From Ectocarpus siliculosus (Eukaryota > Sar > Phaeophyceae > Ectocarpales > Ectocarpaceae): a stretch of DNA of 64,000 nt. The DNA is taken from NCBI GenBank assembly GCA_000310025.1, contig FN649728.1:1-64000 (forward strand), written 5' to 3'. Shown piece by piece: positions 1-64,000 of the stretch. A program made the translations under genes and the position numbers. The stretch's first letter is position 1; every line of letters starts with the position of its first letter. Below the pieces are notes generated by a model that was not told the DNA's origin, ran no database searches, and saw only the letters and a list, made by a program, of their open reading frames with translations.

Positions 1-1300
1 AATCCACGTAACCCTTGCTCTAGAGTACCGCAGCCCGCAGCCGCGGTACCGTCCGTAGCATAGGAGCGAGGGAGAGCGAGAGCTTGGGGAGAGTGGTCAC
101 GATGAGCACAGTCTCCGTGGGGATTCCTATCAACAACCCCCTTCGACAAGACGGCTTGGCTAAAATGAGTCTGCCGAGAGCGAGCGGATGGCATGGAGTT
201 TGTTTGCCGCTGCGGACACAACTTGGGCGACGGTTCAGGAGTCGACGAGGGCACCGCCTTGCAGCATGAGGCTTGGCACAAGCACGAAGAGTGAGTGTAG
301 AGGAATGAGGACCATTTTGTGAGATTGCCTTGGTTGCATTTATAAATGGCCTGCCTCGCAGCAGCAGCAGCAGCAGCAGCAATAGCAAGAACAACACACA
401 CAACGACCCACACCAAGGTTGGACGCAACCAAGAGTGCGTGAATGCGGAGCCCTCGCGATGCAACTGCCGTCGTGTTGTTCACACCAAACGTGGTTGTAC
501 TGTGTAGCTGGCAGCGGCGTCTGCGTGTGTGTTGTGCTGCTTCCCATGTAACTGGAAGCAGCAGTAGCGGGAGCCTCCACAGCAGAGGCAGAAGCCGCAG
601 CGGTAGCTGAGCAGCATGACAACTTGTGACAACGTTTGAGAGAAAAAATGCGCGAAATGCAGACCGGCACCACCCACAAGGCTGTGTGCCACGGGGATAT
701 TCGTGCCTCTGCAGAAGAACTGGCCTTTACATTGGTGTCCCCTGCCCTTGCCTGCCACTTTCCGCACGCCCATCGCATGCGAGCAGATCGCGTTCGCCTA
801 TTGCGAAAATCGCTCAGAAGAATAGCAGTGGCAACTGAGTTTGCACCACGTGCCAGCACTAATTCGGCTCCGGTGAAGGGCTGGCCCAGTTTCATGTGAA
901 CCAGCACGAGAGGTCGACCGCACACATGTGAGGGCGATGGAGGTCGGTGTCCGCAGTTGCATTCTCGAGTAATTTGGACTGCTCACTTGTGCTTACCAAC
1001 ATTTCAAAACCTCGCAAGACCCGTTACTTTGTCTATCCTCGCCGCACGCATGTCGCGCAAAGTATCAATGCGTGCATGCAGCTTTGTCGATGTGTGCGAA
1101 TGCGTCGCCTACTACGAAACTTGACACAGTATGTACAGTAGAACGATTAGATAATTATTCCGTCTCTCAACGGGGGATCAATCAATATTTATTCACATCG
1201 GCAGGCGTGGTGCTGAAGCTAAGCGTCAGAGGAATACAATGCTGAGGTTTTTTAAACCGACGATCACTCTACGGGCGGCGGGAAGGGGTCGAGGGACGTG
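1..1300. other. No supported gene
   Basis: Frames are open on both strands here, including a long minus-strand one, but their composition is low in protein character. The minus frame runs through a Leu stretch that is only the complement of the CAG run at about 360-384. I see no splice-consistent exon chain and no recognisable motif. Confidence 0.5.
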
Positions 1301-2510
1301 ATGGATAGCAGCGGTGGCGCAAGCAGTGACGTTGAGGTGGTTACGACGGGAGTTGCAGGCGGGCGTGAGGGCGGAGCAGGCGCGGGTAGCGACGCTGAGG
1401 TGGTTGCGACGGGAGTTGCAGGCGGGGGTGGAGGCGGAGCGGGCGCAAGCAGTGACGTTGAGGTGCTCTCGACGGGAGTTGCAGGCGGGCGTGAGGGCGG
1501 TACGGGCACGGGTAGCGACGGTGAGGTGGTTGCGACGGGAGTTGTGAACGGGTGTGAGGGTTGTGAGGGCGCGAGCAGCGAAATGGATGGAACGTTCTCC
1601 GACGCTGCACACGAGAGTGGTTCGACCGATATGGTGCGCGTCCAAAACCCCCTCCGCTGCGCGGGATTGCGTCCGAATGTTCGGGAGCCTCTTCTCCAAC
1701 ACTACCCAGCAGCTTTGCATGGTGTCGTCAAAAAGGGGCTGTCGTGGGAGGCTCGGATAGACCCGCATGGCGTGGCTCTTTACGCCGTGGAATCCGTCTC
1801 CCGCGGCATCCTGAGCCCAGGTTGTGCTGGAGCAGTGGAAGAACCAGGAGGCACGTGCGAGCCGTGTGTTGACATCAAGGGTAGTAAGGTTTACAGAGGT
1901 GAGACCACGTAGCGAAAAAAACGCAAAACAGGAAGGCACAACTAGGAAGAATGCAAAACAATTTAACTGTCGCACCCTCATTCCACCACACATGTACTTT
2001 TTTTTGCTTGGATTGTTCCCTCTGCACCCCTTCCGTCTTGGAGCAGATCTGGTTCAACGATCATCGTTGGAGCCAGAAGACTCAAGGTTGAAGCACCTTG
2101 CTCTAGATTTGTTGACTCCTCACCAGCAACGAGGCAGGCTGACGCGGTGGAAGAAGAAGTTCGAAGTGCAGAAACTGTACACTTTGAACCAACTCAGGAA
2201 GTGCGCGGCTTTGCATGGTCGTGTTGCACTCGCGAAGAGTATCTTCATTTACATGGCAGACAATGACGTGAATGGCATTCGAAGGTTGATGGCTCAAGCG
2301 CGGCGAGACGGCTTGTCGCTGAATGGTATCATGCATAGGTTAGAGCAGGCGGTGAATGGCAAGTATAGTGCCGAAGGGTTCAGCCAGGATGAATTTGGCT
2401 CGGCAATATTGGAGGGGCTTCGGGGAGAGAATAATAAGTACCATCCAAGACAAGTTGCTATTATTTGTGGATGGGTGTTGCACGTGGCGAAGGTGATTCC
2501 ACCGCCGTAG
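1301..2510 (+). CDS. Two-exon protein with four N-terminal repeats, possibly transposon-associated
   Basis: Exons 1301-1898 and 2047-2510 join in phase (AG|GTGAGA donor, GCAG acceptor; G+AT gives Asp) to an open 353-residue product. Residues 8-91 are four 21-residue Gly/Ala/Val-rich repeats with the core EVVATGVAGG. A segment with Cys pairs follows (CAGAVEEPGGTCEPC), then a basic helical region (RLTRWKKKFEVQKL) and an alpha-helical tail (GIMHRLEQAVNGKYSAEGFS). From memory, the Cys-pair segment plus the helix-rich tail with a 'DG-Y-x-GYS'-like motif resembles proteins that accompany large transposable elements in fungi and other stramenopiles. I cannot name the family. The long minus-strand frame over the repeats is a shadow. 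The start is the first ATG before the repeats and is not independently supported. Confidence 0.7.
1322..1573 (+). repeat. Four 63-bp coding tandem repeats
   Basis: Units 1322-1384, 1385-1447, 1448-1510 and 1511-1573 each encode 21 residues beginning SSD or GSD and ending in Gly/Ala. The fourth is the most diverged, with Arg/Gly replaced by Cys. Units 1 and 3 resemble each other more than their neighbours, as do 2 and 4. This suggests duplication of a two-unit block. Confidence 0.85.
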
Positions 2511-4210
2511 GCTCGTCGACAGCCCCTCTTCGGTATGTGGCCGGCTTGAGTAAGCTTGGAATGATGACGTTTCGACGCATGGGTATGTGTCATTTGGTTG
2601 TGTCCTTTCGCCACATTCGACCGAGGTCAAATGCCGTGAACTTGTCGCAGAGGCTTGGAGAAGCTCTAAGTTATACTTGAAGTTGAGGGGTTGTCCCCAA
2701 GCACTACTGCTGTACTTCAAGACTTGAAAACCAAATAAGAAGTGTCCCCAGCCCATCACAGCTTATTTCAGTACATGAAGTAGCAATCTACACCTTCCTA
2801 GTAACAAGGTCCTGCTTGCACATCGTGCCGTAAACACCACCACACGCAAGCACACGCAATGGAGAAATGAAAGCCAAAAGAAAGCCTGTACGAAAAAAAA
2901 AACTTTTTTCGCACCCCTACCGGGGGGGGGGAGGGGTAGGGTTAGGTGTCGGAAAAAAAAAATTGTGCGCCCTTGCCACACGATAAAGATTTTTTTGCCC
3001 ATAAAAACGGTACAGTACTCAAATGTTCGTCTGGCAGATATTCGCGCGCCAAATGTTTAACAACATTTGAAGATTTTTTTCAAAGATTTGGCGACCATAA
3101 ACATGGGTTAAGGAATAATAAAAACACACACAGAAAGACTACCCATTCGAGATATACCCACAGTCGAACGGGATGTGGTGGAGTCTTTTCAGTGAGTGGA
3201 GGGAAACCGGCTGGGTACTGGACTTATTTCGAGTCTTTTTAAGTCTATGCACTGATGATTTATACCAGTGATGCCAGCTGGTGCTAAGTACAAAAACATC
3301 TGTATAGGTAACTTATATTTTACAATACATCCCCTGTAGTTCTCTACTGGGTCAACGGCAAAATATCGTGGAGAAACCCTCCGTTGTGCCGTGTATTGTA
3401 AATTGTAACCTTCACAGGGGACACGGCGCAGTGTCTATTGACAGCTTGCTGGTTTATTAGACATATTAGGAATAACGTTGTAAAATTCATGGAAGGTGGA
3501 ACAAAATCTACAGCAGTACATCATCAGTCCTACATCACTCGTTTTTCAAATCTACAGATTTTTTAATTTCACGGACAGCAGGTGTTTCCCGCCGTTTTTT
3601 TAAATTTACAAATCGTTTTTGATCCTTTGGGGTATCGTATCAGGGATGTTTATACAGCAGTAGATGAGAATGGTATACCTGGTGCATGGTAGGTAGGGCA
3701 TACCATTCAGGTTGTATCATGTTAGCTTGTTTCTTGTTATGTTGGGTGTTGGTAAACATCATCAGTAGAGCATGGAAAGTTTCCAAATGATATACATCTA
3801 AATGTGGTGGTTGTTGTCAACTTCCCTGGTGTTCCTCAAAGCGGTTTGGCGAGATATCTTGTCGCAACCATGTCGTAATCACGTCGTAGAGCATCCGTCA
3901 TGAAGGTCAGCAGCAGCAGCGAGTAGCAGTTGGTCTCTCCGTGTGGAGCAGTGGTGTGGACATGTTACGGAGTAGCGAAGAATACAACACGTAGAAATTA
4001 CCCACCTGGATGTACAGCGATCAGCAGCGAAGACCATGTGTGTCAGCCACGAGGTCAATATGGGAGAGCACCTTAGCACGAAACCCGATACAGCCGTCCC
4101 GCTTGCCTCAAGTCCTATCGGAGGGGCTATATATGTGGTACCACGGCAGGGATCCGAATGCCGGCTGCTCCGAACACAATGGGAGGCTTGCGGTAGGGAT
4201 CAAACTGGGT
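2511..4210. other. AT-rich spacer, no supported gene
   Basis: Homopolymer-rich, AT-rich DNA with a poly-G tract near 2922-2940 and only short chance frames. A 98-residue frame at 2949-3242 covers a dispersed repeat copy and is not convincing. Apart from that repeat I see no gene. Confidence 0.5.
3108..3174 (+). repeat. Dispersed repeat, copy 1 of 3
   Basis: Begins TTAAGGAATAATAAAAACAC and ends GTCGAACGGGAT. A second copy lies inverted at 45052-45129. A truncated third copy (AATTAAGGAATAATAAAAA) is near 60928-60946. Copy 2 carries two short extra stretches that copy 1 lacks, one of which creates ACAGCAGT. Confidence 0.8.
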
Positions 4211-4282
4211 CTTACGCCGGGATTCGAACCCCTGACCTGACCTCTAGAAGGTTTCAGGGCTACCAACTAGACAACCGGGGCG
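4211..4282 (-). repeat. tRNA-derived SINE-like head, copy 1
   Basis: On the minus strand it has an A-box-like TGTCTAGTTGG and a B-box GGTTCGAATCC in tRNA spacing. The acceptor stem does not pair fully, so this is not a working tRNA. A second copy at 43298-43359 shares the 3' part, including CCGGCGTAAG. Confidence 0.65.
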
Positions 4283-4859
4283 ACCGGATCTATGACCCCA
4301 GTGCTTTTCGCCAAACATCGAACGACAGGAGCGTGTGGCGCGGCGTTGCGTCGGGTTCCATTACATGCGGCGCGGATCAAACAGCAGTACTCACATGCGA
4401 GACGGATCCATGGAGGCCTGCACCCAATCGTCGCGCGTGGTCCCGGGAGAGGGATGAAGTCGATGGTGGCAGATATGTAAAACAACAGCCAGAGCGCGGA
4501 GGGGCGTGTGTCCATGTGCGGCGCAATATCGATTTTTTTTTTGGTGGTGGATTTTTTTTCTGGAGCCGCCGAGCCGGCACAGAATGCGCCGCACGGCAAC
4601 ATACAGCTCCGTGGAACCGCCGCACAGCAAAATACTACCGTGAGGAGACAGGACGCACGGCAATAGAAACACGATGTCCGACTGAAGAGACTACTACTAC
4701 GGGCAGCAATTCTACCCAAGGCAGCATCTCGCTGTCGCCGGCCATGAAAACCCCGGTTATCTGGTCAAGTGGAAAGAAAAGAAGTTCACGTTCTTCGACA
4801 CGAGAGAGGATATGGTGGACTGGTTCCGGCGAGCCAGCTTGCCTTTCCACCAAACAGCC

Positions 4860-5820
4860 ATTCATGCCTCTTGAGGTGGTATACGAGGGCCAGCGGTGTG
4901 GGTTTTTCGCAGACATCGAGTGCTACACGCCGCCCATGATGTCTGTGGGTGACGTGGACAAACTGAAGGCAGACATCGTGCGCTACGTCAACACGGCATA
5001 CGATGCGAGGGGGCTTAACAGCAGTGAACTCTTGTGGAGCGAGAACCACCGGGGTGGTAAGGTATCCTTCCATGTCCTCGGGCGGGACGTTGTCTTCGAG
5101 GGCACACACGGTGTCTCGGACCTGGCACATGCGGCCATGAAGATGAACAGGGATGGCATCCCTCTAACGAAAGAGTACCCTCTCGTGCACTGGGCTTCTC
5201 GGGGTGCAAGAGGACCGGAAAGAAGCAAAACCTGTTCGACCTTAAAGTGTACACCAATAATCGTGATATGCGCTGCATCTACAGCTCCAAGACGGGGTCG
5301 GAGGACAGCTTCTTCTCACCGTGCGCGGGGTTTGAGAAGAGGGAGCTGGGGGAGTGGTGGATCGTTCGGGACGTGGGGAGCACGAAGCGTGTTCACAGCG
5401 AGCCGTGACCTGCCAAACTGGATCGGGAGCTCGCCACTACAACGGGACAAAGGATGAACGCCAAGACATTCAACAAGAAGGCGTTCAAGCGTGTCATGCA
5501 ATCCCCCCCACGGTACCCACTAAAGCCAATGACGCACAGGAGCGGCTGGCACAAAAGCTCGAAAAATACTTTCAGGAGAAGCAGAATGATGGGACCATCA
5601 GGGTGCGGTTCTACGGAGAGTATCACAGGGAGGGGTACGCGCCGGCCGCCTCCTATCGCCTGGACAGGACGAACAGGTACTGCCATTCATGTTCGGGGAC
5701 GCACACGTCTAATGAGGGAGGTAAGCTTTTCGCTGGGGCGTGTACCATTGTGGGCGTACGCGGCAGACCTGTCGCGCGCTCCAAGTGTCCCATTTTTCTC
5801 CATTCTGCTTTTTTGAAATA
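4860..5820 (+). pseudogene. AEP (PrimPol/UL52-like) primase part of the fossil module
   Basis: Archaeo-eukaryotic primase signatures can be read in order. A DxE motif in FFADIECYT at about 4905-4930 would bind metal. An SxH motif in KVSFHVLG lies near 5060-5078. A segment with the third-motif pattern (YTNNRDMRC) lies near 5250-5275. A Cys pair in YCHSCSGTHTSN, near 5680-5715, resembles the zinc region that follows this domain in related proteins. The helicase part lies directly downstream, in the fused or adjacent layout known for primase/UL9-type proteins. Limits are approximate and the part does not look whole. Confidence 0.6.
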
Positions 5821-5879
5821 ATAAGAGAGAAGGAAGATTTTTGGTACAGCTACCATTTTTCAACCTGCATGCCCGCCGG

Positions 5880-8229
5880 TGGTTTTTGTTTTCGTGTGTG
5901 AATCAGGTATCCTGGATATTGGGGAAGACCGTTTCATATACCATTGCTTTTCGGATCGGTCAGTCAACGTGCACTTTACACTAGCATCCGAAGCGCCCCA
6001 TCTCTTCATCGGCCGCGTCCCGGACTTCAGTGCCGTCTTGGCACGCTGCATCGACATCCTCGCCGGTATGTGCACCGGGAAGACGTGCGGGACGGAGCGC
6101 TTTTTCGACGTTCATCCCGACGCGACGATCCTCATCATCTGCCCTCGCAAAAGCATGTGCTTTGCCATGACTAGGCGCCTCGAGAAGCTCGGCTTCCAGC
6201 TCTACACGTCAACGATGGATGCAAGGCGCCTGGTGGTCGAGTACGAGAGCATCCACAAGCTTCAGAGGATCTACGACGTCATCTATATGGACGAGATCCG
6301 GAGCGTGCTGTCCACGGCCGTCTGCTACGCTACGAACCGCCTGAACGCCACGCGCCACCTGGACAGGCTGGGGAACTCTGTACCAAAGCGAAGCACACCA
6401 TTCTCACGGACGCCGACTCCAACTTGGACTGCGCCGTGGACCTGTTTCGCGACAGCTTGTTCCGGCCGGAGGATGTCAAGACCATACGTCTGCCCGAGCC
6501 GTTCATGGAGCGCAAGTTCAAGTTCATGAGCAAGCCCGCGACGTTCAAGAAAATGTGCCAAGATCTGCGCAATGGTCACCGCGTCGTCGCATGTGTTGCG
6601 TCTGCCAAGATGCTCAGGGGATGCATGAAACACCTGAAAACATTCATGGACGAGAGCCTGGTCACGGGATACTTTGCGGCGGCCGACAACAAGGACGAGC
6701 TGTTCGACGTCAACCAGTACTGGGGCAAGTACAAGTTCACCGGGTACACCTCGACCGTGACAGTTTCGCTGGACTTCGCCGAGCCCGTGTACCGGGTCTA
6801 CATCTTTCCCAACAAACACTCGTTCCGCCCGCGCGAGGGGTTGCAGGGGTCTGGTAGGTCGAGGGATGTCATTACGGGTGAAGTCATCTTGGCGATGGAT
6901 TCAAACTGTCGGTACATGCCCCTCGAGCGTGGCTACGACTTCAAGGCAGACTACGAGCGGGAGCTGAAGTTCCTCACCGACAGGCGCGCCGCCGTCACGT
7001 CGTTCAACAGCCTGACTGAGAGGGAGCGAGAGCAGGATGGTTCGTTCACGGAGGAGCTCACGGAGGAAGGGGCTACGTGCACGCCGACCCTGTACACCAA
7101 ACTATGGGCGGTCGACCGCGCCGAGCAAGCGCTCAAGCTGCGGGCCTGGTACCCCCATCTAATATGGATGCTCGAAAAGAAGGGCTACAAGGTCGAGTAC
7201 GCTGACGAGCTCGAGTACGCCGACGAGCTCGAGTCCGCAGGAGAAGAAGAAGAGACAGCGGAAGGAGAAGAACCCGACGAGGAAGCAGGGAGCGGGAGCG
7301 GGGATGGGGCCGACATCGTAAGGAAGGTGGCTGTTGCCGCAGACGCAATCGTCGCACAAGAAATCGAGGATATGGACGGCATCGACGCCACCGAGCTTGA
7401 CGATGAGTGGGAGGATGTCATGAACAAGAAGCACACGAGGGACATGCTGTTACACCAGGATAAACTCGCCCTCCGCAAGTACCAGGCGCAGAAACACTTC
7501 AAGGATGCGCTGACCGGCCAAGACGTGGCGTTCTTCGAGAAGCACAAGAAGGCCATCCTGTACCGTATCCTGGAGCGGGACGCGACGACAGCCGAGCTCT
7601 TTGCCAAGAACAAGGAGGAGGTGGAACGTGTTCGGCGCGTCGACATGGAGGACGTCGTCTCTCAGGACTACAATGTCAGGACAGCTCTACTAAAGCTAGT
7701 CAGGGATGCTGGATACGAAGGTTTCGGAGACGACACCACCGAAGTGTGCCTAAAGGAAGCAGGGGAATCTGCTGAAATCAAGCTCAGCATTGGTGCGGTG
7801 CAACAGCTCGTTGGCGGATCGACCAAGAAGAACACCACACTGGCAGGCGTGCTGAAGCCTTGGCTGCTAAAGTACATGGGCCTGAAGCTGCATACACGCC
7901 GGGATGGAAGGGGGGAGAAACGGCGCATGATGTACCGTGTGAAACCCTGCCCGGACATCGAGGAGTTTTCGCTGAGGAAGAACACCGTGTATGACCGCGT
8001 GATGGGGCGCAAGCAGGGCGCTAAATATGCACCGCCCGGTCAGGTAAACGAGGGGGGCGGGGCGGGAGCGGAAGCGTTTTGTGGGGATGGGGCTGGGACA
8101 GGAGCGGAATCGGGGGCTGGGGATGGGGCTGGAGCGGAAGCGGGGGCTGGAACGGGGAGTGGAGTGGAGGATCAGAATATGGACATTCGCCAGTTCATCT
8201 CCATTAAGCGCAAGGCTTCTAGCCAGTAG
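5880..8229 (+). pseudogene. UL9-like (herpes origin-binding type) superfamily 2 helicase part
   Basis: A Walker A-like AGMCTGKT lies near 6063-6087 and a Walker B-like YMDEIRSVLS near 6286-6315, spaced as in origin-binding-protein helicases. A long frame from about 6424 to 8229 carries the helicase C-terminal half. It is followed by a very acidic linker (7200-7310) and a domain of about 75 residues at 7670-7960 that recurs in the HNH protein. The tail is a Gly/Ala/Glu-rich repeat (8050-8170). Overall the part looks slightly damaged relative to the family. Confidence 0.6.
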
Positions 8230-8708
8230 ATGGAACGGACTGTGCCCCCCGAAGCGGAAGCATGAGGGTTTGAATGTATGTGTCTTGTCAGGGTAGACAG
8301 AGTCCCCCGCGAGGGAGGCGTCCGCTTCTGGAGGGGAATGGGGCAGCGGACAGCACAGGCGATAGACATGCCTGCCCGTGCGCAAAAAACGGAGAACAAA
8401 AAAGAGTATAAGACTTGTATATTATTCGTCAACGACATTCCCCGTCCCCAACCCAATATGCGCTCTCCACCTCGAAAAAACTTTCGTCCACCCCGCCTCG
8501 ATCAGAGCTTTTCGCAACAGCTCGCGCACAACCCGTGCTCCCATGTACCCTTTTTCTTGCGCTTGGGTGAGGCTACGTATCCGAGAGATAGAGCGCTCTG
8601 GAGATCTTTCCATTCTTGAGACCCCCTGAACTCCCCAACACATCGGTGACAGTGCTTCTGGGTGGTCGCATCTAACTCGGTTGTTCCTTCCGCAGAGTGT
8701 AGCCTGCC
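8230..8708. other. Spacer between convergent helicase and CoiA-like genes
   Basis: Short frames only. It separates the helicase 3' end from the 3' end of the minus-strand CoiA-like gene. No motif recognised. Confidence 0.5.
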
Positions 8709-9209
8709 CTACGCGCCGATCATCATGCCCGCGTCAACCTCCCACAGGTTTTCTACCCTCACACTATAAACTTTTTCCATGTCATACGCGCGGTGCATGG
8801 CACGAGACCGGGTTATCTCGACGGTTGCCTTGAGGTCCCCGTCTTCTCGGAGGACGGCAACGTCCCCTGGGTAGTGACCAACGTACCGAAACTCTAGCAA
8901 CGTTGTGCACCCCTCATACTGCTTCCCCAAGTCGTGGTCTCCTCTACTGCACGTCGACGTCAACTTAAGCCTGGTAATGAACTTGGCAATGATAAGTTGA
9001 GCGGCGACGGTTTTCAGGGACTCCCCCCCCCCGGGACAATCGTGGTCGTCACCCGACGCATGGGCAAAGTGACAACACTGGCTTGATCTTCCTTCAACTA
9101 GAACCAAAGGCATGGCACACTCGACGCGTCTGAACGGCCCATGCAGCTCTGCCATGGGGAGAATTTTAACTCCGTTCTTGTCGAGGGCGATGGGGACCCG
9201 TTGCGCCAT
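8709..9209 (-). CDS. CoiA-like nuclease, copy 1
   Basis: Open frame of 166 residues from the ATG at 9209 to a TAG at 8709; the frame stays open upstream but without an ATG. It contains CCHFAHASG and, about 20 residues on, GESLKTVAAQLIIAKFI. Together these match the CoiA nuclease pattern (H-F-x-H, then ES...H/A..AK). A Cys replaces the usual Arg before HFAH. Function would be DNA cleavage or processing by the PD-(D/E)xK-like fold. It faces away from the HNH gene and is a diverged paralogue of copy 2 at 11191-11598, sharing VPIALDKNG/VPVARDRNE, GPF..(E)C and YEGCTT blocks. Confidence 0.6.
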   Translation of the reverse strand: MAQRVPIALDKNGVKILPMAELHGPFRRVECAMPLVLVEGRSSQCCHFAHASGDDHDCPGGGESLKTVAAQLIIAKFITRLKLTSTCSRGDHDLGKQYEGCTTLLEFRYVGHYPGDVAVLREDGDLKATVEITRSRAMHRAYDMEKVYSVRVENLWEVDAGMMIGA

Positions 9210-9439
9210 TCTTTGAGTGGGTGGTGGTGTGTGAGTCGATGGGTTTGCCTCCACTTGCTGCCGAGAAATTAAACGATATAGATTGTCCAAACGGCGTACA
9301 GTAACAACCCGCCGCACGCCGCATTTTTTTTTGTACGGGGGTACGTGTCACCACAACTCCTGCATACCGTCCTGTGCAAATGTAAACGCTCGAATCTGGG
9401 TATGCTTCACGCCCCCACGCCGGTCATTCGTCAGCGAAA

Positions 9440-10180
9440 ATGATCGAGTTGTACACATTCTCTCTTGGTGCATGGAAGCCAATCCTTCTCGATGGCACCA
9501 CCATCCCCGTCAAACGAGAGTTCATTACCCCGAAAATGAGAGATGTCATGTTCGCCGAGCAAACCGGGGAGTGTAGCTACTGCAGGAAGGCTATTACGCA
9601 GTCGCCTGCTGATTTCGACTGTGACCACATCGTACCCGTTAAGCACGGTGGTCCCACGTGCAGGGCTAATCTACATCTGCTCTGCGTATCTTGGCACAGA
9701 ACAAAGTGTGCTCTAGAAATGTGCACAGGCACATCCACCCACGCCAGCGAATCTGTTCTCGTGAGGACCGATCCGGGGTTCCCCACCGTAAAACCGACCG
9801 ACTTCCCCGGACTCAAGCCGGGAATATACCCGCTGAATTACGGGGAACAGAAACCTCCGCGCCAATGCGCGATCAAGAAACTCTCCACCAAACGCCAGGA
9901 TACAACACCAGCGTCGGCCGAGAAGCGCAGTCTCTCTTTTGTTCCCGTGCTGGATGCATTCTTGAGGCACCTGGGGTTCACTGGAGTGGATGATACCACG
10001 TCCGAGATATGCCTGAAACACGTGGACACGGAACACGAGGAATATATCCGGCTACTCGAGAAACTTCGCAGGATCGACGGTGGTAATGTTCTGAAAAAAT
10101 CAATCAGCCTCAGTGGTATGCTTGGCCCGTGGCTCATGCACTACGCGGGCGTGACGTGGGTGAGGCGACAAACGGGTTAG
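9440..10180 (+). CDS. HNH endonuclease with a primase-helicase-type C-terminal domain
   Basis: A 246-residue frame from ATG 9440. The HNH nuclease is at residues 43-92: CSYCRKA, then DCDHIVPVKHGG with the metal-binding His, then ANLHLLC and a final W-H-R-T-K-C. After a linker, residues 175-243 (FLRHLGFTGVDDTTSEICL through MLGPWLMHYAGVTW) closely match the C-terminal domain of the UL9-like helicase (GYEGFGDDTTEVCL, LKPWLLKYMGL). This suggests both proteins bind the same target or partner. It probably nicks or cleaves DNA. It belongs to the fossil module, but this frame itself looks whole. Confidence 0.7.
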   Translation: MIELYTFSLGAWKPILLDGTTIPVKREFITPKMRDVMFAEQTGECSYCRKAITQSPADFDCDHIVPVKHGGPTCRANLHLLCVSWHRTKCALEMCTGTSTHASESVLVRTDPGFPTVKPTDFPGLKPGIYPLNYGEQKPPRQCAIKKLSTKRQDTTPASAEKRSLSFVPVLDAFLRHLGFTGVDDTTSEICLKHVDTEHEEYIRLLEKLRRIDGGNVLKKSISLSGMLGPWLMHYAGVTWVRRQTG

Positions 10181-10190
10181 GGGGGGGACC

Positions 10191-10899
10191 ATGCGCAGCG
10201 TGTACAGGCTTTACCCCCCCTTAAGCACCACAGATCTGTTGCGTGCGAGTGGCACCCTACGGGCGAGGAAGACAGAGTCGCTGCTAGCGGAAATGGCTAC
10301 AGACTCGGACACGTATGAAGACGGCATCAAAGGCCTGCTTCGGTGGAGGGGGGACGAGGTGACCAATCAGGATATAATTGCTGATGTTCAATCATATATC
10401 CGCACGCAAATGGGAGTGGTTGGCGACCAAAAACATTACGCCAACGTTCGGGTGAAGACAGCGTATGTGGTCACCGGTAAGCCGCGAGCTCGTGGGAACA
10501 ACACGGAACCAAAAGCGCAATGGAAAAAGATGCGGATTTCGGGTGCAGAGCGAGGGGTCGCGCTTCTGCATGAACCGCGGGAAGCATAATGAAAATAACT
10601 CTATCTACTTCGAAATGGAGCGAGATGTGTGTCACCAAAGGTGTTTCTGCGAAGACGACGTTGTCGGGGCGACTGGTATGACTTGCAAGGACTACAACAC
10701 CCGCGACCGCGGGGGCAGGGGCTTGTCGTGTGTTCTCTTCGAACTCTTTAACCCTGACCCCGGCGCATGGCTGTCGAGACATACACCTGCGATGCCAGTG
10801 ATTCAACAAGAAAAGAGGACGAAAACGACGGGTGTGCCTCAAATATCAGAGAAGACTCAACAAGCTGTTGAGACATGGAACAAGTTGTCTAAGCGTTAA
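10191..10899 (+). pseudogene. UL52-type zinc region following the HNH gene
   Basis: The stretch encodes a region with SRFCMNRGKH, then HQRCFCEDD and a further Cys. This is the Cys/His pattern of the zinc-binding end of UL52/AEP primases, which contacts template or nucleotide in that family. Its upstream end (near 10191-10225) resembles the sequence that follows the shared domain in the helicase protein. The HNH protein and this region may therefore derive from one primase-like ancestor. It belongs to the fossil module and does not look whole. Confidence 0.5.
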
Positions 10900-11190
10900 G
10901 GCTTGTCGGTCATTGTTTTTGCTGAGGCCTGTTAGAAAGGAACGTCATGAGCGACTAATAATTAGTCATCTAAACGGCACATTCGTCGGCAACTATATCT
11001 CGGGGGCACCGAGCGGGCCTTCGAAAAGAGCGAACAAGAGGCGCTGCTGGCTCAATGTTTCTGCTGAGGTTGAGTCTAGACCCCCCCATCCGACCGTATT
11101 TTTATTCATGTGGGGATATGTGCGGCGTTGTTTCGTTTTCGTCGTCGGCATGGCTAAATTCAACCGTCGAGACTTGGCACGTCATTTCAT

Positions 11191-11598
11191 GTGCGCGCGT
11201 CACAACAGCACCAACAACAAGTGGCTCTCTTGGTGCCAGTCGCACGCGACCGCAATGAAGACACCGTCCTCCCTAGCTGTAGCAAGGCGCAAGGCCCGTT
11301 CAAATGCATCGAGTGTGATGTAAGGTTGCTTGTGAAGCAGGGTGATAAAATACAATGGCACTTCGCTCACGCTTCCTCTGATGCTTCCGGCTGCTCCGGG
11401 GAGTCGCTCCAGCACCGCGCCGCAAAAATGATCATCGCAAGGCACATTAGCCACAAATACTTCATCCAAAAATGTAGTGAAGGAGAGCACAAGCACGTTT
11501 CGCCGGTACGAAGGCTGTACGACGATCGCCATTCCGCCGGGGACGGGAAGTTCAGAGCAATCGTTGAAGTTAAACTTCCTCATGCCCTTGTCCAATAA
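11191..11598 (+). CDS. CoiA-like nuclease, copy 2 (probably one exon of a larger gene)
   Basis: The frame carries IQWHFAHASSD and, after a short gap, GESLQHRAAKMIIARHI, a better match to the CoiA consensus than copy 1 because the ES..H..AK residues are intact. An upstream Cys pair in FKCIECD fits the N-terminal zinc or beta segment. No convincing ATG begins the frame, so an upstream exon or a lost start is likely. It is inverted relative to copy 1, and the pair flanks the HNH and zinc-region genes. It belongs to the fossil module. Confidence 0.55.
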   Translation: MRASQQHQQQVALLVPVARDRNEDTVLPSCSKAQGPFKCIECDVRLLVKQGDKIQWHFAHASSDASGCSGESLQHRAAKMIIARHISHKYFIQKCSEGEHKHVSPVRRLYDDRHSAGDGKFRAIVEVKLPHALVQ

Positions 11599-11799
11599 TA
11601 CAGTTCCGCGTCACCGATTGGACACAGCGTCCTTCACTTTCATCGCATCGCAAGGGTGATGTGGAGAGTTGGTCGAACAAATGCATGTTGCGCCGCGCAA
11701 ACGTTTCACATTCGTGCGATTCATGCGGGACCCCTGGCTCACCGCCCAAGTGCAAGAGGTGAGATCCGTGGCTGTCAGTTCTCACCCCCTCTCACACAT

Positions 11800-13187
11800 T
11801 CCAATGCGTGTGCACATTTCAGATGGAGCGACAGGAGATTACGACTCGGGAAGCGGCCGAGGCTTCCAACGCAGCCACGTGCGCCATGAAAAAGGCACGA
11901 TCAGCAGTTGAAAAAGCTCATCTCCACGGCCGAGGCGATGGTGGGATCAGCCATTCATTGTTGAAAGTGCCCGAGAGATAAAGGTGAACCTCGAGAAAAA
12001 CATGCCACAAGCAAGGTTAGCGCCACGAGAGCTCACTGAAACGACAAGGAGACTCGCTGATCGTGCTACCAACGCGGCAGTTGCCTTGGCGATTGCAGCT
12101 CAGGGTGTGACCAAACAAGAGCTATGGATGCAGCGTTCTTACTTGCCCCAGTGGACGATTAAATTATGTGTAAGGGGACGCGCGACGCCCGCGACTCATT
12201 ACGCCAAAACACAGCGTAAGCCGGGAGAACGGTCTCGGCAAAGACTGCGAGGAAGTATGACACGTGGAATGCGTTCGAGCAGGGCAGTCTCGTTTCTGGC
12301 AAGCGTAGTGACAATTCTGGTCTGGGTAGTGGCAGCAAGCACTTCCTCGCGCGACGTGCATTCGGGGTCTGGAGCTTAAGCACGATTTCCTCAATCCCCC
12401 CTGGAGCGGCTCGGCGGCACATTGTCAAGCCTCACCCCGAATACGCGCACGTTTGCGTGGGGAGCGGAAGACCCGTATCAGATAGAGAAAGGTGACCTCA
12501 CCGGGCTCTTTTCTGATCATGGTCCGAGGATGGACTAGACTATACGGAAAATCCTCGTAGAGTTTGCTGTCAGAGCACCAACGGAAGGGTACGTGCTCGA
12601 TTTTATTTGGTTTATTTTTGGGCTCCACCGAGCCAACGTAGAGCACATTCTCCGTTTGTTTGGTGTTGCAAGGATGCCTTTCCAAAGGAGCACCTACCTT
12701 CATCGGCAAGGAAGGAACGGACGCCTCATCGTATCTTGAGAGCATCGCTTTGAAGGTTCAAGAGTTGGAAGAGATCATGCTGGATGTGGAAGACGTTTCA
12801 GCGCTGAAAACATTGGAATTCGATCTGCGTGACGTTTTTGAGCGCGCAAAAAAAGAAAAAGCTGCCGTTCACCTTGTGAAGAAACAAGCTGAGAAAACGT
12901 CGCCCAAAACTTGTCTGATGCTTCTATGCGAGCCAACGAAAGGGTTGCCACGCCTAAAGTTGTTGAGGATTTGGAATGTACCCCCGACGACCTTTTCGTC
13001 GAATTTGTGTACAAGCCTTGAGGTGGCGTGCCTGCTAGCAGATCGTCCTTCGCAAAAACTTACAACGGCCGTGAAGCGTCGTTTTGTTCCTGTCGTCCAA
13101 GGCGTAATCGCTTCACAGCAGCTACCCCGTCTTAGTATAAATAAAGCAGGAGCAAGTGGTTGTCGGTGGACAAGTTTACCTAAATAA
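11800..13187 (+). other. Helical, possibly coiled-coil frames downstream of CoiA copy 2
   Basis: A GTGAGA donor-like site near 11760 and a TTTCAG acceptor-like site at 11816-11821 suggest the CoiA-like gene continues. The following frames are charged and helical (TREAAEASNAATCAMKKA; VQELEEIMLDVEDVSALKT near 12750-12810; RAKKEKAAVHLVKKQAEK near 12840). No family is recognised. The part is not continuous and belongs to the fossil module. Between about 12380 and 12660 I see nothing. Confidence 0.35.
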
Positions 13188-13570
13188 CTCATGAAATCGA
13201 ATCGCTGATGAGCGGATTTTTTTTTCAGGACGTTGTCGCCATGGGCTTGGACGGGCTCCAGGGTTTAAATCGTGTTTGAATAATTGTACTTTTCCGGATT
13301 GTCGGGAGCTCCATACTAATTCCAAGATAGATAGGCTGCTGTTTGCTCACCTACGGAAATCCCGCCGCACCAAAAATGCGGCGAGATTACAGGCGGCAGC
13401 CGTTGCGGTGCAGCGTTCCAGCGTTCAACGCCAGCTGCTACGCCGCCACACGTGGCTTCCTCTCTCAGCCTTGATGCACACCACTGGGCATGATGCGAAG
13501 CTCGCAGCTGGGCCCAATCGCAGGCAAGGAAAGAGATTAATCGCTTGTGAATGGCGTTGCTGCGTACGAG

Positions 13571-15160
13571 ATGTACGGACGAGAGGCCCAACGCCAGCGC
13601 GAGTGGAGAGCAGGCAGGACGTGTAGGGGAGCGTTGTGCGCTGCTGTAAAGCTTCTCAGTGGTGTCCTGGCGGTTCCCTGGTCATCGGCATGGTCGTCAA
13701 TGTTGCTGCTGAGGTGAGTCGGTTCGTGTGATGTGTACGGCAGCAGTAGTCAGCACTACACCGTCGTCGATTTTGGAGCACCGACAGGACTGCAAGGTTC
13801 GGCCTACAGGAGCAGCAGTCGTTGTGTTGCCTCTTCTCCTCGCATCTCCTCCTCCCAGCCCACTTTCTCTCGCGTTCCCGTCTCGTGTTAGAGCCGCAGG
13901 TAATTGGCTCAGATACTGTGTGTCTACGCGGTGCTGTAGTCGTTGCGCCTGCACCATATTATTGGGCATAAGGTGACACCGCTCGGGCATGGCGTTACAG
14001 CAGGTCCTTGAGACAGATCCTTGAGAGTTGAGACACGCGTGAGCACGGCGACAGCAGTGTACCTTGGGACACACGCAAGCAAGCAAGCAAGCGTGGCTAC
14101 AGCAGTAGGTTGAGACATACGCAAGCTTTCTCATGACTACAGCAATAGCAGTAGGTTGAGGCCACATGCGCAAGGGAATGTCGCGGTGACAGCAAAGTAC
14201 CTTGAGACACACGCAAGCTTTCCCGTGGCTACAGCGGTAGGACATAGTATGTCGTGGCGACAGCAATAGGTTGAGACCACATACGCAAAGTGGTGACAGC
14301 AGTATGGCTTGAGACACACGCAAACAGGCGTGGCGACAGCGGTATGCCTTGAGACACACGCAAGCAAGGGTGCCGACAGCAGTCGGTTGAGACCACATAC
14401 ACAAGCCTAGCGTCGTGCGTTGTTTTCCGCGTTTTTTTGGCCGGACGGACACTTATCTGTTTCGCCTCTGCGTGGTGTTCGAAGGTGCCAACGTGCGGCG
14501 ACAAGGCGTGGTGAAGGAGAACATGCCAGGTCATACCGGCGACTGGAACATGTACTTTACTTGGGCGAGGGCCGAGGGCGAAGACGGTGTGTGTGAACAA
14601 ACGTTCTGGGAGACACACAACACAGGTCATTCTCCGGAGATTACCGTCGATGGAGCTCCAGCGAAGGTGAGCAGCACTACTGCTGGTTTCTCTCTAGCCT
14701 TGCTTTTCACGCTTGCGGGCGGGATGGGATGCAAGGGGGCGTGTTCCATTCGTACCGTAACATGGAGCAGAGCCCCAACCTCACTGGTGTAGCTCACTGG
14801 CGTAGCTCAACAAACAAGACCTGCCTCGTGTTGAGTGTTGAGTGGACGTTTTGCTGATTCGCTTGGGTTGTCGTTGCGCTTGACCATTTTTATCTGCGGC
14901 GTACTGTGACCCCGATAACATTACGCTGACTGTCTCCGGCCACTCATTCGCTCGCACGCCTTTCCCTCGACCACCCCTGTGTTCGTGTCCTCTGTCAACC
15001 GATGCTGCGCGATTTCAAGCCGGCGACGATGGATCGATCCGCCCTTGGCCATTTCGACGAGCTCACCGCTGATGGTTTCCCCCCCCTGCCACCCCCGTCA
15101 AAGCCAAAACCGATACCACCTCTACCTCAAGCAGCCATCAGCAATTTCTTAGGCGTTTGA
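13571..15160 (+). CDS. Small three-exon gene, function unknown
   Basis: Exons 13571-13713, 14411-14666 and 15020-15160 join in phase to 179 residues ending LGV and TGA. Donors GAG|GTGAGT and AAG|GTGAGC are strong. The acceptor at 14410 is weak because it sits at the edge of a minisatellite, so the first join is the least sure. Exon 1 is basic and then hydrophobic (SGVLAVPWSSAWSSMLLL), possibly a membrane segment. Exon 2 carries DWNMYFTWARAEGEDG. Exon 3 ends in a Pro-rich tail (PPLPPPSKPKPIPPLP). No family is recognised. Confidence 0.45.
13990..14400. repeat. Degenerate minisatellite in an intron
   Basis: About ten imperfect units of roughly 35-60 bases share the core ACAGCAGTAGGTTGAGACAC followed by ACGCAAGC and a variable GTGGCG link. 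Four units keep the exact 8-mer ACAGCAGT (14051, 14099, 14296, 14376). Confidence 0.8.
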
Positions 15161-16112
15161 CCCAGCTGCTGCCCCTTGCCGGCAGCCCCATCCCGGCAGC
15201 CCCATCGGGGAAGGGAGGGAGGGAGGGAAGCAGGGGGGGAGAGGCAGGGGCGACGAGACGGAAGGGTGGCTTTGGATGGCCGGACGGCGGGGGGGGGCAG
15301 GGTCGGAGGGGGCGGAGAGGGTGACGTTGTGGAGGCATTGACACTGCGTGGTGGGCAGGGTGTGGTGGGCAGGGCGTAGTGGGCACTGGAAGGGCCGGGC
15401 ACGGAGAGGGTTACGAAGGGAGACAAGGAACAACTGCTGCTGTGTAAATGCCTTTTAGATGTAGCGTAGTTTGCACGGCAGGGCACATAGGCTGCCATGA
15501 AGATCAGAGCGCCAGAACTTGACGTTCTGCTTACAGGTTGTGCACGGCAGACAAGCGAACCATGCCCAATCCGTGAATTAATCGATATTGGCGTATTTGT
15601 TGTTACGCCCCCAGCTATAATTTTAGCCCAAATCCCCCGCCTATGATTGGCTAGCCGGGGAGTGTGTGTCTTGGTTCGCTGCTTGATTCTGGGTTTGTGT
15701 GTGGGTTGGTTCTGGAGGCATTTTCCATCCTGCAGCATTTCGTTGCAGGACCATCCTGCAAATAGGGTTACCGCTCAAACCCTCGGTAGAGAGGGAGCGG
15801 GGTGGGCTATAGTCAATACCATCCAGAGACCCCCCTTCCTCAGGGGAAGGAAGCGAGACAAAGCGGGGTTGCAGACAACGCACTCACGGTACCCTTACCT
15901 ATCGAAGGTGCGCGAAGGCACGCGAAGCAACCCGAAGATATCAGCGGCCACAGGAGGAAGCGTGAAAAGAGCCGTCTGCAAACCGCAAAAGGTAAGAGCG
16001 CGTGGATAAAATGTAAACTCCGACGTCGTGAGCGGCGCAAACCACGTCAGAGTTGTTCGCGAGATGAGGAGCAAGCTGTAAACCCCGTTTGATTAGGTGG
16101 ATTACTTTCGCC
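15161..16112. other. GC-skewed spacer, no supported gene
   Basis: 15190-15440 is strongly G-rich on the + strand (GGGAGGGAGG type), giving Pro/Ser-rich chance frames on the minus strand. The rest has short frames only. Confidence 0.5.
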
Positions 16113-16982
16113 TGCGCTCCGTAGCATTTCGCGTGCAAGGTAAGGCCATGGTTAGTCTGTGCTTGTAGACGCCGTCATTCGGAGAGGGGGGGGGGGGGGG
16201 GACAACCTCCCTTGGGCGGGGACCAAAAGGGGCGAAAACCGCTCCAAAAAAATTTAGCCCCGATGTGAAAATTGCGAAGTTTCCCCAATGTTTTAAAATG
16301 TTCCCGTTTCCGGATTTAAAAAAATTTCAAAGGGTAAAAACCCTCCCCCACTCTTAACCCATAAAACTCCCACACCCTTTTCTTTGGGAGCCGGGGGGCC
16401 TCCAGCCGTTTTTAGGGGGGCCCCCTTGGGTCTGCTTTTGGGCCCCCCCACTTTTTTACCCAACCCCCGCCCAGGGGGGCATTTTGGTTTTCCCCCGNNN
16501 NNNNNNNNNNNNNNNNNNNNNNNNNNNNNNNNNNNNNNNNNNNNNNNNNNNNNNNNNNNNNNNNNNNNNNNNNNNNNNNNNNNNNNNNNNNNNNNNNTGC
16601 GTTCGGTAGCTTTTGGGGTGCAAGGTAAGCCCATGGTTATTTTGTGTTGGTAGACGCCGTCTTTGGGAGGGGGGGGGGGGGGGGTGACAACGTCGCTTGT
16701 GCGGTGACAGAAAGGTGCGAAATCGGCTCGAAAAAACTTGAGCCGCGATGTGAGAGTTGCGATGTTGCCACAATGTTTTAGATTGTTCCAGTTCCGGAAT
16801 TGAAAACAATTCAGACGGCTAAATACCATCCCCAACTCTAAGCACATAGACATCCGACACCATTTCATTCGGGAGCAGGTGGCACTCAAGCAGTTTTAAG
16901 GTGGTCCACGTTGCGTCTGCTTTGCAGCACGCCGACTTTATGACCAAACCACTGCACAGGGGGACATTCTGCTTTCACCGCG
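16113..16982. other. Assembly artefact: duplicated contig ends around a 100-N gap
   Basis: 16498-16597 is exactly 100 N. The 385 bases before it (16113-16497) and the 385 bases after it (16598-16982) align base for base at a constant offset of 485. The left copy degrades into homopolymer smears from about 16190 onward. The right copy is poorest in its first 70 bases. This is what two untrimmed, overlapping sequence ends look like. No biological repeat or missing sequence need be assumed, and the frames that run through here are unreliable. Confidence 0.92.
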
Positions 16983-18644
16983 ATTTTTTTATTAACATCA
17001 AGTAACGTTCCTTTGTTAGTCGCAAGCAATTTGGTTTTGCTTCATGTGAGGTTTTTTTTTCTGCGTTGTTTTGTTTTTTGTTGTTGGTTTCTTCTTTGCA
17101 GCGGCGTTTGTCTCTTCTTGCTGTCTATGCATCTGCAATCATGGGGGGCAATGTCATGTGTGAGACCATGATTGATTATAGAGTGCATGCACATCAGTTG
17201 GTGTTTTTGTTGTTTCTGCTATGTTTTTGGACATGTCTCAGCAGGGGGGCTGTCCACGTGAAGATATAAAGTTGGGATGATAGTTTCTTGGGATGTCACA
17301 GCAGGGGGGGGGCTGTATGCATGGATGGATGGATGTTCTTTGCTTTGTTTTCTGTCGTTTCTTGGACAACAGCGATATCATCGATTTGCGGTTGCGCGCT
17401 GTTTAGGATTGGTCCTTGGACATTATTATCTTGGAGGAGGTTTGACGTATTTTGACGATTATTAATGGTTGGGGCCATTGTGCTTTCCGAATTCTCGTTT
17501 TGATTGGTCAAGAAGTTGAGTTTTTTGTTTTGTTTGAGGATTTAATTTGGTATTCAACTCTTTTGAAGCTGTTTTTCCAGAAAATGTTTGTTTCGTTCCA
17601 ACGTTTTTTCTGATGTAACACGAATAATTATTGTGTGTTTTTTCCGAGGATAATTCTTTTGTGTCAACGGTTTGAGATTATGTCGATCACATGTCTACCT
17701 CCAAACACCATACCATAGGGGCGAATGTATTGGATTCGTGAGTAAACTTACTTATGGAGACGCTTTGTGTTAAATGCGTGATCAGTTTTTGTAGAGGATG
17801 TTTCTGAAGTGAATATTTGCGTTTTTGCATCATTGGTTGGGAGATCGTACGGCATATCAAGTAGGGGGGCTGCTTGTGGTACTTTGGATGTGTGTCCGAT
17901 CTACATGCGCTGTATGCGCCTGATGGGGGGTACGTGAATGGGTATGAAGTGTATGGGGGGGTAGGAGAAACCCCTGGTGCTGGAGAGAGAAAGAGCCCAA
18001 GAGCTCACTTGCCTGAGGGGCTTGCGTGACGGATATATATATATAATACATGGCCCTTTTTCATCTGCTGTTCCTGGGATAACATAGTACCCAGTCTCAA
18101 CAACACAGACCGCTGAGGGCGGCAGTGCACACTAAGATTTGCCAGTGGGGTTGGGTTTTCGTCGTTTGGCAACGACGTTCGTTGTAAAACAAGCCGCCCC
18201 CCCCGGTGTTTGTCATGGGGGTTGGGTTTTCGTCGCTTGGCGGCGATATTGTAAAACAAGCACATCACTTCGTGAGCTCGGCAACCAGGTTACCGCCTTT
18301 TTTTTGCCTTTGGTTTTTTTTTGCGGTAACCAGGAATGAATGGTGGTTGAGTAGATTATGTTGTGCGGGGTCGAGAACCCTCACTCCGCGCAAAAGGGAT
18401 AATCGCACCACGTTGTGTTAAATTGATCAAGCACCCTCGAGGCAGTTACACAGTGCTTACAACTGTCTCTGGAAGTGAAAGCACCAGAAAATAAATTAAG
18501 TCGTACGCAGCTGTCATACGCAAGGAAGTAAGCACAAGATGCCGAACACCCTTAGCAGGATGCAGCGCACCCTTCCTTCATGCGACTCGCCGAATATCTC
18601 ACGGCGCTTTGCGCTTGGTGATGTGAGAGCCTGGTCCGGTGAGA
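16983..18644. other. AT-rich spacer, no supported gene
   Basis: T-rich and G/T-rich DNA with short frames only. 18147-18193 and 18218-18261 are a local direct duplication (GGGTTGGGTTTTCGTCG through TGTAAAACAAGC). Confidence 0.5.
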
Positions 18645-18723
18645 ACCCGGCGTGCTCCGTCCCGGCTCTGAAGGGATGCGAGGTCAATGGTCTAACGACT
18701 ACGGCATGCACGACTATGAGTAC
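18645..18723 (+). repeat. 79-bp dispersed repeat, copy A
   Basis: Begins ACCCGGCGTGCTCCGTCCCG and ends GACTATGAGTAC. It matches 28624-28702 at 77 of 79 positions. Both copies are followed directly by a C-rich run. Confidence 0.9.
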
Positions 18724-19017
18724 ACCCCCCCCTCGCACACACGGACCCCGATTTTCGATTAGTGGGCTTAGTCTATGTGTTTTGATTTTTTTTTTACGCT
18801 GACCCTTGTCTACTGCTCTCATCTTACTCTTCTTTTTCTTTTTCGTTCTTTTTTCCAGTCTCCGGTCACCTCGTATAGCGTGTAGAGGCGAGCGGAGTGT
18901 CCTAGACTTTCTGTTGTTGATTTCTATTGACTTGTGGACCCTCGGGTCCATTTTTACTTTCGCATTCCTTTTTTGGGTAAGTTAGCCTGTGACCATGGGA
19001 GGAATAGTACACGGACA

Positions 19018-19056
19018 GAAGAAGGTACTGGGTAGAGAGAACGGAACGGGTGGAAT

Positions 19057-19105
<49 letters not shown>

Positions 19106-19106
19106 C
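19018..19106 (+). repeat. (CAA)n-tailed dispersed repeat, copy A
   Basis: AAGAAGGTACTG, then GAACGGAACGG, then a (CAA)16-like tail (19058-19106). A similar head is at 39092-39166. An inverted relative lies at 19345-19395. Confidence 0.7.
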
Positions 19107-19344
19107 CCGCCAGAACAAAAAACGCCCGCGGGCGAACTTGCATTTATTCGTCGTCACAACAAGCATCAACCCACATCATGAATGATGTACAACGCAACAT
19201 CGTCGTGATAGACGTACAACTCTATGTTGCTTGCCGTTGGACATGCGCAACGCTATGCGAGCAAGGCATCAACCGTAGGAGGCGGAAGCTAGTGACAAAA
19301 AATATATACATGACCAGACAAACACCACCACCACGGGCGAACTA

Positions 19345-19395
19345 CTGTTGTTGGTGTTGTTGTTGTCTTCACACTTAAAACCGTTCCGGTCTCCT
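19345..19395 (-). repeat. (CAA)n-tailed dispersed repeat, copy B (inverted)
   Basis: Read on the minus strand it gives GGAGACCGGAACGGTTTT, then GTGAAGACAACAACAACA. This matches 39109-39155 with about two differences in 40 bases. With copy A it forms an inverted pair about 240 bases apart. Confidence 0.75.
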
Positions 19396-21410
19396 GCACC
19401 TCAAAAACCCTGCCGTCCGTGTTAGATGCGCACCTCGACACGAACGATGGGCGGGCGGGGGACCCCAAAAACAAAGTATGGACAAACAAATGAAACATGA
19501 AACATATGAGTACGAAAAAAGAGCGAGGCCAAGAGAGTCGATAGGCTTCAGAAAGGAGGCGGAAGAGAGCAGAGAAATATCACCCTCCTCGCCGTTCTGA
19601 ATCCCCGGAAGCTGTCACATAGGCACTGCAGCAAGCATCATGGTCATGCCCATATTCTCTGGCAGCACGCATCGTCTCCCATACAGCAGCCGGATGCACG
19701 GGTAGCCTCTTTACTCAGTCAGCAAGAAAAAGACAATCAATCGCGGTTGGCGTTGTCGTGGGGACCCCACCGGCGAAAGGCGACAAGAGAGAGGAGAGAA
19801 GACAAGGAATTCACTCTCGATAACATCCACTACAAGGCATACATCCTTGAGAAGAAACCCACTCTCGTCCTTCTATTGTAACCACCGTGGCTCAAGATCA
19901 GCATTTGAGATTTGTCGGGCAAGGGGTGGGCTATGTGAATGAAAATGACAAGGGCAGAAAAAGTGAATGTAGGCCGATACACCCAAGCTCTACCGAGCTT
20001 GGGAATTCAGTCGAGATTCCGCAACGCCCCAGCATGCCATTTCTCCGTTCCAAATCCATCAGAAAAAAAGAGAATACTTCTATATGAGTATATCACAGAA
20101 AAGACATCCCACGTCCAGCACGCCAGTCTGCAGTGCAAATAAATCCGTGTGATTGCACAATTTCGCCTACTTTCGGAACAGTAAACTTGGTACCACCGCA
20201 AGGATTGATACATCGGGTATTAGTACATCGGAGGGACGAAGAAACGACGCCCCCCCCACCTCTTTACCCAGCGCGTCGCACGCCAAACCAACGCCTACGC
20301 ATACGTATATCCAGTACCACCGGGAAAACATAGCGATAACTACCATAGAAAATTATCCCGACAGAGGTAAGACAAACAATGTGGAACAAACCGTACGCAG
20401 AATTATACTACTACCGCTATTTGAGATGTGTTCCCTGGATACAGCCCCCCTGCCGCAACATTCCACTTGTCTCCCAGAAAAACAACAAAAACCTACCATG
20501 GAATTTCGAAACTTCCTGCCATTTGCCCGTGGAAATCAGTGTCGTCACTGCAGGTAAAATTCGAGTGGACATTTCTACAGAACTGAACCAAAACGCCCCA
20601 AGTCGTCGTTCGGTCCAAACCGACACGTGGCCAACAACCAAATTACGCCACACCATTGTGCCAGGACTTTGATCCCGCGCCGAAAATCCAGAACCACACT
20701 TACGTACCGTTACTTTTTCTTTACCTCCCGGCCACTGCTCTCTTCAACGTACACCCTACCTACTGCTTTCAGCACTCCATACCACTATCCACCACCACAG
20801 CAGCAGCATCTACTGCGCCGCCAATAAACACCTATGCTCACAAATACCAAAGGTATGTGCCCCCGCTACAGTAGTCCGCTCAGTTTCACAACGTCGCCCG
20901 GGAACAGGTTAAAATAGCACCCAAGCCTCCCACGCCCACAGCTCACAAGTGCGTTGTGAGGTACCTCCACCAACAAAGCCAAAGCGGAACGCCATGGAGA
21001 AAAAAGGGAAACGCCGGCGGGGACGTGTTCTTCTGCGCATGCTACTCTGCAGCTCGAAATTGGCCCTGCGTCCCTTGTCGAGACCAGGCTGCCTCCAAAT
21101 ATTTGTACTTCAGGGTATCTTGTAGACGCTACTCACTTGCTGGCTATCCGTTGTTCCGCTGGCGAAGGACAGCCGGTGCTCCACCTGTATCCATAGGTGC
21201 ATATTGAGACAAAAGAGGCTGGGCGTGGCGCACTATAGTAGAAGGAGGTGAATGGTATACATCCTTAGACCACCACGGACCCAAGAACTACAACACCCGG
21301 GATGCAGACGGATGCTGAACTCAGCAGCAGCACACCACAAGGCGCACGACGCTACAAAAAAAACGTTATTACGTTGGTAATTCAAGCCCGAACACATGCG
21401 GTGCTGCTTA
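19396..21410. other. No supported gene; probable 3' flank of the PRMT gene
   Basis: Short frames on both strands, none with splice support or motif. The first few hundred bases below 21411 may hold the 3' UTR of the methyltransferase gene. Confidence 0.5.
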
Positions 21411-27599
<6,189 letters not shown>

Positions 27600-30500
27600 C
27601 TGAGTGCAAAACAACAAAGGAGAAAACAACAAAACAACAACAAAGGAGCAAAACAGCAGGAACACCACGAGGGAAGCAAACCACGCGAAGCGCGTTAAGG
27701 ACAGATCTAGACCATCCAGCTACAAACATACCAAAACTAATACATGTAGTGCACCGGACCACAACGAAGAGCAACATTGGAAACGCCGAACAGGCACATG
27801 GACCTAAATCTAGACACTTGAGTTTTCCGGTATCTATCGTCATCGCCAAGTCCAAAGGGGCCAGACATGTACAATGTACGGGGTGAAAGGGGACGAAGTA
27901 CCCCATGTCGGCAAGGCACGGCGCCCCCTGCGTAGGTTTTAAGCTTCGAGATGCCGGCTTGTCTGACGCTGTCTGTGTTGGCGTATTTCAGTCATGACTC
28001 CCACGGAAGCCGGTGGTTTCCTGGCTCATGTAAATACGCGTCGTCTCATCAAAACACCCCGAGGGTGAGGGGTAACAACAATCAATTGATCGGACCGTCT
28101 CTCCGTGTGCTCTGACGGGGTTGTGACAGAGGGGGGGGACGGTTGCCGGGCTCCCTTCTCGTCGCCAAGCAACACAATGAATCGCTACAACCTCGCATAT
28201 GCATACCCAAAGTAATCTACGCAAACGATAGGTTTTGGAAAGATCATGTGACTGACATGCATTCTGTCCCTTCCTAACCGTCCAAAGGCTTAGAGGAACC
28301 GGGGTGAAAAATATTCTCATCGGGGGGGGGAAATGATACATGCGGCGTCACACCTTTGGATTTGATCAAGGATATGTGGAAACCGTGGAACCCCCCCACC
28401 CCGGGCCAAGAATGACACGCAAGATACGACTACATACACACATTGCACGGCTCACTTGCAGCAGTCTACCGTAGAGGATTAAGTGTCCATCGTATAACCA
28501 ATATACTCTTCATTGTACAGGCTTTGTTGACGCATTGCAACACCCATATAATACTCTGTATTGAAAAGGCTTTAGTTACAACAATACTAATAATATATCC
28601 TACTTCAATTATACCATACAATGACCCGGCGTGCTCCGTCCCGGCTTTGGAGGGATGCGAGGTCAATGGTCTAACGACTACGGCATGCACGACTATGAGT
28701 ACCTCCCCCCCCCTCCCCCCCCGGCCACCCCCCGCGCGACAAAAATTGACAAGTAATCAATTACATGTACACCAGTGGCGGCTACGGTTTAAGAGAGACT
28801 ACTGCTGTATTACAATTGAAGAGAAACTATACCGATTAAAGAGAGTCAAACTGGCTTGTCACGACCATGAGAAATACATCAATTTCACTGTACGGTTTAA
28901 GAGGAAACCGGTTTTACGATGTAAGAGAGATTTTCTGGCTTGTCACGACCCTCTCGTAAACTCTTAGACCGTACCCGTCACTGTAGGGGTACGATTTGAT
29001 GCACAGTGCATCCACAACGCACTCTCACTCGCGTCGGAATGTCACGTCATGGTTCGTGGTCGCCATGTCGCACATTTTCCCTCCCATCTCCATCGTGGAG
29101 GGATACAGAACAAAGTACACTTGCATAAGTATGTGATCGCCAAGGACGCGGCATGACCCTCGCAGTTTTGGGGGCAGCGACAATCGCAAGCTAGAAGTTC
29201 TGTACTGCTGTCCCGTGATTGGGTACAGCAGTAGTCGAGCACCGGCTCTACATGCACCCATGCACCGCCGTACACATGAAGTATACATGCATACGGCAAC
29301 TACAACAATATTCGGCGCAATTACTTGCCGGCGACTTGGGTGCTGCCCTCACCTCATGATGCCTTTTCTCTACATTTGACAGCTGGTGCGAGCCATAGCT
29401 AGGGAGTACTGCACACGAGAGCACGCAAAGAGAGAGAAACAGGCAGGCAGAGACGGAGACAGAGAGGGCACGGCATTCGCGGGGTGGCGTCGGGCGGTTC
29501 AGTGCAAAACTTACCCGCTTATCCGGGCTGCTGGAAGGCATCACCACTCAAGCGTGTCGACCCCTTTTGAGCATGGGCGGAAGAGAAATACCTATTACCC
29601 TGCCAGACATACACGCCGTTTCCTCTGCTGTGCTCTGCGACGTAATGGTGTGCCGCATACCGAGTCTTCGCCGGCTGCGATTTCAGGGACGTCGGTAGGG
29701 TCTCTGGTTCAACAAGGCCTACATGTACAGGTGATCGGTTGGGTCGTTCGCCATTCGTTCGTTTGCCAGGCAACCTGTACACCAACAACGAATCCACACC
29801 GTACAAGTGTTAATGAAACAGAGGTCGGAAAAGGGAGGACGGTTGGATTACGTGCTACTCGAATAGAGGTCGGCAAAGGGGGGACGGTAGGACTACATGT
29901 AGTTACCTGCTGGGATTTCATTTGCAAAGCAGTCCAGCGCACGACCTACGCTGCTGGTGCTGTTCCAGCAACATGCCAGGTTTCAGCGGACAAACGTCCA
30001 TCCACTCACCAGAGAAAGCTGCAATAACCAAGATCTTGGAGAGCAGAAGCGGGGGCAACATCCGTGTTGTCCCTTTCTTCATGCCTCTGCCGGTAGCCGT
30101 TAATGTGAGCCCCTCCCCTAGTGACAAACGTATCTCTCCGGTGCTGCCTGCGGTGTATGGCTCTTTCGAACCTTTTAAAAATGGTCCGAAAAACGGTACA
30201 CCTTGCTTTGCGGACGAACGGGTTTCATTGTACCTTTTCTGTGTTATTCTCAAGTCTACACGAAACACTATTTCACTGTAACACTTCTTGCTGTGACGTG
30301 TAGCCAGCACGCATTGCCAGTTTCGTTCGCTCCTGCGACGTATTCCGGACCATCCCTCCGTGCAATAGTTAGATGTGCATGTCAAACAAAGTCGCACACA
30401 TTTTCATGGCAACAAGAATAAAGAGGACTGGTTTTCTGTAGCATTCCCAGTCTATATGTTGCAGCAAATTGATTTGAGCGATCGCTACGTTGTTGTTGAT

Positions 30501-31746
30501 TTTGGTCAGGACATAGAAGGGTGGGTGTGCTGTGTCCAAATCAGGTGTATTCTGTCCAATCCGTGCGGCATCCCGTTGCTGAATATAGACCTCTCTATGC
30601 ATGCAAACACCTCGAACGATGCTGCTTCAGTTCAAGTTCACGATTGAGTCGTGTCCACCAATGGTATTTATTTCCAGAGCGTCGTCTCTTCATCGTAAAA
30701 GAAACAAAGCATATCACCAGAACAACGCGTCGCGAAAAACGCAATGGAGACTCAAACGATTATATACTGTAGTTAGGTATTATACATAGGTCGCATGTCC
30801 CACATACAGCAATGTGACGAGCTCACCCGCCGTCCAAGAAACCACTTGCTGGGGAACACAAACATATTTTGTTCTAAACAACGCCCGCCCGTGTTCCACG
30901 TATACAAACTACATCAGCCAACACGTGCCAATGCCTCCAGCCTGCGCCCATGGCGAAATGGAAATACCACGCCTTAGCGCGGGCGGGACGTCTGGCGATT
31001 CAAGATCGGCGAATAACACGTCGCCTGAACGAAACCTACTACAATGTAGAACCCACCTAGGCAACCACCGATGATACCAAACTCAACCACATAAAGCAGT
31101 CTATACACATACCAGGAGGGAGGCACATGCAGCAGTTGGGTGCCTTAACCTCGAGGGCGCATGATCAAGAGAGTGGCTCCAACTGCTGTGCCCAGCCGAG
31201 CTTCATACACACTGGCACTCGGAGGTGCATACGCCGATCCAATGCAAACACGGAAAAAAAACAAACATCGCACACACAAACAGAGATCCCACCGCTTGCA
31301 GAAAAAAACTTCGAGACGCAACAGCAGTAGTAGTCAAGCAATTCAATATACTATTTAGTGCTGTAGTCTAGTCCAGAGCGAACATCACCGCGAGGAAGAG
31401 TCGTATGCTCCAACCCACAACCGGCCTTTCCGTTCAGCGAGGGTAGTTTCACAATTCTATCCGATTTCTCGCCGGAGTCGCAAGTTTGTCTGTCCTGCGC
31501 ATGAGCTACATGGCACAGCCGTGCTGTTTGCTGTTTCCTATTTGCTGGAGCTGCTCACTCCTCGACACCGATGTTCTTCGTGCCATAAATCAGGCCACCC
31601 CGGCCATTCAATCACAGTCCAACCACACAGGCACATGATCGAAGACCATCGAACAGGATACAGCCTGGAGCCGACATGGATAAGATGGATGGCATACTGA
31701 CCGCATGAAACCTTTCTTTCTACTCGTCGCCCGCGTCCAAGAGGTG
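27600..31746. other. Intergenic, no supported gene
   Basis: Short frames only between the PRMT 5' region and the 3' end of the fusion gene. It contains the second 79-bp repeat copy. A 5' exon and promoter of the PRMT gene probably lie in the first part but cannot be pinned down. Confidence 0.5.
28624..28702 (+). repeat. 79-bp dispersed repeat, copy B
   Basis: Same orientation as 18645-18723, with two differences in 79 bases, followed by a C-rich run as in copy A. Confidence 0.9.
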
Positions 31747-34700
31747 TCAGTTATAAACGCTCTTCTTGACGGGCCTTCTCGATCTTTGCCGACTGGAATG
31801 TGAGCCGAAGCCGCACTTGTCCAGATCACCGTCGTAGTCCATGGCAATGCCTGATCGACTGCACAGACGAGAATAAGCCAAACGTCCAAAGTCGGAGGGA
31901 GGGGGGGGGGATAACATTCTTACGATGATGCTGGTATTGTCACAAAGGTGGGCCCTTAACCAAAAACACGGGCAAATAGTCGGGGGACAATGAGCAATGA
32001 GCGGACCCACTGCCGTCTCAGATCCCTGACATGAAAACCAACGTTCAAAACAAGGTCCCTCGGCTATACTGTATCCAAACCGAAGCTACGACCACGCTGT
32101 ACCCTGACAAGGCTACGCTGAGAGTGACTTGAGGATATGAGGCCGTCAAGCGAAAACTTGACCGAGCCAGATTCTCAGGTGGGATCTCGACGCCCTGGTT
32201 CACCATTGATGGGGTACAGTATTCGAACAGTTCGGTATGGACTGCGGGCAAAAACATTAGCCTCCGTTCGCACATGGTTCAGCCAACGGTATATATACCG
32301 CTTGCTGCTAGCATGGTCGGTCGCAGTCATGAATCTTAATCATGCTCTTGGCTTACCTGTTGCATTGTGCGTTGATGCCGATGTTGGAGATGTAGTGGAA
32401 CCATTGAGTAGGGACGTACAGGACTTCTCCAGCCTTAAGCAGCACCTCGGATATTAGCGTCTGTCCAAAGAGGGAGAAGTAAACACCGGGGCGTTCATCG
32501 GGCACATTGTTGAGCAGCCATCCCGAGTTCTGCAACGCTACCGTTGTATCCAGCGCGTCAACACGAACGGGCAACTGAGATCCCTCGTCGCTACACGTGG
32601 GCATACAAATAGTCCACCCAAGCATGTGTTGGTGTGGAAGGGCAATCTTGCTGTAAGCACGTGACGTTTTCAAACCAACCCACTGCTGTGCAAGGCCTCA
32701 TCAACAACCTCATGAGACTACAGTACCGATTCCCACGGGTATCCTCACCGCACCACGGAAAATTTCCGAGTAAAAACCGGGGTACCGTAACACGTGACAC
32801 GACGTTCCTACATGGAAAACCATCGTCTACCAAGCCCTAGCCACCAACAAACCCCGGATGTGTCAGAGTTTTTCCGCTTTTCGAACGTATCGGAGGCTCT
32901 GCAAGAAGCGCCCCCAAACCCTCGCTCGCCTTCGGGAAATCGGGGAACTTGTCCAAGTCCGGGTTACTCCAGTCGACATCGCTGTGCCTGCCCGACGGGT
33001 GCGCTTTCGGAAGGAGATACATGCTTTCACACTGGTTCGGGTGAGCCATGATCCATCGCCTGACCCCCGAAACCATGGCCACCATGTTGCGGCTGCCGTC
33101 GAAATGCGCTTCAGCGATTACCTTTGGCCCGTGCGAAAAGAACAGGGGACACAGGATGCGATGCGATGCATGTGCCATTCTCAGGGACGGTATTTATGAA
33201 AGAGGCTGGTCAAGTGCATCTTCACAGTACATGTACACAAAATCAACGTCGACAGCAGGTGTTAACGACCACCGTCAACCCGAACGAATCAGGTCACTAC
33301 CGCAAGGTGCAGCAAGTACACCCACTCAGACCTCAAAACAGAACAACACCCCACCATGGCGCCAGAAGAATAAACTCAAAACACGGAGCAGCTGGGTGAA
33401 AAGCTAGGATGCATGCAAAACACACCGTGCGGCACGATTGAGCACTGTACCACATCGAGCCCGGTTGCACAAAACAACAAGCCCCGTTAGGTCGTTCGGC
33501 TCGACAAAAAACAGACGAGAGATGTACAGCACAGCCGAACACAAAAGACTACTCGACAACTTGCGAAACTTTCATCTCACCCCAGGCATGCCGAATCTGC
33601 AGTGGATCCCCCTTTGCCCACGCGGGTCTACCAGGAAAATGTTCCCTTTCCCATTCTCCGGCTTCTGGAAAATCTCCATCTCGTTCAGCACAACCTGGAG
33701 GAGGAAGATAAGAAACACCAAGGGCACGGTTCCACCCACAGGGAGGGTTAAGGGTGTGTGAAAACAGTTGCATGTCGTTTGTCGAAGGCGGGGGGCGGGG
33801 GATGCTGGGATGGGGTTGTTGTTACAATAGGGTTGGTTAGTGAACCGGCAGGTTTCTTAACAGTCACATATCCTTGGGTACATGCGTTTCATCGGTGCTC
33901 CCACCGCTTTCGGACACCCTTTCAAAAAACCACTATAGCCAACGCTAGGCGACAACAGAAGAGGGGTACCACTACAGAGGAAAACAAAGAGCAGCAAAAA
34001 CAACGAAACCCCCATGTTAACCCTTTTGAGTCTTCAGGCGTTTTGACTGATCATTGATCGATCATTTGCAAATGCTGGTGTAGTGGCAAGTCGTGGAGTT
34101 GCCGCCCTGCCGCCCTTCGCGCCGGGTATTGGCAAGTCCATAGATAGGTGTGTCTAGATTATTGGCACCCGCGCTAACCGGCTGACGAATGAAAAGACGT
34201 CAGTGACAGCGGGTAAAATCAAGATCTCGGGTGGGGCCAATCAATGCCAAATCATGAATCTCTCATATGTCTATACATGTACGTGTGTGTGCATACATAA
34301 ATACATACATATGTGTTATTTCGTAGCACCACACATACCCATCCTCGCCCGAACGTAGAAAGCCACTGCTGCAAAGAGCAGAGGGCAACAAAAGGGAGGG
34401 GTATTGCAAGCTCTGCGGAAGCCCAGATATCGAGGATATCGTGTGGTGTGCTGCATCTCCCAACAATTTGAAAATCGTTCCCAAGATCCAGCAGTCATCG
34501 TGTCAGCAGCTACAACGCTACAACAACACTAACACTGCTGTAGACGAGCAAAACAAATCAGCAACACATCCACACTCGTAGCGCCACACATCCCCTCGCC
34601 CCGGATCTAGAAACCACGAGGTACAGGGGTGTGCTGGTGGGTGTGCTTGTTGGTTGAAAAACACAGGAGCTCTAGAGAGCTGGCAGGGCACATTTCGGGG

Positions 34701-37467
34701 GGGCACAGAGAACCCGAGAAGTACAGAAGTACAAATACCAGCTATGGGTCTTCACTGATGATTTCACCTCTCTGGACTGATCATTTACAATATGCCGAAA
34801 ATAGACTAGTTGAGGCAGCTAGACGACTGATCATTTAAAAGTCTACACAGCTAACCTGCCCTACTGACCGCAGCGCGACCACCCATCAACCCTTCTACGA
34901 CCCTGTCTGTGGCCACCACCCTGTCGCCGGCTTCCCTCATGGCCTACAGGTGGAGATAGCTGTTGCGTGTGTACAAGTACACTGGTGTCTTTCTCTGCAC
35001 TTGTCTCTTTCCCGCTCGCTCTCGCTCTCATTTTTGTTCGATGTGGCGAAAAGAAATCTGACAGTCCAGCCTAGACCCAAAGGGGTTAAAAGCCCCCAGG
35101 GCGCGCCAAGAAACAGCGGCAAAGGAAACTACACGCCTTAAAACGCCGTCGATGAGTCTCTGACTAATTATTGGGATCATAAAAAACACGATCCACATGG
35201 CCAATGTGGACACGATATCCTTTACGATCTTTCGATAGTTGCCATTTCCCACAAATATGATGCAAGGGCCAGCCAACCTCAACCGCCACTGTTCTTATTC
35301 CCGTGTCCAGTCTGCTGCCGGACACGTAAGTGGGCTACTCTCGTAGCACAGCAGCTGCAACAACAACTTCAACAGTTTTCGTAGAGAAGGGCTGAGTGCA
35401 ACGGTTCACTCACAGCGCCAACCAAAAAGCACCACATTTTCAGCTCTCAGACAACCCAGCGAAACGAGTCCAGCGAAACAATGGATGTTGCTATTTCGGT
35501 TCACGCCAATTGAATAGGCTGCGGCTCTCCACCTTGTTGTTGGCATCCCCGACCCTGAAATACCAGTGCTCTCCGTCCCCCTTCCCGTGCTTCAAGGCTA
35601 GGTCCAGCCACTGGCGGTAGCTCAAGTTTACCGAATCAGTCGGTGGCTTCCAATCAGTCAGGTTGAGTTCCGAGTGCTGGGCATGCTTTGCCTGTTTTGC
35701 CTGTTGCCATGTCAAAGTGTAAGGCAAAGAAATGCAGGAAGGCAGGAAATCACTTAGTTCGGGTTCAAGTTCAATGCTTCTCTCTACATCATGATGCTAC
35801 ATGTACATGGATATTGCATACTCGTGCCGGCAACAACAACAACAACGTAACGCGCACCAGTTTGTGGTTGAAGTACATGAAGTGATTGTCCGTGGAGTGC
35901 TCCGTGGCATACTTCCTTGTGGCCCCGAAAATCTTCTCCATGTAAGCCGGGTCACTCCATCGCCCAGACGCAGCATCCACCGAAGGAATGTTGTACAAGA
36001 TGAATGGCTGCACCGTCACGAAACAGAGACGAAAAGTCATTGGTTGCTAGCACCTAGAGGGTACAACACTATCACTGGTGACTAACACTGGTGAGAATTA
36101 GGAGACGGAATGGAAAAAGGACAGCTGCGAGCTCCCGCACGTTTCCTAGTATTGTGCTGTAGGGAATGTGGAGCGCACCGGAATCAACAAGACAACTCAA
36201 AATCTGGAAGCCGAGCAGAGAGTGGCCCGTAGCACCATCTAAAAAAAAGCAGCAGAGGGCACACGATACAAGCAGGGGATCTCGTCTGGTCGATCTGGTC
36301 CAGGCCAGCTGATAACGTCACCTACCAACCAAAATCTCTTCCAGCATCACAGTATCACCACCATCCTCTTTCGAGGATAGGTGCCACCTGCATATGTTTG
36401 CCTACAACGCAAATAATAGCTCGCCTTTTCCGCGGAGCTGTACCTCTCCGCCTTGGCCAGCTCTCGCTGGTAGTCGAACCTGAGGTTGGAATGAGCAACA
36501 TGCGAACACCCCTTCATCGATACAGCCAAGACACCCATCGAGGGCAAAAAATTCGTACTGTCGATTCGCACATCAGAACATGCCATTACCCGGCAATCGC
36601 GCAGCAAACTTCAGAAATGGCACCAACGTCAATCGCACGCAACGTCAATCGCATGCAAAGTAGAGGACTCCCAACCACCGGTGGGTATTGGTCGACTTAG
36701 CTAGCTGTGGTCGCTGACCGCGATGTCACCAGGTCTTCCTGCTGCTTCCGAACCCAACCACTCTGCTCCTAGAGGCATGCATGACAGCAGTCACCTGCAT
36801 GTAGAGAGATAGTGAAGCGGCGGAACTTGGTCGGCATCGTCCGGGTTCCAGTGGTTGATGACGTCCATGGCAGGGTAGCCCTTGGGGTAGTCGGCCGGTG
36901 GCGTGTCGGGACACTCGAAGGCCTCCATTGGCATACTCTTGAACTTGCTGAGAGTGCAAAAACGACGACGCCGACAGGGGTAGAGGACAGCGAGCTGTGT
37001 TGCCGCGAAGACGAGGCAAAAGCTACCCAGCGACCAACCAATCAAACATCGGTGTACCAGGTCGAAGACCCGGAAACAGCGCACGTGGGGAGCCAGCTTT
37101 GAGAGTACGGGTCGGCATTGGAGACTTTAATAGTAATACCAAGCGCCTACATCGAATGGAGCATTCGTCTTGGCATCCCATCGAGAGCGACCGATCCAAG
37201 CAATTGCCAACAAAAATAGGAGGGCCAAGGGATACATGCACACGTGTGCCAACTTGCAGCAAGTACGGACGAGTGCTATAACAAGAAGCAGCTAAAATAG
37301 AATAGAATAGACCACAACCAAACAAGTCCTGCAATGAAATCGCATCGCAAAAAAGACACACAGGTTCACGGTTGGAGAAATACAGTAGGGCTTGGGACCG
37401 GGTTGGGGACATGCCTGGCGTGGTGAGAAAAACGATGCAACCGAAGCCCAAAGGGCGTTCGCTACTC

Positions 37468-37500
<33 letters not shown>

Positions 37501-40500
37501 GCTGTGTGACTAAAGCAGACTGACCTAGAAGCCATGAAATCCGGAGCGAGAGGGTCCACCACCCTGTCCAGTCCCCGCATGTGCTCCGGCGTCGCGTAAA
37601 AATCCTCGTCACTAATCTGCGGAATCGAAGGTACCTTCAGAGCACACGTGGCATGGCAAGCGTACACGTGGGGCAGGTGTCGGTTGTAGCTCAGACAATT
37701 GGTTGACAGCAGTGAAGGAGCAATTAAACAGGGGGTAGACACACAGAATTCATCTTCCTGACCCCCGAGCCCCTGGTCTGTTCTTCTGGAGCATTTGCGG
37801 TGGCTCACGAGGCAGGGATACGATGTGGGCACCCCCGAGAATTGGGCTGACCAATATTTGTCGTGTCCGATCTCCTGGGGACAATGAGCGGCACGTCAAG
37901 CCATGTTGGGGGGCTAACACAACCGACGCAAGACATGGCAGCGTGTCACCGATGCTTCCACATCATGTCCTACAAGTAAATAAATAAATATATTTTTTAA
38001 CTGATCGATGGACGTTACGTACAAACTCACAGCTTACGAGAGCACAAGTACTTCTTCTCAGAAAAAATAGCGGTTGCTCACGTTGCCCATTTACGTGATG
38101 GGGTACCAATGTCCCGTGGATGCCACACGCACGCTACATAGCAGCAGAACTCGACAAAAAAAACGATCGGATTTTCTATCGATAAGCTATCGCACCTCCC
38201 CCTGTGCACTGCGCTTGTCGCCTGGGGAATACCCCACCGCTAGTTCTTTGGGGATTGATGAGGCAGCAACTCCAGCCTCGTGTAAGCGGGGGTAGAAGGG
38301 CTCGAGAATGCTGCTCGCCGCTTGCTCGACTGACTCGCCGAACACGTGCACGAAAATGCAACAGGACAGGACAGAGAGATAACGACACAGAAAGGAGACG
38401 GAAGGACGAGTCAGACACAAACCATGATGAGCCATCTCTCCGTAATAACGCTGAAACGTAGGAAGGCAAAACGTTTCATATCAGATATATTGTTAAGGAC
38501 GCTGCCGTCGCCGGTGGAACGGATCGCTCCAGATAGCTTGTCCATGCTCCCTGCAGTATTACACGCGCGAATGGCTGTCGCGCAGACTTATCGGGCTGTC
38601 GTATCCAATGGCAACCGCAAATGCCCATGTTGAGGAGGAGGCTCGAAGAGGCGTTGTGGACGGGTCCACTCTCCCTCAAACCTCAATCTGATACGGTGTT
38701 AAGTGTTAGATAAGACCGATACCACCCTTCCAACTCCAACCTAATACTATCGTCAAGAGAAGACCGATCTCGCCGTGCCATGATTCTTGAATCAGATCTT
38801 ACAACTTGCCGTGCACAGCTGCACCTTGACCGAAGGTCAACCGATTGAAGACGTCGCCCAAAAAACTACCACCACCATCTCATCACATCACACCACGCCT
38901 CATCAATCGTGTCCTGACGTGGGTCACGCCCAGGCTGCTGCTGTGGTATGTAACCCTGACAACACAAATCGTCCCTCGTCCGTTGACCCTAGTCCTCTGT
39001 CCCTCAAAAGACGACATACGCATAAAACCGCTCCAAAAGTGGTCTCCATGACCCCCTACATCACATCATCATCGTCAATTGGACCAGCACGGACATAAGA
39101 AGGTACTGAGCGGAGACCGGAACGGTTTTTTATGTGAAGACAACAACAACAACAACAACAACAACATTGCAACATCAACCCTATTGCAACAATTGGACGT
39201 TGTCGAACGACACCGGTCAGGCAATCTGGGAGTCAAATAACAAAAGAGGAAGCACGACTGCCGTCGGCAGTACGACATACCCCCGTAGCCTGGTACTACA
39301 GTACATACCTTCGGGGGATGCATGGTCCTCTTTCGCCTTGGTGTCGGGGGAGAAATTGTACGCCTCCCCACGAGACTTGGCGTACCAGCTCGATATCTGT
39401 CATATCCATAGTATATGACACCACGCCCAAAATAATGGGCAAGGGAGGCAACGCAACACGGGCCACAGTGAGATTGTGCCACGTCACCCAAGGCCAGTGT
39501 AGGGGTGCACGATATATCAACCCAACCCATGTACAACCCTCACACCAGGTGTTGGTTCCACGTGCTTCATTCAAAGAATAAACGTTACCAAGCACGTTTG
39601 ACAGAAGGAAAGAGAGAGAGAGAATACCTTCATGGTGGTGACAGTCGCACACACTCAGCTACTTTCAATGTTTTCAAGTCCAAGGAGGGGGGCAACAACA
39701 AAAATACAAAAATAGAGCATAATCAAAATCCTAGAGCATCACACCCCCAGAGCACCTCATCAACCCCGCTTACATGTAGCCACCCACAACAACCCCAGCG
39801 GATGACACCAACCGAACGACACCAAAAACGGAACGACGCCAAACGAAACGACACCAAACGAAACGACACCAAAAATGAAACGACGCCAAAGACCCGCCGC
39901 ACCTCGAGCGCGTAGTACTCCTCTTCCGGCGTGAGTGGCGCCTTGAACAGCTCCGACATCACGGGAACGATGGCGTTAGGAAGGGTTTCGTAGTCCACCG
40001 CATGCCCTTCAGCCCCCCCGCTTGCCGCGGCGTCATCCACGGATCCCAACGCCGACTCCACCAGCGTCGCCTACACGCAGGGAAGCGACAACGCACAGAC
40101 ACCGATCGCGGTTCTAGGGTGAGAACCTTGAACATTGTCTTGTCATCGATTCCAGCGCAGCCACCCCATACCGTTGCTACAAGTCAAGGCAACCACCAAC
40201 AGCAGCAGCCATTCAAAGCTTGAACGCGGCGCACGTCTTCGCCTGCCGACGCGACGTTCAACACCAAAGGCCGGGGGCCGAGATTTAATCGCAACAGCAT
40301 GGAGGGCCTCAGGAAGAAGCCCTCAGAATGACCCCAGCAATACAAGGTGCGAGAGAGAGAGAGACTAGACTCTGGCGTAGTGGACGCGTCATGAAGTTGC
40401 AAGCGTACAGGTATGCATCTTCTAGAGAGACCGAGGGAAAGAAAACGCAAGGAAGCATCCACTCCAATGCTCGACGCCATCTCAGACTTGGTTCAGACTC

Positions 40501-43500
40501 TCACCAAGTGTGCGGCGCAATAGCGCTCGTCGGGAGCGTTCTTAGCCTCCGAGGTCGACATCCCCAACAGCTTCGCGGTCTCATCGGGGGGCGCACCCAT
40601 GGAGCGCAGGCACGGCGTACTTCGGCTCGGACGTTGGCGCTGAAGAATGAAGACAAGGCAGGCGTGTGCACAGAGAGGGCGGGGTGGCAGTGGCAGGGAA
40701 ACAACAATTTCGGGGTGGACTACACGTAACGAAGCACATGGTACATGGTGTATCCCGATCACGACACAGCAATTACTGCTGTCGTCTGACGTATAAAAAA
40801 ATCTTCACGTCATTTCCTGTATGCCAACTCTCGATATCAACACCCGAACACCCTAACAGCGTGGCGGCTGAAGGTCAAGGGTCACTCACCATTCCAGCCT
40901 TGAAGCCCAGCAACGACATCATCACCGGCACAGGGTCGCGGTACACGAAGACCCATGGTGTGTTGGGGAAGGCCTGCATCATCCCCAACAAAGCGCAACA
41001 AGGTACAGTAGACGAGTACGAAAGCGAATGTCGGTTCGAGGGCCAACGTTGTCATCATGTCCATTTCGCCAATATAGAAACCTTACCATGGCACTGCTGT
41101 CATAGTACCTCGTGCGTACTGTACACATGCCACGGACAGGCGGCGTCGCCAGGTCCCCTTGCTCATGAGGATGCTGGCCTCATCTGAAGGCACGCGTCGG
41201 AACGAACCCATTGCTTACAACGTCCAGCAGGAAAAGGGGGGCCTAACTGCCGACTCCAAGCTACGGCGCAAGTTTCTGTCACCATCGTCTCAAAAACATT
41301 CTCCACGCCATCGGCCACACCAGGATGCAAGTCAGTCACCTGCACATGCACGATACCGCCTGCTACGGACCATAAAGCAAACGCAAGAAAGTAACAAACC
41401 TTCCGGTAGTAGTGGATGAACCGGGTCTGGCTAGACTGGAACTTGAAGAACATGTGCTTGTGGAAGGATGTCTTGCCCATGGCCAGAATAACCGTGCGAA
41501 GCGCTGCCACCTGTCGTCAACACACACCACGACCAAAAAAACAATTGTGATTTGAGACCAATCAACACGCGGAGTTTGTCATACTTTCACATTGGACGGG
41601 GAAAAGCACAACTAGCGCAACAGCATGCTCCACGAACGTCGACGGCGAACACCCCCCCTCGAGGCCCGCCTTTGACTCCTCCGCTCATTCCTTCGTCGCC
41701 AAGACCAATAACCAACCGCTGCCCACGCCAACTAGCCCTACCTAACGCAGCCAATACAAGCACTTATCAGCACCTACATATGGAATTGCTTCCTCAACTG
41801 CCGTATTTCGTTGTGCTCCAAGGGATGGCACGCTCTGACCTGACCACGACCAACGAAAAAAACGCAGTATCCGTACAAAAAAAACCACGGTGCTACATAT
41901 GCCGTCGAGGGGCTGATTTTCGTGATCACCATGATTGTCACTTCTCACCCTCTGTTCCTCCGTGCAGCGCACTTGATCGCAAAGCGACATAACAGCGACT
42001 GGCGGCTTGGACTCCGAGTAGACGATATTGTGGGGGGAGGACCCCATGAGGTTCGCCGTGAGGGTAGAGCCACACCGCGACATGTGGAACACGAACCCCG
42101 TTGGCTCCAGGTAGCCGTCAGGGTTAGCGTCGATCTCCTCCTGTTGTTGATGATGACGATGATTGTCCAGTAGAGTACCAACAAATTCGGGGAGGGCAAA
42201 AGAGAAGAGACGGAAGAGAAGAGAGAGTCAACAGCCCGCACATAGACAGTGCCACCACCCCTGACCTACATATAGATTGATCGGATCGGACGTCAGAGAT
42301 GCAATGCAATGCCCAACCTTAAACATCGTCTCTATCACAACGGGACATTGTTTGAACCCAGTTGATTGAAAGCACATGCGATCGATACTCCGGCACGCTC
42401 GGAACCATGTGCTTTGGCACCACACATTTGTAACCTTTATCACCCGAACGAAATATCTCTCGAGTGTCCTAGCGGCATCTGCGGTCGTAAAAGTAGGAGG
42501 ACTACAGTACGAAAAGAAACCGTGCACTTACTTGCAGCTTGGAGATGCTAGTAGTTGTAGATTGTGCTCCTTGACACCCACCGGACAGCCTCACCAGGTC
42601 CTGCGAGAGTACATGCATTAACAGCACGGTGGCACGGTGAGATAGAGAGGTGCGGAGAATGTATAAATAGCAACCACATCCTGCACCTCCGACAGTTGAT
42701 TCAAAACCCCATTACGATGGAAAGCCGATACAGCACCTCGTACAACACGGGATTCTCTCTATCGTGCACATCAATATTACTATTGTTGGTGGGTGAAAAG
42801 ATGAACCCTTTCGGTGAACGCGGCTTCACTACACCACACCACACCACACCACACCACACCACACCACACCACACCACTGTTGATGTTCGTGGGCAGTGAA
42901 AAATCGAACCAACACCTACAGCACTAGTCTACATTAGCAATGCGCAGGAGTACAGCACGTCCATGCATGTATCAGTAGGAGATGTACACTGCTGCGACGG
43001 CAGCACGGGTAACACGATACCACATTCACTCACCTTGAACATGGGATACTTGTACGGCTGGTGGAAGTATGTATCCCGGTCCAAGCTGCACATGAACACC
43101 TGAAGATACACCACGTGTACAGAGAACACGAAACGCAAAGTTCAGCTCAATTGTTGGGGCGGGGTACACTAATACTTTGCCTTCGATTTTTAATGCGAGT
43201 ACAGCACTCTCTTCCCTCTGTGTACACACGAACTAGCGCTTTCCACCCAGGCCAGGAACGGCAGCGAGAGGAAAACTCACCTTGGAAGAAAAGCTCGCTT
43301 ACGCCGGGATTCGAACCCTTGACCCTGACCACTAGAAGGGGATACCAACTAGATTATAGAAATTGCAAATAGCCAGGCAGAGACAGAAATAGGCGTTTCG
43401 AGCAGCACATCCAGCTTGCTGCTGCATCCTCTGTTGCTCTGTTGAATACATGAACCCTGCGTCTACACAAGTCGACTCGATCGACAAATTCTCCACCAGC

Positions 43501-45886
43501 CTCCTGTACACGTGCAACACATATGTTGTAGGAGTACTCTCACGCTGAAGCGCGATTTCTGGAGCACCACTTTGTCCTCTGATACATTATGTATGCTTTT
43601 TTGTTTCCACGAGAATTCGAGAATTGTCCGAGGGTGTTAAGCATAGCACGTCAGGAGTATCGGGAAGAAGGCCAAAGAACACACCAACCCACCGAGTAAA
43701 TTAGCGGGTATCAGCATCATTCAAAAGTGCTGTTGATCTGTGAAACAACATAAATACTAATACTTTGAAGTATTCCCCAAACCCATAGGATTTTCAATAA
43801 TATATAGCTTGCAAAGAGAAACACACAACACACAACACACAACACACAACACACAGGGTACCTTGTGCGGCGGTTACGGCAGGACCCAACACCCAAGGGG
43901 AAGCCTTGTAAAGGTATCGGGTAAGTGAAAACGCAAGCAAGGGTATCACACGCACACACAGCAGTAGGCACTTGCAGATGTCATTGATAACTTACCACAC
44001 CACAACTATTACTACTTTGTTTTCGTCGTTGGTGTTTTTTTTTCCAGCCGACCGCATGTATGCTCTCAGAAGATACAGTACAGCAGTCGTCCCTGCTTTA
44101 AAGACACACACCTTGAGTCAACTCCCTACTTGAAAGACACAAAAAAATCTCCGAAGCAGGGTGCCCCGCTAATGAACAAAATAGGGGGGGTACTGTTTTC
44201 AGCGTTCGATACCCCCAAAATGATGCTGTGCGGGAGGCGGGAGGACACCTTTCCAACTGCACGGCACAACAGACAAGGCAAGCGATTTGCTGCTACTTCC
44301 ACTACTGCGTACTGTATGGGTACGGAAAAATTCTGAGGACGTATGATAGTTTTTAGTACAATCGTTGTTTATGTGTTCGTCTTTGGTCCGTTTTCGTGAA
44401 TCTATGCTTGGCTTGGTGAATTGTTATTAAATTCCAGTGCTGCCTGCACTACATATACCCACTTTTCGAACAATAAATACAATAAGGTGGGGGGTGGAGT
44501 ACTACAATGTGAAAGTTCAAAGAGAGCGAACCACGCCGAAAACATATAAGAACGTGCGACTTTCAACCACCACCACGTTGTGATCGTCAGATCGTCAGGT
44601 TTGTTCATGATGTTTAGTATCTCAGACAGAGTGTGTCTTCAAAGCGCTTTGAAGTGTCTTTAACGAGGGGAAGTGTCTTTAAGACTCCGGGGATGATAAC
44701 ACACTATCCATCGGAGGTGTATGTACCATACGTACGTCAAGAGACGCGCAATTTGCAGCAGGGATAAAACGGAGTGTGTCTTCAAAGCGGGGTCGACTGA
44801 AATATGGCCAAGGGACTTTACGTATCTTCAATGTCAACAAGTAACTACGGGAGCACATGCTCAACCAGATGAAGCCTCAAGCCTGTGGTACACTTTCCCC
44901 TCTAGGCACTAGGGTATATACATGATGGTACCTCCAGGCCCTGTTGGGAGCCCAAGACCTCTCTATTATGTAGCCCTCCTGGTTTGAAAAGTCGTCCACG
45001 ATGTAATCAAGCAGTGGAACAGCAAGGAACATGTGCTAATTTATATTTTATATCCCGTTCGACTGCTGTGTGGGTATATCTCGAATGGGTACAAAAAGTC
45101 TTTCTGTGTGTGTTTTTATTATTCCTTAATTATTTAGTGGTTCTCACACACTCCAAGTCTCTACAAATACTCCGGGCGAGAGAGCCGATGCGGAGAGACT
45201 CTTTACTCTCTTCCGATAGCAGATAACCAGGTGTAGCCTACTTGCAGCGCACGGACTGCTGTACACCAGGGTTGAAGGGCACTTGGTTAGCGAAAGAATA
45301 CGAAACTCAGCAAAACGATGCCTGTAGGGAGCCCTGCGCAGCGAGAGCGTCAGGATTGGAGCTCTTTCATCTACCGGCGTGTGCCGTACCGCATGGTATC
45401 TATCCATATGTAGCAATAGCAACGTGTGTGTCTCCCTTTCTTCGGGCTATTTCCGGTTTCCGACCAACTGCTGCCGGCTGTCCGTCCCAACGTTTCTCTA
45501 TCTGCTCCCGAACAGCGAAAGACAGACAGGGTGCAACATAGAGGCACACACGACGAATTCTAGCACAAGCTCATAGTCGCCGCTGGTCGCGATCGACATA
45601 CCTGAGCGTCCAGCGTGCCCCCTGCGACCGATCCGATGGGTCTCCCGAGGTTCACAGGCACCGTCTCGGCCGGCACCCTTACGTCAACGAACCCCACAGA
45701 CGGCCCCACTGTTTCCACACCCCCACCCAGGCCGCCTGCCAACCGGGGCACTACTGTCCCCACAGCGACAGAGATGAGGACGCAACAGGCGGTCACTCGA
45801 ATCAACGCGCCCCATCCCTCGCGCCGTTGGTCCACCCTCTTCCTTCGAGGCGAAGAGGGCGGCATATCCGCGTTCCGGCGTCTCAT
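31747..45886 (-). CDS. Membrane-anchored sulfotransferase-JmjC fusion protein
   Basis: Eighteen well-supported exons (high to low): 43034-43099, 42532-42600, 41973-42140, 41400-41510, 40890-40973, 40505-40639, 39903-40070, 39309-39396, 38196-38329, 37525-37616, 36795-36947, 36425-36479, 35858-36007, 35533-35676, 33581-33694, 32930-33121, 32357-32460, 31747-31858 (TGA). All are in phase: 712 residues. Two likely 5' exons, 45602-45886 (ATG) and 44922-45035, make about 845. The N-terminus is basic and then hydrophobic (VTACCVLISVAVGTVV), a type II anchor. Sulfotransferase domain: MSRCGSTL (PAPS 5'-phosphate loop), WVFVYRDP (3'-phosphate site), VDYETLP, and its C-terminal helix in exon 38196-38329. 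That same exon starts the link to the cupin_8/JmjC domain: AHFDGSRN (HxD iron ligands), LLPKAHPSGRHS, VLYVPTQWFHYI (distal His). Two introns use GC donors. Location in Golgi-type membranes is inferred. Confidence 0.85.
37469..37501 (+). repeat. (CAGA)n microsatellite in an intron
   Basis: About eight CAGA units just below exon 37525-37616 of the fusion gene. Confidence 0.95.
39092..39166 (+). repeat. (CAA)n-tailed dispersed repeat, copy C
   Basis: AAGAAGGTACTGAGCGGAGA, then CCGGAACGGTTTTTTATGTG, then a (CAA)n tail. It links the two forms seen at 19018-19106 and 19345-19395. It lies in an intron of the fusion gene. Confidence 0.75.
39818..39893 (+). repeat. Short tandem repeat, core ACGACACCAAACGAA
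   Basis: About five imperfect units just downstream of the donor of exon 39903-40070. Confidence 0.8.
42830..42876 (+). repeat. (CCACA)n microsatellite in an intron
   Basis: About nine CCACA units in the intron above exon 42532-42600. Confidence 0.95.
43298..43359 (-). repeat. tRNA-derived SINE-like head, copy 2
   Basis: Shares the B-box GGTTCGAATCC, CCGGCGTAAG and the A-box region ATCTAGTTGGTA with 4211-4282. It is degenerate and lies in an intron. Confidence 0.65.
43821..43855 (+). repeat. (ACACACA)n short tandem repeat
   Basis: About five 7-base units in an intron region of the fusion gene. Confidence 0.9.
45052..45129 (-). repeat. Dispersed repeat, copy 2 of 3
   Basis: Inverted copy of 3108-3174 with two short extra stretches, one turning ...CCCACAGTCG into ...CCCACACAGCAGTCG. 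It lies just upstream of the acceptor of the candidate exon 44922-45035. Confidence 0.85.
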
Positions 45887-46310
45887 GTACCACGAGATGC
45901 GGAGGGAGCTGTTCCCCACACGTGTCAATTATGGTCCGAGTTCAACAGCAACACAAGCGCTTCCAATCCCAGGCAAGGCAGGGGGTGAGGCGGCGAGGCA
46001 CACACACAACGGAGAGACTGCTGCTGTAGACACTAGAGACAGAAGGTTCAGCAATCGAGCAAGTTACGGCGGAGGGGGCACACAGGCTAAAATGTAGGCA
46101 AATGATTCTGCGTAACCTCTCTCTGTCTATGGTTGTCTATGGCATATGATTGGCCAATTCACCAGAGTTATTTAAAACTCAAAAAAATGTATGAAACCAG
46201 TGGAAGAGCCCGAAAAGTGGATGAATCGAGTTTTATACCAGAGTGGACTTTTGGGCAAAAATGCATGAATCGTGGGAAAATATGTTTGGGGCTCCAGAGC
46301 TCCAAGTATA

Positions 46311-46532
46311 TACCGTATATGACACAAGATAACACACCCCGTGGACCGATTTTCAAAGCTCGATTACTCCACGACGAAGAGGATGCATAAACGAAACAAT
46401 ACATTTTCGAAAACCTCTCGACGAGACGGTTCCAACGCCGCCGTTTTCGGCGCTGTGACTCTTCCTGCTGTTGAGAAATCGAGCTTTGAAAATCGGCCCC
46501 AGGGGGTGTGTTATCTTGTGTCATATACGGTA
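46311..46532. repeat. 222-bp foldback (MITE-like) element
   Basis: Inverted arms 46311-46365 and 46477-46532 begin TACCGTATATGACACAAGAT and end AAAGCTCGATT, with only about three differences and a one-base length change. The 111-base centre has no coding potential. No clear target-site duplication is seen. Confidence 0.8.
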
Positions 46533-47453
46533 GTTGTGTTCCGAGACGAACAGACTGCTCTCTCTATCTCCCTCTCTCCCTCTCCTCTCTCCTCGCTCTC
46601 CTCGCTTTTGCAGCAAACATCACCGCCGTCACAACAGCAAAGACACAGCACACAGTCATAACAACGCTGCCACCACCGCCAGCCCCCAACCAAGCTTCCG
46701 GGCACTGCCCGAACGATTTTTTTGTTGTGCTACGTGCGTATCAACGCGTACGTGAGGTTGCTGCATGCTGCTACACCCTCTCTTTTCCCCTCTGCCCTCC
46801 TCTCTCGTCGTGCTCCTTTTTCTTTCTCTCTTTTTTTTCTCTGGTGCCGCCATCGCACGCAAGCACAGACGAACTAACGAACAGACGCAATCCACAAGGC
46901 TCGCCGCATAGCTTATAGGCTGCCCCGTTATTTTTTGGGGGGGAGGGCGGCCCTTCCTAGTCGGCATGGCGGGGAGGCTGGAGGTTGTTGCCGTTGATGC
47001 ACAGGGTGTGCGTATATGCCTGTCTGCCTGTTTTTTTCAACTGTCTGCCTGTCTTTTCTAACCCCTCTCTATTCTTCTTCTCTTTGGCACAAAAAAAAAG
47101 ACAAGAAGGACCAACGGTTTGTCATCATCAACGTGCCCGCGTGCCAACATACAGAGTATCAGCTAGCGTGGGTTGGGGGCGTTCTTGGCAGAGACGAACG
47201 CACCTTGTCCGCTATTCGTTTATTACGTTAGGGTGTGCGTGTTCGTATCACCTTGAAAAAAGGCACTCTAATTTCGCATGCTGCTTGTTTCCGGTTGATC
47301 AAGTATTTGGCTGCACCACAACGGCAGCCCACTTGCCCACCACCCTTTGTCCGAGGATGTATTGGCGCAGGCTAACAGTCCTGTGTTTTTATCCTGTGAA
47401 GATCTATTCTCGAGTTTTATATCACGGGAGTTTTTCAGCAAAAATGTACCAGA

Positions 47454-48005
47454 CTGTCCCGGAATATAGTGCACTTTTGGAGATAAAAAAAATCTCTCCT
47501 CGCCACCATCATCTTTTGAGACGCGGGTTCGAGCCCCGGAAGCGTCATTTCTTTTGCCAACATATTGAACACTTTTTTTTTTTTCGTATTTTTTTTCAAT
47601 TTTTTTTTTGCGGCCGAAGTGGCAACTTTAATTACGTCTCTTTTATTTTCACCGGTTGGAGCTGTTGTATGTGTTGAATTAAAGCAGGCAGGATCGGCAC
47701 AGGAGATTAGGGGGTTAACGTACAACCAAAAAAAAATGGACAAAAAAAAACGATTTTTTAAAGTCGTATTAGCGTGTTGAAAAAACGTTGGTTTTCCTTA
47801 CAAGAAAAATCCTGGGAAACCGGGGGGGGGATGATGACGATCCATCCCCGCATTTTAGATAGGGGTTTTACAGTTTTCTATCTTTAACAGGCTGTGGGAG
47901 TATTGCTGCCGAGTTTCAGAAGAAGCCAAAATCGTGTTGGTCATGCTTAACTAAAACGTGCACTATATTCCGGTTTTTCCAAAAGTGCACTATATTCCGG
48001 GACAG
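47454..48005. mobile_element. 552-bp MITE-like element with perfect 28-bp inverted repeats
   Basis: Arms 47454-47481 and 47978-48005 are exact inverted copies (CTGTCCCGGAATATAGTGCA, then CTTTTGGA). The interior is T-rich, non-coding, and contains a B-box-like GGGTTCGAGCCCC at about 47525. No transposase and no obvious target-site duplication are seen, so it would be non-autonomous. Confidence 0.7.
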
Positions 48006-49367
48006 ACTACTTACTGGTACAAAGCAGCGAAAGGCCCAGAAAAGTCCTGCCGGTCCATGAATCGAGTTTTAAATAACTCTACCATGTGATATGAAAACCT
48101 CGGCACGAACTGATACTGCTGTATACGTATTGCTGTGATACTGATGTAGATAGCTTACCTTCGGGGCACACGCGATATCTTATGTCATGAGTCTACAGCA
48201 CCAATACCAAGCACAAGACGTAAAGATATATGCTCTCCCTCATCCTAACCTGCAGGTTTTCAGACTCTTGCCCCGGCGGGGCAAGACACATGAAAAGCCC
48301 TTGATTCGTCAACCGCGCGCCAAAGCACTACAGCAGTACAAGTAGTACCACGTAGGCACAGCGTCGAGCATGCACCCTACAATATGGTGGGGATGTGGTA
48401 ACAACGGCAAGGGCTACATTTGTAGCAACAAGAGAGGAGGGCACGGAGAGAAGGATATTATCTGGAGGCTGCCTCAAGGGCTGTCTCCACACCTTCATTC
48501 ATCATGCATCCATTCCCATTTAGACACGGACGCGCACAGCAATCGACCGGCCACCTCTTCTTCTTATACCAGGAGGTCATCAGCAGGCCATTCATATTCG
48601 AGAAATATGACTTATTTATATGCTTACCACTCCATTCTTCCCCGACCATCGCAAATCACTCTTCTTCATCTTGGACCGGAAACCAACTTTCAATCTTTCA
48701 ATCATGTGGATCTTCGTTTGGACGCTCCCGCTATCTTCTGGTCAGGATCTACAACGCACTTGCTTGGGTTATTGCAGCTTGACCCTGATCAATTTGTTCA
48801 TTTTCCATCTTGAGACCTCTCGTTGGCCCTTCTTCGCGTCTTCTGCCAATGTTGTCACATACAATTCCGACCCTCCGCCTCTAGGAATATTATCGGGTGC
48901 CAACCGGATGCCCCTCCCCCCCCCCAAGCCTGATAGCTCTACGGCCAAGCATGACGGTATTGGGTACCGAGTGCTCTTCCAAGGATGATTATTCCCGAAC
49001 ACAATAGTCTCGCAAGGGCGCCAAACGCACAGAGCTACTGACCTGACGTGTCGTGCTACTCCCCCGTACGGTGTACCACCAAGTCCCGCAGGCGGCACAA
49101 CTGGAGTTGCCAACCGGCGGGTGGGGGGTTGCAATTAATTGTGTAGAACAATTAGGAGTCTACAGAGGTGTTCTGAAGCACTCTTGTAAACATTGTATAC
49201 TACTGTATGTTTCTATTGCCTGCTATTTACACAAAGAGAGCAACATGATCAAGAACCAATCGCGTAACCACGATCCAGCCGCCGTCAGAAAAGGCAATCA
49301 AGACAATCAAGATAACGACACCTGAGGCTTCGCTGTTCATTTTTTTCATCATCCACCCGCGATCTCT

Positions 49368-51900
49368 CTACAAATCGTGAGCACCGGTAGCACTGCTTTG
49401 TACTCCCGGGTCGTCTTTCTCGTCCTCGAGCGGCTTGATGACGTCAAACGGGGCAACATTTTCTAGGCCCTGCTTGACGTTGCCGGAACTCGCGGATCGC
49501 CGTCTCAGAGGCGTTCGCTGTTCTGCTCCTAGTGGTGCGGCGTCGTGATGTTGTTGTCGGTACTGTGTTGACCCGAGGTAAGAAACAGGTGCATTACACA
49601 TTTGATCCGGAACAGCAGACAGAAACAATGCTTGTCAGTCAGGGAAAATAGGGAGCGAAGGATCGTCTACAACAGACCCAACTCTCCTATCCGATAATCG
49701 TTTTCGATTGTGGTGAGCTTTAAACTAGCATCTCGTTGTTCACGGCCCCTGCAGGAGTCGCCGTACGTATCATCTTCTCAATCTCTGCCTCGAACTCCTC
49801 TCTGTATGCCCCCCGTTCGAGTCCCATAAACCCACGAGTTTCGTCTTGGTGTACGTCAAACGCAAAAAAACAAGAACATTCGTACGTACCGTGTGCGTTC
49901 ATGGAAAATCCGCGCCTTTTAGTACAATCATACCACCAATAGTGACGCCCAAGTAATACCTGGACTCTCCGTTGTTACACTGGGGCTAATGAATCTAGAT
50001 GATAAGAACCATCGATAAACACCTCCGTATTGTTGAGGCGTGACGGTCTTGCAAGCAAATATGGATCAAGCCACGGGCACCCATGTACAGGGCCAAGTGT
50101 TGTGTTGTTTGTAGTTAGGCAGCAGGTCGGTATTATTGTGCTACACACGGCGGCCGACGCGATGGTCTCTTGCTTACAAGGTGAGCAAACCACCCTGGGG
50201 GCATCGATTATATCTGGAGAGTAGTCACGGACACGTTTTGGTGGCAATTCCATGGTTGATCATGCTTCGGGATTCTGTAGCGCGATTTCGTTATGTCCAT
50301 TGCAAGAGAGCGAAAAGCGCTCATGTACGGCGCATAGAAGCTCATACCGGTGAGGCTCGGAGAATGTCGGTGTCATCATGTGCGCCCCAGCTCGTAAAGG
50401 TGTCGGCGGAATTGAGTGTGTTGATGGACACGGTGTAGCCCGTGGTGTGCTGCGTCATGGTGGTTGTGCACTCGTGGCCCTGTCTTTTCGCATACTCAGT
50501 CTGGCTCCTGTTGATCAGATCCTTGAGGGCAGGAAGTATCGATCACGGCGCCAAGAATGTCGAAAAATGGATCAATTAGAACCAAATCTCCCGTGGATGT
50601 TTGCCATGTCAGAGGTACACAAAACGTTTACCCACGTGTCGGCGGCATCGTTGTCAAAGGAGAGATGGGGTGAAAAATCGAAACTTCGACAGATCGATGA
50701 ATTGATGAAATCGACGCAAGCACGTGTGCTACCTTGGTTCCCATCCCAAACATGGGCCAGTCAGTCAGTACCGCATCATCCAGAGAAAACGTTAGACAGC
50801 GACGACGATAGGGGAACACTTCATAAAACAGCTGTGTATACCTTTGGTGGAACCACGCTCCGTCGCTTCTGGTGCCAGTACTCTTCGTTGCCTCCGTGTA
50901 TTTCTGGCTGGTTGTCGAGGGCCTCGAGCTTGCTGTACGGCCGGCATCGCAACGGAGCTCTCCAGCAGTCGACAAGCACCTGTTGGTCATGATGTGATGT
51001 GGTGTTCGTACCAATAGAGATTTACTTGGCGCCTCAACGCTTTTGCAGATTGTCCTAGCGTTGATACATACCGATGGCCAGAGCGTGGTATCCAAAAACG
51101 CCTCCTAGACGCTGAAACCTGGCTACAAGGATGAGAGCATCTCACCTCCATCGCTTTGGAACAAAACATGAGGTCCCCCGCCAAAGAGCCGCTCCCTAGC
51201 CTATGGGGCGCTCCCAAAGGTTGCCGGTGCTTGCTTGTCGACGTAGGGGTAGAAAGCGACGCAGCCGCCTGAGTCAAGCAACGAAAATGAGCGTGTGAGA
51301 GGGACGGGATGGTGGAGGGGTGCTCGATTATTGCTTGCCGCACTTCACCATTGATCACGCGTCTCTTCTTAGACGGATCACGTATCCTACGAATCCAATT
51401 TCTCGGGTACCGAGAAGAAGGGGGGCGCGGGTGGGACATTGATTTAGGTCTGAATCGTTCCGCTCAAAGGGCGAGTGACGAGAAGGGGTCTCGGGTCGTT
51501 CGGCGAGAAGGTTTGGGGAGGTTTGTATGGTATTTTTAGCGGAATATCTCCAGGGGGTGTATGGCAGTTGACCCTCACCACGAAAAGCATGAGTGAGCAA
51601 CGCGGGGCCATATTGTACCGAGGTATTGTGTCTATGTAGGGGGCGACACAAGGGTGCTCGAAACGTGTCGCCTGGTCATGGCGTAAATGGGTTTATTCCC
51701 GTTGTGTCCCAAGTAGTGAGTAGGGTACAGGGTTCCACACTTGTGCGAAGTAGCGGTGTCTTCATGGCTAGCTCCAAGACACGTGAGTTTGAGGTGCGTT
51801 CACCCCTTACGACGAACACATCCGCATAATTTCCGTTGCCAAGAATATTCCAAGCCAAGCCGTGTTCGCAAAGCGAACCTATTGCCGAGTACTCAGCATC
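49368..51900 (-). CDS. Multi-exon gene of unknown function (partial model)
   Basis: Three exons have strong sites and phase 0 at both ends: 51811-51900, 50842-50979 and 50348-50521. Their products include LCEHGLAWNILGNGNYADVF, SKLEALDNQPEIHGGNEEYW and HECTTTMTQHTTGYTVSINT. Lower down, a coding-like piece at about 49720-49870 (HQDETRGFMGLERGAYREEF) and a charged C-terminal piece ending at a stop at 49368 probably belong to the same gene. Their joins, and any exon between 51811 and 50979, are unresolved. I do not recognise the family. It may be a separate gene or the tail of the phosphatase gene above it. Confidence 0.5.
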
Positions 51901-52502
51901 CTGCAGAGGTTTCAAATAATTTCTAAGGAAGAGGCACCGTGGAGATGTGGCAGTTTTTCAGAGCCACTATACTCTATTGTAACATAGTGCACCTGGAACA
52001 CATCCTGTGCGATGTTTCTTCCAACCAGAAGTCCTTCGTGTGCTGAATGGAGATGGACCATTGCGATGGCCACGCGCAAGCACCCCTGTAAATAAACCAG
52101 GAAAGCACGCCAGAACGGTCAACGACAATCGAACGCGATGAATCCCGTGCAAAACACTTCAACGTCGTAGTGCAGCAGCCCCTCAGCAGAACAATCACTC
52201 TGGTTTCGCGATATCGTACATTGCCGTATACACCACCAGCGTCCTAGAAGGCGCCACCGCACACTGCACTTGCCCCTCACGTTTGCAGCAGTTGCTGTCG
52301 GGGTGTGTGACCGTAGAATCGTTGTCCGGCGTGGTATTTCACCGTCAAGTCTACGTTGCGTGCAGTGTACCTTTCGTTTTTTCCCCATCCTCTTCGGGGA
52401 CGTTCTCCGGTTCCAGCATGCGTCACAAAGCGGCATTCTACTCTGACATGATATCATACAGCTTTCTGTAGCAGAAGTGTAGCACGGGGTTGCTCTAGTT
52501 AC

Positions 52503-54951
52503 CTTCTGGTACGCCCTTCCTTGGGGTGTGCCGGCCGCTGCTAGAGAATCTCGGACGTTCCTCACGCAATCCGTAAGGCACTGCAACAGTCGAACCTGGC
52601 CCACGGGAAGCAGGTTCAGACGATGAAACTGCCCTAACAACCAGACGCAAAAAAAAAGTTCGGGAAACGCGTGGAACATAGGTTTGAGGGGCCGCTTTTT
52701 GTTTCCAGCACCAGCATCGATCGCATGGGCGGGAGGGCGAAAGTGACATTGACGCAATTTCTCGTTTTCTCATTTTCTCGTGTTTCTGCTCCGTGTGTTC
52801 AACGTCGTTTTCCTGAACACAAATCAGACGGCGTGCGATCTAGATACCGATCCGGTATTTGTAGCATGGCATGCGCATCAACAGAAGAGGCGAGTTGAGA
52901 TGGAACCACACGACGAGACTGGCGACAATGACTGACGAAGAAATGAAACAGCGAGCGGTGACACGGTCATTTGCAAAATGTGTGATGAGCTACCATTTGG
53001 AAGACAGAGACGGTTGAAAATGCAAAAATATCTTCTATCAGGAATATCTATTCTCTTCTGGTAGTAAGATACCTGGTGAACCGTTGGATAAAAAATCCAG
53101 CGACGTCCGTGCGGCTAATCTACAACATGATCTTGGCTGTCTGGCAAGAATTTTCTTAATCACATAGATGTAACATTAATACTTACCATCTTGCTGGTGA
53201 GGTCAAACAAATTCAAGGGTAAACCCAACAAACATCGGCACATCGTCTTCGACTGGTTTCAGTTTTGGCTCGGGGGCGAAGTGTTTAGGGGCTAGACGAT
53301 GGTAAACGTGGACGTGATTGTGATGGACTGGAAGGTGCTGAAACGAATACAGACAGGACTACCGACCGTTTCCCTTTGAAAATCTGCGAGATTGTAGGTG
53401 TCACGAGGCTTGGTGGTACAATCCCTTCAAGGGGTGGAATAGTGCTAGAAATGGTTCCAAGTTTCCCTCCAGTGTGGCACATCCTCCCGGTCTTCCTCTT
53501 CATGAAAACATGCATGAGGGGTGCAAACGAGCACAAGCAAACCATGCTTGCCTAGTCCAAAGCGTGTGGTCATCGTCTTCCCCCCCAATGTACCTTCCGA
53601 AGAGGTTTCGAATGCACTCGTGGCCTTGACGGTGGCTTCTTGCCCATCGTCCTCCAGAGCCACCGATACGGTGCTTTGCGGCAACGCTCTCCTCAGCTCG
53701 GTCACCGTTATTGGGGGAACGGCCAGCTGCGCTAGCCAATCGTACAATAGTTGGGCTGGGATTCTTCTCCCTCCGTCCACGGGTAGGTACAGGTACGGCG
53801 GGGGGAGGATTGGGAGGAGGTTCATATCCGTTTCGCGTCCACATAAGTATAGCATATGCATGCGCAATTGATTTGAAAGCTGCTCGGGGTAGGGACGCGA
53901 TTTGTTTTTAACACACACGTGTTTCTCACGAATTGTCAGGATTCCGCCTTACACAAGGTGCACCAGGGTAGACGTTTCCTCGGCACAGAGATGTCTCCAT
54001 CGGTACATAGAGAAACGACTCATTGGCCACGAGTATACCTGGGGTCGACAGATGCGGGTGTCGCTTCACATTGCTCTACCAGCTGCTCCCACGGCTCCCA
54101 GTCGTTGGCGTTGCTAGAGTATTGCATGGCCTTGAGACTCTGCTCCTCGGCCATCCCCCAGGCACTGCTGCTCCTAAAATGGTTTACATATTGGTCCGAA
54201 TGAGTCGTTTCGATTGTGTTGCTATTGGAGAGATATGTGTTGTTTTCATTTTGATATTCTTTCAGATAATATGGTGGTAGTGTGGCTTCTAATCGGTTGA
54301 GTGAAGCGCACAATACCGGGATCGAAATCAAAGTACTACGGTAGTTATACTGAATAGATCAAAATGAACCAGCTTGTCTCTCACTTGTGAGCTTCACTGC
54401 TGTGGTCCACGCCCGCAAGAGCTTGAGCCACATCCTCGGGCCTTTCGCTGGCTGTTGTATTGAAGTATTGCAGTATTGAGCACAACATGAGAGAGATTGG
54501 CTCCATACCAGGTCGATAGATTATGAAGAGTGATTCTCAAAGCAGCACATCAACGGCACGGGAAACGACACAGAACAAAAGAGACGTTGCCCACTTGGGA
54601 CTCGCATTCGCGCGAGTTCCGCGTTTTTTGTGCCTTCTTCCAGGCAGCCGGTCGTCGTTCGTCACAACAGTATGAAACATCTAGGGTGCGGCTCTTGCGG
54701 GACACAATACACTACATACACCTTTGTTCTCAAACAAAGTGGCAAATATTTGAACAAGCGAGTCTCGGCAACTTGCTTCAGGAACACAGTACCCGACTGT
54801 AGCGGTAAGGATGCTTTGGTGGTGGAATGTTCTCTCTTCGTGGTGATTGTTTCGGCACGGTGATCTAATATCGGAAACCTCGAAAAAACTCCGGGTGGCC
54901 ACGTTCGGGTATTAACGCCGTACAGTAGTGGTGACATGCGAGGGGGGGCGT

Positions 54952-55023
<72 letters not shown>

Positions 55024-58000
55024 AAGGGTGTTTGTGTTGAATCGATACCAGCTTGCACTGGTCGCTGTTTGGGTTTTCGGAAGGATGAACTGCGTTCGAG
55101 TGGCGCCATTTTCGGTGTGGAAGAGTTGAACAGAGCCGAGAATGCTATCTTCATGGAACAATGACGGGTGCATATCTGAATGGGTGGACCGTCGCAGTTA
55201 CACGTACCAGCAGTAGCGCTATGGTACATTGCGATGAAAGCACACAGCAATGACGGCGACGCAACTTGCTCAGAATCTTCCCCTCACCAAGAATCACGAG
55301 CATTCTGGTGGCCAAGGCAACAGCTTTAGGCAGCCAGCGGAGGTTTACGCTCTCCTGTCCATGCAGCAGGAATGCCTGAGGTGCGGTGTTTGATGAATGG
55401 GGCAGGTCTTTACCCTTCGATATGTTGAACATGCTACAACGCCCAACAAGTGTTGTTCTCGTGTTGACCGATTCCGTTGTAACCGTATGCTCGTGGAGCC
55501 GACTCCTCGCAGCACACAATGTTGCTGTTCTTGTAGATGGCTTATGTTGCTTTCTACAGTAGACGTAGTCGAGTCGTCGCCACCGCCCAAGCGTGAATGG
55601 TCGCTGCTTGCGATCAGAGCAGAGAGGAATCAGAACGCGAAGGTCACTCAAATTAATCAATTTCAAGAGTCGAAAGACGTGGCATGGGTGGGCTCTGAAC
55701 GTTGCCAGACGGCACCCCACCTGCTGTGCAAGATGCTGCCCGAGCGTGACCCTGGCATGGTCCGTGAAGTGATACACCACCCGAACACCGCGCACAAAGT
55801 TGGCGAATTCTCCCACCATCGAGACCTGTTGAGCACGCGAGTGGAGAGGGGCGTCACCATGCGCTCCGGCAAGTCCTTCATCTAACGCTAGCCCTCCTGG
55901 ATCATTGAGCTACTGCTGTGGTGTGACGGGTACTTGTTGTTGGGCAGTGGTTCGATTCCCACGTTCGTTCATACAAGTTCGACGTGCCCTCGGCAAACAA
56001 CAAAACCACAACCTTATCCGAATGTTCTCTTGCCTGGGCGTTCGTCTGCAAAGAAGTAGGCCTCTTCTCCCTGACGAGAGCCACGGCTTGCTGGGGGGGG
56101 AGATTGTTCATCATCACCAAGATACTTGCGATCACGAGGCCCGTTCGGCCGTAGCCAGCGTGGCAATGTACGGCGATCTGAGCAATAAAAATGTGGAATT
56201 GACATGCAACGTGCGGTGCGATTTGAAGGAGTGGAAAACGTACAATCGGAGCTAACCGAAGAGCATCACTTCAGACCAACACTATCTCACGCTTCCCGAC
56301 GTCTGTGCTACACCCTTGATTCAGAATACTACTGTGGACCAGCAACATACCCTTCGCAACATTGCAGAGTCCTACCATGAGCAGTTTGGCGTGGTTGAGC
56401 GAGCGTTCACCTTGCCCCCTGTCCGAAGGCAGGACAGTGCTACTCTGATGATGTCCGAAAGAAGTGCCATCGATGGCGTCGTCATGTCCTCCCAAGAAAA
56501 GTTGTACACAGAGACTTGGTGGGCGTTGTGTTGAACAAAACAGCAGTTCAGGCAAGCGGGAAAGGAGAATCGTTGAGGACATCATCATTCCTCAACTGAA
56601 CAAGTACGTTCAAGAACGTGTATCATAGAGATATCGAGATACCGAGCGAGGGATGAAACCTTCAGATCAATATTCCTTTCGCGGAACGGAGGGGGAGAAA
56701 GAAGCTTTCAGTGTACAACCCGATGAAATCATGGAAAACTCAATAAATTGTTGTTATTTATCAGTCAAAGGACAGCAGAAGGAAGACAGGCTTATCGTTC
56801 CCTAGATGTTTTCTCAGGTACAGTATTCGCCTCATGTTCCTTCTCGTTTATAGTGTACCGACTGACGTTTGCATGGCTGCCTACCAACGTACAGCAATCT
56901 GTCCCTACTGCTGCATGCAGCACTCACTGCCTTCTCGCATGAAGGTTTCGGGCAGGTACGGAAAGCCACTGGCCTTTTCCAGCCCGTCTCCACAATGAGG
57001 ATGTTCCCCCGGCTCTGTGAGATTAAAAATGGCCGTCACCCCCTTCCTGACAACAAAAGGCGCAGAAAACGCTCACAACGTTGCTCGAGATGGCTTGAAA
57101 GCAAGCGCTGCGATTGATCTCTACATGGCAAATCCGTATCGGAACCCTAACCCCAAGAGACACAAGAAGGTGGGGCAAGTAAATTCTTGCGGATGCAGCT
57201 ATCAATGTCACACCGCGAACACCAGAGCCATGGCAATGACACAAACCAATACATAGTGCAATCAACTTCACCCATACGAAGTTCCCTCTTGTATATTTTT
57301 TCGACTGCAAAGTCCAACCATCGCCGCAACCAGGGCTTCTCCCTAGGAATTTCGAGACTGTAGACCTTTGTCGGTCTTTGAATTTAACCTTCACGGGCTG
57401 GGAAGAGTGCAGGGTGACAAATCTGTTCAAGTAGTCCGATCTCCAAGGAACGATACATGAACTCCCAAAGAGGTGTTCGAGCAGCGACACCAGGGAGAGC
57501 CTCTCAGGAGCCGATACGACTTCGGGATCCCTTTTTCTCGAAACTGTAACTGTGCGAGTGTTCGATCATTCGCGTGTCCATGACAAAGGCCGTCGAGCTT
57601 AGCGACCCTTGGTCACGCCCGCAAAACCTTCCCAAAACGATACCGAGGAAAGAAAGTAGATACCCTTGGTCTGCCGTACGTGGTAATACGATGCGCGACA
57701 CTGCCCGGTTAGGTACGTTCTTCGGCACCACCAAGCCTGATTGCCCTCCTTGAGGGCTTCTCTTACCGCTTGAACTGGCCGACAATGTCGTACGTCTTAA
57801 TCAGGCGGCTGCTGGGCCTCTGCATGCCAATGATGGAGTCGGATATCCAGTGAGAATGCAGCCCATTGACCTTACAAGCCAAGAGATAGGATTTGCCGAA
57901 TAGTTCAGTCTACCGCATCAGATGCCCACATTGGATAGCATCTTCGCTTATGCACACGTACATCAGGACCTTAGAAGGCAATGATATCGATACTATTTCA

Positions 58001-60258
58001 CAGAAATGTTTTGTTTCCTTGAGAGTCGCTTCAATCTCTTACGACCAATGGCAGTTTGTCTCAGCGACACCGATTTGAGGGCCTGTGCTATTTCAAAAAC
58101 TTCGCTCATGGAATTTTCGTGTTGTCCCTGCAGGGTTTGAAACCTTTTCCCGTGCAAACGTATATTATTGGCCTAGGCGACGGGTGAAGTGCGCGCACCC
58201 CAACGCCAGCACGAAGAGCCTAGCCCTAATCATTCACTGTGTAACACTGTTTCGCACACTATTCTACCGTCCAATATAGCTTTGAAAATTTCTAAAGGGC
58301 TACTTACGACATGTGCTGACTTACTGCGGCTCCCTTGCATCTCAGCGCGCATTGCTCCGAGCACCTGAGGCAAAGCCTTCCCCCGCAGAACCTACATTTC
58401 GTCTGTTCCAGGCATATCAGAGGGAAGCATAGGAGAACAAATGGAGGCATTTATATGTTGGTTGGATGCATGCCTCTGTAGACAAGTGCAGAGTAGTGGA
58501 ACGATCGGTGACCGACGCTTTGAGCTGGTCTCTACACTGAGCTTTTAACTGTTGAGACGAAATATAAATGTTGAAGCGCCTACATAGTGTTTCTACATAG
58601 TGTTTTAGTTTCGGAACCTGAACGAGCATCTGAGCAGTATCGTTCAGATTGCGAGTAGTTGCCCAAGATGGCATTGTGGCGGCGGTGAAGAGAGGCGAGG
58701 AACGGGTGGCATTTCCATTCTGACACCGCAAACGCTGTTTCGACAACGGAAAGAGATTCCCAAACGTCGTTGACGTTGTTCCAGCACCTCCAAGCAGCAT
58801 CTGTCAAATTCTAGACAACGGTCGTGCCCGGAAAGCACGAGTAGGTGGTGGTGGCTGCGGATGTGTGTGTGTGTGTATTGTATGTAAAGGCATATGGCTT
58901 AGCATATGGAGCTCCCAGAAACAAGAATGGGGTTGCTGCGAATACATAAGTGTGTGCATAAACGGGAGGCTCGATCGAAAGAAGGGAACGCCGAAAGCAT
59001 CCATGATAGCAACGTGCGTTTCTGGCGCACCTGGTTCTTGAACGTCCATTGACCCTTACGCGTTCCTCCTGCCGCAGGTGCCGCCTTAGAAACTTGTGAG
59101 CCCATGTTTTCTGATCTCACGGGCAGCTGAGATACCCCAGCCTTGACAGCCACCGCGTCCTAACAAAGATAGCGGTAGCGCAGCAACTTCTTGGCTCAGG
59201 TGTAGAATACATTTTCAAACGTGTCCGACCTGCTTGCATGTCCTTGATATCTGTGAACTGAGAGGAATACCACTGCCGTTGCCTTTCACGCACGCTTAAG
59301 CGTCCCCAATATGCTATTGATGTACCGGTGCCTTACATTGCGCCTCTTAGGCTCGACCAGTATTTATTGTGTTGACTAGTCAAGAGTCCTCCAAATAGAC
59401 TACACGTAGACTCCAGTACTAACTGCCGTATCTCTGTAGTGTCGGTGGTCACCCTTATGTGAAACTTGTCATCCTTACCTGGGCTTCGTTCGATCGGTCA
59501 ACTACGTGCCCACTCGATTTGCCAAGCCCATCAGTGTTTGGCCGCGTATTCAAAGCCGCATCAACAGCGGCACCTTCAGCATCCTTTTGACAATCGCTGC
59601 TGCTGTGCTCTTCGCCGATGTGTCCGGAGTTGTTTTCGGCTCCCGGGTTAAGCTTGACAAAACACACGGCTTTTCCATCTCGACCTACCCCATCACCATT
59701 TTCCCCTGCCACACCCGTAGTATCCTTGTTTGCGGCCACACGAGCAGTGCCCTCAGCGCCACCTGTTAGTTGCCCAGCGTTTGCTCCCACGACATCATCA
59801 GCAGCAGCGCAACCACCTGCGGTTGAACTACCACTGGTGGCTCCGACCTCCCCCACACTGTTGGTAGGCTCGATGGGAGCCCCCTGAGGTGCACAAGGAC
59901 CAGGTTTAGCAGCATTTTTGGCTTCCATGGGAAGGATTCCCTTCGACTGTGCCGCCCCGTCCATCATTGGAGGGTACGTGTAGTGGGCGCTGATGCTGCT
60001 GGGCGATTTCCGGGCCCGTTTCTGTCGCTTGCATCGCCTCTGGTGGAATTCTCCTTGGGGGAAGCTCGCCGCCGGCAGTACCCACCACCACCTAGGGGTA
60101 GGCAAAAACGGAGTCACCGGGTTCTCAACAGGCGGGATGGCGCTCGCAGATCCTACAGTAGTACAGTAGTCTGCAGAGTGTGTTTGCACGGGCGGAGACT
60201 CTGCGTCATCAACCAAATGGTTAGACTGTACTGGTTCCAGTGCTGCCGCACGTAACAT
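52503..60258 (-). CDS. PTPDC1-like: PTPDC1-like protein tyrosine phosphatase
   Basis: Dual-specificity-type phosphatase; animal PTPDC1 is linked to cilia. Core exons, in phase with each other: 58325-58391, 57767-57870, 56928-57046, 56411-56514, 56034-56177, 55721-55825, 55288-55375. Order: Cys-rich FCGGRLCLRCSEQC, NGLHSHWISDSIIGMQRPSS, IFNLTEPGEHPHCGDGLEKA, VYNFSWEDMTTPS (general-acid Asp), then the P-loop HCHAGYGRTG (CX5R intact), RPTSLQTNAQ, and the family-specific tail VGEFANFV, TLGQHLAQQ, AFLLHGQE. 5' exons 59479-60258 (260 residues from ATG, disordered, Gly/Ala-rich) and 59060-59159 are likely; one joining exon is missing before 58391. Probable 3' exons: 54722-54796, 54039-54173, 53594-53755, 52503-52595, not all yet in phase. 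The intron after 56034 has a GC donor. Confidence 0.88.
54954..55019 (+). repeat. (GA)n microsatellite
   Basis: 33 uninterrupted GA units in a probable intron of the phosphatase gene. Confidence 0.98.
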
Positions 60259-61033
60259 TGCACCCGGTTGCTACGCAACGGGCCCACCACACAGATTGTT
60301 GTCAAGAGCGCACCGTATCTCTGTGCTACTATTTACATAGTCAGTAGCTGACTTGTAGCACAGAGGTGTTGCAGCAGTACAGCAATAAAGAGCGCTGGCG
60401 TGTGGCGTTGATGGCGAACAAGGGCAAGCCTTTGCTTGTACACGATCGATCACGTCCCTTTTACTTGCGAAAGTCTGCAGGAACGATACCAAATGGGAAG
60501 AGTCCCGGTTATACATATTTCTCTGATGTATTGTGCATGGATGACATGGGAAAGACTAAGCGTGGAGAAGCGGGCCATGCCCTTGTTGGCCGATCATGTA
60601 AACTTACCTGCTGCTACGGCTGCTGTGGAGGGAGTGGTTGGCAACCCGCTCAATCCCAAAATTCCTCTGACGTCATGACGTGGTATCTACTTACCTTTCC
60701 CTGAGGGTGGTGTGGGGTATCTACGAGATGATGTGCTGTCCCGTCATAGCCTGGTCTCACGTTAACCTAGTACGCCCTAGCCTGTACTAGGCACAAACAT
60801 GCACAGCGCACCTTTCCACTACACGTTCCACCATGCGACAACCAGCGGGCGGTGGAACGTCGAGCCGGCACCTATTGTACCGCTTCCCGCTTGGTGGCGC
60901 GATGCGCGATGCGCGATGCGGCGTCAAAAAATTAAGGAATAATAAAAATTGTGCCGCATTTTTTTCGCCCGTGCCTTGTAGTTACCGGGTCATGTCGTGT
61001 TTCCCCATGTCCACCGAATACTGCACACACCCA
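60259..61033. other. Probable divergent promoter region
   Basis: Lies between the minus-strand phosphatase start (60258) and the + strand start near 61043, so it probably holds both 5' regions. It contains short frames, a truncated dispersed-repeat copy (60928-60946) and a GCGATGCGCGATGCGCGATG tandem at 60898-60917. No defined promoter motif is claimed. Confidence 0.45.
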
Positions 61034-61042
61034 ATGCACACG

Positions 61043-61241
61043 ATGGATAGCGAAGAAAGATATTTTGAGGGAACCTCGAGGAGAGAAACTGTCTCTCTGG
61101 GAGAGGAGAAGCTGCTTCGAAGGCTCTCCGAGCTGCAAAGGTATGGTGGCACGACGACAGCAGTCGCTTGGTTTGGGGTAAGATCGTGTGACATGACGGG
61201 TGGCATTGAATCCGTCCACTCTGACTCACCGAATCGGAGGG

Positions 61242-61318
<77 letters not shown>

Positions 61319-61751
61319 GAGAGAGATAAATGATCGATCATGGCAGGGGTGGACGTAGCAAGATTGGCCGAGGAAGGTGTGCACACATGCGCATACCAGG
61401 AAAAGAGGCTGAGACACGACCAGGAGAGTCCACAAGACACAAAGATACTCCGCCCTCCCGCCACATCTTGCCCGCGTTCCTGCTCCCAGGCTAGGAGCCA
61501 AGATTGCCGTTGAACTGCAAAAGGATGCGCCATGCAAGGGCATCATCAGCCGAGAGCTACTAGAGCTCGAGCTAGGAGCACTGGTGCAAGACCGAGCGGC
61601 GATAGAGAACAAACTGAGCGTGCTCAACTCTTCCGTGGAAGGTTCGGGTAAGATTCATGTGGAACGGCAGTTTTTTCTTCAGCAGAAGAAGCAATCACGG
61701 CTGGTGCACGCGTTTATGGCAAAGGAAAAGACCAGGAACGAAGACGAATGA
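61043..61751 (+). CDS. Small two-exon coiled-coil protein
   Basis: Exons 61043-61140 and 61490-61751 join in phase (AAG|GTATGG donor, CCCAG acceptor) to 119 residues, all charged and helical: EEKLLRRLSELQRLGAKI, then LLELELGALVQDRAAIENKL, then a basic end KEKTRNEDE. No family is recognised. The ATG at 61043 opens MDSEERYF; in-frame ATGs just upstream (61034 and higher) are alternatives, as are upstream exons. A (GA)n tract fills part of the intron. Length and composition suggest a structural or adaptor protein, which is inference. Confidence 0.6.
61246..61326 (+). repeat. (GA)n microsatellite
   Basis: Nearly pure GA run with one CA interruption, in the intron of the small coiled-coil gene. 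Confidence 0.97.
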
Positions 61752-62876
61752 GGGTACTCCGATTGGCGATTTCTAAGCAATGCATGCTTGACTTCCTTTG
61801 AGGTGGACTCTCAGATCTCGACCCTGTACGTACGCCAACCGGTAGAGCATTTGCGGTGCACATCGTCTGTGTGTGTGTGTCATGCCATTGCTTGCCTTCA
61901 CGGAACAACGAACGGTGATGCAAACTAAAATCTTAACAAGCTCTACTGCACCCTTGCGTTCTCCAGCACAAATACTTCCATGTCAACTGGGCACGTGTTG
62001 CCCTTTGCCAGCAAGACACAACGTCCGAACCCCCGCGACCCCGACCGCTCTGCACTACAGAAGTGTCCTGAACGACGCGTGCCTGTGTACAGGAGGAGTA
62101 GACACGGGTTGCGCAAAAAAAAAAACGCAAGAGCTCATGGATCCCAGTGTTGGTCGAGAAGCACAGAGCTGACAACTGGGCACGAACCATCCAGTACCGG
62201 CCTAAAAGGCACACTCAAAGCCCTTCAGCAAAGATGTATACAAACCAATACGGAATGTTGTTGTGGGTGTGCTGTTCTCGGCGAAAAGAAACCGCGGCAG
62301 GCACATCTTTCCGCTGAACACCATTTGCAGCGAAAGGGGCCGAGTTTGCCGAGTACTTGTTTTTGGAGCTTGCTTGCCGTCCTATTGGTCGGACCTTCTC
62401 GCCCCCAGTTCTAGGTTATCTACCGTCAAGTGTTGTCTCTCTGAAAGCACGTCAATTTGTTCCTCACACATAAACCTGCTCGAGGAAATCAAGCCCAACG
62501 AGATAAAAATAGAGATCGGTATATAGTAGACTCTGAACGTTCTACAACCTAAAAAAATATTGGCAAGGAACACGTACACCAAAACATCGGAACCACACGA
62601 CATCGGTGAGAAGTAAACCAACAGGGGAATCATGTCCATGATTGCGGCCAACCCCCATCTATTTGCTCCCTCGAGTGGGCTGAGCCTTGGCCCCAAAGGA
62701 AAGCATGGATCTTTCGAGTCCCGTGAGAAAACTTATTTGCTGTCTGTAGGCTCATACAGTCGTAACAATAGAGAACTGACTGTTTCCAGAAAATTTCCTC
62801 GTGTCATATTGCGCACAAACCTGTCCCTGTCATCGTAACCCGCCCATCCCACCCTCTGTGCGGTATCGTGGATTGA
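61752..62876. other. No supported gene
   Basis: Short frames only. It separates the coiled-coil gene from the long open frame that starts at 62877, and may hold 5' exons of that gene. Confidence 0.45.
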
Positions 62877-62915
62877 TGGCATCCAGCTACTCACAGGGAA
62901 AGACCTTCTCGGCAC

Positions 62916-63352
62916 ATGCTTGGCGACAACCCCGTCAACATCAACCCCGACACCACCGCGAACAATTCCTCTCCGACGCGAGCGGGAACTAGCCGCGAGA
63001 GGCTTCACGAAACTCATCGTTCCAGCATCGCTTACAGGGCTGCGACTAGGCAACATCTGGGCCCGTCTGGCAATGTGTTGGGCCCCCAACCTTATTCACC
63101 CGTTATAAAGCACGAGGATAGGGTTGCATCGAATGGCGGCGGCGGCGGCGGCGGTGGGATCGATCGCGGGTATGGTAATTGTTTTCCCCACGGTGGTTGT
63201 GGACCGCGACCATCGTCCCCGTCCTCGACGTTCACGCAAGGAGAGGGATACCCCCATCGTTTCCGCCGAAACCAGGTTGGCAGCAGGGGGGAAAAATACG
63301 CGGTGCGGGCAGCCCCAGCGGTTAACGATGAGACGTACCGGTACCCGCACCA

Positions 63353-63383
<31 letters not shown>

Positions 63384-64000
63384 CAACAACAGCGGCAGCA
63401 GCAGCAGCAGCAGCACCAAGACCAGCAGCAGTGCCATCAGCAACGTTGGACAGTTATCGCCCCTTCTGGACCCGACACCGGCATGGCGGTGATCGGTAGT
63501 CCAAGGCACTGTCGAGCCGGGGCGAATAACCCGATAGAAGAAGCAGAGCCAAGACCAATTCTTCGCGGCTTTCGTGTTCGAAGCTCTCGTACCCCCGGTG
63601 AATATGGCCGTGACATGTCTCAGGGAATAGGAAAGAGAGAGCCCGCCATGCCTCAAGTCCGTATGGGAGGTGTGCAAAGCAGGCATGAGCAGAGAGGGAT
63701 CGCGACAAGAGATATATTGCGGGGGGATCCGACGGTCACCTCTACGAGTTGCGACAGCCTGCAGCACGCGACCGCAGCCGAAGAAAACGATCGAAGAACA
63801 CGTTACTCTTCTCGTCCTCTTGCTCCTTCTGATGGTCCTCTTGCTTCTTCTGATCTTCCTCCTACTCCAACCACGTCGTACGGGTCCGAGGGACACTTCT
63901 ACCGCCAAGGTCCTGACCATAGTAGATCGTTCTGTGAAGAACCGTTACGCAAGAAACACTGCCACCAACAACCGTTCGGCACAGAAGAACGGTTCGTGGA
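62916..64000 (+). CDS. Glutamine-rich protein, 3' truncated by the window end
   Basis: One frame is open from 62877 to the last base (over 370 codons) with no stop, so the gene runs off the window. The first ATG in frame is 62916; an acceptor-like TCACAG at 62891-62896 makes an internal exon equally possible. The product is hydrophilic: a Gly run (63135-63158), a Gln tract (63351-63417) and Ser/Pro/Arg-rich stretches such as SSRPLAPSDGPLASSDLPPT. No domain is recognised. Polar low-complexity composition fits a nuclear or RNA-related regulator, but that is inference. The 274-residue minus-strand frame across the same bases is a shadow with a poly-Leu translation of the CAG run. Confidence 0.6.
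63351..63417 (+). repeat. CAG/CAA tract coding for polyglutamine
   Basis: About 22 Gln codons, mixed CAG and CAA with one CGG (Arg) interruption, in the frame of the truncated Gln-rich gene. Confidence 0.95.

Follow-up and report, generated by a model that had tools for sequence, protein, structure and literature searches.

A candidate Ectocarpus gene joining a membrane-anchored sulfotransferase to an FIH-like JmjC/Cupin_8 oxygenase

On the minus strand of a 64,000-nucleotide stretch of Ectocarpus siliculosus DNA (contig FN649728.1, positions 1 to 64,000; hereafter the window), exons resembling a sulfotransferase are followed by exons resembling a JmjC-type oxygenase, an arrangement that raises the question of whether the two enzymes are parts of a single membrane-anchored protein or the products of two neighboring genes. 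Our best model, assembled manually from exon translations and candidate splice junctions, places an anchor, a sulfotransferase and a JmjC/Cupin_8 domain in one gene, which we infer to be read as a single transcript. Taken as a whole, the locus probably represents a single nuclear gene for a type II protein of the secretory pathway, with a PAPS-dependent sulfotransferase in its N-terminal half and, C-terminal to this, an Fe(II)/2-oxoglutarate oxygenase of the FIH-like JmjC (Cupin_8) type.

The model comprises an unbroken frame of 823 residues that runs through 19 exons, from an ATG at 45886 to a TGA at 31747 on the minus strand, with no stop codon in between (Table 1). The original prediction had described 18 consecutive exons with every junction in phase; the phasing holds throughout, but the count does not, there being 19 exons linked by 18 junctions. 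The three exons that flank or form the domain boundary (39396-39309, 38329-38196 and 37616-37525) fall exactly where they had been placed, and the predicted MSRCGSTL, YRDP and HFD...H signatures can all be found in the translated model. Sixteen of the 18 introns are GT-AG and two are GC-AG; the latter, one after exon 13 (which ends at 36425) and the other after exon 17 (which ends at 32930), share the donor AAG/GCGAGC (exon/intron). Both are supported by homology, as the protein aligns without gaps across the two intron places to an oxygenase paralog on contig C24 of the Ectocarpus genome (189 Mb in 492 contigs, to which C-numbers refer here). In our model of the C24 paralog, a GT intron lies at most one codon from the first of these places, and the second is intron-free.

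Table 1. Parts of the modeled gene, with positions in the window.
Feature	Position	Strand	Content	Basis
Exon 1	45602..45886	-	Start codon, basic N-terminus, single hydrophobic segment (~aa 27-47), putative luminal stem	Frame and hydropathy
Exon 2	43034..43099	-	Sulfotransferase region begins, CSLDRDTYFHQPYKYPMF	
Exon 3	42532..42600	-		
Exon 4	41949..42140	-	Presumed 5'-phosphosulfate (PAPS) loop HMSRCGSTL; H, R, C, G, S, T and L columns invariant (6/6)	
Exon 5	41400..41510	-	MFFKFQSS strand	
Exon 6	40890..40973	-	YRDP...S, presumed 3'-phosphate site; R and S invariant (6/6)	
Exon 7	40505..40639	-		
Exon 8	39903..40070	-	VDYETLP	
Exon 9	39309..39396	-	WYAKSRGE...FSPDTKAKEDHASPE	
Exon 10	38196..38329	-	Very probable last sulfotransferase helix VEQAASSILEPFYPRLHEAG, then linker	
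TAG stop in exon-10 frame	38187..38189	-	Two codons past the donor; possible sulfotransferase-only end	
Intron 10	37617..38195	-	579 bases; junction between the two domains	
Exon 11	37525..37616	-	Linker, then first part of the N-terminal oxygenase region, MRGLDRVVDP; similar in the C24 paralog, RGLRRMVDG	
Exon 12	36795..36947	-	DYPKGYPAMDVINHWNPDDA	
Exon 13	36425..36479	-	Followed by a GC donor	
Exon 14	35858..36007	-	PFILYNIPSVD...NHFMYF	
Exon 15	35533..35700	-	SYRQWLDLA...HWYFRVGDA	
Exon 16	33581..33694	-		
Exon 17	32930..33121	-	Presumed iron-site HFD; R at the 2-oxoglutarate position; followed by a GC donor	
Exon 18	32357..32460	-	Presumed distal iron histidine, QWFHYI	
Exon 19	31747..31858	-	SRSGIAMDYDGDLDKCGF and stop codon	

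The C-terminal domain clearly belongs to the Cupin_8/JmjC oxygenases. Residues 536-779 match Cupin_8 with an E-value of 1e-21 (78.5 bits against a cut-off of 27.4), and JmjC_2 is matched barely above its threshold (22.2 against 22 bits). Among solved structures in the PDB, 39 distinct sequences match at E <= 1, the best being FIH (1.3e-21) and the next JMJD5 (3.4e-13). The alignment with FIH contains an ungapped core of 97 residues that spans both the HxD motif and the distal histidine, and the HxD...H triad is present: its HFD and distal H align with the iron ligands of FIH. At the column of K214, the lysine through which FIH contacts the carboxylate of 2-oxoglutarate, both this protein and the C24 paralog have an arginine and an oxygenase paralog on C12 has a lysine; the arginine may do the job of the FIH lysine in 2-oxoglutarate binding, and the domain may thus still be active.

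The N-terminal domain is, as judged by profile and motif, a divergent sulfotransferase. It scores 17.8 bits against Sulfotransfer_3 (PF13469) within the whole protein and 21 bits as an isolated domain, both below the Pfam cut-off of 27, and a comparison of this half with the PDB gave no significant match among solved structures (best E 0.24). The same family is matched at E <= 0.1 by all three members of our sulfotransferase set A1 (best 3e-7) and by five of the six members of relatives set A3 (best 6.4e-6). When this gene is aligned with five relatives, all six rows agree in the PAPS loop and in the R...S pair; sulfotransferases of this family use the loop (HMSRCGSTL here) as the 5'-phosphosulfate site and the R...S pair as the 3'-phosphate site. 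A sulfotransferase half that has lost catalysis and now gives the oxygenase a membrane-tethered stem or targeting region, a reading compatible with the others considered here, would fit the divergence of the domain, its score under the Pfam cut-off and the alteration of two columns that are invariant in the other five relatives. Eighteen of the 20 such columns are nonetheless kept, including the PAPS loop and both 3'-phosphate-site residues, and we consider a dead domain very unlikely.

Distant, uncharacterized relatives of the sulfotransferase half occur on alphaproteobacterial plasmids. A plasmid collection yielded four records with such a relative (tblastn E 5e-15, 3e-9, 4e-7 and 4e-3), from Tistrella (two), Azospirillum and Agrobacterium, and the same four were retrieved with a Tistrella query; 23 records in this collection hold a weak Cupin_8 relative, and neither half had relatives in collections of viral contigs and genome contigs. 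Like the sulfotransferase described here, the bacterial proteins have an HxxRCGSTL loop, an R...S site and a D...K...helix end, but their frames, 343-350 residues long, lack an oxygenase domain, and they are 22-26% identical to the algal sulfotransferase domain. Of three scanned at E <= 0.01, one matches Sulfotransfer_3 below the cut-off and two match no family.

These bacterial proteins also help to locate the end of the fold. The original prediction had assigned the last sulfotransferase helix and the start of the linker to one and the same exon, exon 10, and the alignments agree: three of the four bacterial tblastn matches enter this exon, reaching residue 316 of the 320-residue query, and the fourth stops at residue 298, within exon 9. 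The bacterial relatives end in a D...K...helix...RL pattern that is much like exons 9 and 10, and the first 20 residues of exon 10 score 97 against the tails of five relatives that we picked for the comparison, a value that 6 of 2000 shuffles attain. Thus, the sulfotransferase fold very probably ends within exon 10, and the linker follows.

At the other end of the domain, exon 1 encodes a likely membrane anchor. Hydropathy averaged over 19 residues reaches 2.28 at residues 28-46, the eight most hydrophobic spans of this length all lie within residues 24-51, and the sequence ahead of them contains nine R/K and three D/E by hand count, giving a net positive N-terminus; a single N-terminal hydrophobic segment with a positive-inside flank is the arrangement of a type II anchor. 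The stem encoded by exon 1 is weakly similar to the sulfotransferase paralog on C28 (E 0.025), and a single-domain paralog on C16 has an anchor-like segment, MPRLAVLISGCSVFLVLSWAMVAIR, in the same open frame as the start of its sulfotransferase, which supports the view that the anchor is ancestral to the group. The type II anchor proposed earlier is accordingly backed by hydropathy, by charge and by the C16 paralog. With such an anchor, both catalytic domains would be luminal, and the protein would consist of a cytosolic basic tail, one membrane segment, a luminal stem, the sulfotransferase and the oxygenase, in that order.

Whether the two enzymes are joined turns on intron 10. We consider it likely that they are fused in one gene, because the joining intron has ordinary splice sites, the gap is of intron size and both domains show homology to their families. 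In a leave-one-out scoring whose model was trained on this same gene, the donor of junction 10-11 (7.5) ranks ninth of 18 and its acceptor (5.2) eighth of 18, values that are ordinary for the gene. The minus strand of the window has 54 donor-like sites scoring at least 7.5 (true sites excluded) and the plus strand 53, or 0.0008 per base, and within the exons of the gene one of 2282 positions is such a site; by arithmetic from the window rate, about 0.02 in-phase donors of this strength would be expected in the approximately 80 bases between the helix and the following stop. Acceptor-like sites scoring at least 5.2 are frequent, the minus strand of the window having 292 of them (0.0046 per base), and the acceptor therefore adds little to the case for fusion. 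The length of intron 10 is near the median of 531 given for Ectocarpus introns in PMC6337836 and far below the median of 2529 given there for intergenic regions; the same source, whose Ectocarpus exon and intron sizes are similar to those of this gene, gives a mean 3'UTR of 845 and remarks that introns and intergenic regions of this alga are readily mistaken for each other.

The principal alternative is a pair of tandem genes on the same strand, an anchored sulfotransferase that ends at the TAG at 38187 and an FIH-like oxygenase that starts in or near exon 11, with the in-frame join being fortuitous. When the exon-10 frame is read through its donor, this stop appears just two codons on and yields a candidate sulfotransferase-only end, ...AQGEVR. 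Exon 11 contains an in-frame ATG (HMRGL); the abundance of acceptor-like sites points the same way, as do single-domain paralogs of each half in this genome, among which the C16 sulfotransferase frame stops soon after the same helix. The earlier claim that the two domains cannot easily be split was thus too strong, given the TAG at 38189-38187 and these paralogs, and a single fused gene stands as the best model, on splice sites, spacing and domain homology, rather than as the only arrangement that the locus allows. Tandem genes would, however, need a chance donor as good as that of exon 10, which the window offers at the low rate given above, and would have to fit a 3'UTR, a promoter and a 5'UTR into about 570 bases, when the values given in PMC6337836 are 845 for the 3'UTR and 2529 for intergenic regions. 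The open frame of exon 11 offers no start ahead of HMRGL. A separate anchored start for the oxygenase is also hard to find: the stretch from 39308 to 37640 has 61 ATG-to-GT candidates able to join exon 11 in phase, the top-scoring among the best 12 of them is exon 10 extended to an ATG upstream of it, and the only ones of these 12 with a strongly hydrophobic segment are two upstream-extended forms of exon 10. On this evidence, we regard two separate genes as unlikely.

The upstream-extended forms of exon 10 raise a further reading, in which the locus makes two products, the full fusion together with a short anchored oxygenase that begins at an ATG at 38435 and/or a form in which intron 10 is retained and only the sulfotransferase is made. 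The open frame concerned, MAHHGLCLTRPSVSFLCRYLSVLSCCIFVHVFG..., enters exon 10 in frame and has a mean hydropathy of 1.88 over 18 residues, but a pyrimidine-rich intron end would encode hydrophobic residues by chance, and there is no independent sign of a start near 38435; we consider a second product of this kind highly improbable.

The candidate fusion has single-domain kin elsewhere in the genome. Tblastn, spliced alignment and profile searches of open frames show that its four closest paralogs all have one domain, a sulfotransferase on C16 and C28 and an oxygenase on C24 and C12. The fusion probably originated from a stand-alone gene for an anchored sulfotransferase, like the one on C16, that became linked to an oxygenase gene similar to that on C24. 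In flanking DNA, covering about 10 kb upstream of both oxygenase paralogs and about 14 kb downstream of both sulfotransferase paralogs, a possible sulfotransferase fragment upstream of the C24 oxygenase (LPETPWLYLYH) was rejected as a chance match, the profile search giving E 0.48 with no neighbors; the spliced alignment that contains this stretch scored 124.5, against 97.6-100.4 for three shuffles. A stray oxygenase match beside C16 (107.7, against 98.0-118.3 for three shuffles; E 0.58) was likewise set aside, as were an oxygenase match beside C28 (103.5) and a sulfotransferase match on C12 (80.8), both weaker than the C24-side score. Among the matches listed, 20 Cupin_8 places and 28 sulfotransferase places (some of them duplicates) share contig C2 only, where they lie more than 2 Mb apart, in a comparison that overlooks divergent copies, the sulfotransferase of this very gene not being among the listed places. 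Separately, the best Cupin_8 match of the genome (114.6 bits, C12:1483464-1484381) covers most of the domain in one frame with two internal stops, which suggests either a gene with few introns or a decayed copy. The fucose pyrophosphorylase gene of the genome is on C26, and as none of the Sulfotransfer_1 matches listed is close to it, the published brown algal cluster could not be recognized there; Beta_helix has 16 matches in the genome, which are not decisive for a brown algal origin.

What might such a protein do? Protein side chains are the targets of FIH and JMJD5, and because these two enzymes account for most of the solved structures closest to the oxygenase half, the comparison favors a protein substrate for this half over a glycan. 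Most likely, the oxygenase would hydroxylate secreted or wall proteins on their side chains in the lumen of the ER or Golgi, and the same cargo would be sulfated by the sulfotransferase. A narrower version is a processive enzyme whose JmjC domain adds a hydroxyl to a secreted protein, on a side chain, and whose tethered sulfotransferase sulfates that new hydroxyl to give a sulfo-hydroxy amino acid; we think this rather unlikely, and we know of no enzyme pair that makes such a product.

The surroundings of the bacterial relatives may bear on this pairing. A gene resembling Asn synthase adjoins the sulfotransferase, or lies one gene off, in three of the four loci (annotated in Azospirillum, annotated and matched by Pfam in Tistrella pTM1, and, in pTM3, a frame of similar appearance by eye), and a PqqD-family gene is adjacent in two (annotated in Azospirillum and Tistrella pTM1, and matched by Pfam in the latter), as is usual in operons that modify peptides. 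In at least two of the four loci, the sulfotransferase has an iron oxygenase no more than about 3 kb away, belonging to 2OG-FeII_Oxy_5 in Tistrella pTM1 and encoded by a JmjC_2 gene on the opposite strand in Azospirillum. These neighbors offer only a hint of a pairing of sulfation with oxygenation, since the count of two in four comes with no background rate, no iron oxygenase is annotated near the Agrobacterium gene, and JmjC_2 genes are common ribosomal oxygenases. The Tistrella pTM1 operon itself (L051:2855-7041), with its Asn synthase, sulfotransferase, PqqD and 2OG-Fe(II) oxygenase genes, looks like a peptide-modifying cluster that pairs the two reactions. In Azospirillum, WP_199228728 (L049:4770-5807) is annotated as an aspartyl/asparaginyl beta-hydroxylase; its core, together with the PAPS loop, aligns to the sulfotransferase family, and it matches no Pfam family at E 0.01; its name looks wrong.

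Both halves of the Ectocarpus gene belong to known families, and their combination was not found in print, a keyword search of the open-access literature having returned, among the papers listed, no description of a sulfotransferase paired with a JmjC/Cupin_8 domain. The small JmjC hydroxylases FIH, JMJD5 and JMJD7 share with it, by sequence, the JmjC/Cupin_8 domain and the HxD...H iron site; FIH differs in binding 2-oxoglutarate through a lysine where this protein has R, and to our knowledge none of the three occurs with a sulfotransferase or with an anchor of this kind. Pfam's own cut-offs would report only the oxygenase families (Cupin_8 and JmjC_2), making the gene easy to overlook. Were a single transcript confirmed, 2-oxoglutarate oxygenation would be physically tied to sulfation in one gene, providing one expressible protein with which to seek a coupled modification in the secretory pathway. 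A sulfotransferase also takes part in a fusion described for another brown alga, Nemacystus decipiens, in PMC6418280, but its partner there is an alpha/beta-hydrolase rather than a JmjC oxygenase; that account reports RT-PCR, and its authors want the fused mRNA to be examined further.

The window also contains features outside the gene. An element of about 220 bases (46311-46532), situated some 425 bases upstream of the gene's ATG, has 34-base inverted ends that are 97% complementary. With positions 46330-46505 as the query, 40 of 2388 first-look candidates in the genome were scored, all of them 98-100% identical and the element's own copy included, and the element looks like a member of a recently active MITE-like family. 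On the plus strand, 5825-6529 matches Herpes_ori_bp (E 4.8e-7), 6175-8229 matches this family below the cut-off (E 0.0056), and an open frame at 9386-10180 matches an HNH endonuclease (E 2.7e-7); the frames at 5825-8229 and 9386-10180 possibly belong to a replicative mobile or virus-like element.
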